From positions 1 through 64,000 of the forward strand of contig JAJEJA010000061.1 in the NCBI GenBank assembly GCA_022828145.1: a stretch of DNA of 64,000 nt, given 5' to 3'. The notes below the pieces were generated by a model that saw nothing but the letters and a program-made list of their open reading frames with translations, made no database searches and was not told the origin of the DNA. This document shows positions 1 to 64,000 of this stretch, in pieces. The position numbers and the translations under genes are program-made. How positions within the stretch are numbered: the first letter of the stretch is position 1; the number at the start of each line of letters is the position of its first letter. This DNA is from Candidatus Poribacteria bacterium. GTDB lineage: Bacteria > Poribacteria > WGA-4E > WGA-3G.

Positions 1-199
1 CCGATCAGACTTTCACAGTGGGTTTGGACTTGGGGAGTATCCTTTAGTTGAAATCCACCACAGACAACAACCGTTTCAAAACCATGTTACAGGCTGCCAC
101 GCCCAGAAAATCTGATATATTACGGTAGTCAATAGTTTAACTTGTGGAGTGAACGGTTGGCATCCGCTTCGCACAGGACCCCGATGCTTTAGCATGGGG
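1..199 (+). mobile_element. Possible right end of an IS200/IS605-type (tnpB) element
   Basis: Reading frame 2 is open from the window edge to TGA at 113-115 and gives a tail containing GEYPLVEIHH, loosely like the variable C-termini of TnpB proteins. About 65 bases further lies a hairpin at 179-199 (CCCC/GGGG and ATGC/GCAT arms, one bulged G, TTTA loop), of the kind found at IS605-family right ends. It ends exactly where the stop codon of the next gene begins. The conserved TnpB catalytic and zinc-finger part would lie outside the window, so this is a weak call; the hairpin could also be just another dispersed repeat. Confidence 0.28.
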
Positions 200-1012
200 T
201 TACTGACCTTTGGGACGAGGGTTATGCACCCAATGCCCACTCGGGTCACTTCCTCTCGCTATAATTGCACGTTGATTCCAGTTGTTTGCAGCTTTCACTT
301 CGGGTGGCACGAAACGCATGGTTAAACCACAACGTCGTCTGTCTGAAGTATTCGGTTCTGAACCGTGTAAGAGTAGATCGGAATGGAGGGAAAGCTGCCC
401 TGCTTTCATCTCAAAAGGTACTGGTGTATCTCCATACTGTTCAGGTTCAATAACTGTTTGACTCAGTACATTTTTTTCTTCGGTAGAGCTTCGTTCAAAA
501 GCGATCTGTCCATGAAGATGTGATTTAGGTATTACTGTCATTGCGCCATTTTCTACAGAAGCGTCATCGATGGCAAGCCAGACAGTAACTGTTTTACTCG
601 GTGAAAGGGGCCAATACGACGCATCTTGATGCCAACTGACCTGTTTGTCTTCACCGGGTAATTTACAAAAGTAGTGGGTGCCCCAACAGATAAGGTTCTC
701 ACCGAGTAGATCCTGAACATAGTCCAGAATCCTTGTGTCAGTTGTTAGGTCATGTATACCTGAACTACGGGTATGCCAACCGTTTATTGAATAACTGTTT
801 CCACCTTCTGCTAAGACCTTTTCCATAAGCCGGTTGAAATACTCACGATGTTGTGCGATCTCATCGTCAGATAAGGCATCTAAAGGTGATAAGAATCCGT
901 TTTCATTAAAGCGTTGAATCTGTGCTTTAGAGAGTGTCGCAGGATTTTCGTTCTCTACAGGAAAGTACTGCAGGGTGCGATTTAGATCGGGATGTGCATC
1001 GGTTATTGCCAT
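200..1012 (-). CDS. Phytanoyl-CoA dioxygenase (PhyH) family oxygenase
   Basis: A 270-residue protein of the PhyH family of Fe(II)/2-oxoglutarate-dependent oxygenases, usual length. The metal-binding HxD is visible in SWHQDASYWP (H128, D130), the distal histidine is in LLLHGSEPN (H216), and the following arginines (RRRCGLTMRF) would bind 2-oxoglutarate. Family members hydroxylate small molecules in the cytoplasm; the substrate cannot be read from sequence. The ATG is preceded by AAGGA at 7 bases. It lies 10 bp downstream of the FG-GAP gene and probably shares its transcript. A hairpin starts directly after its stop codon but lacks a T-tract. Confidence 0.88.
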   Translation of the reverse strand: MAITDAHPDLNRTLQYFPVENENPATLSKAQIQRFNENGFLSPLDALSDDEIAQHREYFNRLMEKVLAEGGNSYSINGWHTRSSGIHDLTTDTRILDYVQDLLGENLICWGTHYFCKLPGEDKQVSWHQDASYWPLSPSKTVTVWLAIDDASVENGAMTVIPKSHLHGQIAFERSSTEEKNVLSQTVIEPEQYGDTPVPFEMKAGQLSLHSDLLLHGSEPNTSDRRRCGLTMRFVPPEVKAANNWNQRAIIARGSDPSGHWVHNPRPKGQ

Positions 1013-1022
1013 TTGAATATCC

Positions 1023-2732
1023 TTATTCCTTTTTAGGTTTTGGTATTGATATTCCGTGTTTTTCCTTTATGATTACGGTCTGATTTGATTTTATATTGAA
1101 GAATGTATCTATATGTCCACTTTGCCAGTGCAGTTCCAGTTTTTTCACTTCACTGTTTTTACCGAGTCCAAAATGCAATCTTAGGTCGTTCTGTGAGAGA
1201 TAACTTGAGCCACTATGTACTTCTTTCTGCAGTGAGAGTGTGCCTGTTTCCAACTTTACTCTCGTGCCGATACCGGAAGTATTACTCTTTGTTCCGACAG
1301 TATGTATTGTAATCCAATTGTTGTTATTACCACCATCGTTCCGGAGTAACTTAGCAGGTTGATTGGAATGGTTTAGAAAAATGTCAATATCTCCATCGTT
1401 GTCGTAATCACCGAAGGTTGCACCCCTGCCGACATGCTCTGTAATGTCTGATAACCCTACATCCGCCGAAACATCTGTGTATAGATATTTGTTATCTAAC
1501 TTACTGTTCTGCAAGATTAGGTCTTTCTGTGGATATGTAGCATCCGTAAACTCCTCAATGTTATCCTGTAGATGTCCATTAGATATATAGATGTCTTGTA
1601 AACCGTCATTGTTGTAATCAAAAAAATCGACAGCCCATTTGAAATCTGTTAGTGTTACCGCGCCTATTCCTGATGAATAGGAAACATCATTAAAAAACAT
1701 TGCAGCTTCATTCTGGTAGAGTAACACCGGTTGAGAAGGTGCATTACTTACGAGTAGGTCAAGGTAACCATCATTGTTATAGTCTCCGAATGCGCTTCCC
1801 ATACCACTGCCAGGTATGCCTTTGTCGTCGTAACCTGTTCCGGTAATATCAGTGATGTTTGAAAATGTTCCATCACCATTATTCTGATAGAGAATATCAG
1901 GTTCCATATCATGAGCAACGTGTAGATCTGGGTCTCCATCGTTATCATAGTCTCCCACAGCAACAGCGAGACCGAGTCCACGATGAGATATACCTGCTGT
2001 TTCGGTTACATCCGTGAAAGTATTGTCGCCGTTGTTCCGGTATAGGATGTCCGCTTCGCTTTTAAAGCGTGTACCATCCATTTGGTCTACAGGACTGCAA
2101 TAAATGCGTGCTCCACGAGACATCCACCCTTTATTTCCATCTGTTGAAAATTCCATATAGTTTACGACGTATAAATCAACATCCCCATCTAAATCATAAT
2201 CCAGGAATGCACAACCCGTTCCCCATCGTTTATCTCCGACATTTGCTGTTTCGGTTATATCAGTGAATGTGCCATCACCATTGTTGTAGAAGAGTCGGTT
2301 TGTTCCATAGTTTGTTACAAATATTTCTGGATATCCATCATTATCTATATCAGCAGATGCACACCCGACACCGTATCCAGTATCTCCCACGCCAGCTTTT
2401 CCTGTCACATCAGAAAACGTTCCGTTACCGTTGTTATGATATAGAAGGTTCTTAGGTAAATTGGTGTGATTTCTTTTCAGATCCTTTTTCTGTGTTGGTA
2501 GTGGAATTGTGGTAGCATTGACTATATACAGGTCAATGAATCCATCAAGGTTGTAGTCGAGAAAGAGTGCACCTGAGCCGAGTGTCTCTAAAAGGAACTT
2601 TTCCCCGCTTCTACCATCAACATGCTGAAAAACTATACCTGCTTCAGCTGTTACATCTACAAATTTTACTTGAGGGAATGCGTTAGTATAGCAGAGAACT
2701 GATGTTAAAAGTATCAGATAGATATATCTCAT
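1023..2732 (-). CDS. Secreted FG-GAP/VCBS repeat protein with ASPIC/UnbV C-terminal domain
   Basis: A 569-residue protein with an N-terminal signal peptide (about residues 1-19). At least seven FG-GAP type repeats follow, each with a calcium-binding DxDxDG-like loop such as DYNLDGFIDL, DIDNDGYPEI, DYDLDGDVDL and DYDNDGDIDI; together they should form a beta-propeller. The last ~80 residues (GIGTRVKLETG, HFGLGKNSEVKKLELHW) match the ASPIC/UnbV domain of the CRTAC1-like family. The product is exported and its partner is unknown. Its ATG overlaps the TGA of the upstream TPR gene (ATGA), implying translational coupling. TPR plus CRTAC-like pairs recur in Planctomycetes and similar phyla. Confidence 0.9.
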   Translation of the reverse strand: MRYIYLILLTSVLCYTNAFPQVKFVDVTAEAGIVFQHVDGRSGEKFLLETLGSGALFLDYNLDGFIDLYIVNATTIPLPTQKKDLKRNHTNLPKNLLYHNNGNGTFSDVTGKAGVGDTGYGVGCASADIDNDGYPEIFVTNYGTNRLFYNNGDGTFTDITETANVGDKRWGTGCAFLDYDLDGDVDLYVVNYMEFSTDGNKGWMSRGARIYCSPVDQMDGTRFKSEADILYRNNGDNTFTDVTETAGISHRGLGLAVAVGDYDNDGDPDLHVAHDMEPDILYQNNGDGTFSNITDITGTGYDDKGIPGSGMGSAFGDYNNDGYLDLLVSNAPSQPVLLYQNEAAMFFNDVSYSSGIGAVTLTDFKWAVDFFDYNNDGLQDIYISNGHLQDNIEEFTDATYPQKDLILQNSKLDNKYLYTDVSADVGLSDITEHVGRGATFGDYDNDGDIDIFLNHSNQPAKLLRNDGGNNNNWITIHTVGTKSNTSGIGTRVKLETGTLSLQKEVHSGSSYLSQNDLRLHFGLGKNSEVKKLELHWQSGHIDTFFNIKSNQTVIIKEKHGISIPKPKKE

Positions 2733-4009
2733 TTCATTGCTTTTTCTAACATTGCCGTCTGTTTCTTACGAGCTTGTTTCTCCTTATCATTTAATCCAAG
2801 CTTTGCATAGATAGTAGCGAGTGTATCCCAATAATTAGCATTATCCGGTTCTAAGTTAGTTGCTGTTCTGGCATGTGTTAGTGCTTTATCAAGATTTCGC
2901 TGTAAATCCGTATAGCAGACTGCTAAATTGTTATGTGCAATTGCAAGAGATTGATTCAATGATATGGCTTTCTTGTAGGCATCTTTTGCCAGTATCAGGT
3001 TTTTCTGTCTATGAAACGCAAGACCCAGGTTGTAATGTGTTGATGCCAAGGTCATTGTATGCGTTGGCGGTGAAATGGCAATTGCGTGTTGATAGTATTC
3101 AATCGCCTTGTCAAAGCGTAGACGTGTCAAGTAGACTATTCCGATATTGTTGTAACCTTTTACATCATCTGGATGAACTTTGACCCACTTCTGTGCTTTT
3201 TCAAGCAGTGGGTCTGTCTGCCGAAGTATTTTGAAATACTTCATTGTCTGTGCAGCTTTTTCCTTATGTCCGAGTCTGATCAGTATCTGGGCAAGTTGGA
3301 AATGTGCTTCTGTGTTATCAGGATGTAGTGTAATAACTCGTTCAATATGCCTTATTGCTTGATCATATAAACCTTTTTGCGTATATACCTTGCCTAATCC
3401 CAATATACCTGATATGTTGTTAGGTTGCATCCGGTAAACGTTAGCATAAGCTTTTTCAGCATCCTTAAGAAGTCCAAGTTTTAGATATGCTTCAGCAAGT
3501 CCGTTGTAGGCATCTGTCAGGTTCTCATTAGTAGAAACAGCAGTTTTAAATGCTGCAACTGCCTTTGAAAATTCGCCTTGTTTCAGATATACTAATCCTA
3601 TATTATAGTATGGTTCAGCTGCATTCTGATCAAGTTGAGATGCTTTCTTAAAAACATCAAGTGCCGATAAATACTGCTTCTGTTCTGAATACGTAATACC
3701 GAGCGCATTATATATCTGAGTGGACCTATCGTTATAGGTAATTGCTTTATTATATTCAGAAACTGCTTCTGGATATGCCTCTATTGCATGATAAGCGGTT
3801 GCCTTTAGGTAGTGTGCTTCTGAGAGCCGTTCGGGGTTGACATCTGCCTTCTGAGAAAGAATGAAAGCATCAAATGCTTTGATAGCTTTTTGATACTTTC
3901 CTTCTGTTAAGAGCGTGTTACCACGTAAATAATATTCATAGGTATTCGCTGCATGAACAAAGTATCCTATAGTAAAACTAATGCAGAAAACCGAGAGATA
4001 TTTTAGCAT
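2729..4009 (-). CDS. Exported tetratricopeptide repeat protein
   Basis: A 426-residue protein with a hydrophobic N-terminal segment (LKYLSVFCISFTIGYFVHA), probably a cleaved signal peptide. The rest is about ten TPR units, with repeated Y-N-x-G/A-x-x-Y patterns (YNALGITYSEQKQY, YYNIGLVYLKQGEF, YNGLAEAYLKLGL, YNNIGIVYLTRLRF, HYNLGLAFHRQKN). TPR arrays are protein-protein scaffolds, so it probably acts in the periplasm. It is the first gene of the TPR > FG-GAP > PhyH unit and overlaps the next gene by 4 bp, which suggests the two products are made together and may interact. No enzymatic domain is seen. Confidence 0.88.
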   Translation of the reverse strand: MLKYLSVFCISFTIGYFVHAANTYEYYLRGNTLLTEGKYQKAIKAFDAFILSQKADVNPERLSEAHYLKATAYHAIEAYPEAVSEYNKAITYNDRSTQIYNALGITYSEQKQYLSALDVFKKASQLDQNAAEPYYNIGLVYLKQGEFSKAVAAFKTAVSTNENLTDAYNGLAEAYLKLGLLKDAEKAYANVYRMQPNNISGILGLGKVYTQKGLYDQAIRHIERVITLHPDNTEAHFQLAQILIRLGHKEKAAQTMKYFKILRQTDPLLEKAQKWVKVHPDDVKGYNNIGIVYLTRLRFDKAIEYYQHAIAISPPTHTMTLASTHYNLGLAFHRQKNLILAKDAYKKAISLNQSLAIAHNNLAVCYTDLQRNLDKALTHARTATNLEPDNANYWDTLATIYAKLGLNDKEKQARKKQTAMLEKAMK

Positions 4010-4073
4010 ATCAGTTAGATTCCTCCTGATGAACTATTGGTTGTCATCAAGATCAGATAAACTAATGTGGCGT

Positions 4074-4850
4074 TCAATGCTTTCGGTTAGTCTTAATGAC
4101 ACCCCATGTGGTAGTTAATTTCTCGGCAGGTTGTACAGGAGCGAAATCACCAGCTCTAATGATGTTTATTTCATCGGTTGATATTGCCCGGTTGAACAGA
4201 TATACCTCATCAATGACACCGGTGAAGAATTCTTGTCCGGGGTGTCTTGCGCCGACCATGATTGAACCGGTAATTTCATTAACTGGTGGTGGTTTTGAAC
4301 CTCCGCCGACTTTTTTTCCATCATAGTAGAAGCTGACATCTTTGTCTGTATCGTGTACTACAGATAGGTGTACCCAATCTTCAGGTTGGTCTTCATCTGA
4401 TACGCCTCTCTGTCCCCAACCTGGTGCTTCAGTAAACATATAGGTCTTATTATTTTGATTAAAGATAACTGCCCATTTAAGGGGTCCGGCAGAAACCATG
4501 TAATTCCAATCGCGTATTTGGGCATTCCCACGTTTGACCCAAAATGCTACAGAAAACTGTTCCCGTAGCTGAAGTGTGTCATTTATCGGTACCATTGCAT
4601 ACTGTCCTTTTGTCCCATCAAATTCAAGTGCTTTACTTCCGAATTGTCCATCAACCCATGTAGGATTTGCTGTCAGTTCAGCATCATGTCCGTAGGATGA
4701 CTGATCTTTTGTCGTATTTCCTGAACCTTCATCAAATGACAGGTATAGTACAAGCGATTTGTCTTCCAAATCTGCATGTAGGGGTGATAGAACAGTGAAA
4801 AACGTGATTACTGTTACCAATGCAGTTGCTATTTTTAGTATCTTGAGCAC
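4074..4850 (-). CDS. Secreted LamG/concanavalin-like domain protein
   Basis: The longest frame starts at an ATG at 4880, but the best start is the GTG at 4850, because GGAGG lies 8 bases before it. That gives a 258-residue protein beginning LKILKIATALVTVITFF, a good signal peptide ending near LHA. The mature part is one LamG/Laminin_G_3 beta-sandwich: LVLYLSFDEGSGNTTKDQSS, FSVAFWVKR, YYDGKKVGG, GVIDEVYLFNRALS-like FNRAISTDEI. Such domains bind carbohydrates or proteins outside the cell. It lies 64 bp upstream of the TPR gene on the same strand and may belong to the same unit. Confidence 0.85.
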   Translation of the reverse strand: MLKILKIATALVTVITFFTVLSPLHADLEDKSLVLYLSFDEGSGNTTKDQSSYGHDAELTANPTWVDGQFGSKALEFDGTKGQYAMVPINDTLQLREQFSVAFWVKRGNAQIRDWNYMVSAGPLKWAVIFNQNNKTYMFTEAPGWGQRGVSDEDQPEDWVHLSVVHDTDKDVSFYYDGKKVGGGSKPPPVNEITGSIMVGARHPGQEFFTGVIDEVYLFNRAISTDEINIIRAGDFAPVQPAEKLTTTWGVIKTNRKH

Positions 4851-4938
4851 AATCTTATCCTCCATAAATGGTTTAGTCATCAGTCAGTTGTGTCTATATG
4901 ATCTCATTAGAGCGTGAACTGTAGTTAAGAGGGGTGTG

Positions 4939-6687
4939 TTAACAAGCTCCACATTTCTTACAGACAGCGGTGTCACATGCGCTTGTCATAAACCCTTTCT
5001 CGTGTTTGTTAAATTCAAGTTGAAGGAATTGTGGTTTAACATTAAGGTCAAGGTGGTCCCAAGGATTAATTTCATTGAATTCGCGTTGTCGTAGTGCATA
5101 GAAGTCTGGGGATAAACCGTGTGAACGAAATGCGTTGTTCCAAGCTGCCCCTCGTGATAAATCTAATATTACTTTTCCGAGTCTTCGGTCACCTCGTGCC
5201 ATCACAGCTTCCTGATGTGCCATCCGCGCGCTTGCAGAGGATACTTTTATACTGCCGAGGCTGTTTATTTCGCGTTTTAGATAGTCAAGTTTCTTTGCGA
5301 TGGTTTTGGGGGGTTCCATTGCCACCCATTGGAACGGGGTATGAGGTTTTGGTACCATGGGTGAAATTGTAAAACTGATACGGCCAATTTTCCCTGTTCT
5401 TTTCGCATGTGGCAGTAAGATTGTGCGCATCTCCTTTGCCATTTCTGCAATGGCAGTCACATCTGAGGGTGTTTCATAAGGGACTCCAATAAGAAAGTAT
5501 AGCCGGAGATTCAATATATTCCGTTTTAGTGCTTCTTCAAATACATAATATAGTCTTTCACGGGGTATTGCTTTGTTGACAACTTTCTGCAGGTTTTCTG
5601 TTGCAACTTCAGGGGCAATGGTTATTGTTCCTTGCTCACTGTCCGCAAGTGCATCAAGCAGGGGTGCTTCAACAGTTTCAGCCCGTAAGGAAGCGCAAGA
5701 GATACGAAATCCTCTATCAACTAAACCTGATGCGATCTGATTGATCTGAGGATGATCAGAAATTGATGCCCCAACTAAACCGATTCTATCCGTAATTCCT
5801 CTTGCCTTTTCTGCTAAGGCGAGTGTATTTTCAACTGAACGGTGTCTGGGCCAGCGTCGGGCATAGTCTGCTACGCAGAATCGGCATTGCCTGCCACAAC
5901 CTCTGACGATCTCAATCAGATGAGCGTTCGAGAATTCTGTATTCGGTGTATGAATATGTGTGCATGTTGGCACACTGTCAAGTTGAGGGACAGCAGATGC
6001 GGTGATGTTTGCTGGTATACCCTGTTTGGGTAGGACCTGTTTGACTTTTCCCTCTTCTTGGTACGTTACGTCATAGAAACTTGGGACATAAAAACCGATT
6101 TTTGCACCTATTTCGCGTAGAAATTCCTGTTTTGAGGATTTTGACAACCTCCATTCTTGGAAATCATCCATCAGTTGATGGATTGTATGCTCAGCTTCAC
6201 CAACGACGAAAATATCAATGAAATCTGCAAGCGGTTCAGGATTGTACGAGATGTTAATTCCACCTGCAATGACAAAGGGGTCCCATTCGGTGCGGTCCTC
6301 AGCAATTGGCGGGATGTTTCCTAACGTTAAAGCCCGCGGGACATTTATATAATCAGATTCAAATGAGATTGAGAACCCAATCATATCAAACGCATTAAGA
6401 GGACTTTGGGTTTCCATTGAGAAAAGGGGAGTTTTCTTTTTTATGAGTTCCGCTACATACTTTGGTTCTGGAATGAAGACGCGTTCACAAGATGTGTCAT
6501 TTCGCTTGTTTAACGTAGCATGGATGACCTGAATTCCTAAACTTGACATACCCAGTTGATACGTACTTGGATATACCAATGCGAATTTGTTTGACTTTCG
6601 GTATTGTGATTGTGATGATGCACTCGTGCAGACTCCAGCATGTTCTTCACTATTTAGGAGTTGTTGTACGTGAGAGCGTAAGTTCAA
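4939..6687 (-). CDS. B12-binding-type radical SAM protein (TIGR03960-like)
   Basis: A 582-residue protein starting at TTG (GAGGA 6 bases upstream). Residues ~35-180 resemble a cobalamin-binding-like N-terminal region (YPSTYQLGMSSLGIQ, VVGEAEH). The radical SAM core follows, with the cluster motif CGRQCRFC (C264, C268, C271). The C-terminus carries four cysteines (CDTAVCKKCGAC), probably a second metal site. This matches an uncharacterised radical SAM family often encoded beside, or fused to, a DUF2344 (TIGR03936) partner; no such partner lies nearby here. It sits downstream of ftsZ on the same strand. The reaction is unknown; tRNA or rRNA modification has been guessed for the family. Confidence 0.85.
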   Translation of the reverse strand: MNLRSHVQQLLNSEEHAGVCTSASSQSQYRKSNKFALVYPSTYQLGMSSLGIQVIHATLNKRNDTSCERVFIPEPKYVAELIKKKTPLFSMETQSPLNAFDMIGFSISFESDYINVPRALTLGNIPPIAEDRTEWDPFVIAGGINISYNPEPLADFIDIFVVGEAEHTIHQLMDDFQEWRLSKSSKQEFLREIGAKIGFYVPSFYDVTYQEEGKVKQVLPKQGIPANITASAVPQLDSVPTCTHIHTPNTEFSNAHLIEIVRGCGRQCRFCVADYARRWPRHRSVENTLALAEKARGITDRIGLVGASISDHPQINQIASGLVDRGFRISCASLRAETVEAPLLDALADSEQGTITIAPEVATENLQKVVNKAIPRERLYYVFEEALKRNILNLRLYFLIGVPYETPSDVTAIAEMAKEMRTILLPHAKRTGKIGRISFTISPMVPKPHTPFQWVAMEPPKTIAKKLDYLKREINSLGSIKVSSASARMAHQEAVMARGDRRLGKVILDLSRGAAWNNAFRSHGLSPDFYALRQREFNEINPWDHLDLNVKPQFLQLEFNKHEKGFMTSACDTAVCKKCGAC

Positions 6688-6729
6688 TGTAATTCCTCTA
6701 TGATATGCCTATAGATATAAAAGATTGCT

Positions 6730-8049
6730 TTATTTACGGTTTTTGTCCCTTCTTTGTTGAACCCTTAGGAAAGCCGGAATATCCCACTGTTTTTCACGAC
6801 TTTCCTCCTCTTGGTCACTTGATTCCTCTTGGTTGTTGTCAGTTTCTTTCTGATTAGCCTGTTTTGAAGCGTTTGTTCTGCGATTCGGTGTATTGGGTGC
6901 TTGTGAAGTAGACCTTTCTTCTCTTGTTCTTTCTTGTGGTTGTCTATCCCAAGCGGGTCGCTGTGATCGTTGAGCCGTATTCTGTTCTGTGCTTCTTATT
7001 CGGCTTCCCTGTAAAATTGGACCACCTTGTTGACTTTGTGGATTATACCCCCCTCCTCTATTTTGCAGAATACCAGAATCTGCGGGTGCATCAAAACCTG
7101 TAGCAATGACCGTGACAAGCACTTCATCATTCATTTCCAATTCATCTTTATTCACTAATCCGAATATAGGTTGTGCATCCGGCGATGCTTCCTGAATAAC
7201 TTGCATAGTTTCATCCAATTCGTGCATTGTGAAGTTTGATGGTGAAGTTATGTTTACAATCATACCGACAGCACCTGCGATACTGGTTTCTTCGAGTAAG
7301 GGAGATGAGATAGCTTGAAGTGCGGCAAGTTGTGCTCGGTTGTCCCCCGAAGCTTTTCCCATACCCATTAAGGCGGTGCCGGCATCCCGCATGACAGTTT
7401 CGACATCTGCAAAGTCTACGTTAATTTCACCTGTTTCACGAATAATATCGGAGATACTTTGTACACCGTGCAAGAGTATTCTATCACCCTCTTTGAAGGC
7501 TTCATGTATTGGAAGTTTTCTATCAAATTCATCTATAAGTCGTTGATTAGGAACAACTATGACAGAATCAGCACTGTTTCTAAGTTCCTGCAATCCGATT
7601 TCAGCCTTTTCAGCGCGCTGTCTGCCTTCAAAATTGAAGGGTCTTGTAACAACGGCGATTGTTAAGGCACCAGTTTCTTTTGCGAGACTTGCTATAATAG
7701 GTGCTGCCCCAGTGCCTGTTCCTCCACCCATTCCAGCTGCTACAAAAACCATGTTTGCAGAATCAACGATATCTTGCAGACATTCTCTATCTTCATCGGC
7801 AGCTTTTCTGCCAATTTCTGGGTTCGCGCCAGCCCCTAAACCTTTCGTGGTGTTCATCCCGATTTGGACTGGTGTCGCGCCATGACAAGATTTCAGTGCC
7901 TGTGAGTCAGTGTTGACAGCATAAAACTCAATTCCCATGAGTGCTGCATCTATCATTCGCCTGACAGCATTTCCCCCGGCGCCACCAACCCCGATTACCT
8001 TTATTTTTGCGCTCGTATTTTCAAATTGTTCTTGTTCGAATTCAAGCAT
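6730..8049 (-). CDS. ftsZ: Cell division protein FtsZ
   Basis: Tubulin-like GTPase that polymerises into the division ring. The GTP-binding signature GGGTGTG falls at residues 108-114, and the T7 synergy loop NVDFADVE is present. A long Gln/Glu/Arg-rich linker (about residues 340-415) leads to the conserved C-terminal peptide DIPAFLR, which binds FtsA, followed by a short basic tail. An upstream in-frame ATG at 8091 exists, but the ATG at 8049 has AAAGGTGA 11 bases before it and matches the family start (MLEFEQEQFENTSAKIKVIG), giving 439 residues. Last gene of the dcw cluster. A 431-bp non-coding gap separates it from ftsA, so it probably has its own promoter. Confidence 0.98.
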   Translation of the reverse strand: MLEFEQEQFENTSAKIKVIGVGGAGGNAVRRMIDAALMGIEFYAVNTDSQALKSCHGATPVQIGMNTTKGLGAGANPEIGRKAADEDRECLQDIVDSANMVFVAAGMGGGTGTGAAPIIASLAKETGALTIAVVTRPFNFEGRQRAEKAEIGLQELRNSADSVIVVPNQRLIDEFDRKLPIHEAFKEGDRILLHGVQSISDIIRETGEINVDFADVETVMRDAGTALMGMGKASGDNRAQLAALQAISSPLLEETSIAGAVGMIVNITSPSNFTMHELDETMQVIQEASPDAQPIFGLVNKDELEMNDEVLVTVIATGFDAPADSGILQNRGGGYNPQSQQGGPILQGSRIRSTEQNTAQRSQRPAWDRQPQERTREERSTSQAPNTPNRRTNASKQANQKETDNNQEESSDQEEESREKQWDIPAFLRVQQRRDKNRK

Positions 8050-8480
8050 AGTAGTTTTAGTCACCTTTGGAAAACACATACTAACAGTCATTACTGCAGG
8101 GATTATATGGATAATACTCTATAGGGAAGTAGCGACACCAACGGTAACCTAAATCCTCCTTATTTATAAGCACCTCATTAGGAGGCACTAAATTCAGTAT
8201 ATTTAGATAATTACTTGTAAACTGCCTACCCTTTACTGATGCATATTTACTACGTTTTTAAATATATCATGACTTGAGTTAAACGTACTATTGTATACTA
8301 CAGAAGTGTCTTACTCATAGCTCTAAAGTCTTTTCACTTTATTTTATGTAATTATACAGATTAATCGTTATTTAATCAATAGTAATAAAAGATGTCGTAA
8401 CTGGAATAGGATATATTTTTATTACATTGTCCATGTTGTCACAGCTGATTCAGATAATATTTGGACTTAATCGGCAGGAA
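8050..8480. other. Unusually long AT-rich ftsA-ftsZ intergenic region
   Basis: These 431 bases contain no credible gene. They are strongly AT-rich. On the minus strand there is a full AAGGAGG (about 8156-8162) with no start codon at a useful distance, and a second GGAGG-like run near 8177-8182; neither is linked to an ORF. Several A/T-rich hexamers could be minus-strand -10 elements, but none has a convincing -35 partner. Adjacent ftsA and ftsZ are usually almost contiguous, so the region probably carries ftsZ promoter or leader signals. Confidence 0.5.
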
Positions 8481-9716
8481 TCAATATCCGAACCATTCCT
8501 TTATTTTCCGAAAGACCCCTCCAAATGCTCCCGATCCCCGGCTCATCGCTTGTGCCTGTTTCTGTTCTCTCCTCAATGCTTCACCATACAATGCTAAACC
8601 GATACTTGATGAGTACATTGGATAGTTTACGCGGTCCGTTAACCCTTTAAGGGGTTTTGGGTATCCGATCTGCACACGGAGTTGTAACACCTGTTCAGCG
8701 AGTTCTGCCAAACCTTCCATTAAGGCTGTTCCACCTGTCAGAACGAGGCCGCCCGGTAGTTGCACATTACCCAATTCACACTGAATTTCTTCCAATATCT
8801 GTACCATACGATATTCTATAATTTGTGCTAAATCGTATCGGTTGATAAATTTAGGTGGCGCGGCACCGGTAGTAATGGGTATCGGATGTGTTTCGTCATC
8901 ACGCACCCATTCTGTCCAAGCACATCCTCTGTTTAGTTTTAATTCTTCTGCCATGGGAAGTGTTACTTTTAAGTATTGTGCGATGTCATTTGTAACATGT
9001 TGTCCGCCAACTGGAAAGACTACAACGTGTTCTATTGCATCCTCTTTATAGACTATGATCTCGGTTGTTTGGTCACCGATATCAGCGAGTGCAATACCAA
9101 CTTCCCGTTCATCTCTCTGTAGCACTGCTTTTGCTGATGCGACTGGTGTAACAACTAATGTATCCACACTTGTTATGTCGGCTTGTTCAACACTGTTCAA
9201 CAGACTCTGTATTGCACTTGTACTACTTGTGATGATATATGCGTTTGCCTCTAATCGGGATCCGGACATATTTATGGGTTCTTTTATCCGATTATTCATA
9301 TCGATTACAAAGTTCTGTTCGATCACATGTATTATATCTTGACCGTCTGGTATTGCTGCGATTGTGCGTGCAGACTGTACCGCTCTTTCTACATCCTCTC
9401 GTGTGATTTGAGCGGTGTTTTTAACTGTGATAACACCGGGTGATGATTGTCCATGAATATGGTCACCTGAGATTCCGAGACAGACAGACTCAACGTTAAC
9501 ACCAGCCATAAGTTCAGCCTCTGAAATTGCCTCCCGAATTGCTTCAGATGTTAGATTAATATCCACCACAACTCCTCTACGCAGTCCTTTTGATTCATCC
9601 TCACCTACACCGATGATTTCCATCTGTCCATCTAATCCTGGTAAGGTGTGACAGATCACAACCGAGATTTTACTTGAACCGATGTCCAACCCAGTGATAA
9701 TCGTTCCTTTTGCCAT
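8481..9716 (-). CDS. ftsA: Cell division protein FtsA
   Basis: Actin-like ATPase that tethers FtsZ to the membrane; 411 residues, typical length. Visible motifs are the phosphate-1 loop (ITGLDIGSSKISVVI), the SHS2 region following it, the phosphate-2 loop (GIALADIGDQTTEIIVY) and the adenosine motif (LPGGLVLTGGTALMEGL). The final GVFRKIKEWFGY is an amphipathic helix typical of the FtsA membrane-targeting sequence. It starts one base before the ftsQ stop codon region ends, so translation is coupled to ftsQ. Gene order ftsQ-ftsA-ftsZ is conserved, although ftsZ is displaced by a long gap. Confidence 0.97.
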   Translation of the reverse strand: MAKGTIITGLDIGSSKISVVICHTLPGLDGQMEIIGVGEDESKGLRRGVVVDINLTSEAIREAISEAELMAGVNVESVCLGISGDHIHGQSSPGVITVKNTAQITREDVERAVQSARTIAAIPDGQDIIHVIEQNFVIDMNNRIKEPINMSGSRLEANAYIITSSTSAIQSLLNSVEQADITSVDTLVVTPVASAKAVLQRDEREVGIALADIGDQTTEIIVYKEDAIEHVVVFPVGGQHVTNDIAQYLKVTLPMAEELKLNRGCAWTEWVRDDETHPIPITTGAAPPKFINRYDLAQIIEYRMVQILEEIQCELGNVQLPGGLVLTGGTALMEGLAELAEQVLQLRVQIGYPKPLKGLTDRVNYPMYSSSIGLALYGEALRREQKQAQAMSRGSGAFGGVFRKIKEWFGY

Positions 9717-10667
9717 CTATTTGTTGGCTCCTCCTAAATATAATATGTCTTTATACCGTGCATCTAAGTATGTGTATTTTGATAGTGAGGGTCTCTGTCT
9801 CGGATCAGCATCCTTGTGTCTTTTTTGATTTTCTACGGGTAATAGTCCCTGATTCTGTAGCGTAGACAATGCATGTTGATTGATAAATAAGCTTAAATTA
9901 TGGAATCCAACTTCTACCATGTCTGCGGCGATCCACACCTGAATTGGCAGATTTCTTAACTGAATCAGGATTTTTTTTGCATCCCGTGCATCAATACACA
10001 TTAGGTCTTTAGCAATTTCCGGTTTGCGTAATCTAACATGCTTTAGGACTTGAATACCGAGTTGTGTCGTTGTGGATTTAACCTGTTTACCGATTTCAGG
10101 TATGTGTTCACCTTCATCAGTTATTTTTGTCAATTTGTCATAATGTTCCGGTTTTATGGATTCTAATACATAACCCTCTTGGTCAATCAAGTAGAAGTGT
10201 TCTTTTTTCTTCTGCTTTTTGTTGCTTTTCGGTGAATAATCTGTCTTTGGATCATCAACCAGTAGTAAATTTAAGTATGCCAATACTTTACGTTCTGTTA
10301 CTTGAATTGTAAGTTGCCGTTTAACTAAATTCTTTGTAACGTGGACTTCCTTTATGTAGCTCAGATTATCCTTTAGGTATCTTGCAGTCTCAGCCTCTGA
10401 ATCAGTGACTATATTATCTAAATTCTCACCTAATACATCATATATCTGTCCTTCAGTATAATGCATATTCCCGGAAAGTGCAAATGAAACTCGCTCAAAA
10501 TTAAAAAAACTGAGAATGATCTTACCGATAAAAAGCGCGGTTACGACAACAATACCGAGAATTATAGTTCTTCGTGCCCGATATCTTGGCGTGCGAATTT
10601 TACGAGGGTTGAAGATTCGATGAGAAGGCCCATCTTTTTTTTGATGGTTTTTTCTTGACTTAAACAT
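9717..10667 (-). CDS. ftsQ: Cell division protein FtsQ/DivIB
   Basis: A 316-residue bitopic membrane protein. A very basic cytoplasmic N-terminus (KSRKNHQKKDGPSHRIFNPR) precedes a single transmembrane helix (TIILGIVVVTALFIGKIIL, about residues 33-51). A POTRA domain follows (FALSGNMHYTEGQIYDVLG) and then the FtsQ beta domain; a Lys-rich insertion (SNKKQKKKEHF) interrupts it. FtsQ links FtsL/FtsB to the divisome. It overlaps the end of murC by 8 bp and abuts ftsA, the classic dcw arrangement. Confidence 0.9.
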   Translation of the reverse strand: MFKSRKNHQKKDGPSHRIFNPRKIRTPRYRARRTIILGIVVVTALFIGKIILSFFNFERVSFALSGNMHYTEGQIYDVLGENLDNIVTDSEAETARYLKDNLSYIKEVHVTKNLVKRQLTIQVTERKVLAYLNLLLVDDPKTDYSPKSNKKQKKKEHFYLIDQEGYVLESIKPEHYDKLTKITDEGEHIPEIGKQVKSTTTQLGIQVLKHVRLRKPEIAKDLMCIDARDAKKILIQLRNLPIQVWIAADMVEVGFHNLSLFINQHALSTLQNQGLLPVENQKRHKDADPRQRPSLSKYTYLDARYKDILYLGGANK

Positions 10668-12042
10668 CTTGTTTGCTCGTATTAGACTTTCGCATTTTTA
10701 TAAAATCATGACCAACATTATAGATATCCCCAGCTCCAAGTGTAATCACTAAATCATTTGGTTTGGTAATTTTCATTAATTTCCGTAGGACCAAATCCAT
10801 ATCAGCTTCATATATGACATTTGTATGTCCATGGTCTGCTATCGCTTTTGCTAATCTTTCGCCTGTAACATTCTCAATTGGTTCTTCCCCGGCACCATAG
10901 ATTGATGTAACGATCAGTATGTCGGCATGATCAAATGAATGGCAGAATTCATGTGCCAGGTCTCGAACTCTTGCATAGCGATGGGGTTGGAAAACGGCAA
11001 CAATCCTTCGCTTGTATCCTTCTCTTGCCCCTTGCAGTGCCGCCATCAGTTTGGCAGGATTATGTGCATAGTCATCAACAACTACAATGTTATCCACTTT
11101 TCCTAATACCTCAAATCGCCTGTGAACACCTTCAAATGATCCAAGTTCATGCTGGATTTTCTCAAATGGAATCTCCAGTTCAAGTCCAACTGATATTGCT
11201 GCAAGAGAATTAGATATGTTATGCCTACCGGGCAATTTCAGATTGACATATCCTAATTTTTCACCCAGTTTGCGTACAGTAAATCGTGATGAAGCACCTT
11301 TTATCTGGATTTCATCTGCCATGAGATCGGCCTGGGTTTCTAAACCGTATGTTACGTATTTCTTTTCTACTTTCGGAATGAGTTTTCTAATGTTTTTCTG
11401 ATCCAGGCATAACACAGAAGATCCGTAGAAAGGCACTCTGTTAATGAAGGATAGAAATGCATCGCCAATTTTTTCAATGTCGTCGTAATAATCCAGATGA
11501 TCAGCATCAACAGAGGTAACTACAGCAATAGTAGGATATATCATATCAAATGATCCATAAGCCTCATCAGCTTCGATTACCATCACATCGCCATGTCCGC
11601 TTCTGGCATTACTTCCATTAACTAATTTGCCTCCAACGACGACAGTAGGGTCCAAAGATGATAAGACCGCAGCAGTCAATGCGGTAGTAGTCGTTTTGCC
11701 GTGTGTTCCACTAACTGCAATACTTCTCCGCATCCTTGTAATTTCATTGAGCATTTCTGCTCCCCGAATAATCGGGATATTCGCTTGCATAGCTGCTTGT
11801 AATTCAGCATTATCAGATGGGATTGCGGGTGACATGACGACGACATCCGCACCATTGACTTGAGATGATGCATGACCGTACCATATTTTGGCACCACATG
11901 ACTTTAGGTGTTCAGTTGCTGCCGATTTCTTAATGTCTGAGCCTGAAACATTAAAATCAAGTCCGATCAATACCTCTGCGATACCACTTAACCCAGCTCC
12001 ACCTATTCCTATAAGATGTATGTTCTGTGTTTTGCCAAACAC
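10660..12042 (-). CDS. murC: UDP-N-acetylmuramate--L-alanine ligase MurC
   Basis: Adds L-Ala to UDP-MurNAc in the cytoplasm. 460 residues, normal length. The N-terminal Rossmann domain begins IHLIGIGGAGLSGIAEV; the central ATPase domain has the P-loop SGTHGKTTTTAL; the C-terminal domain contains VVDDYAHNPAKL and FQPHRYARVRDL, which are MurC signatures. It starts at GTG with GGAG 7 bases upstream. It is separated from murG by 208 bp holding two copies of a dispersed palindromic repeat, and overlaps ftsQ by 8 bp. murB, which often follows murC, is absent. Confidence 0.97.
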   Translation of the reverse strand: MFGKTQNIHLIGIGGAGLSGIAEVLIGLDFNVSGSDIKKSAATEHLKSCGAKIWYGHASSQVNGADVVVMSPAIPSDNAELQAAMQANIPIIRGAEMLNEITRMRRSIAVSGTHGKTTTTALTAAVLSSLDPTVVVGGKLVNGSNARSGHGDVMVIEADEAYGSFDMIYPTIAVVTSVDADHLDYYDDIEKIGDAFLSFINRVPFYGSSVLCLDQKNIRKLIPKVEKKYVTYGLETQADLMADEIQIKGASSRFTVRKLGEKLGYVNLKLPGRHNISNSLAAISVGLELEIPFEKIQHELGSFEGVHRRFEVLGKVDNIVVVDDYAHNPAKLMAALQGAREGYKRRIVAVFQPHRYARVRDLAHEFCHSFDHADILIVTSIYGAGEEPIENVTGERLAKAIADHGHTNVIYEADMDLVLRKLMKITKPNDLVITLGAGDIYNVGHDFIKMRKSNTSKQDV

Positions 12043-12070
12043 TGCAATACTCCATTAAAACTTACTTGGA

Positions 12071-12150
12071 CTATAAATATATCGTCCCTACGGGACTAAA
12101 GAATGCAATAATCGTTTTTCTATAAACATATCGTCCCTACGGGACTGAAG
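12071..12150. repeat. Two direct copies of a 5'-CGTCCCTACGGGACT palindromic repeat
   Basis: Cores at 12083-12097 and 12132-12146, each preceded by an A/T-rich CTATAAA-TAT type segment and followed by A/GAAGAA. The core contains the palindrome GTCCC-TAC-GGGAC. The same element, with the same flanks, appears three more times near 61511-61637. It occupies the murG-murC gap. Confidence 0.85.
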
Positions 12151-12250
12151 AACTCATAGATTGATGTTAATGACTTTCAAAACATCTTCTTTTATATAAT
12201 AAAGTTACACATATAGTTTGGGACAACTTGTAAATAAAAGTTAATGCAAT

Positions 12251-13489
12251 TCATGTTATATCATCAGCTGCTAACTGAAGGATTGACTCGGCAATTGTAT
12301 CACTCGCGAAGGGTTTGCCTAAGTTGCTGCTGCTAATCTTCATTTCTTTATATAGTGTGTCATCAGATAAAATACGAAATAGTTGTTTCACGAGTTTTTC
12401 TGGTGTTATGTTTTCCTGTCTAATGACAACAGCTGCACGAACATCTGCTACTGTCTTAGCATTCTGAACTTGGTCATTTCCTACTGCTGCGGGTAATGGT
12501 ATGAAAATCGCAGGTATGCCACATGCGGTTACTTCGGATACTGTCATACCCCCCGCACGACAGATCATTAAGTCTGCGATACTATAGATTTCCTCTATAG
12601 GATCAAAAAAGGATTGAACAAGACAAGGGATTGCATGTTTTTGATATGCTTCTCTTACTTTATCAATATCTTTTTTCCCTGTTTGGTGAACGATCTGAAT
12701 GCTGATAGAACCTCCGTCTGACTTATATTGGGGCCCGTTTGTGTTTTCCTGAGAATTATCACATCTGATTAACTGAGCGATTAGAGGGCAGGCATCAATC
12801 ATAACTTTATTAACAGCCTGCGCCCCTTGACTACCTCCCAGGACAAAAACTGTCTTTTTTGTTTCAGAAAGTCCATACTTTTCATAAGTTTCTTGCCTAC
12901 GCGGAAATTTGGTTATGTTTGGTCTTATCGGGTTTCCTGTCACCTGCACAATGTGATTTGGGAATCCCTTTGTTTCCTGTGGTAGTGCAAGAAATGCAGC
13001 TTTAGCACGACGTGCAAGGATGCGATTTGTCAGACCGGGTGTTGCATTCTGTTCCTGTATGGCAATTGGAATGCCGAGAAGTGATGCAGCATAGAGAACC
13101 GGTCCTGATACATACCCTCCCGTACCAATTACGACATCTGGTTGTAACTCCTTTAGATACTTAAATGATTTCAGTAGTCCCTGAAAAACTCTAAAGATAA
13201 CGGGAAACCATTTCCAAGTCACCCTTCGAGGAAATCCTTCAACAGATATAGGTAAAAAGCGAAATCCTTGCTGTGGCACGACTGATGCTTCTATGCGATT
13301 TCCCCCGCCAATAAAGACGATATCTATATGTGTATCAATCCTGTGGAGTGCCTGTGCTATACCGATAGCAGGATATATGTGACCGCCAGTTCCACCGCCA
13401 GCGAGAACGATCCGTATCCTATTCTTTTTCTCCCTGTTTTTTTCTGAAGTTGTTTCATCTTGAGGTTGATGGTTTTTTTTATTTTCCAC
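12251..13489 (-). CDS. murG: UDP-GlcNAc:undecaprenyl-PP-MurNAc-pentapeptide GlcNAc transferase MurG
   Basis: Makes lipid II from lipid I at the inner face of the membrane. 412 residues, longer than the usual ~360 because of a polar N-terminal extension of about 25 residues (ENKKNHQPQDETTSEKNR) and an insertion near residue 245. Motifs: glycine-rich VLAGGGTGGHIYPAIG, second G-loop FVLGGSQGAQAVN, and the UDP-GlcNAc-binding CRAGGMTVSEVTACGIPAIF. The start is GTG with a poor ribosome-binding site 17 bp after ftsW, so coupling to ftsW is likely. Confidence 0.96.
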   Translation of the reverse strand: MENKKNHQPQDETTSEKNREKKNRIRIVLAGGGTGGHIYPAIGIAQALHRIDTHIDIVFIGGGNRIEASVVPQQGFRFLPISVEGFPRRVTWKWFPVIFRVFQGLLKSFKYLKELQPDVVIGTGGYVSGPVLYAASLLGIPIAIQEQNATPGLTNRILARRAKAAFLALPQETKGFPNHIVQVTGNPIRPNITKFPRRQETYEKYGLSETKKTVFVLGGSQGAQAVNKVMIDACPLIAQLIRCDNSQENTNGPQYKSDGGSISIQIVHQTGKKDIDKVREAYQKHAIPCLVQSFFDPIEEIYSIADLMICRAGGMTVSEVTACGIPAIFIPLPAAVGNDQVQNAKTVADVRAAVVIRQENITPEKLVKQLFRILSDDTLYKEMKISSSNLGKPFASDTIAESILQLAADDIT

Positions 13490-13506
13490 TTTTTTATATG
13501 CTGAGT

Positions 13507-14709
13507 TTACGGTTTAAGTGTTTTAGGTGATGAACGCAACGTACCCCGCGAGATGTTTAATAAAATACCGACACTCACAAGGCTTATTACAAGTGATGAA
13601 CCGCCGTAGCTGATAAATGGAAGTGTGATTCCTTTAGTTGGTAATAATCCTGTAACAACCCCGATGTTGATAAACGCTTGTAAACCGATAATAATTGTCA
13701 GGCCGGTAGCAAATAGAGATCCAAATCGGTTTTCAGTTCTTCTGGCAATGGACATACCGCGCCAGACAAAAATCATAAAAAGAATTATGAGCACAGTAGC
13801 ACCTATGAAGCCGAATTCTTCACCGACGATAGAAAAGATAAAGTCTGTGTGTGGATATGGTAATTTATTGATTTTTAATGTACTGTTATCAAGGCCTTCT
13901 CCTATAAGACCACCCAAATTGAGTGCGTCAAGTGAATACCCCAACTGATAACTGACTGCATCCGGTGATTGCAATGTTTCCCAGTAATCTGTAATACGTT
14001 TCATTCTATAGTCAGCACTGATAATGTATCCGGTGAAAAGTGCTGCGCTGCCGCCAATCAGAAGTAAGGTGTGAAAAATCCTAATTCCACCTATAAAAAG
14101 TAGGCATCCTGCAGTAGCAGCTAATAATGCTGCTGATCCAAAATCAGGTTGCATCACAACCAAACCAAACATGAAACCGATGATAAGGACATTAGGCATA
14201 ACACCGTTGAAAAATTTTTTTATACGTTCAGGTTTGTGTGCTAAGAAGTGTGCAGTATGTATAATCAATGCAATTTTGGCAAACTCCACAGGTTGAAATC
14301 CTATCGGACCAACAGCAATCCATCTTGTGAATTTACTCCCATCTGCATGACTCACGCTCGCACCTATAGGTGTGAAAACGAGTAATAACAAACCAAATGC
14401 CAGAAACAACAGTTTTGTACTATGTTTCTCATATAGTTTGTATGGGATGTATGAAGCAAAACCCATACCAATTAATCCAATTAAGCAGGCAATTGCTTGA
14501 ATTTGGATATACCGATAGTTGTTCCCATAATGTTTTGCAGATAGTACGTGTCCAGCACTATAGACCATTATGATACCAATGCCAACTAAAAAAAGAGTTA
14601 CTACGAGTAGGCCCGTATCAACTCTTCCTGAATTGGTGCTGACAGGTCGTTCTCTCTCTGTTTTAATTATGTTAGGATTTGCGTAATTTAGAGTGTTTTG
14701 ATTCTGCAT
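13507..14709 (-). CDS. ftsW: SEDS peptidoglycan glycosyltransferase FtsW
   Basis: Multi-pass (about ten helices) SEDS-family enzyme that polymerises lipid II at the septum with its partner FtsI, encoded in the same cluster. 400 residues. Signature segments include VDTGLLVVTLFLVGIGIIMVYSA, GPIGFQPVEFAKIALIIH, FSIVGEEFGFIG and LPTKGITLPFISYGGSSL. A RodA assignment is the main alternative, but position between murD and murG argues for FtsW. Confidence 0.95.
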   Translation of the reverse strand: MQNQNTLNYANPNIIKTERERPVSTNSGRVDTGLLVVTLFLVGIGIIMVYSAGHVLSAKHYGNNYRYIQIQAIACLIGLIGMGFASYIPYKLYEKHSTKLLFLAFGLLLLVFTPIGASVSHADGSKFTRWIAVGPIGFQPVEFAKIALIIHTAHFLAHKPERIKKFFNGVMPNVLIIGFMFGLVVMQPDFGSAALLAATAGCLLFIGGIRIFHTLLLIGGSAALFTGYIISADYRMKRITDYWETLQSPDAVSYQLGYSLDALNLGGLIGEGLDNSTLKINKLPYPHTDFIFSIVGEEFGFIGATVLIILFMIFVWRGMSIARRTENRFGSLFATGLTIIIGLQAFINIGVVTGLLPTKGITLPFISYGGSSLVISLVSVGILLNISRGTLRSSPKTLKP

Positions 14710-14726
14710 GAGTTACCTGATTCTGT

Positions 14727-16226
14727 TTAATCGTAGAATTCGGGCGAATCGTTAGTGCTGTTGTTCTTTCTTGCTTTGAGTGAATTTACTTTACAGACGA
14801 ATGCTTCGCCACGTTCTTTATAGTTTTGATACATATCAAAACTTGCGTTTGCAGGTGATAACAAAACGATATCACCAGGGGTAGCGTGTGTATAAGCACA
14901 GTCTACAGCTTCATCCATAGTTGACGCATGAGACATTTCTATGCATCCAGCAACTACTTGTTGTAGATTTTGTGTATGTTCGCCGAGTAAAACTAACATT
15001 TTAACCTTCTTCTTTATAGGTTCAATGAGAGCGTTATAGTCATTACCTTTATCGTAACCTCCAATGATCAGAATGACTCTCTTCTCCGCTTGCTTCTTGC
15101 TTGCTGTACTATCTATAGATTCAAGTGCTGCGTATGTTGCTAAGACGTTTGTTGCTTTGGAATCGTTTATGTAATCTACACCGTTGATAGTAGAGACCTT
15201 TTCGAAAGCGTGTGCCAGAGCTTCATGTTTGCGATCAAGGCTGAATAAACCCTGTCGTATTCTTTCAGGTGAAACACCCAGTATTGAACCAACAACTACA
15301 GCTGCAAGCACATTCCTAACATTATGTGATCCAGCCAATGGTAATTCATTTGTATTACATATTTTGTGCTCTTGGTTTCCATTCCTGACAAAGACATAAT
15401 TGTCTTTCTTTTTTGTTTTCAGTCCTGCTATTACATCAGTGTTGAATTTTCTCATCAGTTTATTTAGGTCTTCATGTTTATCAAGAAAGAGTGCTTTCCT
15501 TGCTGCAGTTTTATGTGCGAATGTCATTACTGTGCTATCGGCGGCATTAAGGACTATCCAATCTGAATCTGTCTGGTTCTGACATATTTTGCGTTTCGCT
15601 TTGATGTATGAATCCATCGTTCCGTGTCTATCAAGATGGTCACGTTCAATGTTCAGCACTACACTAATTTTTGGATGAAAATAGTGTGTACTCTCTAATT
15701 GGAAACTGCTTGCTTCAACAACTGCGATATCTGATTGCTTTAATGTTGAGACGTTACTTGCTAATGGTATTCCGATATTCCCTACAGCGAGGACGTTTCT
15801 ATAGATTTTACTTGCATCTAATACTGCAGCCGTTAAAAGAGTTGTTGTTGACTTTCCTTTTGTGCCAGTAATTGCTACGATGGGTGCTTGACACAATCCC
15901 GCTGAAACCTCCAATTCACCTACTATTGGAATGTTCTTTCTTTGTGCTTCTCCTAATATTGGTATATCCAACGGTACTCCTGGGGATACGACTATCAATT
16001 CTGCCTTATGTATACAAGATTTGTGGTGACCTCCGAGACAGAATTGTAATGACATACCCTCTAATTGTGAAATACCATTTGACAATACTTTTGAATCGCG
16101 TGTATCTGTGAGAAGGACTTTTGCCCCAAGTTCATGGAATAATCTTGAAATTGCGATACCGCTTCGATTTGCTCCAAAAACGGTGATGTCTTTACCTACA
16201 AAGTTGTTTAATTCAAAATGCTTCAA
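14727..16226 (-). CDS. murD: UDP-N-acetylmuramoyl-L-alanine--D-glutamate ligase MurD
   Basis: Adds D-Glu to UDP-MurNAc-L-Ala. 499 residues, longer than the typical ~450; the extra length is spread as Lys-rich insertions (for example AGLKTKKKDNYVFV and STASKKQAEKRVI). N-terminal Rossmann domain (DITVFGANRSGIAISRLF), P-loop VAITGTKGKSTTTLLTAA, and the C-terminal VDYINDSKATNVLATYAAL and ILIIGGYDKGNDY are MurD signatures. Start is TTG, with GAGG five bases upstream. It sits 17 bp before ftsW. Confidence 0.96.
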   Translation of the reverse strand: MKHFELNNFVGKDITVFGANRSGIAISRLFHELGAKVLLTDTRDSKVLSNGISQLEGMSLQFCLGGHHKSCIHKAELIVVSPGVPLDIPILGEAQRKNIPIVGELEVSAGLCQAPIVAITGTKGKSTTTLLTAAVLDASKIYRNVLAVGNIGIPLASNVSTLKQSDIAVVEASSFQLESTHYFHPKISVVLNIERDHLDRHGTMDSYIKAKRKICQNQTDSDWIVLNAADSTVMTFAHKTAARKALFLDKHEDLNKLMRKFNTDVIAGLKTKKKDNYVFVRNGNQEHKICNTNELPLAGSHNVRNVLAAVVVGSILGVSPERIRQGLFSLDRKHEALAHAFEKVSTINGVDYINDSKATNVLATYAALESIDSTASKKQAEKRVILIIGGYDKGNDYNALIEPIKKKVKMLVLLGEHTQNLQQVVAGCIEMSHASTMDEAVDCAYTHATPGDIVLLSPANASFDMYQNYKERGEAFVCKVNSLKARKNNSTNDSPEFYD

Positions 16227-16292
16227 ACATTACCTCAACTGAAGTAAGATGTTAGATGATGACACCTGTCAGATGCGTGCAGGATTTCGAAC

Positions 16293-17411
16293 TTATCCTA
16301 ATCTCAATGTACTTAATGCGATCAACATCAGTATTAGAGCAACAATCCAGAATCGGATGACGACTTTAGATTCCTTCCAACCTGATAAGAGAAAATGATA
16401 GTGCAATGGTGACATTTTAATTACACGTTTCCCAGTTGTTCTATAGGAAAATACCTGTATGATAACAGACAAGGCTTCTGCTACGAAAATTCCCCCGACA
16501 ATGATGAGAAGAAATTCATGCTTGATCAACAGTGCAGATGTGCCCAGTGTAGCACCGAGTGGGAGTGATCCTGTATCTCCCATAAACAATTGAGCGGGGT
16601 GGCCATTGTACCATAGAAAACCGAGTCCTGCTCCAGCTAAGGTTGCACAGAAGATGGTAGTAACTTCACCCCCGACAGGAAGATGGAATAAGCTCAGATA
16701 CTTAGCAATTTCTATATGACTTACAAGATAACCTAATGCAGCAATCGTTCCTGCAACAAATAGCGTACAACCGATGGCTAAACCATCCATTCCATCTGTC
16801 AGATTTACAGCATTGGATGTGCCAACTATAATGAAAGCTGCAAATGGAATGTATAACAATCCTAAACTGGGATGAAAAGTCTTTAGAAACGGTAGATTTA
16901 GTGCCGTGCGAGTTGCTTCGTCATTTCCTTCAGTGGGTCCCCATAAATACAGAAAAACAGCAATTGCCAATGCACCGATCGTTTGTAATAGTATCTTCTG
17001 CCAACCCCGGAGGCCGAGCGATTGTTTTTTGCTGATTTTGCGAAAATCATCGAAAAACCCTATCCCGCCAAACCAGACAGTAGTAAAGATCATGAGGTAG
17101 ATGAAAGGTTGATCCAGTCTTGCCCAGAAAAGGATGGATACAAGTATCGCCACAATGATCAATATGCCCCCCATCGTAGGTGTACCAGCTTTGCTTAGAT
17201 TTTCATTATGTTGTTGTGCTTTTTCTACTTCCTCCTGAATATGTTCACCGATATGCAATTGTTTTAGTTTTCTTATCATGAAGGGGCCTAACACCAGGGA
17301 TATTGCAAACGCAGTTGCTGTTGCATACACAGCACGGAAAGTTATCGCACTAAATACACTAAATGGTTCAAAAATGTCAACAAGGTTTTCAAAAAAGAGA
17401 TGATAAAACAT
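16293..17411 (-). CDS. mraY: Phospho-N-acetylmuramoyl-pentapeptide transferase MraY
   Basis: Transfers phospho-MurNAc-pentapeptide to undecaprenyl phosphate to make lipid I. 372 residues with about ten membrane helices. Conserved cytoplasmic loops are visible: KAGTPTMGG, GFFDDFRKISKKQSLGLRGW (the DDxxK Mg/substrate site), NAVNLTDGMDGLAIG, and LFMGDTGSLPLGA, plus the late HxHxH-like PLHYHFLLSGWKE. In most dcw clusters mraY directly follows murF; here ddl lies between them. Confidence 0.97.
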   Translation of the reverse strand: MFYHLFFENLVDIFEPFSVFSAITFRAVYATATAFAISLVLGPFMIRKLKQLHIGEHIQEEVEKAQQHNENLSKAGTPTMGGILIIVAILVSILFWARLDQPFIYLMIFTTVWFGGIGFFDDFRKISKKQSLGLRGWQKILLQTIGALAIAVFLYLWGPTEGNDEATRTALNLPFLKTFHPSLGLLYIPFAAFIIVGTSNAVNLTDGMDGLAIGCTLFVAGTIAALGYLVSHIEIAKYLSLFHLPVGGEVTTIFCATLAGAGLGFLWYNGHPAQLFMGDTGSLPLGATLGTSALLIKHEFLLIIVGGIFVAEALSVIIQVFSYRTTGKRVIKMSPLHYHFLLSGWKESKVVIRFWIVALILMLIALSTLRLG

Positions 17412-17538
17412 TATCTGTTGTCTTTTTACCTATCAGATCTACATAATTCCGTTGAAAACTATCTGTGATTCAACAGAAACAGTCATATCCAACTGTCTAT
17501 TCTGTCTGAAATTTATGACTATCATTTTGAAAGAGTGA

Positions 17539-18750
17539 TTAGGCAGATTCATCTATTTCTGAACCTTTCTCCATTTTTGTAAACCTTGCTCCTGCTTGGT
17601 TCAATAGGTTCGTTGAATGGGAATAAATTAGCCTATTTTTTTCTTTGTGTGTTTCCAATGCAAGTTCAACTAATCCTGATACTAATTCAGGAAATGAAAC
17701 ACCCATTGGCTCCCATAAATAAAAACTGAAAGACCCTGGGATAGTGTTTATTTCATTTACATACACCTGATCATCATGACTCACCAAGAAATCGACTCTT
17801 GCGACTCCAGAACAGTCCAACACTTGAAACGTCAAGGTTGCCAGGTTCTGAATATGTAACGTCATTGCATCTGAAATTGGTGCAGGTATTTTTCGTTCTG
17901 CCCCAGCCATACCTGAAGCTATATCTGCATCAGATTCTGTTTCTCCGTCTTGGTGTATATACTTATCATCAAAACTTAGGAAATTTGTGCTTGATATCGG
18001 CTGTTCACAGACAGATGGTATAGGTGTATGTGTTCCCATCACTGCGCAATTTATCTCATATCCACCTACTAACCCCTGTTCTACGAGTATACGTCTACAA
18101 TACCTACATGCTAGTTCAATTGCATCCTGTAGTTCTGTCTGATCATTTGCAAGACTAACACCTATACTTGAGCCGCTGATCGCTGGTTTAACAAATACCG
18201 GATATGTTATTTTATCTTCAATTACATTAAGGATGTCATCACTTGATTTTTCCCATTCACTTTTTGTAAATGGTACATAAGGAAGTATTGGGAGTTCATT
18301 TGCGCTCAGGACAGCTTTCATCATAGTCTTATCCATACCGATACCTGAACCGACTACGTTCGCTCCCACATAGGGTATATCAATCATTTCAAGCAAACCT
18401 TGAAGTGTACCATCTTCTCCGTGAACGCCGTGGATAGCTGGAAAAACAACATCAATTTCAAGTTGTTTTTTTCTGCTAAAGAGGCTACTCCGTTGTGGTA
18501 AGACATTAAATTTTGTGTTTGTGCTAAATTCCACACTCACTGTATCGTAATCCGAAACGTTAGGTAAGTTTCCATCTGTGAACGTGTTTAGTTTGTTTAG
18601 TTTCTCCCCAGTTAACCACACACCATCTTTCGTGATATATATTGGTATGACATTATATGTTTCTGTTAAAGCAGCGTTTACTTGATGTGCTGTTACGATG
18701 GAGACTTCATGCTCAGGTGATCGTCCCCCGAAGATGAGTGCAACGTTCAT
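17539..18750 (-). CDS. ddl: D-alanine--D-alanine ligase Ddl
   Basis: ATP-grasp ligase that makes D-Ala-D-Ala, the substrate of MurF encoded just upstream. The longest frame begins at 18834 inside murF, but the true start is the ATG at 18750: AGAAGGA lies 9 bases before it and the product opens with the family N-terminus MNVALIFGGRSPEHEVS. This gives 403 residues, somewhat longer than usual. Motifs: GVHGEDGTLQGLLE, FVKPAISGSSIGVS, LVEQGLVGGYEINCAVMG, VARVDFLVSHDDQVYVNEIN TIPGS region. An insertion near residue 250 (YIHQDGETESDADIASGM) matches the longer VanA-type/Ddl-A loop. Confidence 0.96.
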   Translation of the reverse strand: MNVALIFGGRSPEHEVSIVTAHQVNAALTETYNVIPIYITKDGVWLTGEKLNKLNTFTDGNLPNVSDYDTVSVEFSTNTKFNVLPQRSSLFSRKKQLEIDVVFPAIHGVHGEDGTLQGLLEMIDIPYVGANVVGSGIGMDKTMMKAVLSANELPILPYVPFTKSEWEKSSDDILNVIEDKITYPVFVKPAISGSSIGVSLANDQTELQDAIELACRYCRRILVEQGLVGGYEINCAVMGTHTPIPSVCEQPISSTNFLSFDDKYIHQDGETESDADIASGMAGAERKIPAPISDAMTLHIQNLATLTFQVLDCSGVARVDFLVSHDDQVYVNEINTIPGSFSFYLWEPMGVSFPELVSGLVELALETHKEKNRLIYSHSTNLLNQAGARFTKMEKGSEIDESA

Positions 18751-18787
18751 GTTATATAATCCTTCTGTTTCAAGTTTGCATATTCGT

Positions 18788-20410
18788 TTAGTTATAATTG
18801 TCCGGTAGATCATTCTCAAAAAGAACAACATCACCAGCTTTTAAGTTTTTAGTTAACTGAAGTTGGACTTCGGCAAGGTTTTTCACCTTATGGATTTGTT
18901 GTTCAGGATAGTTCTCATGCCTAAGACCATTCAATATCGGTTCTGTTGTTTCATCACCAACAAGGATAACAAGATCACATACCTTTGCAGCATGCGATCC
19001 CAACTTTTTATTTTCAACATATTCTCTCTCACCCAGTTCGACCATTCCTGGTGTAACCAGTACTTTTTTCCCACCATTGTCATTAACAAAATCTGTCAAC
19101 ACTTCAAGCGCAGCTTTTGCCCCTTCGGGATTGGAATTGAAACTGTCATCAATTATGATGACACCTGTGTCTGACGGTTTTAACTCTAACCGATGTGGCA
19201 CAGGCTCTAAGTCTCTTATTGCTGCTTGGATATCATCTAAAGACATCCCACAGTGTAAAGAGACAGCAATAGCAGCCAGTATATTTGATACATTGTGTTG
19301 TCCGAGCAGCCGTGTCGTAATTTCTATCGTGCCAATATCAGTGGCAGATACGGTAAATGACAATCCTTTTTGACTATGTTTAATATCAGAAGCTCTTATG
19401 TCAATTGTGTCATCATCAATATCCTTTGACTTTACACTGTATCGCTTCACAGTGACACTTTCTGTCTTGTCAGCTAACGCTGCGCATATCTCATTATCGT
19501 TATTTATCACGGCAAGACCATCTGAAGGTAATGCTTCTATTAACTCATACTTTGCTATGGCAGTATTTTCTATACTCTTAAATCGTTCTAAGTGTTGGGG
19601 GCCCACTGCGGTAAGAATGCCAATTTCAGGTGGTGCAAGTCGACACAACGTTTTAATGTCGCCTCGTTTGTATGCTCCCATCTCAACAATAAAAAACTCG
19701 TGTTCTGATGTTAGTTCTCCTCTGATGACCTTACATATTCCCATCGGTGTATTATAGCTGTTGGGTGTCATCAGGGCGTTGTGTTTTTTTGATAGTATCT
19801 GGTTTAGAATGTATTTTGTACTGGTTTTTCCATAGCTGCCTGTAATGCCGATAATCTTTGGTTTTAAAGTTCTAATACGTTTTTTTGCGTCCTGTAAGTA
19901 TGCATTATTAATTGTTAGTTCTAAAGGTAGAATCAGGTTGCTACAGATGCTGAGAACAGGAACTGTAAGTTCACAAAAAAGGAAAGCACCTAATCGCCAG
20001 TGGAAATTAGAAAAAGTTAAGACGATTAGAACAGCAAAGATTGCTTGTAATGCTAATGTTATGCCGAACAGTCTTTTTGCTCGCGCAGTATACACAAGTG
20101 GCTTTTTTGCTTCTTCCTTTTTACGCCATAGCATCTTATAGATTTGCAAAGCAGTCCAGCAGACACAAAGCGTTGCAAATAGCCATCTTGGTTGATTGAC
20201 AGCAAAAACTGATATAACTGACAATGTTATGACAACTACTAATATTTCATAGATTTCAAAACACCTTCTTGGGTGTAATACAACCCATCTCATATAACGG
20301 ATTGGTTTATACCCATCAAGTTGCAGAATATGCAAACCCTCTGTTGTTCTCAACACAACTCTGATATAGGATATGAGAATTAATAGATAAAAAAGAATAT
20401 CATCAAGCAT
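18788..20410 (-). CDS. murF: MurF-type Mur ligase with an N-terminal multi-pass membrane domain
   Basis: 540 residues, about 90 longer than usual. The first ~165 residues are not the usual uracil-binding MurF domain; they hold roughly five hydrophobic helices (ILFYLLILISYIRVV, ILVVVITLSVISVFAV, LFATLCVCWTALQIY, ALQAIFAVLIVLTF, AFLFCELTVPVLSICSNLIL). From about residue 188 it is a regular Mur ligase: P-loop GITGSYGKTSTKYIL, VEMGAYKRGDIK, and the MurF-typical DDSFNSNPEGAKAALEVL. It therefore probably joins D-Ala-D-Ala to the UDP-MurNAc-tripeptide at the membrane. Position between murE and ddl supports this. No other murF is present in the window. Confidence 0.85.
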   Translation of the reverse strand: MLDDILFYLLILISYIRVVLRTTEGLHILQLDGYKPIRYMRWVVLHPRRCFEIYEILVVVITLSVISVFAVNQPRWLFATLCVCWTALQIYKMLWRKKEEAKKPLVYTARAKRLFGITLALQAIFAVLIVLTFSNFHWRLGAFLFCELTVPVLSICSNLILPLELTINNAYLQDAKKRIRTLKPKIIGITGSYGKTSTKYILNQILSKKHNALMTPNSYNTPMGICKVIRGELTSEHEFFIVEMGAYKRGDIKTLCRLAPPEIGILTAVGPQHLERFKSIENTAIAKYELIEALPSDGLAVINNDNEICAALADKTESVTVKRYSVKSKDIDDDTIDIRASDIKHSQKGLSFTVSATDIGTIEITTRLLGQHNVSNILAAIAVSLHCGMSLDDIQAAIRDLEPVPHRLELKPSDTGVIIIDDSFNSNPEGAKAALEVLTDFVNDNGGKKVLVTPGMVELGEREYVENKKLGSHAAKVCDLVILVGDETTEPILNGLRHENYPEQQIHKVKNLAEVQLQLTKNLKAGDVVLFENDLPDNYN

Positions 20411-20581
20411 TTTAGATTGTCCATACTAACAAAACAGCAATGAATGTAGTGCTTCAAAAACTGATCAGCGAACTACTTCATTGCATATAAAAAGAAATGA
20501 ACCGACACAAACGGCAGATAACAGTTTCTGATGTTCAATCTGATACTTTCTCTGACAAGACTTGTCATGAACGCCAACTGT

Positions 20582-21328
20582 TCATGCTAAGAAATTACCT
20601 ACAATTTTACAGAACTGTGGAAACTGGTCGAGATATGAGAAATGTCCAGCATCCTTAAGGACGACTAATTCAGAATTCGTTATTTCTTTTGACATGATTT
20701 CACCTGAAGAAATAGGTGTGTCGTTATCATTCTCACCCCAAATTAATAATGTAGCAGCTTGAATTTTTGGTAATAGTGGACGCAGATCCTGATTCACAGA
20801 CTTCACTAACGTTGCTCGCATGGGTCCTGCTTCTTGGTAATCCTTTGAGCCGATCTGCTTGGATAATGCGTCAGCAAACTTGTTGCCAACAGAACCAAAA
20901 CGCCGAATCAGTCTACCACATTTTGCAATACCGATGCGGATGTAGTACATTAACTCTCTTGGTGGTATTATACCTGCGCTGTCAACCAATATTAGTTTAT
21001 CTACTAAATGAGGTTGACGTGCAGCCATTACTATTGAAATCCTACCGCCGTATGAATGCCCAATTAAATGTGCTTTTTTTATTTTCAGTTTTTCAAAAAA
21101 ACCGGATAGAAATGTTGCATAATCTGATGCATCCCAAGCTACGGAGGGTTTCTCACTTAAACCGAATCCGGGGAGATCAAGAGCGAATACTTTATAGTAT
21201 CTTGACATCCAATCAATGACAGGTTTAAAACTATTTGCTTCTCCACCCCATCCATGCAGCAGTATAACAGACTCACCTGTACCGTTAACCTGATATGCGA
21301 CTTTTAAATTGTCTATTTCAACAAACAT
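20582..21328 (-). CDS. Alpha/beta hydrolase inserted in the dcw cluster
   Basis: A 248-residue alpha/beta hydrolase fold protein. The oxyanion region is VILLHGWGG, the nucleophile elbow is IGHSYGGRIS (Ser), the acid is probably in LLIWGENDNDTP, and the catalytic His is in DAGHFSYLDQ. No signal peptide is apparent, so it should be cytoplasmic. Its substrate is unknown. It lies between murE and murF with 92-bp and 171-bp gaps, in the same direction. It is not a standard dcw gene, so it is either a lineage-specific insertion or a cell-wall-linked esterase. Confidence 0.88.
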   Translation of the reverse strand: MFVEIDNLKVAYQVNGTGESVILLHGWGGEANSFKPVIDWMSRYYKVFALDLPGFGLSEKPSVAWDASDYATFLSGFFEKLKIKKAHLIGHSYGGRISIVMAARQPHLVDKLILVDSAGIIPPRELMYYIRIGIAKCGRLIRRFGSVGNKFADALSKQIGSKDYQEAGPMRATLVKSVNQDLRPLLPKIQAATLLIWGENDNDTPISSGEIMSKEITNSELVVLKDAGHFSYLDQFPQFCKIVGNFLA

Positions 21329-21420
21329 TTCAAATTGAAAAAAATATCTTAGATGAATATAACAAGGATAGCGTTGCTAAGAAACAGTTTCGATGATATT
21401 GTTCAATTATGATTTCTAAC

Positions 21421-22965
21421 TTATTCATGTGAATCAATTGCTAATTGTTGCAAGACTTTTGATGCAATTACTCTATCATCGAATGGATGTCTCTTTCCGT
21501 TTATTTCTTGATAATCCTCATGTCCTTTTCCTGCAATAACGACAACATCACCAGAATTAGCATCCATAATTGCCTGTTGAATGGCAGATCTTCGATCTGG
21601 AACACAGACATAATCTGTATCTTTTGGTAAACCGGAGACAATATCAGATATAATCACATTTGGGTCCTCAGTGCGCGGATTATCTGAAGTGATGACACTG
21701 AAATCAGCGATCTGAGTAGAGATTTTACCCATTTTGGGTCGTTTGCTTTTATCTCGGTCGCCACCGCACCCGAATACGGAGATAAGTCGACCTTCTGAAA
21801 TATCTCGTGCAGCCGTTAGAACATTTTCTAACCCATCTGGTGTGTGTGCATAGTCAACAATCACTGCGAAATTTTTGCTATGGGTGCTATTTGAGCTTAC
21901 ATTCTCAAAACGTCCAGGAACCACTGTAGAAAAAAGTCCATTCTGTATAGCTTCAATACTACAGTTATATTTTAATCCCACTCCAATTGCGGCGAGTGCG
22001 TTATATGTATTATATGTTCCCAATAACTGTATAGTAGCTCTAATTTTCCTCAATTCTTGGTGTTGTTCTTTATTGAAGGCACCCTTATTGTATGCAGTGA
22101 AGGATAGATGTTTCAAAGTAATTTCTACATTTTTTGCAACCAGATCTGCTTCATCTGTTAGTCCATAGGTGAGGACCTTGTTATCAGGCAAGTATTCTGC
22201 AATCTTTGGCGTAACAGGAGAATCTAAGTTCAATATAGCCAAACCTTGAGGACTTAGCTGCTTAAAAAGCATTAATTTTGCAGAGAAGTAATTCTCCATA
22301 TTCTCATGGTAGTCCATGTGGTCCTGTGTTAGGTTTGTAAAGACGGCAGTGTCAAAAGTCAACCCATATAATCTATGTTGTGCCAGTCCTTGAGAAGATG
22401 TCTCCATGATAACATTTTCAATGCCAGAGTCAACCAACTCTTTAAAAATTGCCTGTAATTCATAAGGGTCAGGTGTTGTCAGTATTGCTGGTATCTCTAC
22501 ACTTTTAACATTGCCGTTAACGGTATTCTGCAGATCAAAAGAATGTCCAATAGTACCTAAAACAGCGGTTTTTAATCTTTGTTCTTTTAGAATACCGTAA
22601 GTTAAATGTGCAGTTGAAGTTTTTCCATTTGTTCCCGTGATACCTATCAAGTTCAACCTTTTCGCTGGATTTCCATGCCAATTTGCTGCACAGACTGCTT
22701 GTGCTATTCTTCCATTTGATGTAACAACAACAGAGATATTTTCAGATAAATCAGGGATAAACTTTTCTGAGATAATTGCTGTTGCACCGTTTTGAATAGC
22801 GCCTGCAATGTAGTTGTGTCCATCAACATTCAAACCTTGATAACACACGAATGCATATCCTGGTTTAACTTTTCGGTGGTCACTGACAACACCTTGAATA
22901 GTTGGATTTTTGTCTCCTGTGATATGGGTTATATTGATACCATCCAGAAGTTTCTGGAGTTTCAT
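21421..22965 (-). CDS. murE: UDP-N-acetylmuramoyl-tripeptide synthetase MurE
   Basis: Adds the third amino acid of the stem peptide. 514 residues. P-loop LIGITGTNGKTSTAHLTYG; VIMETSSQGLAQHRL; carbamylated-Lys region; VIVDYAHTPDGLENVL. The substrate-binding motif is DNPRTEDP, which in known MurE enzymes specifies meso-diaminopimelate, so the cell wall is probably DAP-type. The ATG overlaps the ftsI TGA (ATGA), implying coupled translation. Confidence 0.97.
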   Translation of the reverse strand: MKLQKLLDGINITHITGDKNPTIQGVVSDHRKVKPGYAFVCYQGLNVDGHNYIAGAIQNGATAIISEKFIPDLSENISVVVTSNGRIAQAVCAANWHGNPAKRLNLIGITGTNGKTSTAHLTYGILKEQRLKTAVLGTIGHSFDLQNTVNGNVKSVEIPAILTTPDPYELQAIFKELVDSGIENVIMETSSQGLAQHRLYGLTFDTAVFTNLTQDHMDYHENMENYFSAKLMLFKQLSPQGLAILNLDSPVTPKIAEYLPDNKVLTYGLTDEADLVAKNVEITLKHLSFTAYNKGAFNKEQHQELRKIRATIQLLGTYNTYNALAAIGVGLKYNCSIEAIQNGLFSTVVPGRFENVSSNSTHSKNFAVIVDYAHTPDGLENVLTAARDISEGRLISVFGCGGDRDKSKRPKMGKISTQIADFSVITSDNPRTEDPNVIISDIVSGLPKDTDYVCVPDRRSAIQQAIMDANSGDVVVIAGKGHEDYQEINGKRHPFDDRVIASKVLQQLAIDSHE

Positions 22966-24866
22966 AGACTAACTCCAGTCTTTACGATTACATTTTCAGA
23001 ATTAGTATCAGTTTCCTTTATTAGTGAACGGGTTTGATCATTTGATCGGTCTTTTGTTTCTAAATTTGCTTTCGTAGAGTATGTTGTATCTTTTGATGTC
23101 CGGTTTGTTTTTGCATCAACAATATTTTTTTGCGATACTGTTTGACGTTTTTGTCTATTATCAAAAAAGCCGGTCTGTTTTGTATGTTTTAGTGTTTGTT
23201 CAGCTATACGTTTGAACACCGGACCAGCGATTGTTCCACTAAATCTTGCTCCTTTGGGTTCATCCAATGTAACGATGATAGCAATTTTTGGATCATCGGC
23301 AGGCAGGAACCCCATAAAGGACATCACCTCTTTACCTGCAGCATACCCTTTACCTTTTTCAGCTTTCTGTGCAGTACCTGTCTTACCAGCGACTTTAATA
23401 CCTTCTATTTTTGCTCTTGTGCCGCTTCCTTGCTCAACGACTCCAATAAGTATCTCAGTCATCTGTCTGGCAGTGAAGGGTTGCAGAACTCTTCTGAGTA
23501 CGATAGGACCATTCTTTTTGACGAGGTTTCCGTGTGCATCGCGTATCTCTTTCGTTATGTAGGGTTTATGTAGTGTACCACCATTCGCAATAGCTGCTAA
23601 GGCATTTACCATTTGAAGCGGCGTCACTGAGATTCCTTGACCAAAGGGAACAGAACCGAGTGAATTTACATCCCAATGTCGTAAAGCATAGAGGCTTCCA
23701 CTTTTTTCGTATGGAAGATCAACACCTGTTTTTTCACCGAAGCCAAAATCATCTACATACGTCTGTAATAAACTGGGGCCTAACTGTTGTACAATCTTAA
23801 TCATACCGATGTTACTTGATTTTTGGATTACACTGGTAAGTGATAACCATCCTTTTGATGATACATCTTTAATCACTCTGCGGTTTGCGAGACGATATCT
23901 ACCGTTTTCGCAAAATACAGTAGATTCAGGAGTCATAATCCCTTCATTCAGTACAGCAGAGGTTGCGATAATTTTAAAGATGGAACCAGGTTCAAACAGA
24001 TACCAGATACCCAGGTTACGTTTTGCTTCTTCGTCTGCGTTTGTCTGGTCGTTAACATCATAAGTGGGATAACTTGCCATCGCCAGAATCTCAGAAGTAT
24101 CTACAGCTAGGACAATAGCAGTACCTTTCGGAGCATTCCAGTCTTTACATCCTTGTGCTATCTCTTTTTCTGCTATATCCTGAATAACTTGATCGAGCGT
24201 AAGAACAACATTACACCCATTGTTCCCAAGTTTCTGTGTACTCAGAGACATAGAGGTTAGCTGTCGGTTTCTGTCTTGTATGGGTCTATGCACTCTCTGA
24301 AGGTAGTTGTCATATTGATATTCAATACCTTCACCCTCATTCAGATCATTTAAATATCCTATGACTTGAGATGCCAGCGTATCATTTGGGTAGACTCTTT
24401 TCGGTTCAATTTCTACCCTTATTCCTCTATGTTTTCTGGTAATTTCCTTAATTTCATCTAATTTTTCATATTTAATATCTTTCTTTAGCCAGACGAATTC
24501 TACATATTCTCCATTTCGTTTTTTCTTTAAGTGTTTTAATAACTCTTGTCTTGGTGTATCCAATATTGGTGCTAATTCTGCCGCAACTGTATGAGCGTTT
24601 GACTTCCTATTGAAGGTTTTTGGGTCAGCAAAGACTGCAATTGTGTCTAGACTGATGCTTAAGACAGATCCGTGCGTATCCAAAATCTTACCTCGTTTAA
24701 CGACACGGTTTTCATTGGAACGCCAGTCTTTCCGCATGGCAAAGGTATCGTCTGCATTAGGAATCTGAATTGTAAATAGTTTCCCAATCAATACAAGAAA
24801 ACCTAATTGCATAACGACTAATGTAAAGACGAGTCGTCGAATTGAGAGAAAGTTATTTTTTTTCAT
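22962..24866 (-). CDS. ftsI: Septal peptidoglycan transpeptidase FtsI (PBP3-like)
   Basis: Class B penicillin-binding protein that cross-links septal peptidoglycan with FtsW. 634 residues. A membrane anchor (LVFTLVVMQLGFLVLIGKLF) is followed by the dimerisation domain (RGKILDTHGSVLSISLDT) and the transpeptidase: active serine in EPGSIFKII (S295, K298), SSN at 350-352, and KTG at 496-498. The C-terminus, after the transpeptidase, is a polar low-complexity tail of about 80 residues with no PASTA domain. It starts 3 bp after ftsL. Confidence 0.96.
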   Translation of the reverse strand: MKKNNFLSIRRLVFTLVVMQLGFLVLIGKLFTIQIPNADDTFAMRKDWRSNENRVVKRGKILDTHGSVLSISLDTIAVFADPKTFNRKSNAHTVAAELAPILDTPRQELLKHLKKKRNGEYVEFVWLKKDIKYEKLDEIKEITRKHRGIRVEIEPKRVYPNDTLASQVIGYLNDLNEGEGIEYQYDNYLQRVHRPIQDRNRQLTSMSLSTQKLGNNGCNVVLTLDQVIQDIAEKEIAQGCKDWNAPKGTAIVLAVDTSEILAMASYPTYDVNDQTNADEEAKRNLGIWYLFEPGSIFKIIATSAVLNEGIMTPESTVFCENGRYRLANRRVIKDVSSKGWLSLTSVIQKSSNIGMIKIVQQLGPSLLQTYVDDFGFGEKTGVDLPYEKSGSLYALRHWDVNSLGSVPFGQGISVTPLQMVNALAAIANGGTLHKPYITKEIRDAHGNLVKKNGPIVLRRVLQPFTARQMTEILIGVVEQGSGTRAKIEGIKVAGKTGTAQKAEKGKGYAAGKEVMSFMGFLPADDPKIAIIVTLDEPKGARFSGTIAGPVFKRIAEQTLKHTKQTGFFDNRQKRQTVSQKNIVDAKTNRTSKDTTYSTKANLETKDRSNDQTRSLIKETDTNSENVIVKTGVSL

Positions 24867-24869
24867 AAA

Positions 24870-25193
24870 CTACCTATCTTTAAGCTCAATCCAGTTATCA
24901 GCTGATTCAACAAATCCTAATTCTTTACTTATTTTACGTATTCTTGCTACTTCAGTCAAGTTACTTTCTTCTAACAATAAAGCTTGTATTTCGTTTTGTA
25001 TTCTCTCCTGTTTGTCTTCAAACTGGGGTTTTCGCTGTATATATACATTTTTGGGATAAGATGAGAACCATATACTCGCGCCAAAAACACACAGAGATAA
25101 ACCAAAAATCAGATATACCACTAACATTGTCCTGTCAGGTTTCCAAGGTTTAGTTTCTGAGAATTGTGCTGAGAATGATTTTGATGTTTGCAT
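24870..25193 (-). CDS. ftsL: Small division protein, FtsL-like
   Basis: A 107-residue bitopic protein with a polar N-terminus, one transmembrane helix (MLVVYLIFGLSLCVFGASIWF, about residues 23-43) and a charged extracytoplasmic stretch rich in Glu/Gln/Lys (KPQFEDKQERIQNEIQALLL) that should form a short coiled coil. Sequence similarity in FtsL is always poor; the call rests on topology, length and position between rsmH and ftsI. FtsL joins FtsB and FtsQ and activates FtsWI. Confidence 0.75.
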   Translation of the reverse strand: MQTSKSFSAQFSETKPWKPDRTMLVVYLIFGLSLCVFGASIWFSSYPKNVYIQRKPQFEDKQERIQNEIQALLLEESNLTEVARIRKISKELGFVESADNWIELKDR

Positions 25194-25258
25194 GTTTATT
25201 ATAATTTATACGATAGAAGAGGTTGAATAGATACAATGTTAAATTTATTAAATTTATT

Positions 25259-26215
25259 TTAAACTCTCACTGCCACTCGCATTTTTGCACTTCGGGAGCG
25301 AGGATTTATATCAATTTCGTTGGCACTTGTCAATATAGGGCGTCTTGTGATTACTTTTAGTTTCTGTTGATGGTTACAGACACATATCGGTGCCTTCGGT
25401 GAACAGATGCAGGTTTTTGCATAAAACTGAAATTTTTGCTTGACAATTCTGTCTTCAAGAGAATGAAAGCTAATCATACAAAGACATCCATCTTTTTTTA
25501 ATACTGATACAGCTGCATCTATCCCCCGTTTTAGATTCTTTAGTTCATCATTTACTGCTATGCGTAATGCTTGGAAAACTCGTGTTGCAGGATGGATTCT
25601 CCTTTGTTGAAAATCACTTTTTCTGTTTTTAGACTTTCGGGGTATAGCAGATTCCACGATTTTTGTGAGTTGTTGTGTCGTTGTAATCGGTTCTGCTGAA
25701 CGGGATTCAACGATGCGTTGAGCGATCAATTTGGCATAACGTTCTTCCCCGTATTCACTAAATATTTTCAGGAGGGATTTAGCGGTGCTTTCGTTAACGA
25801 TGTCTGAAGCTGGTATAGGCATTTGCTGATCCATCCTCATATCCAACGGTCCATTATGTTGAAAACTAAATCCCCGTTCCGGTGTGTCAAGTTGAAATGT
25901 AGAAACACCGAGGTCAAATAGGACACCATCAACTTTGCTAACGCCTTGTAATTCTAACAGTTCCTGTAGATCTGAAAAATTCCCATGAATCAGTTTGAAC
26001 CTGTTTTTGAAGACTTTCAATTGTTTCTCACACTTCGAAAGTGCCAAATCATCTTGGTCAATTCCGATTAGTTTTCCTGCTGGTGTTGACTTCTGCAAAA
26101 TGGATAAACTGTGTCCTCCTAGACCGATAGTTGCATCAACGTAGAGTCCTCCTGATTTTGGATTAAGGTATGTAAGAACTTCTTCCGGTAAAACTGGGAT
26201 ATGCGTTACTGACAT
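25259..26215 (-). CDS. rsmH: 16S rRNA (cytosine(1402)-N4)-methyltransferase RsmH
   Basis: SAM-dependent methyltransferase acting on the 30S decoding site; 318 residues, typical. Motifs: HIPVLPEEVLTYL at the N-terminus, the SAM site YVDATIGLGGHS, GVLFDLGVSTFQLD, RGFSFQHNGPLDMRMD, and the late ISFHSLEDRIVKQKF. It is the first gene of the dcw cluster here; mraZ, its usual upstream neighbour, is missing, and a divergent promoter region follows instead. Confidence 0.97.
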   Translation of the reverse strand: MSVTHIPVLPEEVLTYLNPKSGGLYVDATIGLGGHSLSILQKSTPAGKLIGIDQDDLALSKCEKQLKVFKNRFKLIHGNFSDLQELLELQGVSKVDGVLFDLGVSTFQLDTPERGFSFQHNGPLDMRMDQQMPIPASDIVNESTAKSLLKIFSEYGEERYAKLIAQRIVESRSAEPITTTQQLTKIVESAIPRKSKNRKSDFQQRRIHPATRVFQALRIAVNDELKNLKRGIDAAVSVLKKDGCLCMISFHSLEDRIVKQKFQFYAKTCICSPKAPICVCNHQQKLKVITRRPILTSANEIDINPRSRSAKMRVAVRV

Positions 26216-26353
26216 AAAACTGCCTCTACGTTATTATATTTAGCAAAATTCGTGCCAATATATGGGGCAAATATTTGGGTTCAGATTCACAAATAACTTA
26301 TTGTAGAAATGTGATTAAGAAATATTGTACAATTATCTCAGTATTTAGAGTAC

Positions 26354-26381
26354 ATTATACATATAAACCCTTTTTATACAA
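26354..26381 (-). promoter_or_regulatory. Candidate sigma70 promoter for rsmH/dcw
   Basis: On the minus strand a TTGTAT -35-like element (26376-26381) and a perfect TATAAT -10 (26354-26359) are separated by 16 bases. The start would lie about 130 bases upstream of rsmH. The -35 is weak, so the call is tentative. Confidence 0.35.
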
Positions 26382-26456
26382 GGATTCTTTAGTTCAGATA
26401 GTTCAAAATTTGAAACTACATCATGGGATTTTGAGTGGCAAGATATGATTATTTTG

Positions 26457-26485
26457 TTGTAATATATTAAGAATTTTAGTATGAT
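26457..26485 (+). promoter_or_regulatory. Candidate sigma70 promoter for the nadD operon
   Basis: TTGTAA (26457-26462) and TATGAT (26480-26485) with an optimal 17-base spacer. The predicted start (~26492) coincides with the palindrome at 26494-26507. Confidence 0.5.
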
Positions 26486-26493
26486 TAACATAT

Positions 26494-26550
26494 AGGTTAC
26501 TTAACCTGATTTTAGTATGTGTGTTCTTATGTGTCAAATTTAAGACACAT
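26494..26550 (+). promoter_or_regulatory. Two operator-like palindromes in the nadD leader
   Basis: AGGTTA-CT-TAACCT at 26494-26507 lies at the predicted transcription start and is bracketed by direct repeats of TTTTAGTATG (26474-26483 and 26510-26519). A second inverted repeat, ATGTGTC-8 nt-GACACAT, occupies 26529-26550. Either could be a repressor site; no regulator is identifiable. Confidence 0.4.
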
Positions 26551-26610
26551 CATTTTGAAGGAAGATTACATATTTCGAATTCTCTGTAGGAAGAATCATC
26601 TTGTATCCAA

Positions 26611-27201
26611 ATGAAATTAGCAGTGATGGGAGGCACCTTTAATCCAATTCATTATGCACATCTAATAAGTGCAGAGCAAGTGAGAGAGGGTTTAGGTTTC
26701 GAAAAAATACTGTTTGTTCCAGCCGCCCGACCACCCCATAAGATACAACCTGATATTGCTGCTGTGAAACATAGATACGAGATGGTAAAGTTGGCGATTG
26801 AGAATAATCCGTTTTTTGAGGCGTCACGTATTGAATTAGACCGTGCTGGTCCCTCATATACAATTCAGACAATCAAGACCTTGCGTGCGGAATATGGTGA
26901 GAACACGGAACTTGCATGGATTATTGGAGCTGATTCGTTGATTGAATATAAGATTTGGAAGGATTTTGACGCTGTCCTTGAGCAATGCACTTTGATTGCT
27001 ACAACACGTCCAAATTACGATTTAAATACTGTCCCAACCGAGATACGTGACCGAGTGGTAGACTTTCGGGTTACAGGTGTAGATATTTCAGCGACCGAGA
27101 TCCGTCAACGTATCCAAGACAATGTTTCTATACGGTATCTCGTTCCTGAACCTGTTGCCGTTTATATTGACGAACATAAACTCTATCGTGAAACTGAATA
27201 A
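26611..27201 (+). CDS. nadD: Nicotinate-nucleotide adenylyltransferase NadD
   Basis: Adenylates nicotinate mononucleotide in NAD synthesis. 196 residues, typical. The nucleotidyltransferase motif GGTFNPIHYAHL (GxFxPxHxGH type) is at the N-terminus, FVPAARPPHK binds substrate, and the C-terminal VDISATEIRQRI carries the ISSTxIR-type motif. First gene of a nadD-yacG-yqeK-rsfS cluster; nadD-yqeK-rsfS linkage is common in bacteria. Confidence 0.96.
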   Translation: MKLAVMGGTFNPIHYAHLISAEQVREGLGFEKILFVPAARPPHKIQPDIAAVKHRYEMVKLAIENNPFFEASRIELDRAGPSYTIQTIKTLRAEYGENTELAWIIGADSLIEYKIWKDFDAVLEQCTLIATTRPNYDLNTVPTEIRDRVVDFRVTGVDISATEIRQRIQDNVSIRYLVPEPVAVYIDEHKLYRETE

Positions 27202-27223
27202 TATCAGAATTAGTAGGTGAGAA

Positions 27224-27505
27224 ATGAATCTGAAGTGTAGCCAATGTGGAACAAATTACGAATTTGTGTACAACAAAGATGAACCATTACCCCCTAACTT
27301 TCCTTTTTGTAGCAAGAGATGTAAGTCATTAGATTTAGGAAAGTGGTTAAATGAAGAGTACCGTATAAGTAGCCCAATGCCTCAAGACTATGAAACATCA
27401 CAGATTGAACCAGAAGCAACATCGGAGTCTAGTGATGAAAGTATCCTACAGATACTGCGCGTCGCACAAAATCTGGATGCGGATCCTGATTCAGAAATTA
27501 GTTAA
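27224..27505 (+). CDS. yacG: YacG-like zinc-binding protein
   Basis: A 93-residue protein whose first half matches the YacG zinc finger: CSQCG (Cys pair 1) and FCSKRCKSLDLGKWLNEEYRI, including the typical PFCSxRCKxxDLGxW. In E. coli YacG binds and inhibits DNA gyrase. The C-terminal half (about 45 residues, Glu/Ser-rich) is an acidic unstructured extension longer than in most homologues. It starts 22 bp after nadD. Confidence 0.85.
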   Translation: MNLKCSQCGTNYEFVYNKDEPLPPNFPFCSKRCKSLDLGKWLNEEYRISSPMPQDYETSQIEPEATSESSDESILQILRVAQNLDADPDSEIS

Positions 27506-27554
27506 CATGTTGTGGTCTCTCAGGAAAAAGTTAGGTTAGAAAAAGATATATCAG

Positions 27555-28193
27555 ATGACAGAAAACAATAGTTTAATAGGAGACAATGGTTCCGAATTAT
27601 CGTTGCCTATAATTACAAAACTAAGGAATCATCCAAAATCGTTACAAATTCAGACGTATCTTACAGATAGATTTGATAGAGAACGTTACGAACACATCTA
27701 TTCTGTACAGGAGACAGCTGTCAGATTGGCTATATGTCACAATGCTGATGTATGGAAAACGCACTTAGCTGCGCTTTTGCATGATGTTGTCAAATGGATG
27801 TGTGATGATGAATTGTATCAGAATGTATCCCGCTACAACATACAACTTGATCCTATTGAGGAGAAAATGCCTGCTTTGTTGCATGCTATAGTTGGGGTTA
27901 AATATGCGATTGATCTGTTTGAAGTTACAGATTTGGAAGTTCTTGAGGCAATCCGGTGTCATACAACTGGGAACGCGTCTATGGGATTAATCGCGAAATT
28001 GATTTATGTTTCGGATTTTTCCGAACCGACTCGGGAATATAGCGAAGCGGAACGAGTTAGAGAGGTAGCTGTCAACAACTTGGATCAAGCGGTCCACGAT
28101 GTAGCATGTTATAAGATTGGGTTTCTACTCAAGAAAGGATGGATTATACATCCAAATACGATACATACATACAACGATTCCTTAGTAAAATGA
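27555..28193 (+). CDS. yqeK: HD-domain protein YqeK (probable symmetrical Ap4A hydrolase)
   Basis: 212 residues. HD motif residues are visible in HIYSVQETAVRLA (His), THLAALLHDVVKWM (HD), HAIVGVKYA and AIRCHTTGN, the metal ligands of the YqeK family, which cleaves diadenosine tetraphosphate to ADP. An N-terminal extension of ~30 residues precedes the domain. It is 49 bp downstream of yacG and upstream of rsfS, the usual neighbour. Confidence 0.9.
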   Translation: MTENNSLIGDNGSELSLPIITKLRNHPKSLQIQTYLTDRFDRERYEHIYSVQETAVRLAICHNADVWKTHLAALLHDVVKWMCDDELYQNVSRYNIQLDPIEEKMPALLHAIVGVKYAIDLFEVTDLEVLEAIRCHTTGNASMGLIAKLIYVSDFSEPTREYSEAERVREVAVNNLDQAVHDVACYKIGFLLKKGWIIHPNTIHTYNDSLVK

Positions 28194-28248
28194 TGTGAGA
28201 TTTAAGTTAGATTTTAATATTTAATCTTGTGTATTGGAGTCTTATCGC

Positions 28249-28698
28249 ATGAGGACAAATAACACTTTAGAAATCGTAAAAGCTGCAGCGACTGCGGCAG
28301 TGAACCATCGCGCCCAGAATCCTGTAATACTCGACCTTCGTGAATTAGACTGTTTTACAGATTTCTTTGCTATTTTTAGTGGTATATCAGATATTCAAGT
28401 TGAAGGCATATCTGATGCGGTTTTAGAAGAACTTGAGGAGAATTGGGATCAACGCCCTTGGGAAAAAGAAGGTGCCAAAAGATCGGATTGGATTCTCTTG
28501 GATTATGTAGATTTCGTTATTCACATCTTCTTAGATGAGAAACGGGCTTTTTACAACTTAGAACGTCTATGGTCAGAAGCACCACAAATTGACTTGCCCG
28601 AAACTGAAGGGGTGAAGATTATAGATCAACAAGAGGAATATGATGAGAACGAATTGGTCTTAGGTCTTGTTACTTCAGATGGTGGGAATGCTACTTAG
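28249..28698 (+). CDS. rsfS: Ribosomal silencing factor RsfS
   Basis: Binds ribosomal protein uL14 and blocks subunit joining. The longest frame begins at a TTG (28234), but that TTGGAG is itself the ribosome-binding site for the ATG at 28249, nine bases further, which gives 149 residues. Conserved parts: VILDLRELDCFTDFFAIFSG, SDIQVEGISDAV, DWILLDYVDFVIHIF, YNLERLW. A ~35-residue acidic C-terminal tail exceeds the usual length. Confidence 0.95.
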   Translation: MRTNNTLEIVKAAATAAVNHRAQNPVILDLRELDCFTDFFAIFSGISDIQVEGISDAVLEELEENWDQRPWEKEGAKRSDWILLDYVDFVIHIFLDEKRAFYNLERLWSEAPQIDLPETEGVKIIDQQEEYDENELVLGLVTSDGGNAT

Positions 28699-28736
28699 CA
28701 CCAACAGATTCTGATTGACAAAGGAGAATTTTTTCT

Positions 28737-29471
28737 TTAGTCTACACTTGCAAGGATGACGGTGATGTTATCAGTTCCCCCATAAGAGAGTGCTTTCTTG
28801 ATGAGTTGTTCGCTTGCTACTTTGAGGCAACCTGCTTTAATTAAAATAGTTTGCATTTCAGTATCATCTATGATCAGATCATGTAATCCATCGGTACAGG
28901 CAAGTATAATGTCCCCTCTTGTCAATGGGCAGACATCTGTTGTAAGAATGATGTTTTCAGATAATCCAACAGCTTGGGTAATAATGTTTCTTTTCGGATG
29001 TACGCGACCTTCCTCAGGTGTAATTTCACCTTTCTCTATTAAGTTTTGTACTAATGAATCGTCTGTTGTGATCTGTGTCAGTATATTATTATGGAGTACA
29101 TACAATCTGCTGTCCCCAACATGTACATAAGCTAAGTAGCTTGGCGTGACAAATCCTGCGGTTAATGTAGTACCCATTCTTTTGTATTGTTGAGAATCTT
29201 GCCCCATTTTGAAGACCCGTTGGTTCGCTTCTATAGCAAGTTTTTCCAAAATATTGAGTCTATTGATGGGTCCCAAATCACTTGCTGGTAATGGTGTTTC
29301 GGCGACCCATTCTTCAAATACTTGCAAAGCGACACGACTTGCTATATCGCCGTGAGCATGTCCACTCATACCGTCTGCAACTGCAAAAATGAGGTTATCA
29401 TTATCAAAGAAATACGCATCTTCATTTCTTTTTCTGAGAATGCCGATGTCAGTTCTTGCAACGTAGTTCAT
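28737..29471 (-). CDS. PP2C-family serine/threonine phosphatase
   Basis: A 244-residue stand-alone PP2C (PPM) domain. Motifs: TDIGILRKRNEDAYFF, FAVADGMSGHAHGDIAS (metal Asp and Gly), HVGDSRLYV, ILACTDGLHDLI and YGGTDNITVILA. The in-frame ATG at 29486 has no ribosome-binding site, while the ATG at 29471 has GGAG nine bases upstream, so I use it. Such phosphatases usually reverse Hanks-type kinases; no kinase gene lies nearby. It is convergent with rsfS. Confidence 0.93.
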   Translation of the reverse strand: MNYVARTDIGILRKRNEDAYFFDNDNLIFAVADGMSGHAHGDIASRVALQVFEEWVAETPLPASDLGPINRLNILEKLAIEANQRVFKMGQDSQQYKRMGTTLTAGFVTPSYLAYVHVGDSRLYVLHNNILTQITTDDSLVQNLIEKGEITPEEGRVHPKRNIITQAVGLSENIILTTDVCPLTRGDIILACTDGLHDLIIDDTEMQTILIKAGCLKVASEQLIKKALSYGGTDNITVILASVD

Positions 29472-29619
29472 CGTCAATTTCTCCATCTACTAAGGTGCTG
29501 TATCTATTTAACGGAAATTAATTATAACTGTTTCAAAATGTCAATTCATTGAAGACGATGAATCGTGAGAAAAAAGTAGCAGATATTACTAATATCTAAC
29601 CAAAAAAAGGACTAACTGC

Positions 29620-30672
29620 ATGTCACAATCCACACCACTTACTGGTTTACATTCTGAATCACTTGTGATTGACTCCCATAACGATGCGATTGTCGCGCAC
29701 ATTCGGCGTGGTAATTTAAGTCTTGCCGATGAACAGGTAAAGAATCCTAATCAGCACGATGGCACTATTCTCTATCTACGGGGTCGTATACCTACTGCAA
29801 AAGATGAAATAGGAATTCAACTGAACATACCGAAAATGCGCGAAGGAGGTATTGATGTCGCTTTTTTCGCAGTAGATGTTACCCGTGCCTGGAAAAATCA
29901 TCTTTCATACGCATTAGATGCATTTGGGTGGTTTGATACTGAAGTAGATGCCAATTCATCCGATATGCATATTGTTCTTAATGCATCCGATATTCATGCC
30001 GCAAGAGCAGAAGGAAAAATTGGTGCTGTACTTGCCATCGAAAATAGTGAAGGTGTAGAAAGAAGTCTTAATATACTGCGTTCACTCTATCAGTTGGGTG
30101 TTCGCTCAATCGGGTTAACACATAATCCAAATACTTGGGTATCAACAGGTAATGATGAAGGAGAAACAGGGGGTGGACTGACAAAATTCGGTGTTCAACT
30201 AGTGTCTGAAATGAACAGACTTGGCATGTTAGTTGACGTATCACACATTAGTGAGCGGGGGTTTTGGGATGTGCTTGATGTAACAGATGCCCCTGTTATC
30301 GCCTCTCATAGCAATTGTAAGACGTTATGCAACCATCCACGGAATCTCTCCAATGAACAATTGAAAGCGTTAGCTGCAAATGGTGGCGTTGTAGGTATTA
30401 CTTTTGTAACGGGTTTCCTCACCGAGGATGGTTGGAGGAAACCGCCACCATTTGAACAACTCCTAAACCATATTGAGTATGCTATTGATGTTGCAGGGAT
30501 TGACCATGTTGGTATAGGTTCAGACTTTGATGGCGGCGGTGAACTTTTGAAGGATGCAACAGAATATCCGAAAATTACCGAAGGTTTATTTGATCATGGT
30601 TATTCTGAAGCCGATATCAAGAAGGTAATTGGTGAGAATCACTTACGTGTTTTTGAAGCAGCATGTGGTTAA
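29620..30672 (+). CDS. Membrane dipeptidase-like peptidase, family M19
   Basis: 350 residues, no signal peptide. Zinc-ligand motifs of renal-dipeptidase-type enzymes are visible: VIDSHNDAI (HxD), AIENSEG (bridging Glu), LVDVSHISERGFWDVL (His), APVIASHSNCK (His), and the substrate Asp in HVGIGSDFDGG. Family members hydrolyse dipeptides, often with D-residues at the second position. AAAGGA precedes the ATG. It stands alone between two minus-strand genes. Confidence 0.93.
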   Translation: MSQSTPLTGLHSESLVIDSHNDAIVAHIRRGNLSLADEQVKNPNQHDGTILYLRGRIPTAKDEIGIQLNIPKMREGGIDVAFFAVDVTRAWKNHLSYALDAFGWFDTEVDANSSDMHIVLNASDIHAARAEGKIGAVLAIENSEGVERSLNILRSLYQLGVRSIGLTHNPNTWVSTGNDEGETGGGLTKFGVQLVSEMNRLGMLVDVSHISERGFWDVLDVTDAPVIASHSNCKTLCNHPRNLSNEQLKALAANGGVVGITFVTGFLTEDGWRKPPPFEQLLNHIEYAIDVAGIDHVGIGSDFDGGGELLKDATEYPKITEGLFDHGYSEADIKKVIGENHLRVFEAACG

Positions 30673-30704
30673 AAAAGTTATAATTATGTATGTGCCATTT
30701 TTTC

Positions 30705-31697
30705 TTATCCAAGGATCCGGCAGATCGTTGTCCACACTTCATCAACGGTGATCTTTTTCATACAGATATTGTCTTTACATTTGTCTGTAAACTGCTTACA
30801 CGGATTACAAGGTACATCATGGCGGATGGTCGTATGCATTTCACCGAGTGGTTGGAATCTAATATGATTCCCAGGACCAAATAGTGCGACTGTGGGTGTG
30901 CCAACAGCAGATGCAATATGCATTGGTCCCGTGTCATTTGTCAGGAATAGGTTGCACTTCTCAATGTATGCTGCTAATTCTCTTATTCCAAGTGTACCAG
31001 CAAATTGATATACCTGTTCTTGCATGAGATCACACACATTGGCAACAAGTTCTATTTCATTCGGTCCCCCGAACACAATTACTTGTGCGTTGTAATTTTG
31101 TACCAATTTGTCACCAATTGATGCGAACCGTTCTGGCATCCATTCGCGTAACTTCCATCCGGCACCTGGGAATAATCCTACCATCAATTGTTTTTTTTTG
31201 ATTCCTGCATTTTCAAAAGCAACACTTGCGTTATTTTTCTCAGCATCAGATAGATGTATCTCTAATTGTCTGTTTTCTGCAGGAATACCGGCAGCATGTA
31301 ATACATCGAAATAACGTTCTGTCGCGTGTTTCTCTTCCACATCAGGTACACGTATTGTACACAGTCTCCCTTTCCCGACACGTTCAGAGGCACCACTCAT
31401 ATACATTAGCAGTTCAGTTCGAAACTTTCTTTGAAAATCTAATGTTAAGGTGAATTGTCTTTGTCGTAAAATGCGTAGAATTCGGATCATCTCACCTGTA
31501 TCTTTATCTTTTGCTAACCTATTGAACTGAATAATCTCATTAAGGTGAGGATTCTCAAGGAGTACATCAGCAGACTGTTGTGCTACCAACATTGCAATGT
31601 ATGCATTAGGATAGTGTGAACGGACTGCGCGGATTGCAGGTGTCGTTAGGACGATATCACCAAGTGAACTGAGACGGATAAGTAGTATTCGGTCCAA
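30705..31697 (-). CDS. Glycosyltransferase family 9 (heptosyltransferase-like)
   Basis: 330 residues. It starts ILLIRLSSLGDIVLTTPAIR, the GT9 N-terminal signature, and carries the nucleotide-sugar site FLTNDTGPMHIASAVGTPTV followed by ALFGPGN. Characterised relatives (WaaC, WaaF, WaaQ) transfer heptose to lipopolysaccharide core at the inner membrane; the exact sugar is not predictable. Three C-terminal cysteines (CNPCKQFTDKCKDNIC) match a cysteine cluster common in this subfamily. It lies 23 bp downstream of thiI. Confidence 0.92.
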   Translation of the reverse strand: MDRILLIRLSSLGDIVLTTPAIRAVRSHYPNAYIAMLVAQQSADVLLENPHLNEIIQFNRLAKDKDTGEMIRILRILRQRQFTLTLDFQRKFRTELLMYMSGASERVGKGRLCTIRVPDVEEKHATERYFDVLHAAGIPAENRQLEIHLSDAEKNNASVAFENAGIKKKQLMVGLFPGAGWKLREWMPERFASIGDKLVQNYNAQVIVFGGPNEIELVANVCDLMQEQVYQFAGTLGIRELAAYIEKCNLFLTNDTGPMHIASAVGTPTVALFGPGNHIRFQPLGEMHTTIRHDVPCNPCKQFTDKCKDNICMKKITVDEVWTTICRILG

Positions 31698-31720
31698 GGT
31701 TTTTACCTTAATTTGTGGAA

Positions 31721-32893
31721 TTATGCGAAATCTATAATCCTCTTTTCAATTCCAATCATCGCTTTTTCTACGAGTGCTTCAATATCTAAATCTTTTTCTA
31801 CGTTGTCCAATTCACCCACGGTTGCATGTGTAGCGGGGTGTTTCGGAATAAAAAGGGAACAACAATCTTGATGGGGTAAGATTGATACATCATAAGTTCC
31901 TATCTGCTCAGCTATCTCAATTATATCAATTTTATCAAAACCAATTAGTGGACGTAAGATGGGAATATCCACTACGGCTTCAATTGATCTAAGATTTGAG
32001 AGCGTCTGTGATGCGACTTGCGCCAAACTCTCACCTGTAACAACTGCTTCTGCTTCTTCAGTCGCTGCAACCTGTTCAGCAATACGTGCCATCATTCTTC
32101 TATAGATCAATACACGATAAGGGGACGGTGTTTTTGTCACAATAACCTGTTGAAGTTCTGAAAAGGGTATGAGGTATATTGTACTTTGATAGTTCGACTC
32201 TGCCAATATTCGTGTCAACTCAATAACTTTTTCCAACGATGCTTTATCTGTATAGGGATAGCTGTAGAAGTGAATATATACAGCTTTAGCTCCTCTCTTG
32301 ATCATTTGCCATGCTGCAACAGGTGAGTCAATTCCTCCAGATAACATAACGAGTACTTTACCACTGACACTAACCGGGAGGCCGCCTACACCCTTGATTT
32401 TGTTTGTATAGAGATATGCCTGCTGATGGGAAATATCGATCCAAAATGTTCGTTCTGGTTTGTGCATATCTGCGCGTGTACCGGTTTTTTCAATTAAGTA
32501 TCCGCCAACATCTCTGCTAATTTCAGGAGAAGTTAAAGGGAAAGACTTGTCGGAACGTTTTGTTTCAACTTTAAGTGAATTAAATGTAGCACCTTCAGTT
32601 AATGTAAAGGCAGCGTCTTTGATTGCAGTCATGTTTTTCTTCGTGCATAAGACAAGCTCAAAATGTGCAATACCGACAACTTTTCTTAGTCTTTTTTCTA
32701 TTTCCTCCACATCTGTTTGGGATTGCAGACGCACAAGTATTCTGTCGTGTAATCTTTTTACCTCAAGATATCCTGTTCCTCGTAGAGACAGTTTGATGTT
32801 TCTTGATAGTCTCTTCTCAAAATAGACTCTGTTTTTACCCTTTAGTCCGACTTCGGCATAATGAATAACAAACATTTTTTCTGTTTTGTGCAT
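31721..32893 (-). CDS. thiI: tRNA 4-thiouridine synthase ThiI
   Basis: Sulfur transferase making s4U8 in tRNA and feeding thiamine thiazole synthesis. An N-terminal ferredoxin-like/THUMP region (YAEVGLKGKNRVYFEKRL) is followed by the PP-loop LVMLSGGIDSPVAAW and the family stretch DCCSLFIPKHPATH. No rhodanese domain follows, as in the Bacillus type. The longest frame runs to 32971, but its first 26 residues, including SSRHTPCAVSL, are translated repeat DNA. I choose the ATG at 32893 (390 residues); the ATG at 32875 is an alternative. Confidence 0.94.
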   Translation of the reverse strand: MHKTEKMFVIHYAEVGLKGKNRVYFEKRLSRNIKLSLRGTGYLEVKRLHDRILVRLQSQTDVEEIEKRLRKVVGIAHFELVLCTKKNMTAIKDAAFTLTEGATFNSLKVETKRSDKSFPLTSPEISRDVGGYLIEKTGTRADMHKPERTFWIDISHQQAYLYTNKIKGVGGLPVSVSGKVLVMLSGGIDSPVAAWQMIKRGAKAVYIHFYSYPYTDKASLEKVIELTRILAESNYQSTIYLIPFSELQQVIVTKTPSPYRVLIYRRMMARIAEQVAATEEAEAVVTGESLAQVASQTLSNLRSIEAVVDIPILRPLIGFDKIDIIEIAEQIGTYDVSILPHQDCCSLFIPKHPATHATVGELDNVEKDLDIEALVEKAMIGIEKRIIDFA

Positions 32894-32915
32894 AATGTTC
32901 TGTCCAGGCTTATGT

Positions 32916-32993
32916 ACTATTAAAGAGACGGCACACGGCGTGTGCCTGCTACTATTAAAGAGACGGCACACGGCGTGTGCCTACTACTATTAA
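32916..32993. repeat. Tandem pair of 35-bp dispersed repeats (R1, GGCACAC variant)
   Basis: Units 32916-32950 and 32951-32985 differ at one base and are followed by a partial ACTATTAA. The unit has the form ACTATTAA-AGAGAC-GGCACAC-GGC-GTGTGCC-TACT, with a 17-bp odd palindrome. Its last TTA is the stop codon (TAA) of the RNase HIII gene, and its other end creates a false 5' extension of thiI. Related units occur at 34406-34516, 55304-55375 and 59651-59688. Confidence 0.9.
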
Positions 32994-33649
32994 TAGAGGA
33001 CCTCTTTTGTAGTTTTAAAGTGTAGTTTTGCTACGTTCCCAAGCTCAGATTCTCCATGTTTTCTGATAAAGTCTCTTGCTGCATCCTTGACATTTGGGGT
33101 TGCACCTCTTGGCAATTCAAAATTGAATTCTTTTGACAATGCTTCCATTTCTGTTAGAAAAATATCTCTTGCAATTATTGATGCAGCCGCAACGGCAATA
33201 TCTCTTTCAGCTTTTGTCTCAAGTTTAACTTCTATGTTATCTGATACTAATTGAGAAGTAACTATATCATGATAACTGAACTTATCCACGAGTGCGTGTT
33301 TTGCACCTTTTGATTTTGAGAGTTTCTTTATTACGTCAACATGCATACATGTGAGTAGAAAATTCAGATTCTTACCTTGCGATTTTAAATATTCGTAATC
33401 AGTATTATAGGTTTCAGGCATTTTTTTTGTTATTACGATGTTTTCTTGATAGTGTTCCCACATCCAGTTAGCAAGTTTCTTTACACGAGAATTAGTAATC
33501 TTCTTCCCATCAGATATACCTATTTCCTCAAACGTATCTATACAGTCGTTATTGATATATACTCCCGCCACGACAAGTGGTCCAAAGTAATCCCCTTTAC
33601 CAGATTCATCTGTCCCGATCCACGCATTCCAATTATGCAATTTTGTCAT
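32990..33649 (-). CDS. rnhC: Ribonuclease HIII-like protein lacking the N-terminal domain
   Basis: 219 residues. The catalytic opening IGTDESGKGDYFGPLVVAGV is the RNase HIII version (GKGD rather than the RNase HII form), and DKFSYHDI, ERDIAVAAASIIARDIF and the C-terminal region agree. RNase HIII cleaves RNA in RNA-DNA hybrids. Typical RNase HIII is ~300 residues with a TBP-like N-terminal substrate-binding domain, which is absent here; only three to eleven residues precede the catalytic fold. The stop codon is provided by the adjacent dispersed repeat. Confidence 0.88.
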   Translation of the reverse strand: MTKLHNWNAWIGTDESGKGDYFGPLVVAGVYINNDCIDTFEEIGISDGKKITNSRVKKLANWMWEHYQENIVITKKMPETYNTDYEYLKSQGKNLNFLLTCMHVDVIKKLSKSKGAKHALVDKFSYHDIVTSQLVSDNIEVKLETKAERDIAVAAASIIARDIFLTEMEALSKEFNFELPRGATPNVKDAARDFIRKHGESELGNVAKLHFKTTKEVLY

Positions 33650-33652
33650 ATT

Positions 33653-34237
33653 TTATTGATTTGCCTTTTTATCTGAATTCATTACCGTTGCATACTCTGC
33701 AACTTGTCTGCCAATTTTTCTGATACGCATTTCCAATTCAGGATCGTTTAGGTGTCCATTTTCATCAAATGCTTCAGATGCTCTTGCGATTGAAACATCA
33801 TTAGGTACGACCCAAGCACGCAAGGAAGAACAGACTATTCTCAACATTGAGAGTGCATTTCCAGCCCCCATTCTACCGCCAGACACTCCGATAAGACCTA
33901 CAACCTTATTCTGAAATTCTTCGGAACCCATTAGGTCTAATGCGTTTTTGATTACACCACTAAAACTACCGTGATACTCAGGAGAACCTAACAGGACACC
34001 GTGTGCTTCTGTTACTTTCTGTTTAAGTTTAATAACATCAGGAGGGTAATCAGATTTTTCATCAACTGCGCCATAGAAAATAAGTTCGTAATTACTTAGG
34101 TCCAACAGTTCAACAGATGCACCTGCCTCTTCGGCACCCTTCAGTGCAATTATCAATGCTGCATGTGTTGTACTACCTTGCCTTAAACTCCCACATAGAG
34201 CTACGACATTAATCGGATGTATTTTAGATTCTCTCAT
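33653..34237 (-). CDS. NADPH-dependent FMN reductase-like flavoprotein
   Basis: 194 residues with a flavodoxin-like fold. VVALCGSLRQGSTTHAAL is the FMN phosphate-binding loop and LLGSPEYHGSFSGVIKNALD is the conserved family motif; VGLIGVSGGRMGAGNALS follows. Relatives reduce FMN, quinones, azo dyes or chromate in the cytoplasm. It ends 3 bp before rnhC and probably shares its transcript with it. Confidence 0.93.
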   Translation of the reverse strand: MRESKIHPINVVALCGSLRQGSTTHAALIIALKGAEEAGASVELLDLSNYELIFYGAVDEKSDYPPDVIKLKQKVTEAHGVLLGSPEYHGSFSGVIKNALDLMGSEEFQNKVVGLIGVSGGRMGAGNALSMLRIVCSSLRAWVVPNDVSIARASEAFDENGHLNDPELEMRIRKIGRQVAEYATVMNSDKKANQ

Positions 34238-34405
34238 TGTTTAAGGTTACGGAAAAAAGTATCTGGTTTATGTTGTGTTATACTCTATGCAGCCTATAAG
34301 ACCGATTCTATAGAAAGCATTTTAATTATACCTGAAAGTCTCCAAAAATTCAAGATATAGATTATAGGTATCTTAGGGTGTGTAAGTATTTTTCACTTTT
34401 CTTCA

Positions 34406-34516
34406 TAAGAGACGGCACTCGGAGAATGCCTACTACTAATTAAGATAAGACAGCACTCGGAGAATGCCTACTACTATTAAGATAAGACGGCACTCGGAGA
34501 GTGCCTACTACTATTA
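34406..34516. repeat. Three tandem R1 repeat units
   Basis: Units at 34406-34440, 34441-34477 and 34478-34514, period 35-37 bp, each with GGCACTC-GGAGA-A/GTGCC and a TACTACTA tail. The second unit has AGCACTC, breaking one pair. The array is flanked by the inverted octamer TTCATAAG / CTTATGAA. Confidence 0.9.
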
Positions 34517-34672
34517 AGAGCTTATGAAATCCCAAAATTGACTCTTTTAGTGACTCTAATTTTATGCACCATAAACTTCAATTCTTTGCTTCAAGTGTGA
34601 TAGGCTTAAGAACAGGTACAACATTTTCAAAACAGAACTTCGCATCCACAATGGTAGAATTCATTCTACGCG

Positions 34673-34703
34673 AAAAAAGGCAGGTATAAGCACTATACCT
34701 GCC
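34673..34703 (-). terminator. Rho-independent terminator of the TolB-like gene
   Basis: On the minus strand a perfect 10-bp stem (GGCAGGTATA / TATACCTGCC) with a 5-base loop is followed by six T residues, 45 bp after the TolB-like stop codon. Confidence 0.9.
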
Positions 34704-34747
34704 TGTGATGTGAATGGATAGATAGGTATACGTGTTAGTCTATTCAG

Positions 34748-35800
34748 CTAATACGCATACCTTAGAAGTTCTTTGAGTTTTCCCCAGTGTATAGACTGCT
34801 TGTCAACGGGGGATACAGGTAAAACATCATCACTGATCCAATCTGGAAACATCAAGCTATTTATCATATCCTCTTTCAGAAGTGTAATCTTTCTTGTCCA
34901 AATATCGTACTTATAGAGCGCATATTTTTCTTTTTCCGGTTGCCAATCATCCAGCTTGGTCTGAAATGCACTGAACACAACAGCTTTATTCCCATCCATC
35001 CCATCAATCCCCGCTCCCTTATAGTCTTTCGGTATCTTAAGTTCTTGAGACTGACCCGTTATGAGATTGGAAATAAAGTAGCGATAGCCTTTAGGAACCA
35101 TGTGAATTACGTTACCTACCTGTGTAAACGTAACTGCGCTCTCAGAATAAAGTAGCTGCTTACCATCTGGAGATATTTTTGGGTCCCACCGGTGAATGTG
35201 TGGCAAGCCTTGTAATAATGGGGGTAAAAGTTCGCGTAAATTCCCTCCATTAGCACTCATCATCCAGATATTTGCACCCTTCTTCCCGAAGTTAGGAACT
35301 CCCGAAAACACAATGTGTCTACCATCTGGGGAAAAAGTAGGATTATTAGCGTCGACATTGGCGATCTTTTTGACGATCCTGCTTTCAAGACCCATCAAGC
35401 GGATATAAGACACGAAGTCATTCCCATCTGGAGTGATTTCATCATAATTGAAAACAATAGATTTTCCATCGGGTGAAAACGAGGGGTGATCATTATATTT
35501 AGAGAATGTCAGTTGTCTAACATATCTCCCATCTGAATTCATGATGAAGATGTTGGATTCGCTTGAATTTTTCTCAGTTCGTCTATCAAACACGATCTGT
35601 TCACCATCTGGAGACCAACGGGGAAAAAGTGAAAGATCTTGGTGAGAGAGGAGTGTGTCATTACTGCCATCATCATCCATGACATACAAAAAACTTCTAT
35701 TTGTCAAAGGATCCTCTGACACAAAAAGTATTTTGGCGTAGATATGTGCTTGTGAAAGAAGCAGTAGGATAAGGCAGCAACTCACAAGTAGAACACGCAT
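34748..35800 (-). CDS. Secreted TolB-like beta-propeller (PD40 repeats)
   Basis: 350 residues with a signal peptide (VLLVSCCLILLLLSQAHIYA). At least four PD40/WD40-like repeats are visible: WSPDGEQIVF, FSPDGKSIVFNYD, FSPDGRHIVFSG and ISPDGKQLLY. The propeller resembles TolB or the propeller of S9 peptidases, but no peptidase domain and no TolB N-terminal domain are present, so it is probably a periplasmic or surface binding protein. AAAGGAGG lies 6 bases before the ATG. Monocistronic, with its own terminator. Confidence 0.87.
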   Translation of the reverse strand: MRVLLVSCCLILLLLSQAHIYAKILFVSEDPLTNRSFLYVMDDDGSNDTLLSHQDLSLFPRWSPDGEQIVFDRRTEKNSSESNIFIMNSDGRYVRQLTFSKYNDHPSFSPDGKSIVFNYDEITPDGNDFVSYIRLMGLESRIVKKIANVDANNPTFSPDGRHIVFSGVPNFGKKGANIWMMSANGGNLRELLPPLLQGLPHIHRWDPKISPDGKQLLYSESAVTFTQVGNVIHMVPKGYRYFISNLITGQSQELKIPKDYKGAGIDGMDGNKAVVFSAFQTKLDDWQPEKEKYALYKYDIWTRKITLLKEDMINSLMFPDWISDDVLPVSPVDKQSIHWGKLKELLRYAY

Positions 35801-36651
35801 CTATAACCTCCTTTAATTATATCTGTGTTTGTAGCGTAAACTCTTAGTTTGCGCCCTTGTGTCCCTTTGGACATGCTGACTTCCAAATTTCAATACCAAT
35901 AAACAGATATCTGTGGTAAAATGAAAACCAGCTCTGTCATACTCTATCTATGGCAGTGCTACGCGCTGATAGTGTTAACGGCACTGTCGGCGCGCCCCCA
36001 GAAGGGGTAAACGCTCCCCGGTGTCATACACTCTAATAGTATATTGATAACACCTACTCTATATTATACAACATTTGAATAATATGTTAACACTTTTTTC
36101 TGATTTCACTTCATTTTTTTTAAAGCCAAATATAACTGAGTTCGATATATAGCTAATTGCTAAAGATAAAAGCACATTTTTGTAGGGTTGGGTTTCTTAA
36201 TTCCAACGGACAAGGGAACATCACCCCTATAACAGATCCAATATCTTGCTTTATCAAACTCACGTAAAGTGTACATAGAGGTTAACCCTAATGAAGATTA
36301 AGACTTAAATTGGGAAATATACGGACAGGTAAACCGGTAATTTTCGGGCTTGGGAATGAAGATTAAAAATTTAATCGGGTAATTTTCAGATTCTTGTAGA
36401 ACCCGACAGAATACGCGTTTGGTATTCTGTATTGATAAGGATATAGCACCTATCAGCCTGGGAACATCACTAAATTGACGGCTATGGTGACTATAACTTT
36501 ACACACCCTATCATACGTTTTGATTGACATTATTACACGGTTTATGTAAAATATTGTCTGAATTACTACGGAATTGAATGTAATATTTGAAGGTGTTATC
36601 GGCATATCGTATAAACAGAGTTTTACTTAGTCCATTTTTAAAAGGAGTCAG
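35801..36651. other. 850-bp non-coding repeat-rich region
   Basis: No credible ORF. It is a patchwork of short repeats: a TAAACTCTTAGTTTGCG element (35831-35854, related to 49476-49530), TGTCC-CTTT-GGACA (35860-35873), GGCAGTGC/GGCACTGTC arms with a C/G-rich stretch (35950-36020), the ATCAAACTCACGT element (36250-36269), a ~65-bp-spaced direct repeat starting AATGAAGATTAA (36290 and 36355), GATTAAA-AA-TTTAATC (36361-36376), CAGAATAC-7 nt-GTATTCTG (36407-36429), and an R3 element (36454-36488). It ends with a strong plus-strand promoter. Confidence 0.6.
36524..36552 (+). promoter_or_regulatory. Near-consensus sigma70 promoter for the sugar isomerase-nagB operon
   Basis: TTGACA (36524-36529), exact consensus, and TAAAAT (36547-36552), with a 17-base spacer. 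The start would lie about 90 bases before the isomerase ATG. Confidence 0.75.
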
Positions 36652-37440
36652 ATGAAAAAAGGTATTTGTATTGGGTCCCTACCAGGCGATTCAACTAAGG
36701 CACGTTTCAACATAGCAAAAAAAGCTGGTTTTCATGGTGTGGAAATCGGTCCGTTACAATCGGCAGAAGAACGTAAGAATATAAAAGATTTAGCAGATGA
36801 AATCGGTATAGAACTTTGCAGTGTGATGAATGGAAAACATTGGTCTCATCCGCTTTCAGATGCGGATCCGGCTGTCCGCGAAGTATCACATCAGGCAATG
36901 CTGGATTCTTTGTCTACTGCTGAAGCAATTGGGGCAGATACTGTTCTACTTGTATGTGCAGTTGTGAACAATCGGACGACTTATGAGGACGCATATCAAC
37001 GTTCACAGACAGAGATCCGTAGGTTAATACCAACCGCAAAAGCAAAAGGACTGACAATCGCAATTGAAAACGTTTGGAATAAGTTCTTACTGAGCCCAAT
37101 GGAATTTGCACGATATATTGATGAATTTGAGAGCGATGCTGTGACAGCATATTTTGATGTCGGTAATATAGTTGCTTACGGGTTTCCACAACATTGGATT
37201 AGATCTCTTGGGTCACGAATATCTAAGGTTCATGTAAAGGGTTTTAACTCCGGGGAACATAGATTTACATATCTGATTGATGAATGCACTATTGACTGGA
37301 ATGCAGTTATGACAGCATTGAAAGATGTCGGTTATGATGACTATATGACTGCAGAATTACCTGTGAATGCTGATGATCCAGAAGGAACAGTGCATAAAAT
37401 CAGTCAGGATATGGACAGCATTATTGCTGGTAAAGTTTAA
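36652..37440 (+). CDS. Sugar phosphate isomerase/epimerase (xylose isomerase-like TIM barrel)
   Basis: 262 residues, AP endonuclease family 2 / xylose isomerase-like TIM barrel. ARFNIAKKAGFHGVEIG opens the barrel; metal-binding Glu/Asp/His are likely in IAIENVWNKFLLSP (Glu), AYFDVGNIVAYG (Asp), SKVHVKGFN (His) and YMTAELPV (Glu). The substrate is unknown; the following nagB suggests amino sugar or related carbohydrate use. AAAGGAG precedes the ATG. Confidence 0.87.
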   Translation: MKKGICIGSLPGDSTKARFNIAKKAGFHGVEIGPLQSAEERKNIKDLADEIGIELCSVMNGKHWSHPLSDADPAVREVSHQAMLDSLSTAEAIGADTVLLVCAVVNNRTTYEDAYQRSQTEIRRLIPTAKAKGLTIAIENVWNKFLLSPMEFARYIDEFESDAVTAYFDVGNIVAYGFPQHWIRSLGSRISKVHVKGFNSGEHRFTYLIDECTIDWNAVMTALKDVGYDDYMTAELPVNADDPEGTVHKISQDMDSIIAGKV

Positions 37441-37451
37441 AAGAGTAGCAG

Positions 37452-38231
37452 ATGGAAATAATAATACAACCTTCAAATCATCATATCGCGACGATTGCTG
37501 CAGAGAGCATTAGTGATGCTTTGAAAAAGAAACCTAATCTCGTATTGGGTTTAGCAACAGGTAGTACACCGATTGCACTTTACAAAATACTCGTTCAAAA
37601 ATATAAGAATAGTGAACTTGATTTTTCTCAAGTAACCACTTTCAATTTGGACGAATATATCGGAATACCTTGTCATCATCCACAGAGTTATCATACTTTC
37701 ATGGCTAAACACTTTTTTGATCATGTCAACATACCGCAAGAGAATCAACATATACCCCTGAACTCTATGGGTGACTTTGAATCGTATTGTGAAACGTATG
37801 AGAAGAAGATCAAGGATTCAGGTGGGATTGATATACAGATTCTTGGTATCGGAACAAATGGTCATATTGGCTTTAATGAAAGAGGTTCATCTCTGTCATC
37901 CCGAACGCGACCTGTAACACTCTCAGAAAGCACACTGAAGGCGAACGCAATACACTTTAATTCCGATAAGAGTGCTGTACCAGAAATGGCGATTACGATG
38001 GGAGTTGGCACGATTATGGAGGCACAACAGTGTATTCTGTTAGCTAGCGGAGAATCAAAATCGATAGCAATTGCAAATGCAGTTGAAGGACCTATAACAG
38101 CATCAGTTCCCGCTTCGGTATTACAGATGCATCCGAATACCTATATTATCATTGATGAAGATGCTGCATCTGAGCTAAAAGAGATAGACTATTATAAGAG
38201 ATGCTATGAGAATAGATTGAAACTTCTTTAG
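37452..38231 (+). CDS. nagB: Glucosamine-6-phosphate deaminase NagB
   Basis: Converts glucosamine-6-phosphate to fructose-6-phosphate and ammonia. 259 residues, close to E. coli NagB. Motifs: LVLGLATGSTPIALYKIL (phosphate loop), VTTFNLDEYIGI (catalytic Asp), ILGIGTNGHIGFNERGSSL (catalytic His/Glu region). Eleven bp downstream of the isomerase, in one operon. Its stop region overlaps tail-to-tail with the HicB-like gene by 4 bp. Links peptidoglycan or chitin-derived amino sugars to glycolysis. Confidence 0.95.
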   Translation: MEIIIQPSNHHIATIAAESISDALKKKPNLVLGLATGSTPIALYKILVQKYKNSELDFSQVTTFNLDEYIGIPCHHPQSYHTFMAKHFFDHVNIPQENQHIPLNSMGDFESYCETYEKKIKDSGGIDIQILGIGTNGHIGFNERGSSLSSRTRPVTLSESTLKANAIHFNSDKSAVPEMAITMGVGTIMEAQQCILLASGESKSIAIANAVEGPITASVPASVLQMHPNTYIIIDEDAASELKEIDYYKRCYENRLKLL

Positions 38232-38428
38232 ACCATAGCATCTTTTAAAAAGGAGTGAAGTGTACCGAGTTTTGCTGTTTCTTCTAACTGAATTTCAATA
38301 ACTTCAACAAGGTTTTTTCTCGCTTCGTCAATATTCCTTCCACAACTTACAACGTCTAATTCTGGGCAATAGGCAGTGTACATATTACCTTCTTTCCAAA
38401 TCTCTTCTGTTACTACTAATTTTTTCAT
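38228..38428 (-). CDS. HicB-like small protein without a HicA partner
   Basis: The longest frame begins at 38518, but GGAGG sits just before the double ATG at 38431/38428, so the product is about 66 residues starting MKKLVVTEEIWKEGN. The pattern YTAYCPELDVVSCGRNIDEARKNLVEVIE matches the UPF0150/HicB partial RNase H-like fold. HicB is normally the antitoxin of a HicA mRNA interferase, but no HicA-like ORF flanks it, and no C-terminal DNA-binding domain is present. It is probably a stand-alone HicB-fold protein. Confidence 0.72.
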   Translation of the reverse strand: MKKLVVTEEIWKEGNMYTAYCPELDVVSCGRNIDEARKNLVEVIEIQLEETAKLGTLHSFLKDAMV

Positions 38429-38577
38429 CATAACCTCCACTTTTTTCCATTGAATTTGTGATAATACCAATGAAAATTGTACATAGTTTTGTCTAAAATA
38501 ACAAATAAATCTTGTCATTTCTTTAGGTTAAGTTATGCTATAATCTTAGTTGCCATTTACATAAGATTCGCTAAACT

Positions 38578-40647
38578 TCAATGTGGAGGGGTTGCCTTAA
38601 GTCTACCGACACCCATCTGTATTGCAGGTAGGATTGTCTTTGAGATATTGGAAGAATAGTTAAAGATTGCCCAACCCGAAGCACCCAGGAACCGTGCATG
38701 ATGTATTTGTCCTATCACAGCATCAGGTGTTAGGAGGGAATTTGATGCGTTTGCGCCAATTCCAGGATAGATGGCCACACCTTTTGGTAATAAATCCAAT
38801 TGATTTTCCAATAGATCCGTAAAAAACGTGTCGTCTTCCGTGTAGTTCATAGGACAAACAAAGTCGATATATCCTTCTTTTGCCCAGGCTATCCAGTCCT
38901 GTCCAATTGAGGTGACACATGAGGGATATCCCCCGAAGACGGCTGCGGATATTTTGACTTCCGGTCTAATTTCCCGAACGCGTTTGTGGATTAATCTGAC
39001 CAGACGGGTGATCTGTTCAACACGCCAGTCAGTATAAGCACTACTGTGTTTTCCTGAGCCGTGCAATACATCAGCTGGCCATTTTTGTATCTTCAGTTTT
39101 GTTGCAAGAGTGAATCTCTTGCGACATTCAGTGCAAAAACATGCATGACTTCCAGGGTAGCGGATATAGTCAAGATGAATTCCATCTACTTTGTAGTTCT
39201 GTACGATTTCAAATATAGCATCCAGTTCTAATTTCACGTTTTTTGGGTTTGATGGACAAAGCCAGTTGATAGGGTTTCCATCTGCTGAGACCTGAGTTCT
39301 ACCTTCTTTTTGCATTTTCTCTACAAATTCTTTTGGTGAGCCTTCTAAATTCCATGTAATTTTCCAAACATGGACTTCTATCCCATTGTTATGTGAAGCA
39401 GTGACACATTGTGAAATTTGGTCTCCGTACTCTGTGTATTTCTTGCTCTTAGGTAATACCCGACTATCATAATGTGCGAGACCTCCCCAAGCCATATTCG
39501 GAAGGATAATGTTGATACCAGCATCAGCTAATTCTTTTGCTGATCGTTCCCAATCACCTGGATATGCTCCGAGTCCTGAGTGATTCCATAGTGCGCGTCC
39601 TTCATCTTCGTCACTCAGATGTGAAAGAAAATATGCTTTTGATAGTGCATCTCTACTATCCCGTGCAGCAGTCCTTGCAGTATGATAATTTTTCTTAGTA
39701 TATTCGGTTTGTGCTTGAATGGACAGTGTTTTTCCTGATTGTAGATCTTTTGTTGCCTCTGATGTTTCAGCAAAAGAGATGAATTTGGTCAGGTCATCAA
39801 GGTTCTTTATGTGTCCTATATTGGTCATCAAATCTATTTCTCTTTTTGCGATAGCATGCTGAAATTCTGGAATAAGATGGCCGAGAAGTGCAGCAAGGAG
39901 CTGGGTCTTTGTCTGAATATCATCTGAAAGAAAGACATGGCTAAAGAAGATACCATTTTCTCCTACAAGAAATGCAGGATATCCCGTCGATTCACCGTCT
40001 GAATTATACCAGTGACCTATTATCTTGGTGTTAGATGTTGTGGATTCAACTGCAGTAATATTCCACGATGATTGTTTTACGTTGGTTGGTAATCCTAATA
40101 TTTCAGGGCCTAATATTTCAGGAGCATCGAATCGAATAGAGGAAAACTGCCCAGGTGTCTCTGCTTTTAACCATTTTATTGTTTTTAATCCCAAGAGGGT
40201 TGCGACTTCATCTGCAAGGTTATATGTCACAAATAACTTTCCACCGCGAGCGACAAAATTGTTTAGTAGGGGAACTGTAGTAACCGAGATTTTTGAATTA
40301 AGAGGTAGGATTATCAGACGATAGGGATGAGTAGCATTGATTTTAAAGCGGGGGTTATTAGCAACAGAAGATTCCTGTATTTCGTCTGCAGTAAATCCGA
40401 TGCTTCTTAGCATTTGTCCGTATCGTTTACTGACAGTACGAGCATAATTTACATCACCTTCTGGAAGACCTGATGCGGTTGATGGCAGTAAGATAGCGAT
40501 ATCTGTCTGCTGCGCTGCCACAAGGTTTTCTTTAGCCATTAGACTAATGAGAAAGACTAAGGTGTAAACGAAAACATGCCAGATGCCAGCATGACATATT
40601 ACAGTATGATGCCAGTCCTGTTTATGATGCGATAATCTAAATATCAT
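38578..40647 (-). CDS. GHL10-type glycosyl hydrolase-like secreted protein
   Basis: GAGG eight bases before the ATG at 40647 fixes the start (689 residues; the longest frame reaches 40698). A membrane/signal segment (GIWHVFVYTLVFLISLMA) comes first. Residues ~45-260 resemble a glutamine-amidotransferase-like alpha/beta domain (DIAILLPSTASGLPEGDV). The C-terminal ~330 residues are a TIM barrel of the GHL10/DUF187 family (SAKELADAGINIILPNMAWG, YKVDGIHLDYIRYPGSHACF, VCPMNYTEDDTFF). The substrate is probably a cell-wall or extracellular glycan; the upstream amidase supports a peptidoglycan role. Confidence 0.85.
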   Translation of the reverse strand: MIFRLSHHKQDWHHTVICHAGIWHVFVYTLVFLISLMAKENLVAAQQTDIAILLPSTASGLPEGDVNYARTVSKRYGQMLRSIGFTADEIQESSVANNPRFKINATHPYRLIILPLNSKISVTTVPLLNNFVARGGKLFVTYNLADEVATLLGLKTIKWLKAETPGQFSSIRFDAPEILGPEILGLPTNVKQSSWNITAVESTTSNTKIIGHWYNSDGESTGYPAFLVGENGIFFSHVFLSDDIQTKTQLLAALLGHLIPEFQHAIAKREIDLMTNIGHIKNLDDLTKFISFAETSEATKDLQSGKTLSIQAQTEYTKKNYHTARTAARDSRDALSKAYFLSHLSDEDEGRALWNHSGLGAYPGDWERSAKELADAGINIILPNMAWGGLAHYDSRVLPKSKKYTEYGDQISQCVTASHNNGIEVHVWKITWNLEGSPKEFVEKMQKEGRTQVSADGNPINWLCPSNPKNVKLELDAIFEIVQNYKVDGIHLDYIRYPGSHACFCTECRKRFTLATKLKIQKWPADVLHGSGKHSSAYTDWRVEQITRLVRLIHKRVREIRPEVKISAAVFGGYPSCVTSIGQDWIAWAKEGYIDFVCPMNYTEDDTFFTDLLENQLDLLPKGVAIYPGIGANASNSLLTPDAVIGQIHHARFLGASGWAIFNYSSNISKTILPAIQMGVGRLKATPPH

Positions 40648-40700
40648 CAGTGTATCCTCATGGCAATTATTGGTCTGTTCCCAGTTTAGATGAGCCAAAG

Positions 40701-42143
40701 TTAATGTTGCGTTGCAGCCAATTTTGGATTAGATATTTTATTGTTTCTTTGACTAATGTGTTCTGCAGCACCTAAGAATTTCTCTACACCTTTGACGATA
40801 GCTGAGGCAACTTTCATTTGATATGTCTCTGATGTGAGTTTTGTTGCTTCATTTGGATTTGATATAAAACCTGTTTCAATAAGGATTGCTGGTACCTTGG
40901 TGCCTATGAGAACAACAAATCGTGCGTGTTTTACGCCGCGATCTACAGCACCTGTAGCTCCAACTAATTCCCGCTGAACATGTGCCGCTAATCTCCGACT
41001 ATCTTTGCTCTTACTTTCTACTATTATTCCTTTTAGTAAGGTTTCCAATTCTTGAATAGTATATCCTGAGTGGACATTTTCTCTTGCTGCGATGCGTTCA
41101 GCGTCCCTATCAGTACTTGTTATATTTAAATAGTACGTTTCTATTCCATTTGCGCTTGCGTTGTGACTGGAATTTGCATGAATACTTAAGAACAGGTCCG
41201 CTTTGTTTTTTGTAGCAAAAGCGGTCCGTTCTTTTAGCGGTATGAATGTGTCAGTATTTCGTGTTAGTAGTACTGTGTAGCCTTTAGCAGTTAAAATCGC
41301 TGCAACTTTCTTTGAGATGGCAAGTGCAATAGGTTTTTCATATATGTTTCCTATCCCGATACCCCCTGGATCTTTTCCGCCATGTCCAGCATCAATTACA
41401 ATTGTTTTTGCGGTCAATCCGAATTCCCGTGTCAGTGATCCGGGTACTAAGGACTCTGGTTCAGGTGTAGGTGGTTTCGGCACTTTCTTTCCTGGTGTTT
41501 TAACCGGTTCTTGAGGGGGAGTGTTCTTGATTTCTGCTTCTGGATTCTGTTTTTTCTGTATCTGCTTAAGTTCTTCGCTTGCAGCTGAAATTATGTCTTT
41601 TTTATATTCAGATTTGACAATATCGAGATAGACTGTTTCTGCCCTTTTTTCATAGCCATGTTGCTTGTATGTTCTTGCTAATTCTAATTGTGCCATCGCT
41701 GCTGAATCTGTGTCGGGATATTTTTCGGTAACGGTTTGGTAGTGATGTGCGGCCCGGGCAGAATCTCCGATATGTGTATAACATTGTGCAAGCCAATAAT
41801 GTGCTTGCGGACGAAAATCTGATTCTGGATAGGTGTAAATCAATTTTCTGAAAGCTGCGATTGCATGTTTAGGTGCTTGTGTATCTCCTGCTTTTATGCA
41901 CCAGACCCAACTTGATGCGATAGCGAACTGTATTTCATCTGCTGAGTTGCTATTTTCGTCAGTATGTAGGAAGTTCTCTAACGCCTGAATAAGTTCGTGC
42001 CATTCATCAAGGGTTGCGTTTTTTTCTCCACTGGTATAAGTTTGATGTCGTTCTTCTGCCTCTTCATAACTCAGCTTTCCGGCACATCCTATGCAGAAGA
42101 TAGCCATCAGAAGTGCTGGTATCCATATAGGACAAAGTTTCAT
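40701..42143 (-). CDS. Lipoprotein N-acetylmuramoyl-L-alanine amidase (Amidase_3) with TPR-like N-domain
   Basis: 480 residues. The signal ends FCIGCAGK; C20 is a probable lipidation site, although the -3 residue is atypical. Residues ~30-200 hold tetratricopeptide/YbgF-like repeats (HYWLAQCYTHIGDSARAAHH, AQLELARTYKQHGYEKRA). A Pro-rich linker leads to an Amidase_3 domain with zinc ligands in IVIDAGHGGKDPG, the Glu in GNIYEKPIAL, and LFLSIHANSSH, and the catalytic Glu in ILIETGFISN. It cleaves between MurNAc and L-Ala in septal peptidoglycan. It is upstream of the GHL10 gene in the same operon. Confidence 0.92.
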   Translation of the reverse strand: MKLCPIWIPALLMAIFCIGCAGKLSYEEAEERHQTYTSGEKNATLDEWHELIQALENFLHTDENSNSADEIQFAIASSWVWCIKAGDTQAPKHAIAAFRKLIYTYPESDFRPQAHYWLAQCYTHIGDSARAAHHYQTVTEKYPDTDSAAMAQLELARTYKQHGYEKRAETVYLDIVKSEYKKDIISAASEELKQIQKKQNPEAEIKNTPPQEPVKTPGKKVPKPPTPEPESLVPGSLTREFGLTAKTIVIDAGHGGKDPGGIGIGNIYEKPIALAISKKVAAILTAKGYTVLLTRNTDTFIPLKERTAFATKNKADLFLSIHANSSHNASANGIETYYLNITSTDRDAERIAARENVHSGYTIQELETLLKGIIVESKSKDSRRLAAHVQRELVGATGAVDRGVKHARFVVLIGTKVPAILIETGFISNPNEATKLTSETYQMKVASAIVKGVEKFLGAAEHISQRNNKISNPKLAATQH

Positions 42144-42309
42144 GAATATATTACTCCATCGTCATGTTCTTACGGATTAGTTGCTTAGACTAATCACATA
42201 GAATGCGTTAATTGGTTCTGTTCAATGTTTGTTTATTTTGTATAATTTGCATAACATAAAACGATGAATTCTTAGCAACCGTTACTGAAAATCAATTTCA
42301 TCATTTTTC

Positions 42310-42338
42310 TTGACAAACGTCAATGTATGTGTTATACT
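42310..42338 (+). promoter_or_regulatory. Near-consensus sigma70 promoter for the tRNA operon
   Basis: TTGACA (42310-42315) and TATACT (42333-42338) with a 17-base spacer; the -10 lies about 40 bases before tRNA-Val. Confidence 0.82.
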
Positions 42339-42378
42339 TAATATTGTCCTTGAGATGAGATTGTTAAAGTCTCATTTT

Positions 42379-42452
42379 GGGCGGGTAGCTCAGGTGGCTA
42401 GAGCGACAGCCTTACAAGCTGTAGGTCACAGGTTCAAGTCCTGTCCCGCCTA
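42379..42452 (+). tRNA. tRNA-Val(UAC)
   Basis: 74-nt cloverleaf. Acceptor GGGCGGG/CCCGCCT (one G-U), D stem GCTC/GAGC, anticodon stem ACAGC/GCTGT with loop CTTACAA, so the anticodon is TAC (reads GUA). T arm ACAGG-TTCAAGT-CCTGT, discriminator A. CCA is not encoded. Confidence 0.97.
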
Positions 42453-42471
42453 CTTGCATGCATAATCTTAC

Positions 42472-42546
42472 GGACTCGTGGCGCAGTTGGTTTAGCGCGC
42501 CTGCCTGTCACGCAGGAGGTCGCGGGTTCAAGTCCCGTCGGGTCCG
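42472..42546 (+). tRNA. tRNA-Asp(GUC)
   Basis: 75-nt cloverleaf. Acceptor GGACTCG/CGGGTCC, D stem GCGC/GCGC, anticodon stem CCTGC/GCAGG with loop CTGTCAC, so the anticodon is GTC (reads GAC). T arm GCGGG-TTCAAGT-CCCGT, discriminator G. CCA is not encoded. 19 bases after tRNA-Val, so co-transcribed. Confidence 0.97.
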
Positions 42547-42566
42547 TTTACACTCTAATGAATTAG

Positions 42567-42600
42567 CCACAGGTTGTGTTTTACAATGCTGTGGTTTTTT
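42567..42600 (+). terminator. Rho-independent terminator after tRNA-Asp
   Basis: Stem CCACAG/CTGTGG with an inner TTGT/ACAA pair, followed by TTTTTT, 21 bases after tRNA-Asp. Confidence 0.85.
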
Positions 42601-42668
42601 CGTTACATGAATCATTTCAAAGATCACTTATTTATAGTGGATTCTACAATTAACTTTACATCTGAGTT

Positions 42669-42731
42669 GTAGGAGGGAACTCCGATTCCCGACTATTAGG
42701 GGTTGCGTCGCGATTCGGAGATCGCTCCTAC
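42669..42731. repeat. R2 palindromic repeat (CGATTCGGAGATCG type)
   Basis: 63-bp imperfect inverted repeat with GTAGGAG/CTCCTAC ends and CCGATTC-like/GATTCGG inner arms. The same right half recurs, inverted, at 51994-52023. Confidence 0.85.
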
Positions 42732-42811
42732 AGAATATATGTAAACTTATTTACATAATTTACTATATATATCTTGAAAATATCAATCAATTATAAAGGA
42801 GCATAATTGTA

Positions 42812-44101
42812 GTGCTTGACCTTAAATACATCCGGGAAAACATAGAGACAGTTAGAGAGATGTTAAAGCATCGCCAGACGGATGCTGAACTTGATAGGTT
42901 AATGGGTTTGGATTCAGAACTGCGCGAGAATTTAACCTACACACAGACTTTGCAGGCGCATCAGAATCAAGTTTCACAACAGATTGCTATACGGAAACGT
43001 GAAAAGCAGGACGCATCTGAGACGATCGCGGAAATGCGTAAACTCTCACAGGAGATTAAGGAACGTAATGCACAGGCAAATGAACTACGAGCATCATTAG
43101 ATTCAATCCTATTGACAATTCCAAACATGCCTGAAGCAACTACTCCTGTTGGGGCTGGTGAAGAAGATAATATTGAAATCAAGACATGGGGTGAAAAACC
43201 GAGTTTTGACTTTGCGCTAAAACCGCATTGGGAAATTGCTGAAACATTAGATATTGTTGATTTTCAACGTGGGGCAAAAGTTGCTGGTAGTAATTTTGTC
43301 GTTTATAAGGGGTTGGGAGCCCGCTTGGAGCGTGCATTAATTCAGTTTATGCTTGATTTGCATACTTTACAGCACGGTTATACCGAGATTTCACCACCAT
43401 TCCTTGTCAATCGTCCTACGATGACAGGTACAGGTCAGATCCCGAAATTAGAAGCGGACATGTATCGTTGTGATAGAGATGAAGAGAATCCTGATAGCGA
43501 TCTATTTCTTATCCCAACTGCTGAAGTGCCAGTAACGAACCTATTTGCAGGTGAGATATTATCTGCAGAGGATTTACCTATTTATTATACTGCTTACACC
43601 CCTTGTTTTCGCCGAGAGGCTGGTGCTTATGGCAAGGATACACGTGGTCTACAACGGATTCATCAGTTTGACAAAGTTGAGATGGTGAAGTTCACCACAC
43701 CTGAAACATCTTATGAAGAACATGAAACGCTTTTAACGAATGCAGAAACTGTATTGCAGGCACTCGGTTTACCATATCGCGTAGTACAGCATTGTACGGT
43801 GGAGCTCTCATTTGCAGCGGCGAAGTGTTACGATATTGAGGTGTGGGCACCAGCGGGTGAGAAGTTTTTAGAAGTTTCATCTTGTAGTAACTTTGAGGAT
43901 TTTCAGGCACGTCGTGCGAATATCCGATACCGTCCTGAGCCTGGAGCAAAACCGGCTTTTATCCACACGCTTAATGCTTCTGGCACAGCTTTACCGCGCG
44001 TTGTTATTGCCCTTCTTGAGACATACCAGAATCCTGATGGGACAGTTCGGGTGCCAGCTGTGTTGCAACCTTATATGGGTGGGATGGAGTTGATTGTGTA
44101 A
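42812..44101 (+). CDS. serS: Seryl-tRNA synthetase SerS
   Basis: 429 residues, standard length. Starts at GTG with AAAGGAG ten bases upstream, product MLDLKYIRENIETVREML. The first ~110 residues are the tRNA-binding coiled coil; the class II core follows, with motif 2 in FRREAGAYGKDTRGLQRIHQ and motif 3 near NASGTALPRVVIALLETYQ. Charges tRNA-Ser (and tRNA-Sec where present). It lies just downstream of two tRNA genes but behind their terminator. Confidence 0.97.
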   Translation: MLDLKYIRENIETVREMLKHRQTDAELDRLMGLDSELRENLTYTQTLQAHQNQVSQQIAIRKREKQDASETIAEMRKLSQEIKERNAQANELRASLDSILLTIPNMPEATTPVGAGEEDNIEIKTWGEKPSFDFALKPHWEIAETLDIVDFQRGAKVAGSNFVVYKGLGARLERALIQFMLDLHTLQHGYTEISPPFLVNRPTMTGTGQIPKLEADMYRCDRDEENPDSDLFLIPTAEVPVTNLFAGEILSAEDLPIYYTAYTPCFRREAGAYGKDTRGLQRIHQFDKVEMVKFTTPETSYEEHETLLTNAETVLQALGLPYRVVQHCTVELSFAAAKCYDIEVWAPAGEKFLEVSSCSNFEDFQARRANIRYRPEPGAKPAFIHTLNASGTALPRVVIALLETYQNPDGTVRVPAVLQPYMGGMELIV

Positions 44102-44191
44102 TAGTTTCGTAGTTTACCAAGTATAAGTTCATAGACTACTGTGTGCAGCAAATACTTTATATTTTTGGTGCTTAAAATAAGGGCAAAAATA

Positions 44192-45175
44192 ATGAGAAGA
44201 ACTACCGATGAGAAAGTTAATACCGTTATAAAGCATAACACTTTCTGGTACAAAAATAATACTTTCGAGGAAAACAATGAAGCACACATTACTGCTCTAA
44301 AGGAAACCATGCTGGTCCTTAAGAACCAAGTGCAAAACGAAGGACTCACAAAAGATTTGCTTGATACTTTCATTGCAGAAAAAGAAAACGGACTGAAAGT
44401 TCTCTTAGCTTTGACTGGAATTTCTAAAGAACAGTTCAAGCGATTGATTACATTTATCAGGGTCGTAGACGATGAAGAACTGTCCCGAGTTTCTTGTAGA
44501 GACATGTGGATAGGTGAAGCTGAGTTAGACGAAACGGGGATAACAGAGTGGCAAGATGCTACGATTCTCAAGAAGATTCAAACTTGTGCTGATTTTCGGA
44601 GAGGGGTCATAAATTTGTTCTATGAAGGTTCTACAATTCCTATTCTTGCTAAAACACTTCCCCTTTTTGAGTTAAAAAAAATGGGTGTTTCTAAACTAAC
44701 TTTTGGATTTGAGACGATGATTGATACGCTGGTAAGATATAAAGAGAAGGGTTCTTATTCAGGAATGAAACAGAATAATGCAGAAGTCATCATTGGAAAT
44801 CTATTAGACGAAATGGAAATCAACTTTGATCAAGATGTAGACTTAGAAAAGTTAAAAGAACTAACACCAAACGAAAAACGGACAATGGATTTTATCATTC
44901 CCAATAGAAAAGAACCACAGGTAATTATTGAGTCTTCATATTCTAAAACAACATCTTCTGCACAAGGGGATAAAGCGAAAACAGAGATTGCTATTAGAAA
45001 CCTTCTTGCTGATCACTATCCCAACGCACATTTTTGGGGATTTGTTGATGGTATAAGTTGGTATGTGCGTAAAGAGGATTTACGAAGAATGACTGAAGCA
45101 TTTGAAGATGTCTTCACTTTAGAAGAATCAGAACTTTTACGTTTTCAAGAGTCGCTAATTGCCGTTTTAAAATGA
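44192..45175 (+). CDS. Putative type II restriction endonuclease
   Basis: 327 residues from the ATG at 44192 (AAGGG upstream); an in-frame GTG at 44141 is less likely. No strong family match, but DFIIPNRKEPQVIIESSY followed by KTTSSAQGDKAKTEIAI looks like the D-(x)n-E core of PD-(D/E)XK nucleases in a DpnII/MboI-like form, where E-x-(S/N) replaces the usual E-x-K. The N-terminal half is alpha-helical and charged. The next gene, 40 bp downstream, is a DNA methyltransferase, which strongly supports a restriction role. Composition is slightly more AT-rich than serS, consistent with transfer. Confidence 0.72.
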   Translation: MRRTTDEKVNTVIKHNTFWYKNNTFEENNEAHITALKETMLVLKNQVQNEGLTKDLLDTFIAEKENGLKVLLALTGISKEQFKRLITFIRVVDDEELSRVSCRDMWIGEAELDETGITEWQDATILKKIQTCADFRRGVINLFYEGSTIPILAKTLPLFELKKMGVSKLTFGFETMIDTLVRYKEKGSYSGMKQNNAEVIIGNLLDEMEINFDQDVDLEKLKELTPNEKRTMDFIIPNRKEPQVIIESSYSKTTSSAQGDKAKTEIAIRNLLADHYPNAHFWGFVDGISWYVRKEDLRRMTEAFEDVFTLEESELLRFQESLIAVLK

Positions 45176-45215
45176 TAAAGTGTTAATCCGATATCTGAAT
45201 TAATTGAGGTGTTTT

Positions 45216-46187
45216 ATGGATAAATTTCTCAACAAAATCATTCATAGTGACTGTATAGAAGTTATGCAGCAAATTCCTTCAGATAGTATTGATGTTACAT
45301 TTGCTGATCCACCTTTCAACTTAAAAAAGAACTATAGCTCTTACAAGGACGAAAAGGATACAGACGATTATCTGAGTTGGTGCAAACAGTGGATCCTTGA
45401 AATGGTGAGAATTACAAAACCGAGTGGCTCTATCTTCCTGCATAATATTCCAAAATGGTTAACTTATTATACTGAGTTTCTAAACGAAGTTGCAGATTTT
45501 CGACACTGGATTGCCTGGGACGCGCCAACTGCCCCTATGGGTAAAACCTTACAACCTTCACATTACGGCATTCTGTTCTATGCAAAGAATCAGCGTGAAA
45601 ACAAGTTCTATGAAATTCGTTATCCCCATAAGCGATGCCGAAAATGTGGATACTTGTTAAAAGACTACGGTGGTAAAAAGAAGATACTACACCCTTTTGG
45701 ACCACTTGTCTCTGATATCTGGTCAGATATTCACCGCATTCGTCATAATAAACATAGGGACCCACACCCATGCCAACTACCAGTACATCTTTTAGAACGT
45801 ATTCTCTTGATGAGTACGGACGAGGGAGATGTCGTCTTAGACCCGTTTATGGGAACTGGTACAACTGCCGTTGCTGCTGCAAGATTGGGAAGAAACGTAA
45901 TCGGTATAGATATTGACGCTGAATATGTAGAAATCACCAGGAATAAATTAGCACAAGAAACCGCAAATTCTAAAATCGAAGATATTTGGGTAAGTTTTTA
46001 TCTTGGCGAAATTGTTACAATTGCTAACAAAGATTGGGAAGTGTTAAAGTCGTCCTTTGTAATTCCAGATGACATGAGGCAAATAGATTCTGAAAAAATT
46101 AAAACTAATCGCGGATTCGTTGCGGCACCACCTCAATATCTTCAACTGACTTTGGATCTTAAGGAGGAAAGTTGCGACTGCTATTAA
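45216..46187 (+). CDS. Site-specific DNA methyltransferase (beta-class, amino-methyltransferase)
   Basis: 323 residues from the ATG at 45216 (GAGG six bases upstream; the longer frame starts at a TTG). Motif IV, FADPPFNLKKNY, precedes motif I, DPFMGTGTTAVAAARLG, the beta-class order of N6-adenine/N4-cytosine methyltransferases. Between them lies a zinc-ribbon-like CRKCGY and a HxxxxDPHPC segment, probably part of target recognition. It would protect the sequence cut by the upstream endonuclease. A ~70-residue C-terminal extension follows the SAM-binding core. Confidence 0.92.
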   Translation: MDKFLNKIIHSDCIEVMQQIPSDSIDVTFADPPFNLKKNYSSYKDEKDTDDYLSWCKQWILEMVRITKPSGSIFLHNIPKWLTYYTEFLNEVADFRHWIAWDAPTAPMGKTLQPSHYGILFYAKNQRENKFYEIRYPHKRCRKCGYLLKDYGGKKKILHPFGPLVSDIWSDIHRIRHNKHRDPHPCQLPVHLLERILLMSTDEGDVVLDPFMGTGTTAVAAARLGRNVIGIDIDAEYVEITRNKLAQETANSKIEDIWVSFYLGEIVTIANKDWEVLKSSFVIPDDMRQIDSEKIKTNRGFVAAPPQYLQLTLDLKEESCDCY

Positions 46188-46188
46188 G

Positions 46189-47259
46189 TTATGTACTGGA
46201 ATCCATTCGCGGGCGGAGTAGTTCTAACTCTTTTAGAAGCACTCCATCCTTTTCAGTATGGAGTTGTTCTGATACTTCCCCGTTTGTTTGAACAGTAAAT
46301 CCAGCGTCCTGTATCATCTGCAATGTCCGTGTCGTTTCTTTACCTTTCGCATTTAAGTATCCCTCAACAAACATAGAATTTGCTGGATAAAGAGACATTA
46401 CCTCCATGCCACGTAGATGATGTTCTCTACCTGCGGCAACACGGATTTCTGCTTCTGGGTTAAGAAATCGGTATAAACATAGTACACGTAGACAATATTC
46501 GGGGGTTAATACTGCGGGTGTTTTAATTTGATTACCTTCTATTGGTAAATAAAAATTGACAGGGATTGATGCGACTTCCAATCTTCTAAGTTCCTTTGCG
46601 ACTCTAATCAGATCAACATCTTCCTCACCCATACCGACAATCACACCGGAACAACTGGCAAGACCAACCGTTTGCACTGCTTGTAAGGTATCCATTCTAT
46701 CCTGATAGGTATGTGTGGTGCATATTTTGGGATAGAAGGATTCCGATGTGTTGAGATTATGGTTTAATCTGTCCAAACCTGCTTCCTTTAATGTTTTTGC
46801 TGCAGTTTCGTCAATCAATCCAACGGAGAGACATACCTCTAAAGGGTATTTCGCTTTTACAGACTTTATTACTCCCGCAAGTTGTTCTACTCTCTTCGGA
46901 GAAGGACCCCTTCCGCTCATGACTATGCAGTAACGGTATGCGCCAGATTTATGTGCGTGTTCCGCTTCAGAAAGAATCTCTGACTCAGGTTTTAAGGCGT
47001 AAGTATCAATTTCTTTTGTCGCAGTTTTTGCTTGCACACAATAGTGACAATCTTCTGGACATAGACCGTTCTGTGCATTGTTCAAGACGTGTAATTGGAC
47101 TCTATTCTGAAAGTATTTTTTGCGAATTTCATAAGCTGCATTTAATAGCGGTAGTAATTCTACTTCAGATGCTGATAGAATCTTATTACAGTCAGCATCT
47201 GTAAGCAATTCACCTTGTAAACTCAGCTCTGCGATGTTTGCGTAAAATGATGGTTTCAT
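46189..47259 (-). CDS. bioB: Biotin synthase BioB
   Basis: Radical SAM enzyme inserting sulfur into dethiobiotin. 356 residues. The 4Fe-4S motif is CPEDCHYC; the 2Fe-2S ligands of BioB are present (Cys in YCIVMSG, EVCLSVG, ASCSGVIVG, and Arg in RVAAGREHH). C-terminal FVEGYLNAKGKET is family-typical. Last gene of the phoH-ybeY-CNNM-pyrK-bioB run; no other bio genes are nearby. It converges tail-to-tail with the methyltransferase gene at a distance of one base. Confidence 0.95.
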   Translation of the reverse strand: MKPSFYANIAELSLQGELLTDADCNKILSASEVELLPLLNAAYEIRKKYFQNRVQLHVLNNAQNGLCPEDCHYCVQAKTATKEIDTYALKPESEILSEAEHAHKSGAYRYCIVMSGRGPSPKRVEQLAGVIKSVKAKYPLEVCLSVGLIDETAAKTLKEAGLDRLNHNLNTSESFYPKICTTHTYQDRMDTLQAVQTVGLASCSGVIVGMGEEDVDLIRVAKELRRLEVASIPVNFYLPIEGNQIKTPAVLTPEYCLRVLCLYRFLNPEAEIRVAAGREHHLRGMEVMSLYPANSMFVEGYLNAKGKETTRTLQMIQDAGFTVQTNGEVSEQLHTEKDGVLLKELELLRPRMDSST

Positions 47260-47275
47260 AGTGCTATATATTTAC

Positions 47276-48094
47276 CTACGATATTTCCCATGCGATTTCT
47301 TCGGCATTAAAGACTGGACCCTCTGTACAAACGCGTTGATAGTCAATTAGGTTTTCATTAATCCGCACTGGACAGACACAACCGAGACATACACCCATGG
47401 CGCATCCCATTCGATTTTCCATAGCAACTTGTGTTGGCACTTCATGCTCTGTTGAAATTTTTGATACAGCTGCCAGCATTCCGTGTGGTCCACAAGCGTA
47501 GATAATAGGGTGGTGTAGGTCATGTTTACTTAACATATTTGTCAGTATGTCTGTAACGAAACCGTGATGACCAACACTGCCATCATCGGTAGCGATATGT
47601 ACAGGAACGCTGATTGCTCTGAGATCATCTACACTTAAGAGTCTCCTTCTGTTTTGTGAACCGACTAAAGCGATTGTCGGAATACTCCGTTCCTTTAGTG
47701 CAGTTACCAACAACATCAAAGAAGCGATACCTGCCCCTCCCCCAACGATAATTGCGGGATCGACCGTGTCCTCAATATGAAATGTGTTTCCCAATGGTCC
47801 AAGGACCTGTATTGCTGCTCCCTTTGGCATTTCCGAGAGGTGTTGCGTTCCCTGACCAATAATCTGATATAGCATAGTTATTTCGTCATTTTCCACTGTG
47901 TATACAGTAAAGGGTCTTCGGAGGAGCATTCCTGTACCACTTGAGATTAAGACATGAACAAATTGTCCGGGTAACGTATGCTGTGCAATCTCTGGACACT
48001 TACAACGTAAAAGATAGTGATCTTCTGCTATCCTGTCATTTGCAAGTATAGTAGTGTGGGTGTCATAAGTGTTGGTACTCAATTTTTTTTTCAT
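47276..48094 (-). CDS. pyrK: Dihydroorotate dehydrogenase electron-transfer subunit PyrK
   Basis: 272 residues. FAD-binding motif RRPFTVYTV, NAD-binding IIVGGGAGIASLMLLVTAL and CGPHGMLAAVSK, and a C-terminal 2Fe-2S site MGCAMGVCLGCVCPV (four Cys, the fourth further on in YQRVC). In class 1B dihydroorotate dehydrogenases PyrK passes electrons from PyrDB to NAD. No pyrD gene is adjacent, so the partner must be elsewhere, or the protein serves another oxidoreductase. Confidence 0.92.
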   Translation of the reverse strand: MKKKLSTNTYDTHTTILANDRIAEDHYLLRCKCPEIAQHTLPGQFVHVLISSGTGMLLRRPFTVYTVENDEITMLYQIIGQGTQHLSEMPKGAAIQVLGPLGNTFHIEDTVDPAIIVGGGAGIASLMLLVTALKERSIPTIALVGSQNRRRLLSVDDLRAISVPVHIATDDGSVGHHGFVTDILTNMLSKHDLHHPIIYACGPHGMLAAVSKISTEHEVPTQVAMENRMGCAMGVCLGCVCPVRINENLIDYQRVCTEGPVFNAEEIAWEIS

Positions 48095-48118
48095 CCGAAT
48101 CTGCGACTTCAGTATTGG

Positions 48119-49384
48119 TTATTGCATCTGAATTTTAATTCTGGTGATTCTGCGTTCGTCTGCTTCCAGAATAGTGAATGTTATCCCTTGATGCGTCAAA
48201 ACGTCGTCTTTTTTAGGCACTCGTCCCATATTGTTAACTAAGAAGCCGCCGATAGTATCTATATTTTCGGCTTCAAGTGCTGTTCCGATTTTTTCGTTTA
48301 ATTCTGCCAGATTAAGTCTGGCATCAACTGAGTATGTATCCGAATTGATCTGTACGAATGTATCCTGTTCATCCGCTTCATCTTCGTCTTGAATTTCGCC
48401 TACGATTTCCTCAATAATGTTCTCAAGGGTAACAATTCCTGCGGTTCCCCCGTATTCATCAATGACAACGACTATGTGTTGTTTATGTGCTCGTAGTTCT
48501 CTGAACAATTCAGAGATATTCTTGCTTTCTGGTGTAAATAAAGGTGTGTGATCAACAATTAGTTCTGTCAGGTTGATAGGTTTCTTTTCTGCCCAGCAAT
48601 TCAACATATCCTTTACATGTAAAATACCGATTATATTGTCAATAGTTTCTTCGTAGATCGGAATGCGTGTATGTCTACATGCGATTGTTGTCTGTAGGAC
48701 TTCATCTTCAGTTGTGTTTACTTCAAGACATACCATATCTGTTCTTGGAACCATTATTTCTCTGGCAACTTTATCAGGTAAGTCCAAGATACGTGAAATC
48801 ATCTCCAGGTTGTCGGGTTCCAAGATATCCTGACTTTCCGCTACGATATCAAGTGTTTCTAATACTTCTGGTGAGACGATACTATCCTGTACAGATGTAA
48901 TTTTGCGACCACTGATACGTACGATGAGATTTACCACGAATCTTATAGGATAGAAGATAAAGATTCCCCCCCAGTAAACGATTCTTAGGACACGTAATGC
49001 AGGAATAATCGTTCCGCTGGGACTGTTCTGGATGTAGTTTTTAGGGAACAATTCAGTGAAGACGACAAGAAGTAATACTGCGAGGGTAGCTCCCAACCAG
49101 ATGTGGCTTTCCCAGAACCAGAATTTCATGAAGAAGATCAAGATCGCCACCATTAGGAGCGTTTTGACAGTAATGATGGTCAGGGAATATTGCCGTGGGT
49201 GATGTAACAGAGATGTCAGCACCTCGTATCTTTTTCCACCTTCCTCTGCAAAATCGATAATATCTGAACGCGTTAATCTTGCAAGCAACGCTTCGGCTGC
49301 AGAGAAAAGTGCATTTAAAATCAACAGAATACCTAAAATTACTAATCTAATAGCTATGTGTAGGTCATCCAAATGGGAAATCAC
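48119..49384 (-). CDS. CNNM/CorC-type hemolysin-like membrane protein
   Basis: 421 residues: N-terminal DUF21/CNNM domain with three to four helices (LVILGILLILNALFSAAEAL, LTIITVKTLLMVAILIFFM, LGATLAVLLLVVFTELFP), a CBS pair (VPRTDMVCLEVNTTEDEVL ... HIVVVIDEYGGTAGIVTLE) and a C-terminal CorC_HlyC domain. The family takes part in Mg2+ or Co2+ homeostasis. The start is GTG, but GGAGG is only one base away, so it is uncertain. Commonly found next to ybeY and phoH, as here. Confidence 0.92.
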   Translation of the reverse strand: MISHLDDLHIAIRLVILGILLILNALFSAAEALLARLTRSDIIDFAEEGGKRYEVLTSLLHHPRQYSLTIITVKTLLMVAILIFFMKFWFWESHIWLGATLAVLLLVVFTELFPKNYIQNSPSGTIIPALRVLRIVYWGGIFIFYPIRFVVNLIVRISGRKITSVQDSIVSPEVLETLDIVAESQDILEPDNLEMISRILDLPDKVAREIMVPRTDMVCLEVNTTEDEVLQTTIACRHTRIPIYEETIDNIIGILHVKDMLNCWAEKKPINLTELIVDHTPLFTPESKNISELFRELRAHKQHIVVVIDEYGGTAGIVTLENIIEEIVGEIQDEDEADEQDTFVQINSDTYSVDARLNLAELNEKIGTALEAENIDTIGGFLVNNMGRVPKKDDVLTHQGITFTILEADERRITRIKIQMQ

Positions 49385-49475
49385 ACCTCCATTAAAATCC
49401 TAATTGTAAAGTAAGTTTGATTAATCATTTCGGTTGCGTTCACTCACACCATTTCGTATCCGAGAGGCGTGCCTT

Positions 49476-49551
49476 GTAGCACAAACTTTCAGTTTGTGAC
49501 ACATTTTCGCAAACTGAAAGTTTGCGCTACATTTATCAAACTCACGTTAAT
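49476..49551. repeat. R5 long hairpin plus R4 element
   Basis: 49476-49530 is an inverted repeat with GTAGC/GCTAC ends and near-identical CAAACTTTCAGTTTG / CAAACTGAAAGTTTG arms, each arm itself palindromic. It is followed at 49532-49551 by the ATCAAACTCACGTTAA element also found at 36250-36269 and, inverted, at 63924-63942. Confidence 0.85.
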
Positions 49552-49604
49552 TGTATGAAAAGTGAAACAGAGACTTAAGAGAAAATATGTAAGTCCTAAG
49601 TTGC

Positions 49605-50066
49605 TTAGACAAAATTATCGGTTCTCTTTATATTAACTTGCATTTTTTGCAGTATAGCAGTCTGTTTGCTGAACATCTTACGTGCCTCTTCTGGTGTATG
49701 ATGGTCATATCCAAGCAGATGCAGTATCCCGTGAACAGTTAGAAATGCAATTTCATCTTCAAGTGGATGCTTGTCAATATTCGCTTGTCTTTCAGCTGTT
49801 TCCAAAGATATAACAACGTCACCAAGCATCTTTGAATCGATGAGACTGTTGTCATCATTATGTAACATAGGAAATGCTAATACGTCTGTTGGCGAACCTA
49901 TATTACGATATTCCCGATTTAATTCGGCTATGTGATCATCGTTTGTGAGCAGTATACTGAGTTCATAGGTTCCTGATTCATGTGCTGATAAAGTCAGAAA
50001 TGCCGCGCGACGGATGATACCTATATCAATCTCAGAATGTGTAGTATAATTGCTAATATCAATCAA
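49605..50066 (-). CDS. ybeY: rRNA maturation endoribonuclease YbeY
   Basis: 153 residues, standard. The zinc site HGILHLLGYDHHTPEE (HxxxHxxxxxH) is complete; the upstream REYRNIGSPTDVLAFPM motif is also conserved. YbeY matures 16S rRNA 3' ends and takes part in ribosome quality control. Start is probably TTG, 5 bp after phoH; AAGGG lies nearby. phoH-ybeY-CNNM order is widely conserved. Confidence 0.95.
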   Translation of the reverse strand: MIDISNYTTHSEIDIGIIRRAAFLTLSAHESGTYELSILLTNDDHIAELNREYRNIGSPTDVLAFPMLHNDDNSLIDSKMLGDVVISLETAERQANIDKHPLEDEIAFLTVHGILHLLGYDHHTPEEARKMFSKQTAILQKMQVNIKRTDNFV

Positions 50067-50071
50067 ACGGA

Positions 50072-51085
50072 TTACCCTTCAGGTTTTTCTTCTGATTCGG
50101 CTAATATTTGTCTGACATTTGGCGGTGGTTTTGATTTCTCGTATGCTTCAACGATACGTTGCACCAGTTCATGTCGAACAACATCAACCTTTGAGAAGTA
50201 AATGAAGTGTATTCCCTTAATTCCACTCAGTATATCTTGTGCATCTGCGAGTCCGGAGACTTTATGCGTTGGTAGGTCGGTCTGTGTGATATCTCCTGTA
50301 ACCACAGCTTTTGAGTCGAATCCGAGTCGTGTTAGGAACATCTTCATCTGTTCAATAGTAGCATTTTGTGCTTCATCTAGTACAACAAAAGAGTTATTGA
50401 GCGTTCTACCCCGCATGAATGCTATTGGTGCAACTTCAATGATATTGCGTTCGATATAGCTGTCAAGCGTATCCGGTGGCATCATATCGTATAATGCATC
50501 GTATAGAGGTCTGAGGTATGGGTCTACTTTAGCTGCGATATCCCCTGGAAGGAATCCGAGTCGTTCACCAGCTTCAACTGCGGGTCTTGTTAATATGATA
50601 CGACTGACTTGTCCGTTTTTGAGAGCCGAGACAGCCATTGCCATTGCCAAGTATGTTTTTCCTGTACCAGCAGGACCAATTCCAAATACAAGGTCGTTGT
50701 TTTTGATTGCATCAACATACCGTTTCTGTCCAGCGGTTTTCGGTCGTATGACACCCCGTTTTGAGAATACGGGTATAGACTCTACATGACCATCCTTGAT
50801 TATGTTCTTTTCGTCAGTTCCTGATGCACGAATAACGTAGTTGACATCAGTAGCTTGAATTCGTTCCCCTTTTCTGATCCGGTGAAGCAGCGATTCCAAC
50901 ACCGTTACCACTCTGTTGACTTCTTTCGGGTTATCACCAAGAACAGCGATACTGTCGCTTTTCAGCACCACACGCACATCAAAATCCTCTTCAATGATTC
51001 TTAAGAAAGCATCGCTTTCACCGAAGAGTGCTTGAACTTCAGCATTGTTCTGTATAGGGACACCCATTATTGCTTGCTTTTGCAA
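50072..51085 (-). CDS. PhoH-like ATPase (YbeZ/PhoL)
   Basis: 337 residues. Walker A GPAGTGKTYLAMAMAV, Walker B SFVVLDEAQNATIEQMKMF and TRLGFDSKAVVTGDITQTDLP identify the PhoH family, linked to RNA and ribosome metabolism; its neighbour YbeY is its functional partner in E. coli. The N-terminal ~100 residues are the KH-like extension. The TTG at 51085 has GGAGG twelve bases upstream; the ATG at 51067 is an alternative start. Confidence 0.93.
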   Translation of the reverse strand: MQKQAIMGVPIQNNAEVQALFGESDAFLRIIEEDFDVRVVLKSDSIAVLGDNPKEVNRVVTVLESLLHRIRKGERIQATDVNYVIRASGTDEKNIIKDGHVESIPVFSKRGVIRPKTAGQKRYVDAIKNNDLVFGIGPAGTGKTYLAMAMAVSALKNGQVSRIILTRPAVEAGERLGFLPGDIAAKVDPYLRPLYDALYDMMPPDTLDSYIERNIIEVAPIAFMRGRTLNNSFVVLDEAQNATIEQMKMFLTRLGFDSKAVVTGDITQTDLPTHKVSGLADAQDILSGIKGIHFIYFSKVDVVRHELVQRIVEAYEKSKPPPNVRQILAESEEKPEG

Positions 51086-51285
51086 TCGGTTTTTAATCCT
51101 CCAAGAAAGTATTGTATTGACACAATACGGTTTTGTAGAACTTTAAGTGGAGACACAGGTAATATATGATTTAAAATGCTCAAACGGAAAACTAAATAAA
51201 CTTTGCTGCTATTATACAATTTCATAAAATTCAATTCAAGAATATTCTCAGAGGGTCAAGGATAATATGTAGTTCCCTTCAATTT

Positions 51286-51885
51286 CTACCGAGAAAAGAA
51301 CCTCACTTCACGAATTTCTGCGCCTTTTAGTGGAATTTGAATTAGCTTGTTTTCATCTTTTTTGTCACGTATAGAATTCTGTCTATCCTCAATACCGTCG
51401 GCAGTTAAGCGTAGGTAAAGAATCTCTCGATTGATTTTAATTCTGACAGGTCGTTTGCCTTCAACGTTGATATGCTGTTTGTCGCGTACTACATCAAATG
51501 AAGAATCAAAACGGGGTGGGTCTTCCAATGTTGTCGTCAATGCTAATTTAGGAATGCGTGATTCAGGATATACCTCTATATAAGAGATGTATGTAGGTTC
51601 ATTCAACTTAATCACTGCATGTGTTCTGAGAGTACCATCGACTTGTGTTGTATATCTTCGTTCTGCTTGATTTCTGTTCCGTCCTTTTCCATAGAATGAG
51701 CGGTATTTCTTCTCTATCCGTCCGCTAACAGCAAAGGTACTGACTGTATCTAAATTTCCATCAACGAGTTGAGGATTTGTTTCACTGGAGAGTTGTGAAG
51801 GTTCGATTTGAAATGTTGGTTGATTCAATGCAGCACACCCTAAGACGTTAACAAATAACAAGGATAAGATTGTTATGTATCTCAT
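51286..51885 (-). CDS. Lipoprotein with discoidin-like domain, function unknown
   Basis: The ATG at 51885 has AAGGAGG four bases upstream, so the longer frame to 51939 is rejected; this gives 199 residues. Signal with lipobox VLGC (YITILSLLFVNVLGCAA). The mature part (LVDGNLDTVSTFAVSG, AVIKLNEPTYISYIEVYPE) resembles an F5/8-type (discoidin) jelly roll, usually a glycan-binding fold. I recognise no specific family. It stands alone between phoH and the Ldh2 gene. Confidence 0.78.
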   Translation of the reverse strand: MRYITILSLLFVNVLGCAALNQPTFQIEPSQLSSETNPQLVDGNLDTVSTFAVSGRIEKKYRSFYGKGRNRNQAERRYTTQVDGTLRTHAVIKLNEPTYISYIEVYPESRIPKLALTTTLEDPPRFDSSFDVVRDKQHINVEGKRPVRIKINREILYLRLTADGIEDRQNSIRDKKDENKLIQIPLKGAEIREVRFFSR

Positions 51886-51993
51886 GTTGCCTCCTTCAAT
51901 ACCTAGTGGATAGTCTATTCTAATATTGTGTATCATCAATAGTCGGAAATCGCCCAGTTATATATAATTGGCCTCCTACAGAACTAAATATTG

Positions 51994-52023
51994 GTAGGAG
52001 CGATCTCCGAATCGCGACCTACA
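51994..52023. repeat. R2 repeat half-copy
   Basis: 30 bp matching, in inverse orientation, the right half of the R2 element at 42669-42731 (shared core CGATCTCCGAATCGCG). It lies in the 150-bp gap between the Ldh2 stop and the lipoprotein start. Confidence 0.85.
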
Positions 52024-52035
52024 AATTTACTTGGA

Positions 52036-53097
52036 TTATCCATCAGGCTTAATTTCTGTCGGTATATCAACTTTATAGCGATTGGCTGCTTCTATGAGTC
52101 TATCCCAAGTTGGTTGTTCAATTGGAATACCTTCCTTAATTCGTTTTTCACGGTTTCGTTGTTCAAAATCCCCGGGAACGTATAATTCGTCAATTCCTGG
52201 CATCCGTGCGGACGATTTTACCCACTCTACGAGATATTCTATTTCCTGTTCATAATCAACTAAATCAATAAAATCTGATATATTAATTGCAAACATGACA
52301 ATACCGCTTGCTCCCCGTGTAGGACTTTGTTGGCTACATCCTGCCCATGAAAGTCCGCCAGCAATGGCATCAATCATGACCGCCAGACCGAAACCTTTAT
52401 GTCCAAATTGGAACCCTCCGAGTGGCATAACGGCTGTGTCATTTGCTCGTTCGCGAAAGTCATTAGGGTTTGTTATCGCGTTCCCGTCAGAATCTATCAT
52501 CCATCCTTCTGGTATCGGTTCCCCGCGTGCAGATTTTACAAGTAATTTTCCACCTGCCACTACGCTGAGGGTCATATCTAATAATAGCGGTTCACCATTT
52601 GCCCGGGGAACGGATATTGCGATTGGGTTAGGTGGAAGTCTGCGTGATGTTCCGCCGTGTGGATGCATGAATCTTCCGCCTCCATTTAGGAGTACGATTC
52701 CGATCATTCCCGCGTGTGCTGCGATAGGTGGATATTCACCCATCCTGCCCGCGTGTCCGCATCGATGGAGTCCGACTGCGCCGATTGTACAAGTTTTTGC
52801 TTTTTCGACTGCCATTTCCATGGCTTTGCGTGCTGCAACCATACCCAATGCGCCGTTGACGTTAATGACTGTTGCGGCGCCGCTTTCTCTGACGACTTCC
52901 ATTTTTTCAGCTGAGGGTCCTCCAGCCATTCCGCCGATATAGTTAGGTGCGTTTATGACTCCGTGTGAATCGTGTCCTGCTAAATTGGAATCAACGATAT
53001 GGTCGCTGACAATTTGTGCGTCCTCATCGGTGCCCCCTGCTTCTTTATAGATATCGTAGACAAATGCTCTTAGAATTTTGTGAGATACAATCGGCAT
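52036..53097 (-). CDS. Malate/L-lactate dehydrogenase, Ldh2 family
   Basis: The frame extends to 53214, but AAGGA five bases before the ATG at 53097 and the family N-terminus (MPIVSHKILRAFVYDIY) fix the start; 353 residues. Motifs: LAGHDSHGVINAPNYI, VGLHRCGHAGRMGEYPPIAA, HGGTSRRLPPNPIAISVP, LGGFQFGHKGFGLAVMIDAI. The family reduces 2-oxoacids with NAD(P)H (malate, lactate, ureidoglycolate, 2,3-diketogulonate). Substrate undetermined; nearby sulfatase and membrane protein suggest carbohydrate use. Confidence 0.92.
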   Translation of the reverse strand: MPIVSHKILRAFVYDIYKEAGGTDEDAQIVSDHIVDSNLAGHDSHGVINAPNYIGGMAGGPSAEKMEVVRESGAATVINVNGALGMVAARKAMEMAVEKAKTCTIGAVGLHRCGHAGRMGEYPPIAAHAGMIGIVLLNGGGRFMHPHGGTSRRLPPNPIAISVPRANGEPLLLDMTLSVVAGGKLLVKSARGEPIPEGWMIDSDGNAITNPNDFRERANDTAVMPLGGFQFGHKGFGLAVMIDAIAGGLSWAGCSQQSPTRGASGIVMFAINISDFIDLVDYEQEIEYLVEWVKSSARMPGIDELYVPGDFEQRNREKRIKEGIPIEQPTWDRLIEAANRYKVDIPTEIKPDG

Positions 53098-53239
53098 ATA
53101 TTTCCTTTTTTTCTGACGACGTTTAAAATAGTGTATAAATGTTACATTCAAATACGACAAAGTTGTGATTTTATTTTCCGTGTTTCTTAGTATAACACAT
53201 TTGGAGAAAAACATGCAATAATTCGTTTTTATTGAGTGT

Positions 53240-53376
53240 GTAGCGTTTTAGTCCCTATAGTCGTCAATTTAAGAGGAATTACGCTATAAAGCCGGTTCGG
53301 TTAGGAAACCGAACCTACCGGCCTGGAAAAATCACTAAATTGACGCTAATGGTTTGTTGCGTTTTAGTCCCCTAAT
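53240..53376. repeat. Composite repeat block (R3 and flanking direct repeats)
   Basis: Direct repeats beginning GTAGCGTTTTAGTCCC (53240) and GTTGCGTTTTAGTCCC (53356) bracket an inverted pair CGTCAATTTA (53262-53271) / TAAATTGACG (53336-53345). Between them lies a GCCGGTTCGGTT...ACCGGC palindrome. The right part (53319-53353) is the R3 element also found at 36454-36488. Block fills the gap between the DUF6785 and Ldh2 genes. Confidence 0.8.
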
Positions 53377-53377
53377 G

Positions 53378-55291
53378 TTATCCAGGTAATGCATTTTGAT
53401 AATTGACTCCGGTAAAGATGCCGAGCACCATCCAAGCACCTACGATACCAAACTCACCAACAATCAGACCTAAGAACAGAGGACGTAGGCGACGGTAATA
53501 GCCGATCCCACCAGATTTGAGAATCAAGAACTTCAAAAACCAACCGATAAACATACAAGACCATAGGAAATAGGATGAATAAACTGCTCCCATCACATAT
53601 CCGATAGGATGCAGTTGCCACCACATAAATTGACGCTGCATGACCAGTAGAAAAGATGTGATACCTGCACCTATGAACATACTGTATGCTTCGCCTAATT
53701 TCGGATCTTTTGGATACTGTATCAGTGAAACGATATGATTGAGGTATCTGGGAGCACCGATGAAAGGACCGCGTTGAAGGTTCAAACCCCCGATTTCATA
53801 TATCAGTGGGAGTGATGCTGCGTAGGACACTCCGATGGCAATTATTATGGAAAGAACCATTGCATATAGAATGGATTTCCGCTTTAATCCGACAGGGTCG
53901 GCAGCTTTGAAGCCGTGTAGGACACTCGGCATGAGTATGCCACCCCAGTCTCGCATCATGACCCGCTGAAATCCTAAAAGTGCTAAACTATTTGCATTTA
54001 TTATTCTTGAACCTGCCAGAATCTCAAAGTATTCAATGGGATACATGGGTGCTTGGATCAATAACATGCCACCATTGACGACCATCCATGAAAGTGCTGT
54101 AGATACGATTAGAAACAGGATGAGAATGCTACAGGCGACCCATAACGACATACCTGCATAGACGCATAGCGCGGAAAGCAATACAAAACTCAACAGAGCT
54201 CCGAAAACTGCCCATCTATAAGGGATGACTTCATTTGAATCGTTGATGTTTTGTGTTTTCGTAGTGTGCAGGAATGTCTTTGTTAGGATGTCCTTGATAT
54301 GTGCACGACTGTTAATGAGAAATGCAAGAACCATCACAACGTACGCTGCCATTGTCTGTCCCCGCGCACTAATCCACGGACTTATCGGTATCCCGAATGC
54401 ATTGATGATTATGTATTGTAACTTGAAAAATAGAAAGAAAAACCAACAACTAAAGGATACCTCCATCGCAAGAAAGTAGGTGATACCGATAACTGAAAAA
54501 TAGAGAAAGAATCGGAATTGGGGCCACCACCCCATGACAATCCAAGGACGTTCTGTGAAGGGTTTGTATAGATCATACCGATTCGGTATAGATGGCAGGG
54601 ATGGGATATATTCATGAAGTCCGTTGAGTAGATGAAATGCGGCTGCAATACCAAACCCTATCCAGATGTAACGATTCTTAAAGATACCGGTTAGGTTTCT
54701 ATTACCTGAGTTGTGCTGCACCATTTCAACAGGTACTGTAACAAGTGGAAAGATGAATCGCTCACGTTCTACCCACTGTTTGCGGATGATGATGGATACA
54801 CAGATAGTTACACAGTAGAGTAAGATGATAAAGACTGACCATACGATGAGCGGTTTTACCCAGAGCAACCATGGGACAACAGATTCACCCTCATAGAAGT
54901 TGGTAACAGCGTGTTTGTCCCAAACGATCAACCATTCGGGAAAATGGGAGTGTAGCGTTTCTGACCATTCATTCTCGGATGTTGCGAAATAGACAGGTGC
55001 TGCTAAATAGGGTAGCAGAAAGCCTATCATGCCTTTTGAAGGAATTGCTGCACTGACTGACATCATCACCCAGATGACGATGAGCTCGGACGCGGTTAGC
55101 ACTGTTTTAGGGAGCAATCTTTTCAGAATTGGGTTTAGGAGTAACGTCAGAAAAATGAGTGTAAAGACCGAACCTAATGGAAAGTGGTTGCCAGCAATAT
55201 CTGTCCCTTGAAGGTAGTAGTCATTATACGGTGTTATGGCAGTCTGCAGAATTACGAGTGCTATACCGATAAAGAATGCTCTCACCGTCAT
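53378..55291 (-). CDS. DUF6785-type multi-pass membrane protein
   Basis: 637 residues with about 14 predicted membrane helices (for example SVFTLIFLTLLLNPIL, LIVWSVFIILLYCVTICVSI, ILYAMVLSIIIAIGVSYAAS). Segments like VVNGGMLLIQAPMYPIEYF and MRDWGGILMPSVLHGFKAAD match DUF6784/DUF6785 proteins of Poribacteria and Planctomycetes, which resemble oligopeptide (OPT) transporters in fold. A transport role is plausible but unproven. It lies between the sulfatase and Ldh2 genes, which suggests import of a nutrient released by the sulfatase. Confidence 0.8.
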   Translation of the reverse strand: MTVRAFFIGIALVILQTAITPYNDYYLQGTDIAGNHFPLGSVFTLIFLTLLLNPILKRLLPKTVLTASELIVIWVMMSVSAAIPSKGMIGFLLPYLAAPVYFATSENEWSETLHSHFPEWLIVWDKHAVTNFYEGESVVPWLLWVKPLIVWSVFIILLYCVTICVSIIIRKQWVERERFIFPLVTVPVEMVQHNSGNRNLTGIFKNRYIWIGFGIAAAFHLLNGLHEYIPSLPSIPNRYDLYKPFTERPWIVMGWWPQFRFFLYFSVIGITYFLAMEVSFSCWFFFLFFKLQYIIINAFGIPISPWISARGQTMAAYVVMVLAFLINSRAHIKDILTKTFLHTTKTQNINDSNEVIPYRWAVFGALLSFVLLSALCVYAGMSLWVACSILILFLIVSTALSWMVVNGGMLLIQAPMYPIEYFEILAGSRIINANSLALLGFQRVMMRDWGGILMPSVLHGFKAADPVGLKRKSILYAMVLSIIIAIGVSYAASLPLIYEIGGLNLQRGPFIGAPRYLNHIVSLIQYPKDPKLGEAYSMFIGAGITSFLLVMQRQFMWWQLHPIGYVMGAVYSSYFLWSCMFIGWFLKFLILKSGGIGYYRRLRPLFLGLIVGEFGIVGAWMVLGIFTGVNYQNALPG

Positions 55292-55303
55292 TTAATTTTT
55301 ACC

Positions 55304-55375
55304 TTTAAGAGACGGCACTCAGAGAGTGCCTACTACTTTTAAGAGACGGCACTCGGAGAATGCCTACTACTTTTA
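55304..55375. repeat. Two tandem R1 repeat units
   Basis: Two 34-bp units with GGCACTC-A/GGAGA-G/ATGCC palindromes and TACTACTTTT tails. The final TTA (55373-55375) is the TAA stop codon of the sulfatase. Confidence 0.9.
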
Positions 55376-56839
55376 ATGTGATGCGACACGCGGTACCATC
55401 TGAGGATGGGCATAGACGGTAGCATCAAAGCTCTTTTGCATCAATTCCCACTTTTTGTCTTGATAATCCTTGTGTTCAGAAAGGTCGTTGTGTTCCCATG
55501 GATCATCAAAGAGGTTATACAATTCACATATCCCTTTCTGATGATATACGACAAGTTTCCATAGTTGATCACGATACATTGTTGCGTGTGTCTGGTCATC
55601 AGTCGCCAATGCTCCCAAGTATTCACATCGGGCACCTTCCCGATGATCCACGTCGTACGACTTAGTGCTCAAGAGTTGAATAAGTGACTTTCCTTGAACA
55701 TAGTATGGGATCTCCATATCTAACATGTGATAAATTGTAGGCACAATATCCACCAATTCTACCAGTGCTTTCCGATATATTCCGCGATAGAACCGGTTTG
55801 GTTCAGAAATCATAAGTGGGACCTTAGTCAAACCTTCATAGAACCTACATCCCTTGTAAAGTAGTCCGTGGTCTCCAAGTGATTCACCGTGATCGGAGGT
55901 GAAGATGATAAGCGTATTATTGCGTAGATTCTGTTCGTCAAGGAAATCCAATATGCGTCCAAATTCATGGTCAATCTGCTCAATCATTGCGTAGTAAGAT
56001 GCTTGAACTTGTTTGTGGTCAAACTCAGAAGGGTGTCTTGCTTGTGACTGAAAATCAATTCCTGCATCTGTTAGTTTCTGTTGAAATGCTATATCACTTT
56101 CCTGAAAGTTGCATCCTGGCAATGTCTCTGGGTCAAATCTTTGATAGTATTCCCATGGTGCATCAAAACCGGGGTGCGGGTCAAATGGGTTGATGTTGAG
56201 CATCCAGGGTTGATCTTTCTGACGATTTTTTTGGATGAATTCGATTGCTCTATCTGTGCACCATCGTGTCTGATGATATTCTGGTGGAATATTATCACAT
56301 TCTGGTGTTGGTTCAGGAAAACGTCCAGTCTTTTTCTTCGGTTGTTGAACGACTACCCTCTGATTCAGGAGTTCCTTAAGTTCAACACCTTGTGTGCGTA
56401 GCCAATCAGCGTAGTCATGTCCATAAGCAGTCGGTTTTCCGTGGTCATGACTGTATTGGAAATAGCGATATCCATCATCCACACGGTTTTCTTGACCATC
56501 GAATGCACTTGCAAGATGCAGTTTTCCGATTAAACCACAGTCGTATCCGTTTTTCGCAAGTACATTAGTTATCAACCGATCTTCGTAATGCTTTGGGAAG
56601 ACAGGATTGCCGTTACCGGTAACGCTGAGTGCAGATGGATACATACCTGTCATAAAACTTGCGCGTGAAGGTGTACAGATAGGGGATTGACAATAGGCAT
56701 CTAAAAACGTTACGGATTCTTGGAGAAGTCTATTGAGATTTGGTGTGCGGATATGTGGATTACCTAATGCTTCTATGGTGTCAAAACGTTGCTGGTCAGT
56801 GCAATACCATAATATATTTGGTCGTTTTTCGTTTCGCAT
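55373..56839 (-). CDS. Type I (Cys-type) sulfatase
   Basis: 488 residues. The N-terminus RPNILWYCTDQQRFDT supplies metal ligands, and SPICTPSRASFMTGMYP carries the CxPSR motif whose Cys is converted to formylglycine by a maturase, not encoded here. NINPFDPHPGFD, FTSDHGESLGDHGLLYKG (DHGE ligand region) complete the site. There is no signal peptide, so it appears cytoplasmic, unless the substrate is imported first. Its stop codon is contributed by the adjacent R1 repeat. Probably co-transcribed with the DUF6785 gene. Confidence 0.94.
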   Translation of the reverse strand: MRNEKRPNILWYCTDQQRFDTIEALGNPHIRTPNLNRLLQESVTFLDAYCQSPICTPSRASFMTGMYPSALSVTGNGNPVFPKHYEDRLITNVLAKNGYDCGLIGKLHLASAFDGQENRVDDGYRYFQYSHDHGKPTAYGHDYADWLRTQGVELKELLNQRVVVQQPKKKTGRFPEPTPECDNIPPEYHQTRWCTDRAIEFIQKNRQKDQPWMLNINPFDPHPGFDAPWEYYQRFDPETLPGCNFQESDIAFQQKLTDAGIDFQSQARHPSEFDHKQVQASYYAMIEQIDHEFGRILDFLDEQNLRNNTLIIFTSDHGESLGDHGLLYKGCRFYEGLTKVPLMISEPNRFYRGIYRKALVELVDIVPTIYHMLDMEIPYYVQGKSLIQLLSTKSYDVDHREGARCEYLGALATDDQTHATMYRDQLWKLVVYHQKGICELYNLFDDPWEHNDLSEHKDYQDKKWELMQKSFDATVYAHPQMVPRVASH

Positions 56840-56941
56840 TGTTTCTCCTGATTGTGTACTATTCTGTTGGATGATTTAGATGGAATTATCTGTCTATTAA
56901 CTATTTTATCAGAACACTGCTTTTTGATTAAGCAAATTTAT

Positions 56942-56971
56942 TTGCAACTTTCTGTTTTTTTGGTGTATAAT
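56942..56971 (+). promoter_or_regulatory. Candidate sigma70 promoter for the envelope redox/metal cluster
   Basis: TTGCAA (56942-56947) and a perfect TATAAT (56966-56971) with an 18-base spacer, about 65 bases before the first gene of the cluster. Confidence 0.62.
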
Positions 56972-57036
56972 AGTTTAGAAAGTATAAGTGCAATATCTGT
57001 TTGTCTCTTTTAAAATGTACTTTGGGGTAGTATGAA

Positions 57037-57468
57037 ATGTCTAAACAGCATTGGCAGTTTTCTATTTTACTTCTGTTATCGGTTTGCCTTCATTCTATAT
57101 GTCCGATTCTGTGTGCTTCTACAGCAGAGAAGTTCTGTAATCTTTCAGATGGATTTGCAGAGATAGGAAATATAGATGACACTTCGTCTTGTTGTCACAA
57201 AACAGAAACAGATGAGACTGAAATACCATTAGCTCACGGTAAATGTTGCGGTTCTAATGACCTAACGTTTACTATTGCCAATGATTCTCATTTTGTTAAC
57301 AATATTGGTAAAACAGAAGTACATCAGTACGCTTCAGTAGTACAATTTACTGTGATTTTTCCTAACAAAAAGGAGCAATTCCTTTCCCAACATCCTTTCA
57401 CGACGCTTACCCACCCATCATTTCACAACGTAATATCCCGCCGCGGTCCTCCATTTACACTTTCTTAA
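57037..57468 (+). CDS. Small secreted Cys/His-rich protein, function unknown
   Basis: 143 residues, start ATG at 57037. A signal peptide (FSILLLLSVCLHSICPILCAS) is followed by a short mature domain with SCCHK (C52, C53, H54) and AHGKCCG (H67, C70, C71) clusters, suggestive of metal binding, and ends RRGPPFTLS. Short secreted proteins ending in an R-G-P-P type motif are often encoded next to copper-handling genes. I do not recognise a defined family. It is the first gene of a four-gene plus-strand cluster of exported proteins. Confidence 0.75.
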   Translation: MSKQHWQFSILLLLSVCLHSICPILCASTAEKFCNLSDGFAEIGNIDDTSSCCHKTETDETEIPLAHGKCCGSNDLTFTIANDSHFVNNIGKTEVHQYASVVQFTVIFPNKKEQFLSQHPFTTLTHPSFHNVISRRGPPFTLS

Positions 57469-57588
57469 GCATTTTGTTTGCTATAGACTTTTTGCCATAA
57501 CTGTTTAATATTACTACTGTTTTTTATATACGAAACGTGTATTATTATAATTATCCGTTATTTTAGGATAAATTCATGGAGGTTTAAA

Positions 57589-58611
57589 ATGAAATTTCGA
57601 TTTACCACAAGAGGCTTTTATTCACTTGCTCTAACGCTGTTTTTAGTTGCACTGATATCTGGTAACGTCCTTTATGCTGATAGTCATAAAGAACATAAAG
57701 AACACAAAGCACATACTACAGAAAATGTTGATGTCTTAAATGTAAAACTTCACACGGAACCCGATAAGATTTCAGCGGGAGAACCTGTGAATCTTATGTT
57801 GCACCTGACAGATGCTGCAGGTGAACCCTTTACGGATCTGATGGTACACCATGACCGAATTCTGCACGTTCTTATAGTAAGTGAAAACTTACAGACAATT
57901 GGACATGTACATCCAGAAGATTTTGAAGACCGCGATATGATAGCAGAACTTGAGGGTGTGTATACGGTGCAATTTACTTTCCCATATTCGGGTCGGTATA
58001 TCCTGGCACTTGATGTGATGACTGAAGATGCCGAATACACAAAACACATCTATGTAGATGTCGCTGGTGACAAGAAGATGTCAGAACTTACGCATGACAT
58101 GCGTAGAGAAAAGCGTGTAGTCGGTTATACGGAACAGGGAGGCGATCGTTACACCAAGGCAGTCTCCATCAATGAAAAGAAAGATGCATCTAAATACACT
58201 GTGAAAATGGAAGCACCTGAAAAGATCAAGGTTGGTGAGATGGTACATATCACGTATCATTTTACACATGCGGGGAAACCTGTGACCGATCTCGTCCCAT
58301 TTTTAGATGCCCCGATGCATTTTGCTATCGTAAGTAACCGTTTAGATGGTATACTACATACACATGGTACAGTTCCGATGGATGCAAAGCATGATAAAAA
58401 GAAAATGGATTCTTCACAGACTAAGGAAAAAATACCTGAGAAGACTCCAACAACTGGGCACCAACATAAGGGAATCACGCCTGATAAATTTGGTCCTACG
58501 GTGATGCTGATGACGACTTTCAAGAAAGCTGGCATATACCAGATATTCGGACAGGTGAAGCATGGGGATCAGGTTCTGTTCCCTACTTTTATGGTCAACG
58601 TTGAAGAGTAA
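57589..58611 (+). CDS. Secreted His-rich protein with two repeated metal-binding-like domains
   Basis: 340 residues. A signal peptide (~1-30) is followed by a His/Lys/Glu run (DSHKEHKEHKAH). Two Ig-like (YtkA/CopC-like) domains follow, about residues 47-165 and 205-340. Each carries the same pattern: LHVLIVSENLQTIGHVHP and MHFAIVSNRLDGILHTHG, that is (L/M)H-x2-IVS-x2-L-x2-I-x-H-x-H. The repeated H and HxH suggest Cu or another metal site in the periplasm. GGAGG precedes the ATG. A His-rich loop (TTGHQHKG) lies in domain 2. Confidence 0.78.
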   Translation: MKFRFTTRGFYSLALTLFLVALISGNVLYADSHKEHKEHKAHTTENVDVLNVKLHTEPDKISAGEPVNLMLHLTDAAGEPFTDLMVHHDRILHVLIVSENLQTIGHVHPEDFEDRDMIAELEGVYTVQFTFPYSGRYILALDVMTEDAEYTKHIYVDVAGDKKMSELTHDMRREKRVVGYTEQGGDRYTKAVSINEKKDASKYTVKMEAPEKIKVGEMVHITYHFTHAGKPVTDLVPFLDAPMHFAIVSNRLDGILHTHGTVPMDAKHDKKKMDSSQTKEKIPEKTPTTGHQHKGITPDKFGPTVMLMTTFKKAGIYQIFGQVKHGDQVLFPTFMVNVEE

Positions 58612-58620
58612 CCCTCTATG

Positions 58621-58640
58621 TCTGCTGCTTCGGCAGCAGA
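58621..58640 (+). promoter_or_regulatory. Intercistronic C(UUCG)G hairpin
   Basis: Perfect 8-bp stem TCTGCTGC / GCAGCAGA with a TTCG tetraloop, in the 54-bp gap before the FMN-binding-like gene. No T-tract follows, so it is more likely an mRNA-stability or processing element than a terminator. Confidence 0.85.
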
Positions 58641-58665
58641 CAATTCAAACATTAGGAGAGAAAAG

Positions 58666-59643
58666 ATGTTATCCAAATACTACACTCAGACTCGTATAGG
58701 TATGTTAATTTTAATAGTATCAATGATGATGTTTACACCATTGCTCAGCGAAGCGCATGAAACTGAGTTTCCGAGTAAGAAACTTGACGGTATCTTCCCA
58801 GAAGCAAAGAAGTTTATTCAACGTAACGTGGTCTTAACCAACGATAAGATTACTTCAATTGAGAAGGAATTGGGTTCGAAACTACGTAAAGAAGACCTGA
58901 AACCGATCTTTTATATTGCGATTAGTAAGGAAAAGAAGCCGCTTGGTCTGGTGCTGTTTGTTGATGTGCAAGGACCGAGTGGGATTATGGACGGTGGTGT
59001 GGGTTTAAACATGAAAGGGAAGGTGGTCAAAGTTCAGGTATATGAGCACAAGGAAGCGGATGCAATTGCTTCTGACAAGTTTCTCAAGCAGTTTATTGAT
59101 AAAGGTATAGAAGATAAGTTCGAGGTCGGTAAGGACATCACAGCTGTTAAGGGACAAGAAGCAGCTTCAAAAGCTGTTGCCTTGATGCCGAGAAAAACGC
59201 TGGTCATGAGTTACGCCCTCTTCCTTAAACGGAAACCAAAATCGGATGAAGATACGAAACCAGAACCTGAGGAAACACCTGAGGAGCTACCAGAAGTCGA
59301 AGACCTTAGAGAACTCATGACACTGATGGTTGATGACTACTATGTCATCGTCGACTATTTTGATGAGGATGAAGGTAAGGATGATGCGGTTGCCGCAGCG
59401 AAAAGACTTGCGCTATATGCTAAGATGATACCCGATTTTGATCCACCAAAAAACGCTGATAAAACTGAAGAATATGTTGAGGTGCAGGAGAAATTCAGCA
59501 AGACGGTTACAGAATTTGCGAATGCACTTGACAAGAATGGTATTACAGATGAAACGCGTAAAAAGTGGGATGAAATTGTGACGTTCGTGAATCAGGTACA
59601 CACTCGTTTTACTGAGGATGGGATTGATCTTGAGGCATATTAG
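58666..59643 (+). CDS. Exported FMN-binding-domain-like protein with helical C-terminal domain
   Basis: The ATG at 58666 has AGGAG eight bases upstream; the longer frame (58618) reads through the UUCG hairpin and is rejected. 325 residues. Signal peptide (RIGMLILIVSMMMFTPLLSEA). Residues ~35-175 resemble a RnfG/NosR-type FMN-binding domain (IMDGGVGLNMKGKVVKVQVY EHKEAD region, FLKQFIDKGIEDKF). An acidic Pro/Glu linker leads to a ~110-residue all-helical domain like cytochrome c'/b562, but without CxxCH. Likely a periplasmic redox protein. FMN attachment is inferred only. Confidence 0.7.
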   Translation: MLSKYYTQTRIGMLILIVSMMMFTPLLSEAHETEFPSKKLDGIFPEAKKFIQRNVVLTNDKITSIEKELGSKLRKEDLKPIFYIAISKEKKPLGLVLFVDVQGPSGIMDGGVGLNMKGKVVKVQVYEHKEADAIASDKFLKQFIDKGIEDKFEVGKDITAVKGQEAASKAVALMPRKTLVMSYALFLKRKPKSDEDTKPEPEETPEELPEVEDLRELMTLMVDDYYVIVDYFDEDEGKDDAVAAAKRLALYAKMIPDFDPPKNADKTEEYVEVQEKFSKTVTEFANALDKNGITDETRKKWDEIVTFVNQVHTRFTEDGIDLEAY

Positions 59644-59650
59644 ACCAGCA

Positions 59651-59688
59651 TAAGAGACGGCACTCGGAGAGTGCCTACTACTATTAAA
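59651..59688. repeat. Single R1 repeat unit flanked by a 21-bp near-duplication
   Basis: One R1 unit (GGCACTC-GGA-GAGTGCC palindrome). Flanking it, 59623-59643 and 59688-59708 match at 19 of 21 positions; the left copy is the last seven codons of the FMN-binding-like gene including its stop. Confidence 0.88.
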
Positions 59689-59774
59689 TTGATCTTGATG
59701 CACATTAGGCACGCAAAACATTTTAGATGATTATCAAATACAATCTAAAACTACTTTGATAGAAGGACTTTACC

Positions 59775-61304
59775 ATGCGAAAAGTGATTCTCTTATGTAT
59801 AATGATTCTTTTCAGTTCCATTATTGCAGACCAATCGGTCTATGCGCTTCCTGCATTCTATAAAATGTTCAAGGCGAAATATAAATGGAGAAGTGGCTGT
59901 AATGTCTGTCATTTCTCAAAGAAAGGTGGAGATGCACAGAATCCCTACGGCAGAGCATTCTTACACAACGGTATGAACCTGTCTACGTTCACACGTATTG
60001 AGAAGACCGATTCAGATAAAGATGGATTTACCAATATAGCAGAACTTATCGCTCGTTCTTACCCTGGTGATGCTGCAAGTACACCTGAAAATGTAGACAC
60101 ATCCATTGAACAATCAGAATCGGAGGAAGAACTTATACTTGAAGATGATGATGTGTTTAGTTTTGATGATGTTGATGCATCGGAGGATTCAAGTGATTCT
60201 GAATTCCTTGGCGGGGCATTTAGTAATCTCATCTTCGGTGGTGCTTTGGATATTCGGCGTATTACACGCGGACAAGACCTGATACCGGATAGAGACAATT
60301 GGGATAGTGGAACAACTTTGATCCATGTTGCAGAACTGGTGGTAACAACTAGCGTAGGTGACCATGTGAGTATATTGGGTGAACAACTACTGACGACCTC
60401 GCCTTTAGGCACACAGGTAGCGGATGACCACGGATTTGTTTATGCTATTCTGACAGGCTTGCCAGTATTACCTAAAGGTACATCCTTGAAACTGGGTAGG
60501 TTTCGGCATGGGTTTGGCATAGATACAAGATCGGATGCTGCTGCTAATCCCCTGTATAATCTGGTGCGAAAGAATATCGGTTTTATTTCTGATCGGGGTC
60601 TTCAATTGAACGGTTTCGTTGGTCCTATTTCTTATGTGTTATCACTTGCGGATGGACCGGATTCACTTCGCACTGTAACTGATGGTACGGTGACTTCTGG
60701 CATACGGATTGGTCCTCATGGAAGTGGCGGTGGGGTTCTGAGACCGATTAGAAACAATAGTCCTCCCGTGTTTGTGCACCTGAATGGTACTTTGCCTATA
60801 TTTGGGAAGCGATTCTGGTTTGGAACTTCATATTTTGACGGGAACAGTTACCCATTCAATGCAATCAATGGAGATGTTAATCCATCAACTTTGGTCTATA
60901 AACGTCGTTTGGGTCTTGCGACAAGTTTCAAGGTGTGGAAGTTTGATCTGGCAACGGAGTGGGTTACAGGAAGAGATACAGAACTCCTGACATATCTTAG
61001 TGTTCCAAATCCATCAGAAGATAGGCATGCATCTGTAGAGGGATTTTATTTTCATGTAGAATTACCACTGAATGAGAGTTTAGATATTCGGTTAAAGTAT
61101 GATGTTTGGAATCCGGATAGAGATCTATTTAGCACGTTTTCAATAGACAGAGAACCTGAAGAACTGACTTGGACTACCCTTGGTGGAGCTCTGACGTGGC
61201 ATTTTAGTGAAGGTGCTTTGGTACGAGTTGTCTATCAAGTCAATAATGTTGAAAAGTCTACACGAAGTGCAGCCATTGTTCCTCAACTATTGGTTGAGTT
61301 TTAG
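59775..61304 (+). CDS. Heme-binding-domain / outer-membrane beta-barrel fusion protein
   Basis: 509 residues. A signal peptide is followed by one c-type heme motif, GCNVCHFSKK (C42, C45, H46), in an ~60-residue domain, then a calcium-binding-like DSDKDGFTNIAEL (about 78-90), an acidic Ser/Asp/Glu linker (about 110-150), and from ~155 an antiparallel beta-rich region with alternating hydrophobic residues. The chain ends PQLLVEF, a C-terminal Phe typical of outer-membrane barrels. It looks like a porin with a periplasmic or surface monoheme domain. Possible roles are electron export or a metal or heme channel. A GAAGGACT ribosome-binding site precedes the ATG. Confidence 0.8.
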   Translation: MRKVILLCIMILFSSIIADQSVYALPAFYKMFKAKYKWRSGCNVCHFSKKGGDAQNPYGRAFLHNGMNLSTFTRIEKTDSDKDGFTNIAELIARSYPGDAASTPENVDTSIEQSESEEELILEDDDVFSFDDVDASEDSSDSEFLGGAFSNLIFGGALDIRRITRGQDLIPDRDNWDSGTTLIHVAELVVTTSVGDHVSILGEQLLTTSPLGTQVADDHGFVYAILTGLPVLPKGTSLKLGRFRHGFGIDTRSDAAANPLYNLVRKNIGFISDRGLQLNGFVGPISYVLSLADGPDSLRTVTDGTVTSGIRIGPHGSGGGVLRPIRNNSPPVFVHLNGTLPIFGKRFWFGTSYFDGNSYPFNAINGDVNPSTLVYKRRLGLATSFKVWKFDLATEWVTGRDTELLTYLSVPNPSEDRHASVEGFYFHVELPLNESLDIRLKYDVWNPDRDLFSTFSIDREPEELTWTTLGGALTWHFSEGALVRVVYQVNNVEKSTRSAAIVPQLLVEF

Positions 61305-61725
61305 GGGTTGTCTGCCCTTATAGCCCAAGTTACCACCTAATGTAGCACATTCTGTTAAATTGTGTATCTTTCTACAACATTCATCATTCATTGCCATTCT
61401 CTGAACAACATACATATTGATAGTGCTGTAGCACATTCATCCTTGATTGTGCTTCTTTCTGCAACCACCTTATGCGTTGATTTAAGGAAATGGATTTATT
61501 ATTGGTGTGTCTTCAAGTCCCGTAGGGACGATATGTTTATAGAAAAATGTGTACCCCACCTCTCTTCAGTCCCGTAGGGACGATATGTTTATATCTGGAT
61601 AAACTACTACACATATCGTCCCTACGGGACTGAAGAGGGTTTCTGCCATTGAAATTTCCTTAACTTTACATCTATAGGTTTCGCTTCGCTCTACCCGACC
61701 TACAATATAGCACTTGACAAAGCAC
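61305..61725. other. 420-bp repeat-filled intergenic region
   Basis: No gene. Three copies of the GTCCCGTAGGGAC repeat dominate it, followed by a GGTTTCGCTTCGCTCTACCC segment (about 61678-61697), another dispersed element type. Confidence 0.6.
61511..61637. repeat. Three GTCCCGTAGGGAC repeats, two forming a long perfect inverted repeat
   Basis: Copies at 61511-61549, 61562-61592 and 61611-61637. The last two form a perfect 27-bp inverted repeat (61562-61588 versus 61611-61637) around a 22-base spacer. The core matches the murG-murC gap copies at 12083 and 12132. Confidence 0.9.
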
Positions 61726-62721
61726 TTACGGTTTTCCATCAGTTTTTGAATGGACTGCAATCAGGACCATGCATGTCGTTTGTAGGTTTGCCTGAGGTGA
61801 GTTGATTTCTATGGGTATTTTACTGATAAAACTGCCATCCGCTGCTTGAACTTTCGTAAGATAATTGATTGCAACACGTCTTGTATTTAACGGGTCTTGA
61901 TTTGCTGCAAGAGCCATAATGACAGTGGCAGTCACTTCAGGGTCGCTCTCTTTTCCTGGAAATCTTGGAAAACCACCGTCTGTTTTCTGAAACTGCTTTA
62001 ACCAAGCGATCTGTGTATCCACATCATAGACTGGTAATAGACCTTGTAGAGCCCATGCGGTTATGTATATATCTGATTGTGTTCCTCCTGGCAGATTCCA
62101 GTATCCTTCCCTGTTTCTTTGTTCAAAGTTTTCCAGCCATTCCATACCTGGAAGGAGTGAGTCGAAGCTTCTGTGATTGAAACCGAGGTATTTCAATCCT
62201 ACAAGCGTTGCTGAGGTATATAGCACCTGTCCAGTGCTGTTACCTTTACGTCCCCAACTTCCACTGCGATTCTGTGCCTTTTTTATCCAAGAGAGGCCAT
62301 CAAATCTTGCCTCTGGATCGGTATTAGCCTTTGTTAGAGCGATGAGTGCAAAAATTGTATGAGCGGTATTGTCATTCCAACTGCCATCTTCCCGCTGACT
62401 ATTTCTTAGGTATCTGACACCTCTACGAATGATTCTTGAACCAGTTCCCCAGTCTGCTTCAATTAATGCCCAGATAGCGAGAGCAGTAATTTCAACATCA
62501 CTTTCTCCACCTGGTAATAACGACCAACCACCATCTTCATTCTGTTGATTGATGATGTATTCTTTTGTTTTCTTGATCATTTTATAGATTCTGGGTTCGG
62601 TAGTATCAATTGCGAGTTCGGGTCTGGCACCCTCAGCCAAGTTTATCATGCTGTCAAATCCGCAGATACATAAGAGTATCTGTAGACATAGCAAAATGTA
62701 GATATGCTTCAGTTTTTTCAT
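61726..62721 (-). CDS. Secreted prenyltransferase/squalene-oxidase-repeat protein
   Basis: 331 residues with a signal peptide (IYILLCLQILLCICGF). The body is an alpha/alpha toroid of about six QW-like repeats: QQNEDGGWSLLPGGESDVEI, SQREDGSWNDNTAHT, AQNRSGSWGRKGNST, REGYWNLPGGTQSDIY, FQKTDGGFPRFPGKESDPEV, VQAADGSFISK. This fold occurs in terpene cyclases, but the cyclase DXDD motif is not visible, so it is probably a periplasmic binding or scaffold protein. Such secreted proteins are common in Planctomycetes-like genomes. Confidence 0.82.
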   Translation of the reverse strand: MKKLKHIYILLCLQILLCICGFDSMINLAEGARPELAIDTTEPRIYKMIKKTKEYIINQQNEDGGWSLLPGGESDVEITALAIWALIEADWGTGSRIIRRGVRYLRNSQREDGSWNDNTAHTIFALIALTKANTDPEARFDGLSWIKKAQNRSGSWGRKGNSTGQVLYTSATLVGLKYLGFNHRSFDSLLPGMEWLENFEQRNREGYWNLPGGTQSDIYITAWALQGLLPVYDVDTQIAWLKQFQKTDGGFPRFPGKESDPEVTATVIMALAANQDPLNTRRVAINYLTKVQAADGSFISKIPIEINSPQANLQTTCMVLIAVHSKTDGKP

Positions 62722-62773
62722 TTTTTCACCTTTGTGTTGTTTCGGCTTTATCGGTTCGATTGATCATTCCTGA

Positions 62774-63898
62774 TTATAAATCGGGTTCAATTACAACTTT
62801 GTAGACCCCTTCATCTCCCAGCATATCGATACCTGCTTCTAATTCATTCAATGGCAGGTGATGTGTTATGAGTTTGTGTAAGGGTATCTGTGTTCGCTGC
62901 AGGAAATCTAAAGCGGTTTGGAACTGGATCTGTGGGTAAGCCCATACACCGCATACATCAAGGTCTTTATTGCATATCTGATGTGGTCTTACCTCGGTTA
63001 TGCCTGAATCTGTATAATGTCCTACTTCAATGACCTTTCCGCCTCGTCTCACAACATCTAATGCTTCGGAGAAGACGGATGGAATACCAGCACACTCAAT
63101 GGCAATATCTACGCCTACGCCGTTTGTAAGAGCCTGTATCTGTTCAGTGCGTTCTTTTAGTGAGGTATTACCTACATTTATGACAACATCTGCCCCCATC
63201 TGTGTTGCCATTTCCAAACGGCTATCTACAAGGTCAGTTGCGATGATTGTACCAGCCCCGCTATCGCGTAATACTGCAATTACAAGGAGTCCGATGGGTC
63301 CGCATCCAAGGACTGCGACCCTGCTGCCAATGCTATAACCGTCCCCTACTTGTGGTAATCCAGGTGAACATGCGCGTTCAACTGCGCGGGTCGCTACAGC
63401 TACAGGTTCAATAAGCACTGTAATCTCTTCTGGTATTTCATCCGGTATTTTGTAGACCCATGAGTTACCATGAATGTAGGTGTATTCTGAGAATTCCCCT
63501 GTTAGATAGGGAGGGGTCTCACTATTGCTGAACCCATAGATTGTTCGTCCTGAGCACAGTGTTGGACGTCCGGGGACGTGTAAACAGTAATAACATCTAC
63601 CGCAGTTTTTGGAACCGGGAACTACCGTAACTCGGTCACCAGATTTGATTGGACCTCCCATCACGCTCATCACTTGATTTGCATACTTTCCAATATCAGT
63701 TGCTGTACCGACGACTTCATGACCGGGAATGACTGGGAATTTCAGTGCGGTGTGTCCAAGATACATGTGCTTATCGCTACCACAGATGCCGACCTTGTCA
63801 ACTCTTAATAATAGTGCATCGTCTTCGGGAGTTGGTTTGTCGAATTCTTGTATTTCAATTTGTCCTGGTTGGACCATGACTGCTGCTTGAACTTTCAT
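62774..63898 (-). CDS. Zinc-dependent medium-chain alcohol dehydrogenase
   Basis: 374 residues of the MDR family. Catalytic-zinc residues in GICGSDKHMYLGHTALKF and PVIPGHEVVG, structural-zinc cysteines in NCGRCYYCLHVPGRPTLC (four Cys), Rossmann loop VAVLGCGPIGLLVIAVL. Likely oxidises a sugar alcohol or related polyol with NAD; exact substrate unknown. Its start is an ATG at 63898. Confidence 0.92.
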   Translation of the reverse strand: MKVQAAVMVQPGQIEIQEFDKPTPEDDALLLRVDKVGICGSDKHMYLGHTALKFPVIPGHEVVGTATDIGKYANQVMSVMGGPIKSGDRVTVVPGSKNCGRCYYCLHVPGRPTLCSGRTIYGFSNSETPPYLTGEFSEYTYIHGNSWVYKIPDEIPEEITVLIEPVAVATRAVERACSPGLPQVGDGYSIGSRVAVLGCGPIGLLVIAVLRDSGAGTIIATDLVDSRLEMATQMGADVVINVGNTSLKERTEQIQALTNGVGVDIAIECAGIPSVFSEALDVVRRGGKVIEVGHYTDSGITEVRPHQICNKDLDVCGVWAYPQIQFQTALDFLQRTQIPLHKLITHHLPLNELEAGIDMLGDEGVYKVVIEPDL

Positions 63899-63923
63899 AG
63901 TATTTACGGATTCTTTTGTTAAT

Positions 63924-63942
63924 TTAACGTGAGTTTGATAAT
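63924..63942. repeat. Inverted copy of the R4 ATCAAACTCACGTTAA repeat
   Basis: TTAACGTGAGTTTGATAAT, the reverse complement of the 49532-49551 element; a longer GTAGGTTGGGTT...AAACCCGAC repeat-like segment follows to the window edge. Confidence 0.8.
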
Positions 63943-64000
63943 TAAATGCAATGTTCGTTGTAGGTTGGGTTGAGGAACGAAACCCGACATGTATTGGTCT

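Follow-up and report, generated by a model that had tools for sequence, protein, structure and literature searches.

The four consecutive genes g1-g2-g3-g4 of the window, a stretch of 64,000 nucleotides of a Candidatus Poribacteria contig, are one of two interchangeable cassettes that occupy one chromosomal place in a family of sponge-living Poribacteria. The other is a CusCBA-type heavy-metal efflux operon. The four ORFs lie on the + strand at positions 57037-61304 (Table 1) and the four products have hydrophobic, signal-like N-termini, as read by eye, in agreement with the exported gene set proposed by an earlier note on this DNA. The single candidate promoter proposed in the same note, upstream from g1, was not upheld, as a promoter-like site of equal quality (10/12) is present between g1 and g2 (57523-57551) and the promoter-like matches (17) are at chance level (15.3 ± 4.1 in shuffles). 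Among the matches listed for cassette-related terms in the open-access literature, no description of the four-gene cassette was found.

Table 1. Features of the four-gene cassette and of its right flank in the window.
Feature	Positions	Strand	Basis
g1, exported Cys-pair protein, 143 aa	57037..57468	+	ORF; CPxxC, CC, CC; C-terminal RGPP
g2, exported His-rich protein with two tandem YtkA-like domains, 340 aa	57589..58611	+	PF13115, internal repeat
g3, exported protein with RnfG/FMN_bind-like N-terminal and b562-like C-terminal domains	58666..59640	+	orthologue-backed start
b562-like domain of g3, modelled four-helix bundle	59287..59640	+	model, ligand columns
g4, one c-type haem site and probable outer-membrane barrel, 509 aa	59775..61304	+	ORF, partial family matches
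331-aa protein gene and alcohol-dehydrogenase-like gene flanking the slot on the right	61726..63898	-	synteny

Full-length g4 was detected in 18 of the 18 genomes of the window's genus, all of which harbor the order g1-g2-g3-g4 on one contig, and in 33 of the 58 genomes of the family. The g2 gene was present in 32 of these 33 genomes. Matches to g3 were obtained in 56 of the 58 family genomes, including 23 of the 25 lacking full-length g4, and matches to g1 in 35 of 35 family genomes in a search of 59 genomes. Conservation of the four-gene set in Candidatus Poribacteria is far above chance, and the co-occurrence check proposed in the earlier note favors a unit.

The 25 family genomes lacking full-length g4 harbor the Cus-type operon instead. 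Close CusA homologues (E ≤ 1e-150) were found in 23 of the 58 family genomes, a count including the query's own genome, the other 22 being at 91-95%, and there was no overlap with full-length g4. Two genomes (G028 and G030) have neither a close CusA nor full-length g4; they were considered as a third form, which was rejected since both contain the start of a Cus operon running into a contig end. The g1 and g3 genes of the cassette also flank the operon, g2 and g4 being absent, and in 21 of the 23 genomes CusA and g3 share a contig at a distance of approximately 1 kb. It is headed by g1 and encodes a CusA/CzcA pump (TIGR00914 above cut-off), a CusB-like adaptor with four HMBD stretches, two OEP proteins, and a YHS-like protein. 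No RND gene is present at positions 57037-61304 of the window, and the window's genome contains distant relatives of CusA but no close one. Unlike a CusCBA operon, the window's cassette contains neither an RND pump nor an adaptor or TolC-like gene; the two alternate in one slot, in which the operon substitutes for g2 and g4 in related genomes.

Relics of g4 of at least 50 bp were detected at the junction between g3 and the vWA gene in 5 of the 11 pump-form genomes whose loci cover this junction, and relics of 27-37 bp in three more. In 2 of 10 pump-form genomes, the start of g2 persists as a relic behind the gene for the outer-membrane protein. The relics point to a derivation of the pump form from the four-gene form by replacement, a conclusion that is supported but not proven. 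The g3 sequences of the pump form make up one tree group (support of 0.92). The 331-aa protein and alcohol-dehydrogenase-like genes of the right flank adjoin both cassette forms, and the flanking genes suggest that the forms may have been exchanged between relatives.

No Pfam or NCBIfam family was assigned to g1 at cut-off. Five cysteines (C22, C26, C52, C53, and C71) are invariant in 14 of the 14 alignment rows. The protein had been described as a Cys/His protein based on CCH and HGKCC motifs, of which the histidines are kept in only 3 and 1 of the 14 rows, respectively. The g1 product is thus a Cys-pair protein rather than a Cys/His protein. The two-domain structure proposed for g2 is real: domain 1 aligns with domain 2 at z = 14.1 (0 of 500 shuffles as high), and the internal repeat was recovered in three orthologues (z of 7.9-9.3). 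The second domain matches PF13115 (YtkA) above cut-off (residues 199-239; 32.7 bits versus 25.9). The histidine triads H93/H106/H108 and H244/H257/H259 are invariant in 12 distinct sequences (13 alignment rows, the window's own sequence appearing twice). In Bacillus subtilis, the YtkA domains of CtaK and YcnJ are reported to assist the CuA-containing oxidase at low copper (PMC13344008). The g2 protein resembles CtaK and the C-terminus of YcnJ, as portrayed there, by its PF13115 match, export, and kept histidines, and differs from them by its tandem domains, His-richness, free-standing character, and occurrence in one cassette alongside a haem protein and probable porin.

The g3 ORF as called spans positions 58618-59643 (341 aa), whereas orthologues favor a start at position 58666 (325 aa). 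The N-terminal half aligns with RnfG across the FMN-site region; scores were below cut-off for both FMN_bind (Pfam; 16.3 bits versus 22) and the rnfG family (18 versus 102). GAT is the flavin-attachment motif, threonine being the attachment residue. The RnfG sequence GATITSKAV stands opposite GQEEASKAV in the g3 profile, and the flavin threonine is missing. In addition to GQEAAS in place of GAT, g3 differs from RnfG/NqrC by its fusion to a b562-like domain and by the absence of Rnf genes in the cassette. The FMN-like character initially attributed to g3 is limited to an RnfG-like N-terminal half, the C-terminal third being a cytochrome b562-like bundle.

This C-terminal domain was modelled as a four-helix bundle of approximately 105 residues. 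The columns equivalent to the haem ligands Met7 and His102 of cytochrome b562 contain Met and His in 15 of 15 aligned sequences. Across the g3 family, both residues are kept in 35 of 36 long alignment rows, among which the window's sequence appears twice. PPK occurs in the loop of the window's domain, as in cytochrome b562. PF07361 matched 6 of the 15 members (best E of 0.0017), with a score below cut-off for the window's domain (14.6 bits versus 30), and a PDB sequence search with the domain profile found no b562. The b562 fold is a modelled assignment, supported but not proven. Unlike cytochrome b562, the domain belongs to a larger exported protein, and in two genomes, G019 and G021, it is fused to cytochrome b.

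The g4 protein consists of a signal peptide (by eye), a CNVCH site in a temptin/GEGP-like segment, an acidic linker, a probable barrel, and a final Phe. All 10 aligned orthologues keep the single CxxCH. Family matches were partial for NF041762 (8.5e-16; 58.1 bits versus a cut-off of 300) and below cut-off for PF24784 (9.3e-5; present in 10 of 10 members). In pairwise shuffle tests, the barrel region scored z values of 4.6-5.9 against the Porin_O_P-like protein L083 for 4 of 4 related queries, and of -0.1 to 3.7 against the porin-like proteins L084, L082, L081, and L087, L085 and L086 being left out of the test. By strand-alternation counts, g4 could not be told apart from soluble proteins, and in hhalign comparisons of the barrel, Porin_O_P-like proteins were not clearly distinguished from controls. 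A PDB profile search with g4 provided only a weak match to OmpA (E of 0.039), which was lost with a wider barrel alignment. The C-terminal part is probably a porin-like outer-membrane barrel, an assignment based on its remote resemblance to a single Porin_O_P-like protein, L083. The CxxCH proposed for g4 in the earlier note was confirmed, while structure prediction did not show the barrel (AlphaFold2, 10 orthologues, pLDDT of 27.6). In porin-cytochrome conduits of the MtrCAB type, the c cytochrome is multihaem and the barrel is a separate protein. Since the four proteins of the cassette contain one CxxCH in total, a conduit of this kind is not supported.

Cyc2, the fused cytochrome-porin of iron oxidizers, is described as having a single N-terminal CXXCH following the signal peptide, a 16-stranded OprO/P-like porin, the motif AXPXFAR[Q/K][T/Y] five residues before CXXCH, and PXL four residues after it (PMC8406198). 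The g4 protein has the signal peptide, the single N-terminal CxxCH, a probable porin-like barrel in a single chain of approximately 500 aa, and AxPxF ahead of the haem site. In contrast to Cyc2, it contains ALPAFYKMF, without AR[QK][TY], located nine rather than five residues ahead of CNVCH, and PXL was not found after CxxCH (CNVCHFSKKGGD...). It also contains an additional temptin/GEGP-like DSDxDG segment and the acidic linker, and its neighbors are YtkA-like, RnfG-b562-like, and Cys-pair proteins. Assignment of g4 to Cyc2 was ruled out on these published motifs.

The gene neighborhoods in other families provided two links. In two of these families, g3 is upstream from Rieske and/or cytochrome b genes, and in the distant genome G048 a g4-like gene, two g3-like genes, and Rieske-like and cytochrome b genes occur in a row. 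In G043 and G045, which also lie outside the window's family, the genes preceding g3 encode a multicopper oxidase resembling CopA and an efflux protein of the outer membrane. The b562-like domain and the Rieske/cytochrome b adjacency support an electron theme; the alternation with a CusCBA-type operon and the CopA-like neighbor support a copper theme. Each half of the copper or electron theme of the earlier note is thus independently supported, while we infer the metal, copper being favored over iron, that g3 touches g4, and which way the electrons flow. Of the readings considered, the likeliest is a copper-linked redox module of the envelope that is connected to a Rieske/cytochrome b complex (probability of roughly 0.45). 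In this module, g1, with its Cys pairs, and g2, with its His triads, would bind copper in the periplasm. The b562 haem of g3 would carry single electrons between the periplasm and the Rieske/cytochrome b complex of the membrane. In the outer membrane, g4 would form a pore whose periplasmic mouth bears one c-haem, and metal ions passing in or out would be oxidized or reduced there.

The same proteins might serve copper supply rather than defence, g2 (YtkA/CtaK-like) and g1 loading a CuA site or another cuproenzyme while g3 and g4 provide electrons and an outer-membrane entry for copper uptake and reduction. The YtkA domain of g2, the reported role of CtaK and YcnJ, and a porin usable as an import route are consistent with this unlikely alternative. 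However, the other occupant of the slot is an efflux operon, which, together with the g3 neighbors in G043 and G045, points to copper excess rather than shortage. Iron is a less probable substrate; in this case g4 would, like Cyc2, oxidize Fe(II), or would reduce iron, and electrons would pass to or from it through g3 and the Rieske/cytochrome b complex. The Cyc2-like combination of an N-terminal monohaem domain with a probable porin-like barrel, the resemblance of ALPAF to part of the Cyc2 motif (PMC8406198), and the gene row in G048 argue for iron. Against it are the incomplete upstream motif and missing PXL, the comparison being with published motifs only, the replacement by a CusA/CzcA pump, and the copper-type character of the YtkA, HMBD, and CopA-like proteins.

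It is just as improbable that g1 and g3 are residents and g2 and g4 a passenger pair, without a joint mechanism. Persistence of g3 in most family genomes lacking full-length g4, its occurrence elsewhere near Rieske genes without g2, and the g1-g2 and g3-g4 gaps of 120 and 131 bp would fit two such modules. The invariant gene order in the genus, the adjacency of g4-like and g3-like genes in the distant G048, and the single tree group of pump-form g3 sequences argue against them. Returning to the copper-linked redox module, a more specific and quite doubtful version is that toxic Cu(I) gives up electrons to g4, an outer-membrane monohaem porin, and that g3 acts as a periplasmic RnfG-b562 shuttle delivering them to a Rieske/cytochrome b complex, copper being oxidized by respiration where relatives pump it out.

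Several features of the proteins are new in their anatomy: the tandem YtkA-like g2 with invariant histidines; g3, in which an RnfG-like domain devoid of the flavin threonine is joined to a b562-like bundle with both ligands; and g4, with a Cyc2-like architecture, including a probable barrel, without the defining motifs in the published Cyc2 description. If the latter is correct, the g4 family widens the fused cytochrome-porins beyond the Cyc2 motif and would escape motif-based searches. To our knowledge, the role of cytochrome b562 is unclear; the b562-like domain beside Rieske genes and its fusion to cytochrome b lead to a testable proposal for the role of b562-type cytochromes. If the respiratory copper conduit exists, cytochrome b562 would be the electron partner of a bc-type complex. 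If the overall reading is right, a haem-porin redox module and a pump are two quite different solutions, perhaps to the same metal problem, that these bacteria swap at a single genomic site, where the swap has left molecular relics.

The four genes proposed in the earlier note (g1, Cys-pair protein; g2, tandem YtkA-like protein; g3, RnfG-like and b562-like protein; g4, haem protein and probable barrel) are present, the start of g3 being better placed at 58666 since its orthologues start there. Signal-like N-termini, detected by eye in all four proteins, agree with the export that the same note had claimed. Its single promoter was not borne out: promoter-like sites were about as numerous as expected by chance, and a site just as good lies between g1 and g2. 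Two dispersed repeats were detected in the window, the palindromic GGCACTC..AGAGTGCCTACTAC (7 copies) and GTCCCGTAGGGACGATATGTTTATA (5 copies), both with up to 3 mismatches allowed and 0 copies expected. One copy of the former separates g3 from g4, and a cluster of three copies of the latter lies just downstream of g4.

Table. Positions of the genes, repeats and related proteins.
Feature	Location	Remark
g1	window 57037-57468	plus strand
g2	window 57589-58611	plus strand
g3	window 58666-59643	plus strand
g4	window 59775-61304	plus strand
GGCACTC..AGAGTGCCTACTAC	window 32965, 34414, 34452, 34489, 55314, 55348, 59659	palindromic
GTCCCGTAGGGACGATATGTTTATA	window 12072, 12121, 61517, 61569, 61606	
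Cytochrome b with C-terminal b562-like domain	locus L062 6205-7677	genus labelled g3
Cytochrome b with C-terminal b562-like domain	locus L063 6664-8244	genus labelled g3
Divergent g3-like protein	locus L045 9743-10780	genome G048
vWA-domain protein	locus L041 17733-19124	

Five cysteines of g1 were invariant in 14/14 aligned rows; the histidines singled out previously were not conserved in these rows. The suspected duplication of g2 proved to be a true tandem repeat (z 14.1), with one His triad per half (H93/H106/H108 and H244/H257/H259). Both triads were unchanged across 13 rows, or 12 distinct sequences, as the window's copy was entered twice. YtkA domains of Bacillus help copper loading of a respiratory oxidase (PMC13344008). 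The window is from a Candidatus Poribacteria genome, as all nine named loci matching g2 belonged to Poribacteria MAGs.

Conservation was assessed in 59 genomes, including the window's own, and in a phylum-wide set of 84, of which 58 belong to the window's family, f1. The grouping of the four genes was upheld in the 59-genome set, all being present in the 18 genomes of the window's genus, in constant order and on a single contig according to the listed coordinates. In this set only, g1 was scored, and found in 35/35 f1 members plus G039. In the larger set, full-length g4 was present in 33/58 f1 genomes and, outside f1, a 396-residue match was found in G048, from another family. Gene g2 accompanied full-length g4 in 32 of 33 genomes, the exception being G064, an assembly 78% complete. 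Matches to g3 were obtained in 56/58 f1 genomes (fragmented in G067 and G068).

Two gene arrangements occupy the same place. The four-gene form is uninterrupted in the window's genus; an outer-membrane-like gene is located between genes g1 and g2 in the genus labelled g2, and between genes g2 and g3 in the genus labelled g3 (L047), with a vWA gene after g4 in both. In the pump form, a CusCBA-type efflux operon replaces g2 and g4. Between g1 and g3 come, in this order, genes for an outer-membrane-like protein, a protein of YHS type, a pair of TolC-like proteins, an HMBD-containing adaptor resembling CusB, the CusA/CzcA pump, and one small protein; most genomes have a vWA gene after g3. On the right, the window and numerous four-gene and pump-form loci share a 331-aa protein and a dehydrogenase. 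On the left, an MsrP-like gene borders many loci of either form, but the window has a sulfatase gene there. Among the loci retrieved, the vWA-domain protein comes after the cassette, whichever its form, in most from genera g2 and g3 and in none from the window's genus.

Close CusA homologues (E ≤ 1e-150) were detected in 23/58 f1 genomes, none of which harbored full-length g4; related genomes share descent, so that the counts for both forms do not represent independent events. By match coordinates, 21 of the 23 have CusA roughly 1 kb away from g3; in G075 it is on another contig, and G065 gave no match to g3. In G028 and G030, where both close CusA and full-length g4 were missing, the start of a pump operon runs to a contig end. 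More distant RND relatives were found in 58/59 genomes, of both forms, indicating that four-gene genomes are not devoid of RND pumps.

To search for relics, g2 and g4 of the window and of two four-gene genomes were compared with 14 loci of 12 pump-form genomes. Among the 11 genomes whose loci span the end of g3 and beyond, five (G023, G074, G080, G020, and G083) retained pieces of g4, 50 bp or longer, after g3, and three more (G034, G024, and G082) gave alignments of 27-37 bp. Some of these alignments touch the vWA ORF. The g4 remnants of G023, G074, and G080 were also picked up independently by a protein-level search. A remnant of the g2 start followed the outer-membrane-like gene in 2 (G023 and G024) of the 10 genomes spanning that site. 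Derivation of the pump form from the four-gene form is the simplest reading. In single-gene FastTree trees (12 to 27 sequences), flanking genes mixed the two forms: four-gene G077 paired with pump-form G024 in the dehydrogenase (support 0.999) and MsrP (0.903) trees. The g3 tree separated all pump-form sequences from the others (0.92), G024 pairing with G034. Nucleotide identity between G077 and G024 was 98.0% for the dehydrogenase, 88.4% for the 331-aa protein, 93.8% for vWA, 95.6% for MsrP, 88.2% for g1, 86.2% for the outer-membrane-like gene, and 77.4% for g3. Cassette recombination between relatives would most simply explain these patterns.

The haem segment of g4 contains CNVCH followed by DSDKDGF and matched part of NF041762 (8.5e-16, 58.1 bits, cut-off 300), a GEGP-motif dihaem family. 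Temptin_C matched this segment in 10/10 members, the window copy scoring below cut-off. The C-terminal 370 residues were compared with porin-like proteins and seven control groups. Scores against L083, a Poribacteria protein above the Porin_O_P cut-off, reached z 4.6 to 5.9 in 4/4 related queries. The control groups scored -1.5 to 2.3, and the four other porin-like proteins compared scored -0.1 to 3.7. No Porin_O_P match was obtained with g4 itself, and AlphaFold2 prediction with 10 orthologues gave no confident model (pLDDT 27.6). From these comparisons, the C-terminal part is likely a barrel. The general architecture is also that of Cyc2, for which PMC8406198 describes a 16-strand, OprO/P-like porin, AXPXFAR[Q/K][T/Y] five residues upstream from CXXCH, and PXL four residues downstream; g4, however, lacks both motifs.

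A g3 match was found in 10/11 genomes of two other Poribacteria families, f2 and f4, and seven of the ten neighborhoods were inspected. A Rieske gene adjoins g3 in G035, G043, G045, and G042 (Pfam or BLAST) and in G048 (by eye); an ORF of Rieske size is a candidate in G037 and G038. Cytochrome b comes next at the loci of G035, G037, G038, and G048, and is absent from that position at the inspected loci of G043, G045, and G042. In G043 and G045, g3 is directly preceded by a multicopper oxidase that exceeds the Pfam cut-off; its best match in NCBIfam, copper_res_A, falls short of the cut-off for that family. Ahead of the oxidase lie genes for an efflux protein of the outer membrane, a protein with sub-threshold similarity to DUF3347, and one weakly resembling g1. 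On one strand of G048, a partial cytochrome b gene is followed by a g4-like gene, then by a divergent g3-like copy and g3 proper, and finally by Rieske-like and cytochrome b genes. In this assembly, a stop and a stretch of N interrupt the g4-like gene. In the divergent g3-like protein, which gave no hit in Pfam at E ≤ 0.01, an extra His-containing N-terminal stretch precedes the RnfG-like part. The window's genome has its Rieske and cytochrome b genes on a different contig. A 3.3 kb contig of an f1 genome (L076; G072 C146) carries a second, f4-type g3 and a Rieske gene, with the same BLAST figures as L077 from G042; it is possibly a contamination of the G072 assembly. Both genomes of genus g3 (G019 and G021) encode a normal g3 and, besides it, a cytochrome b whose C-terminus is fused to a b562-like domain, a possible Rosetta-stone clue to the function of b562.

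Taken singly, the components are variations on known types; neither their combination, nor the b562 fusions, nor the exchange between pump and cassette appeared among the open-access literature matches listed. The signs of copper are the Cus-type pump with which the cassette alternates, the YtkA domains, and the neighboring multicopper oxidase. Those of electron transfer are the haem of g4, the b562-like domain with its fusion to cytochrome b, and the adjacent Rieske and cytochrome b genes. Copper would be a possible substrate, and electrons may run in either direction. The most economical joint reading is that the four genes encode a copper-linked envelope redox module, which would be wired to a quinol-oxidising complex and may include an outer-membrane haem pore.
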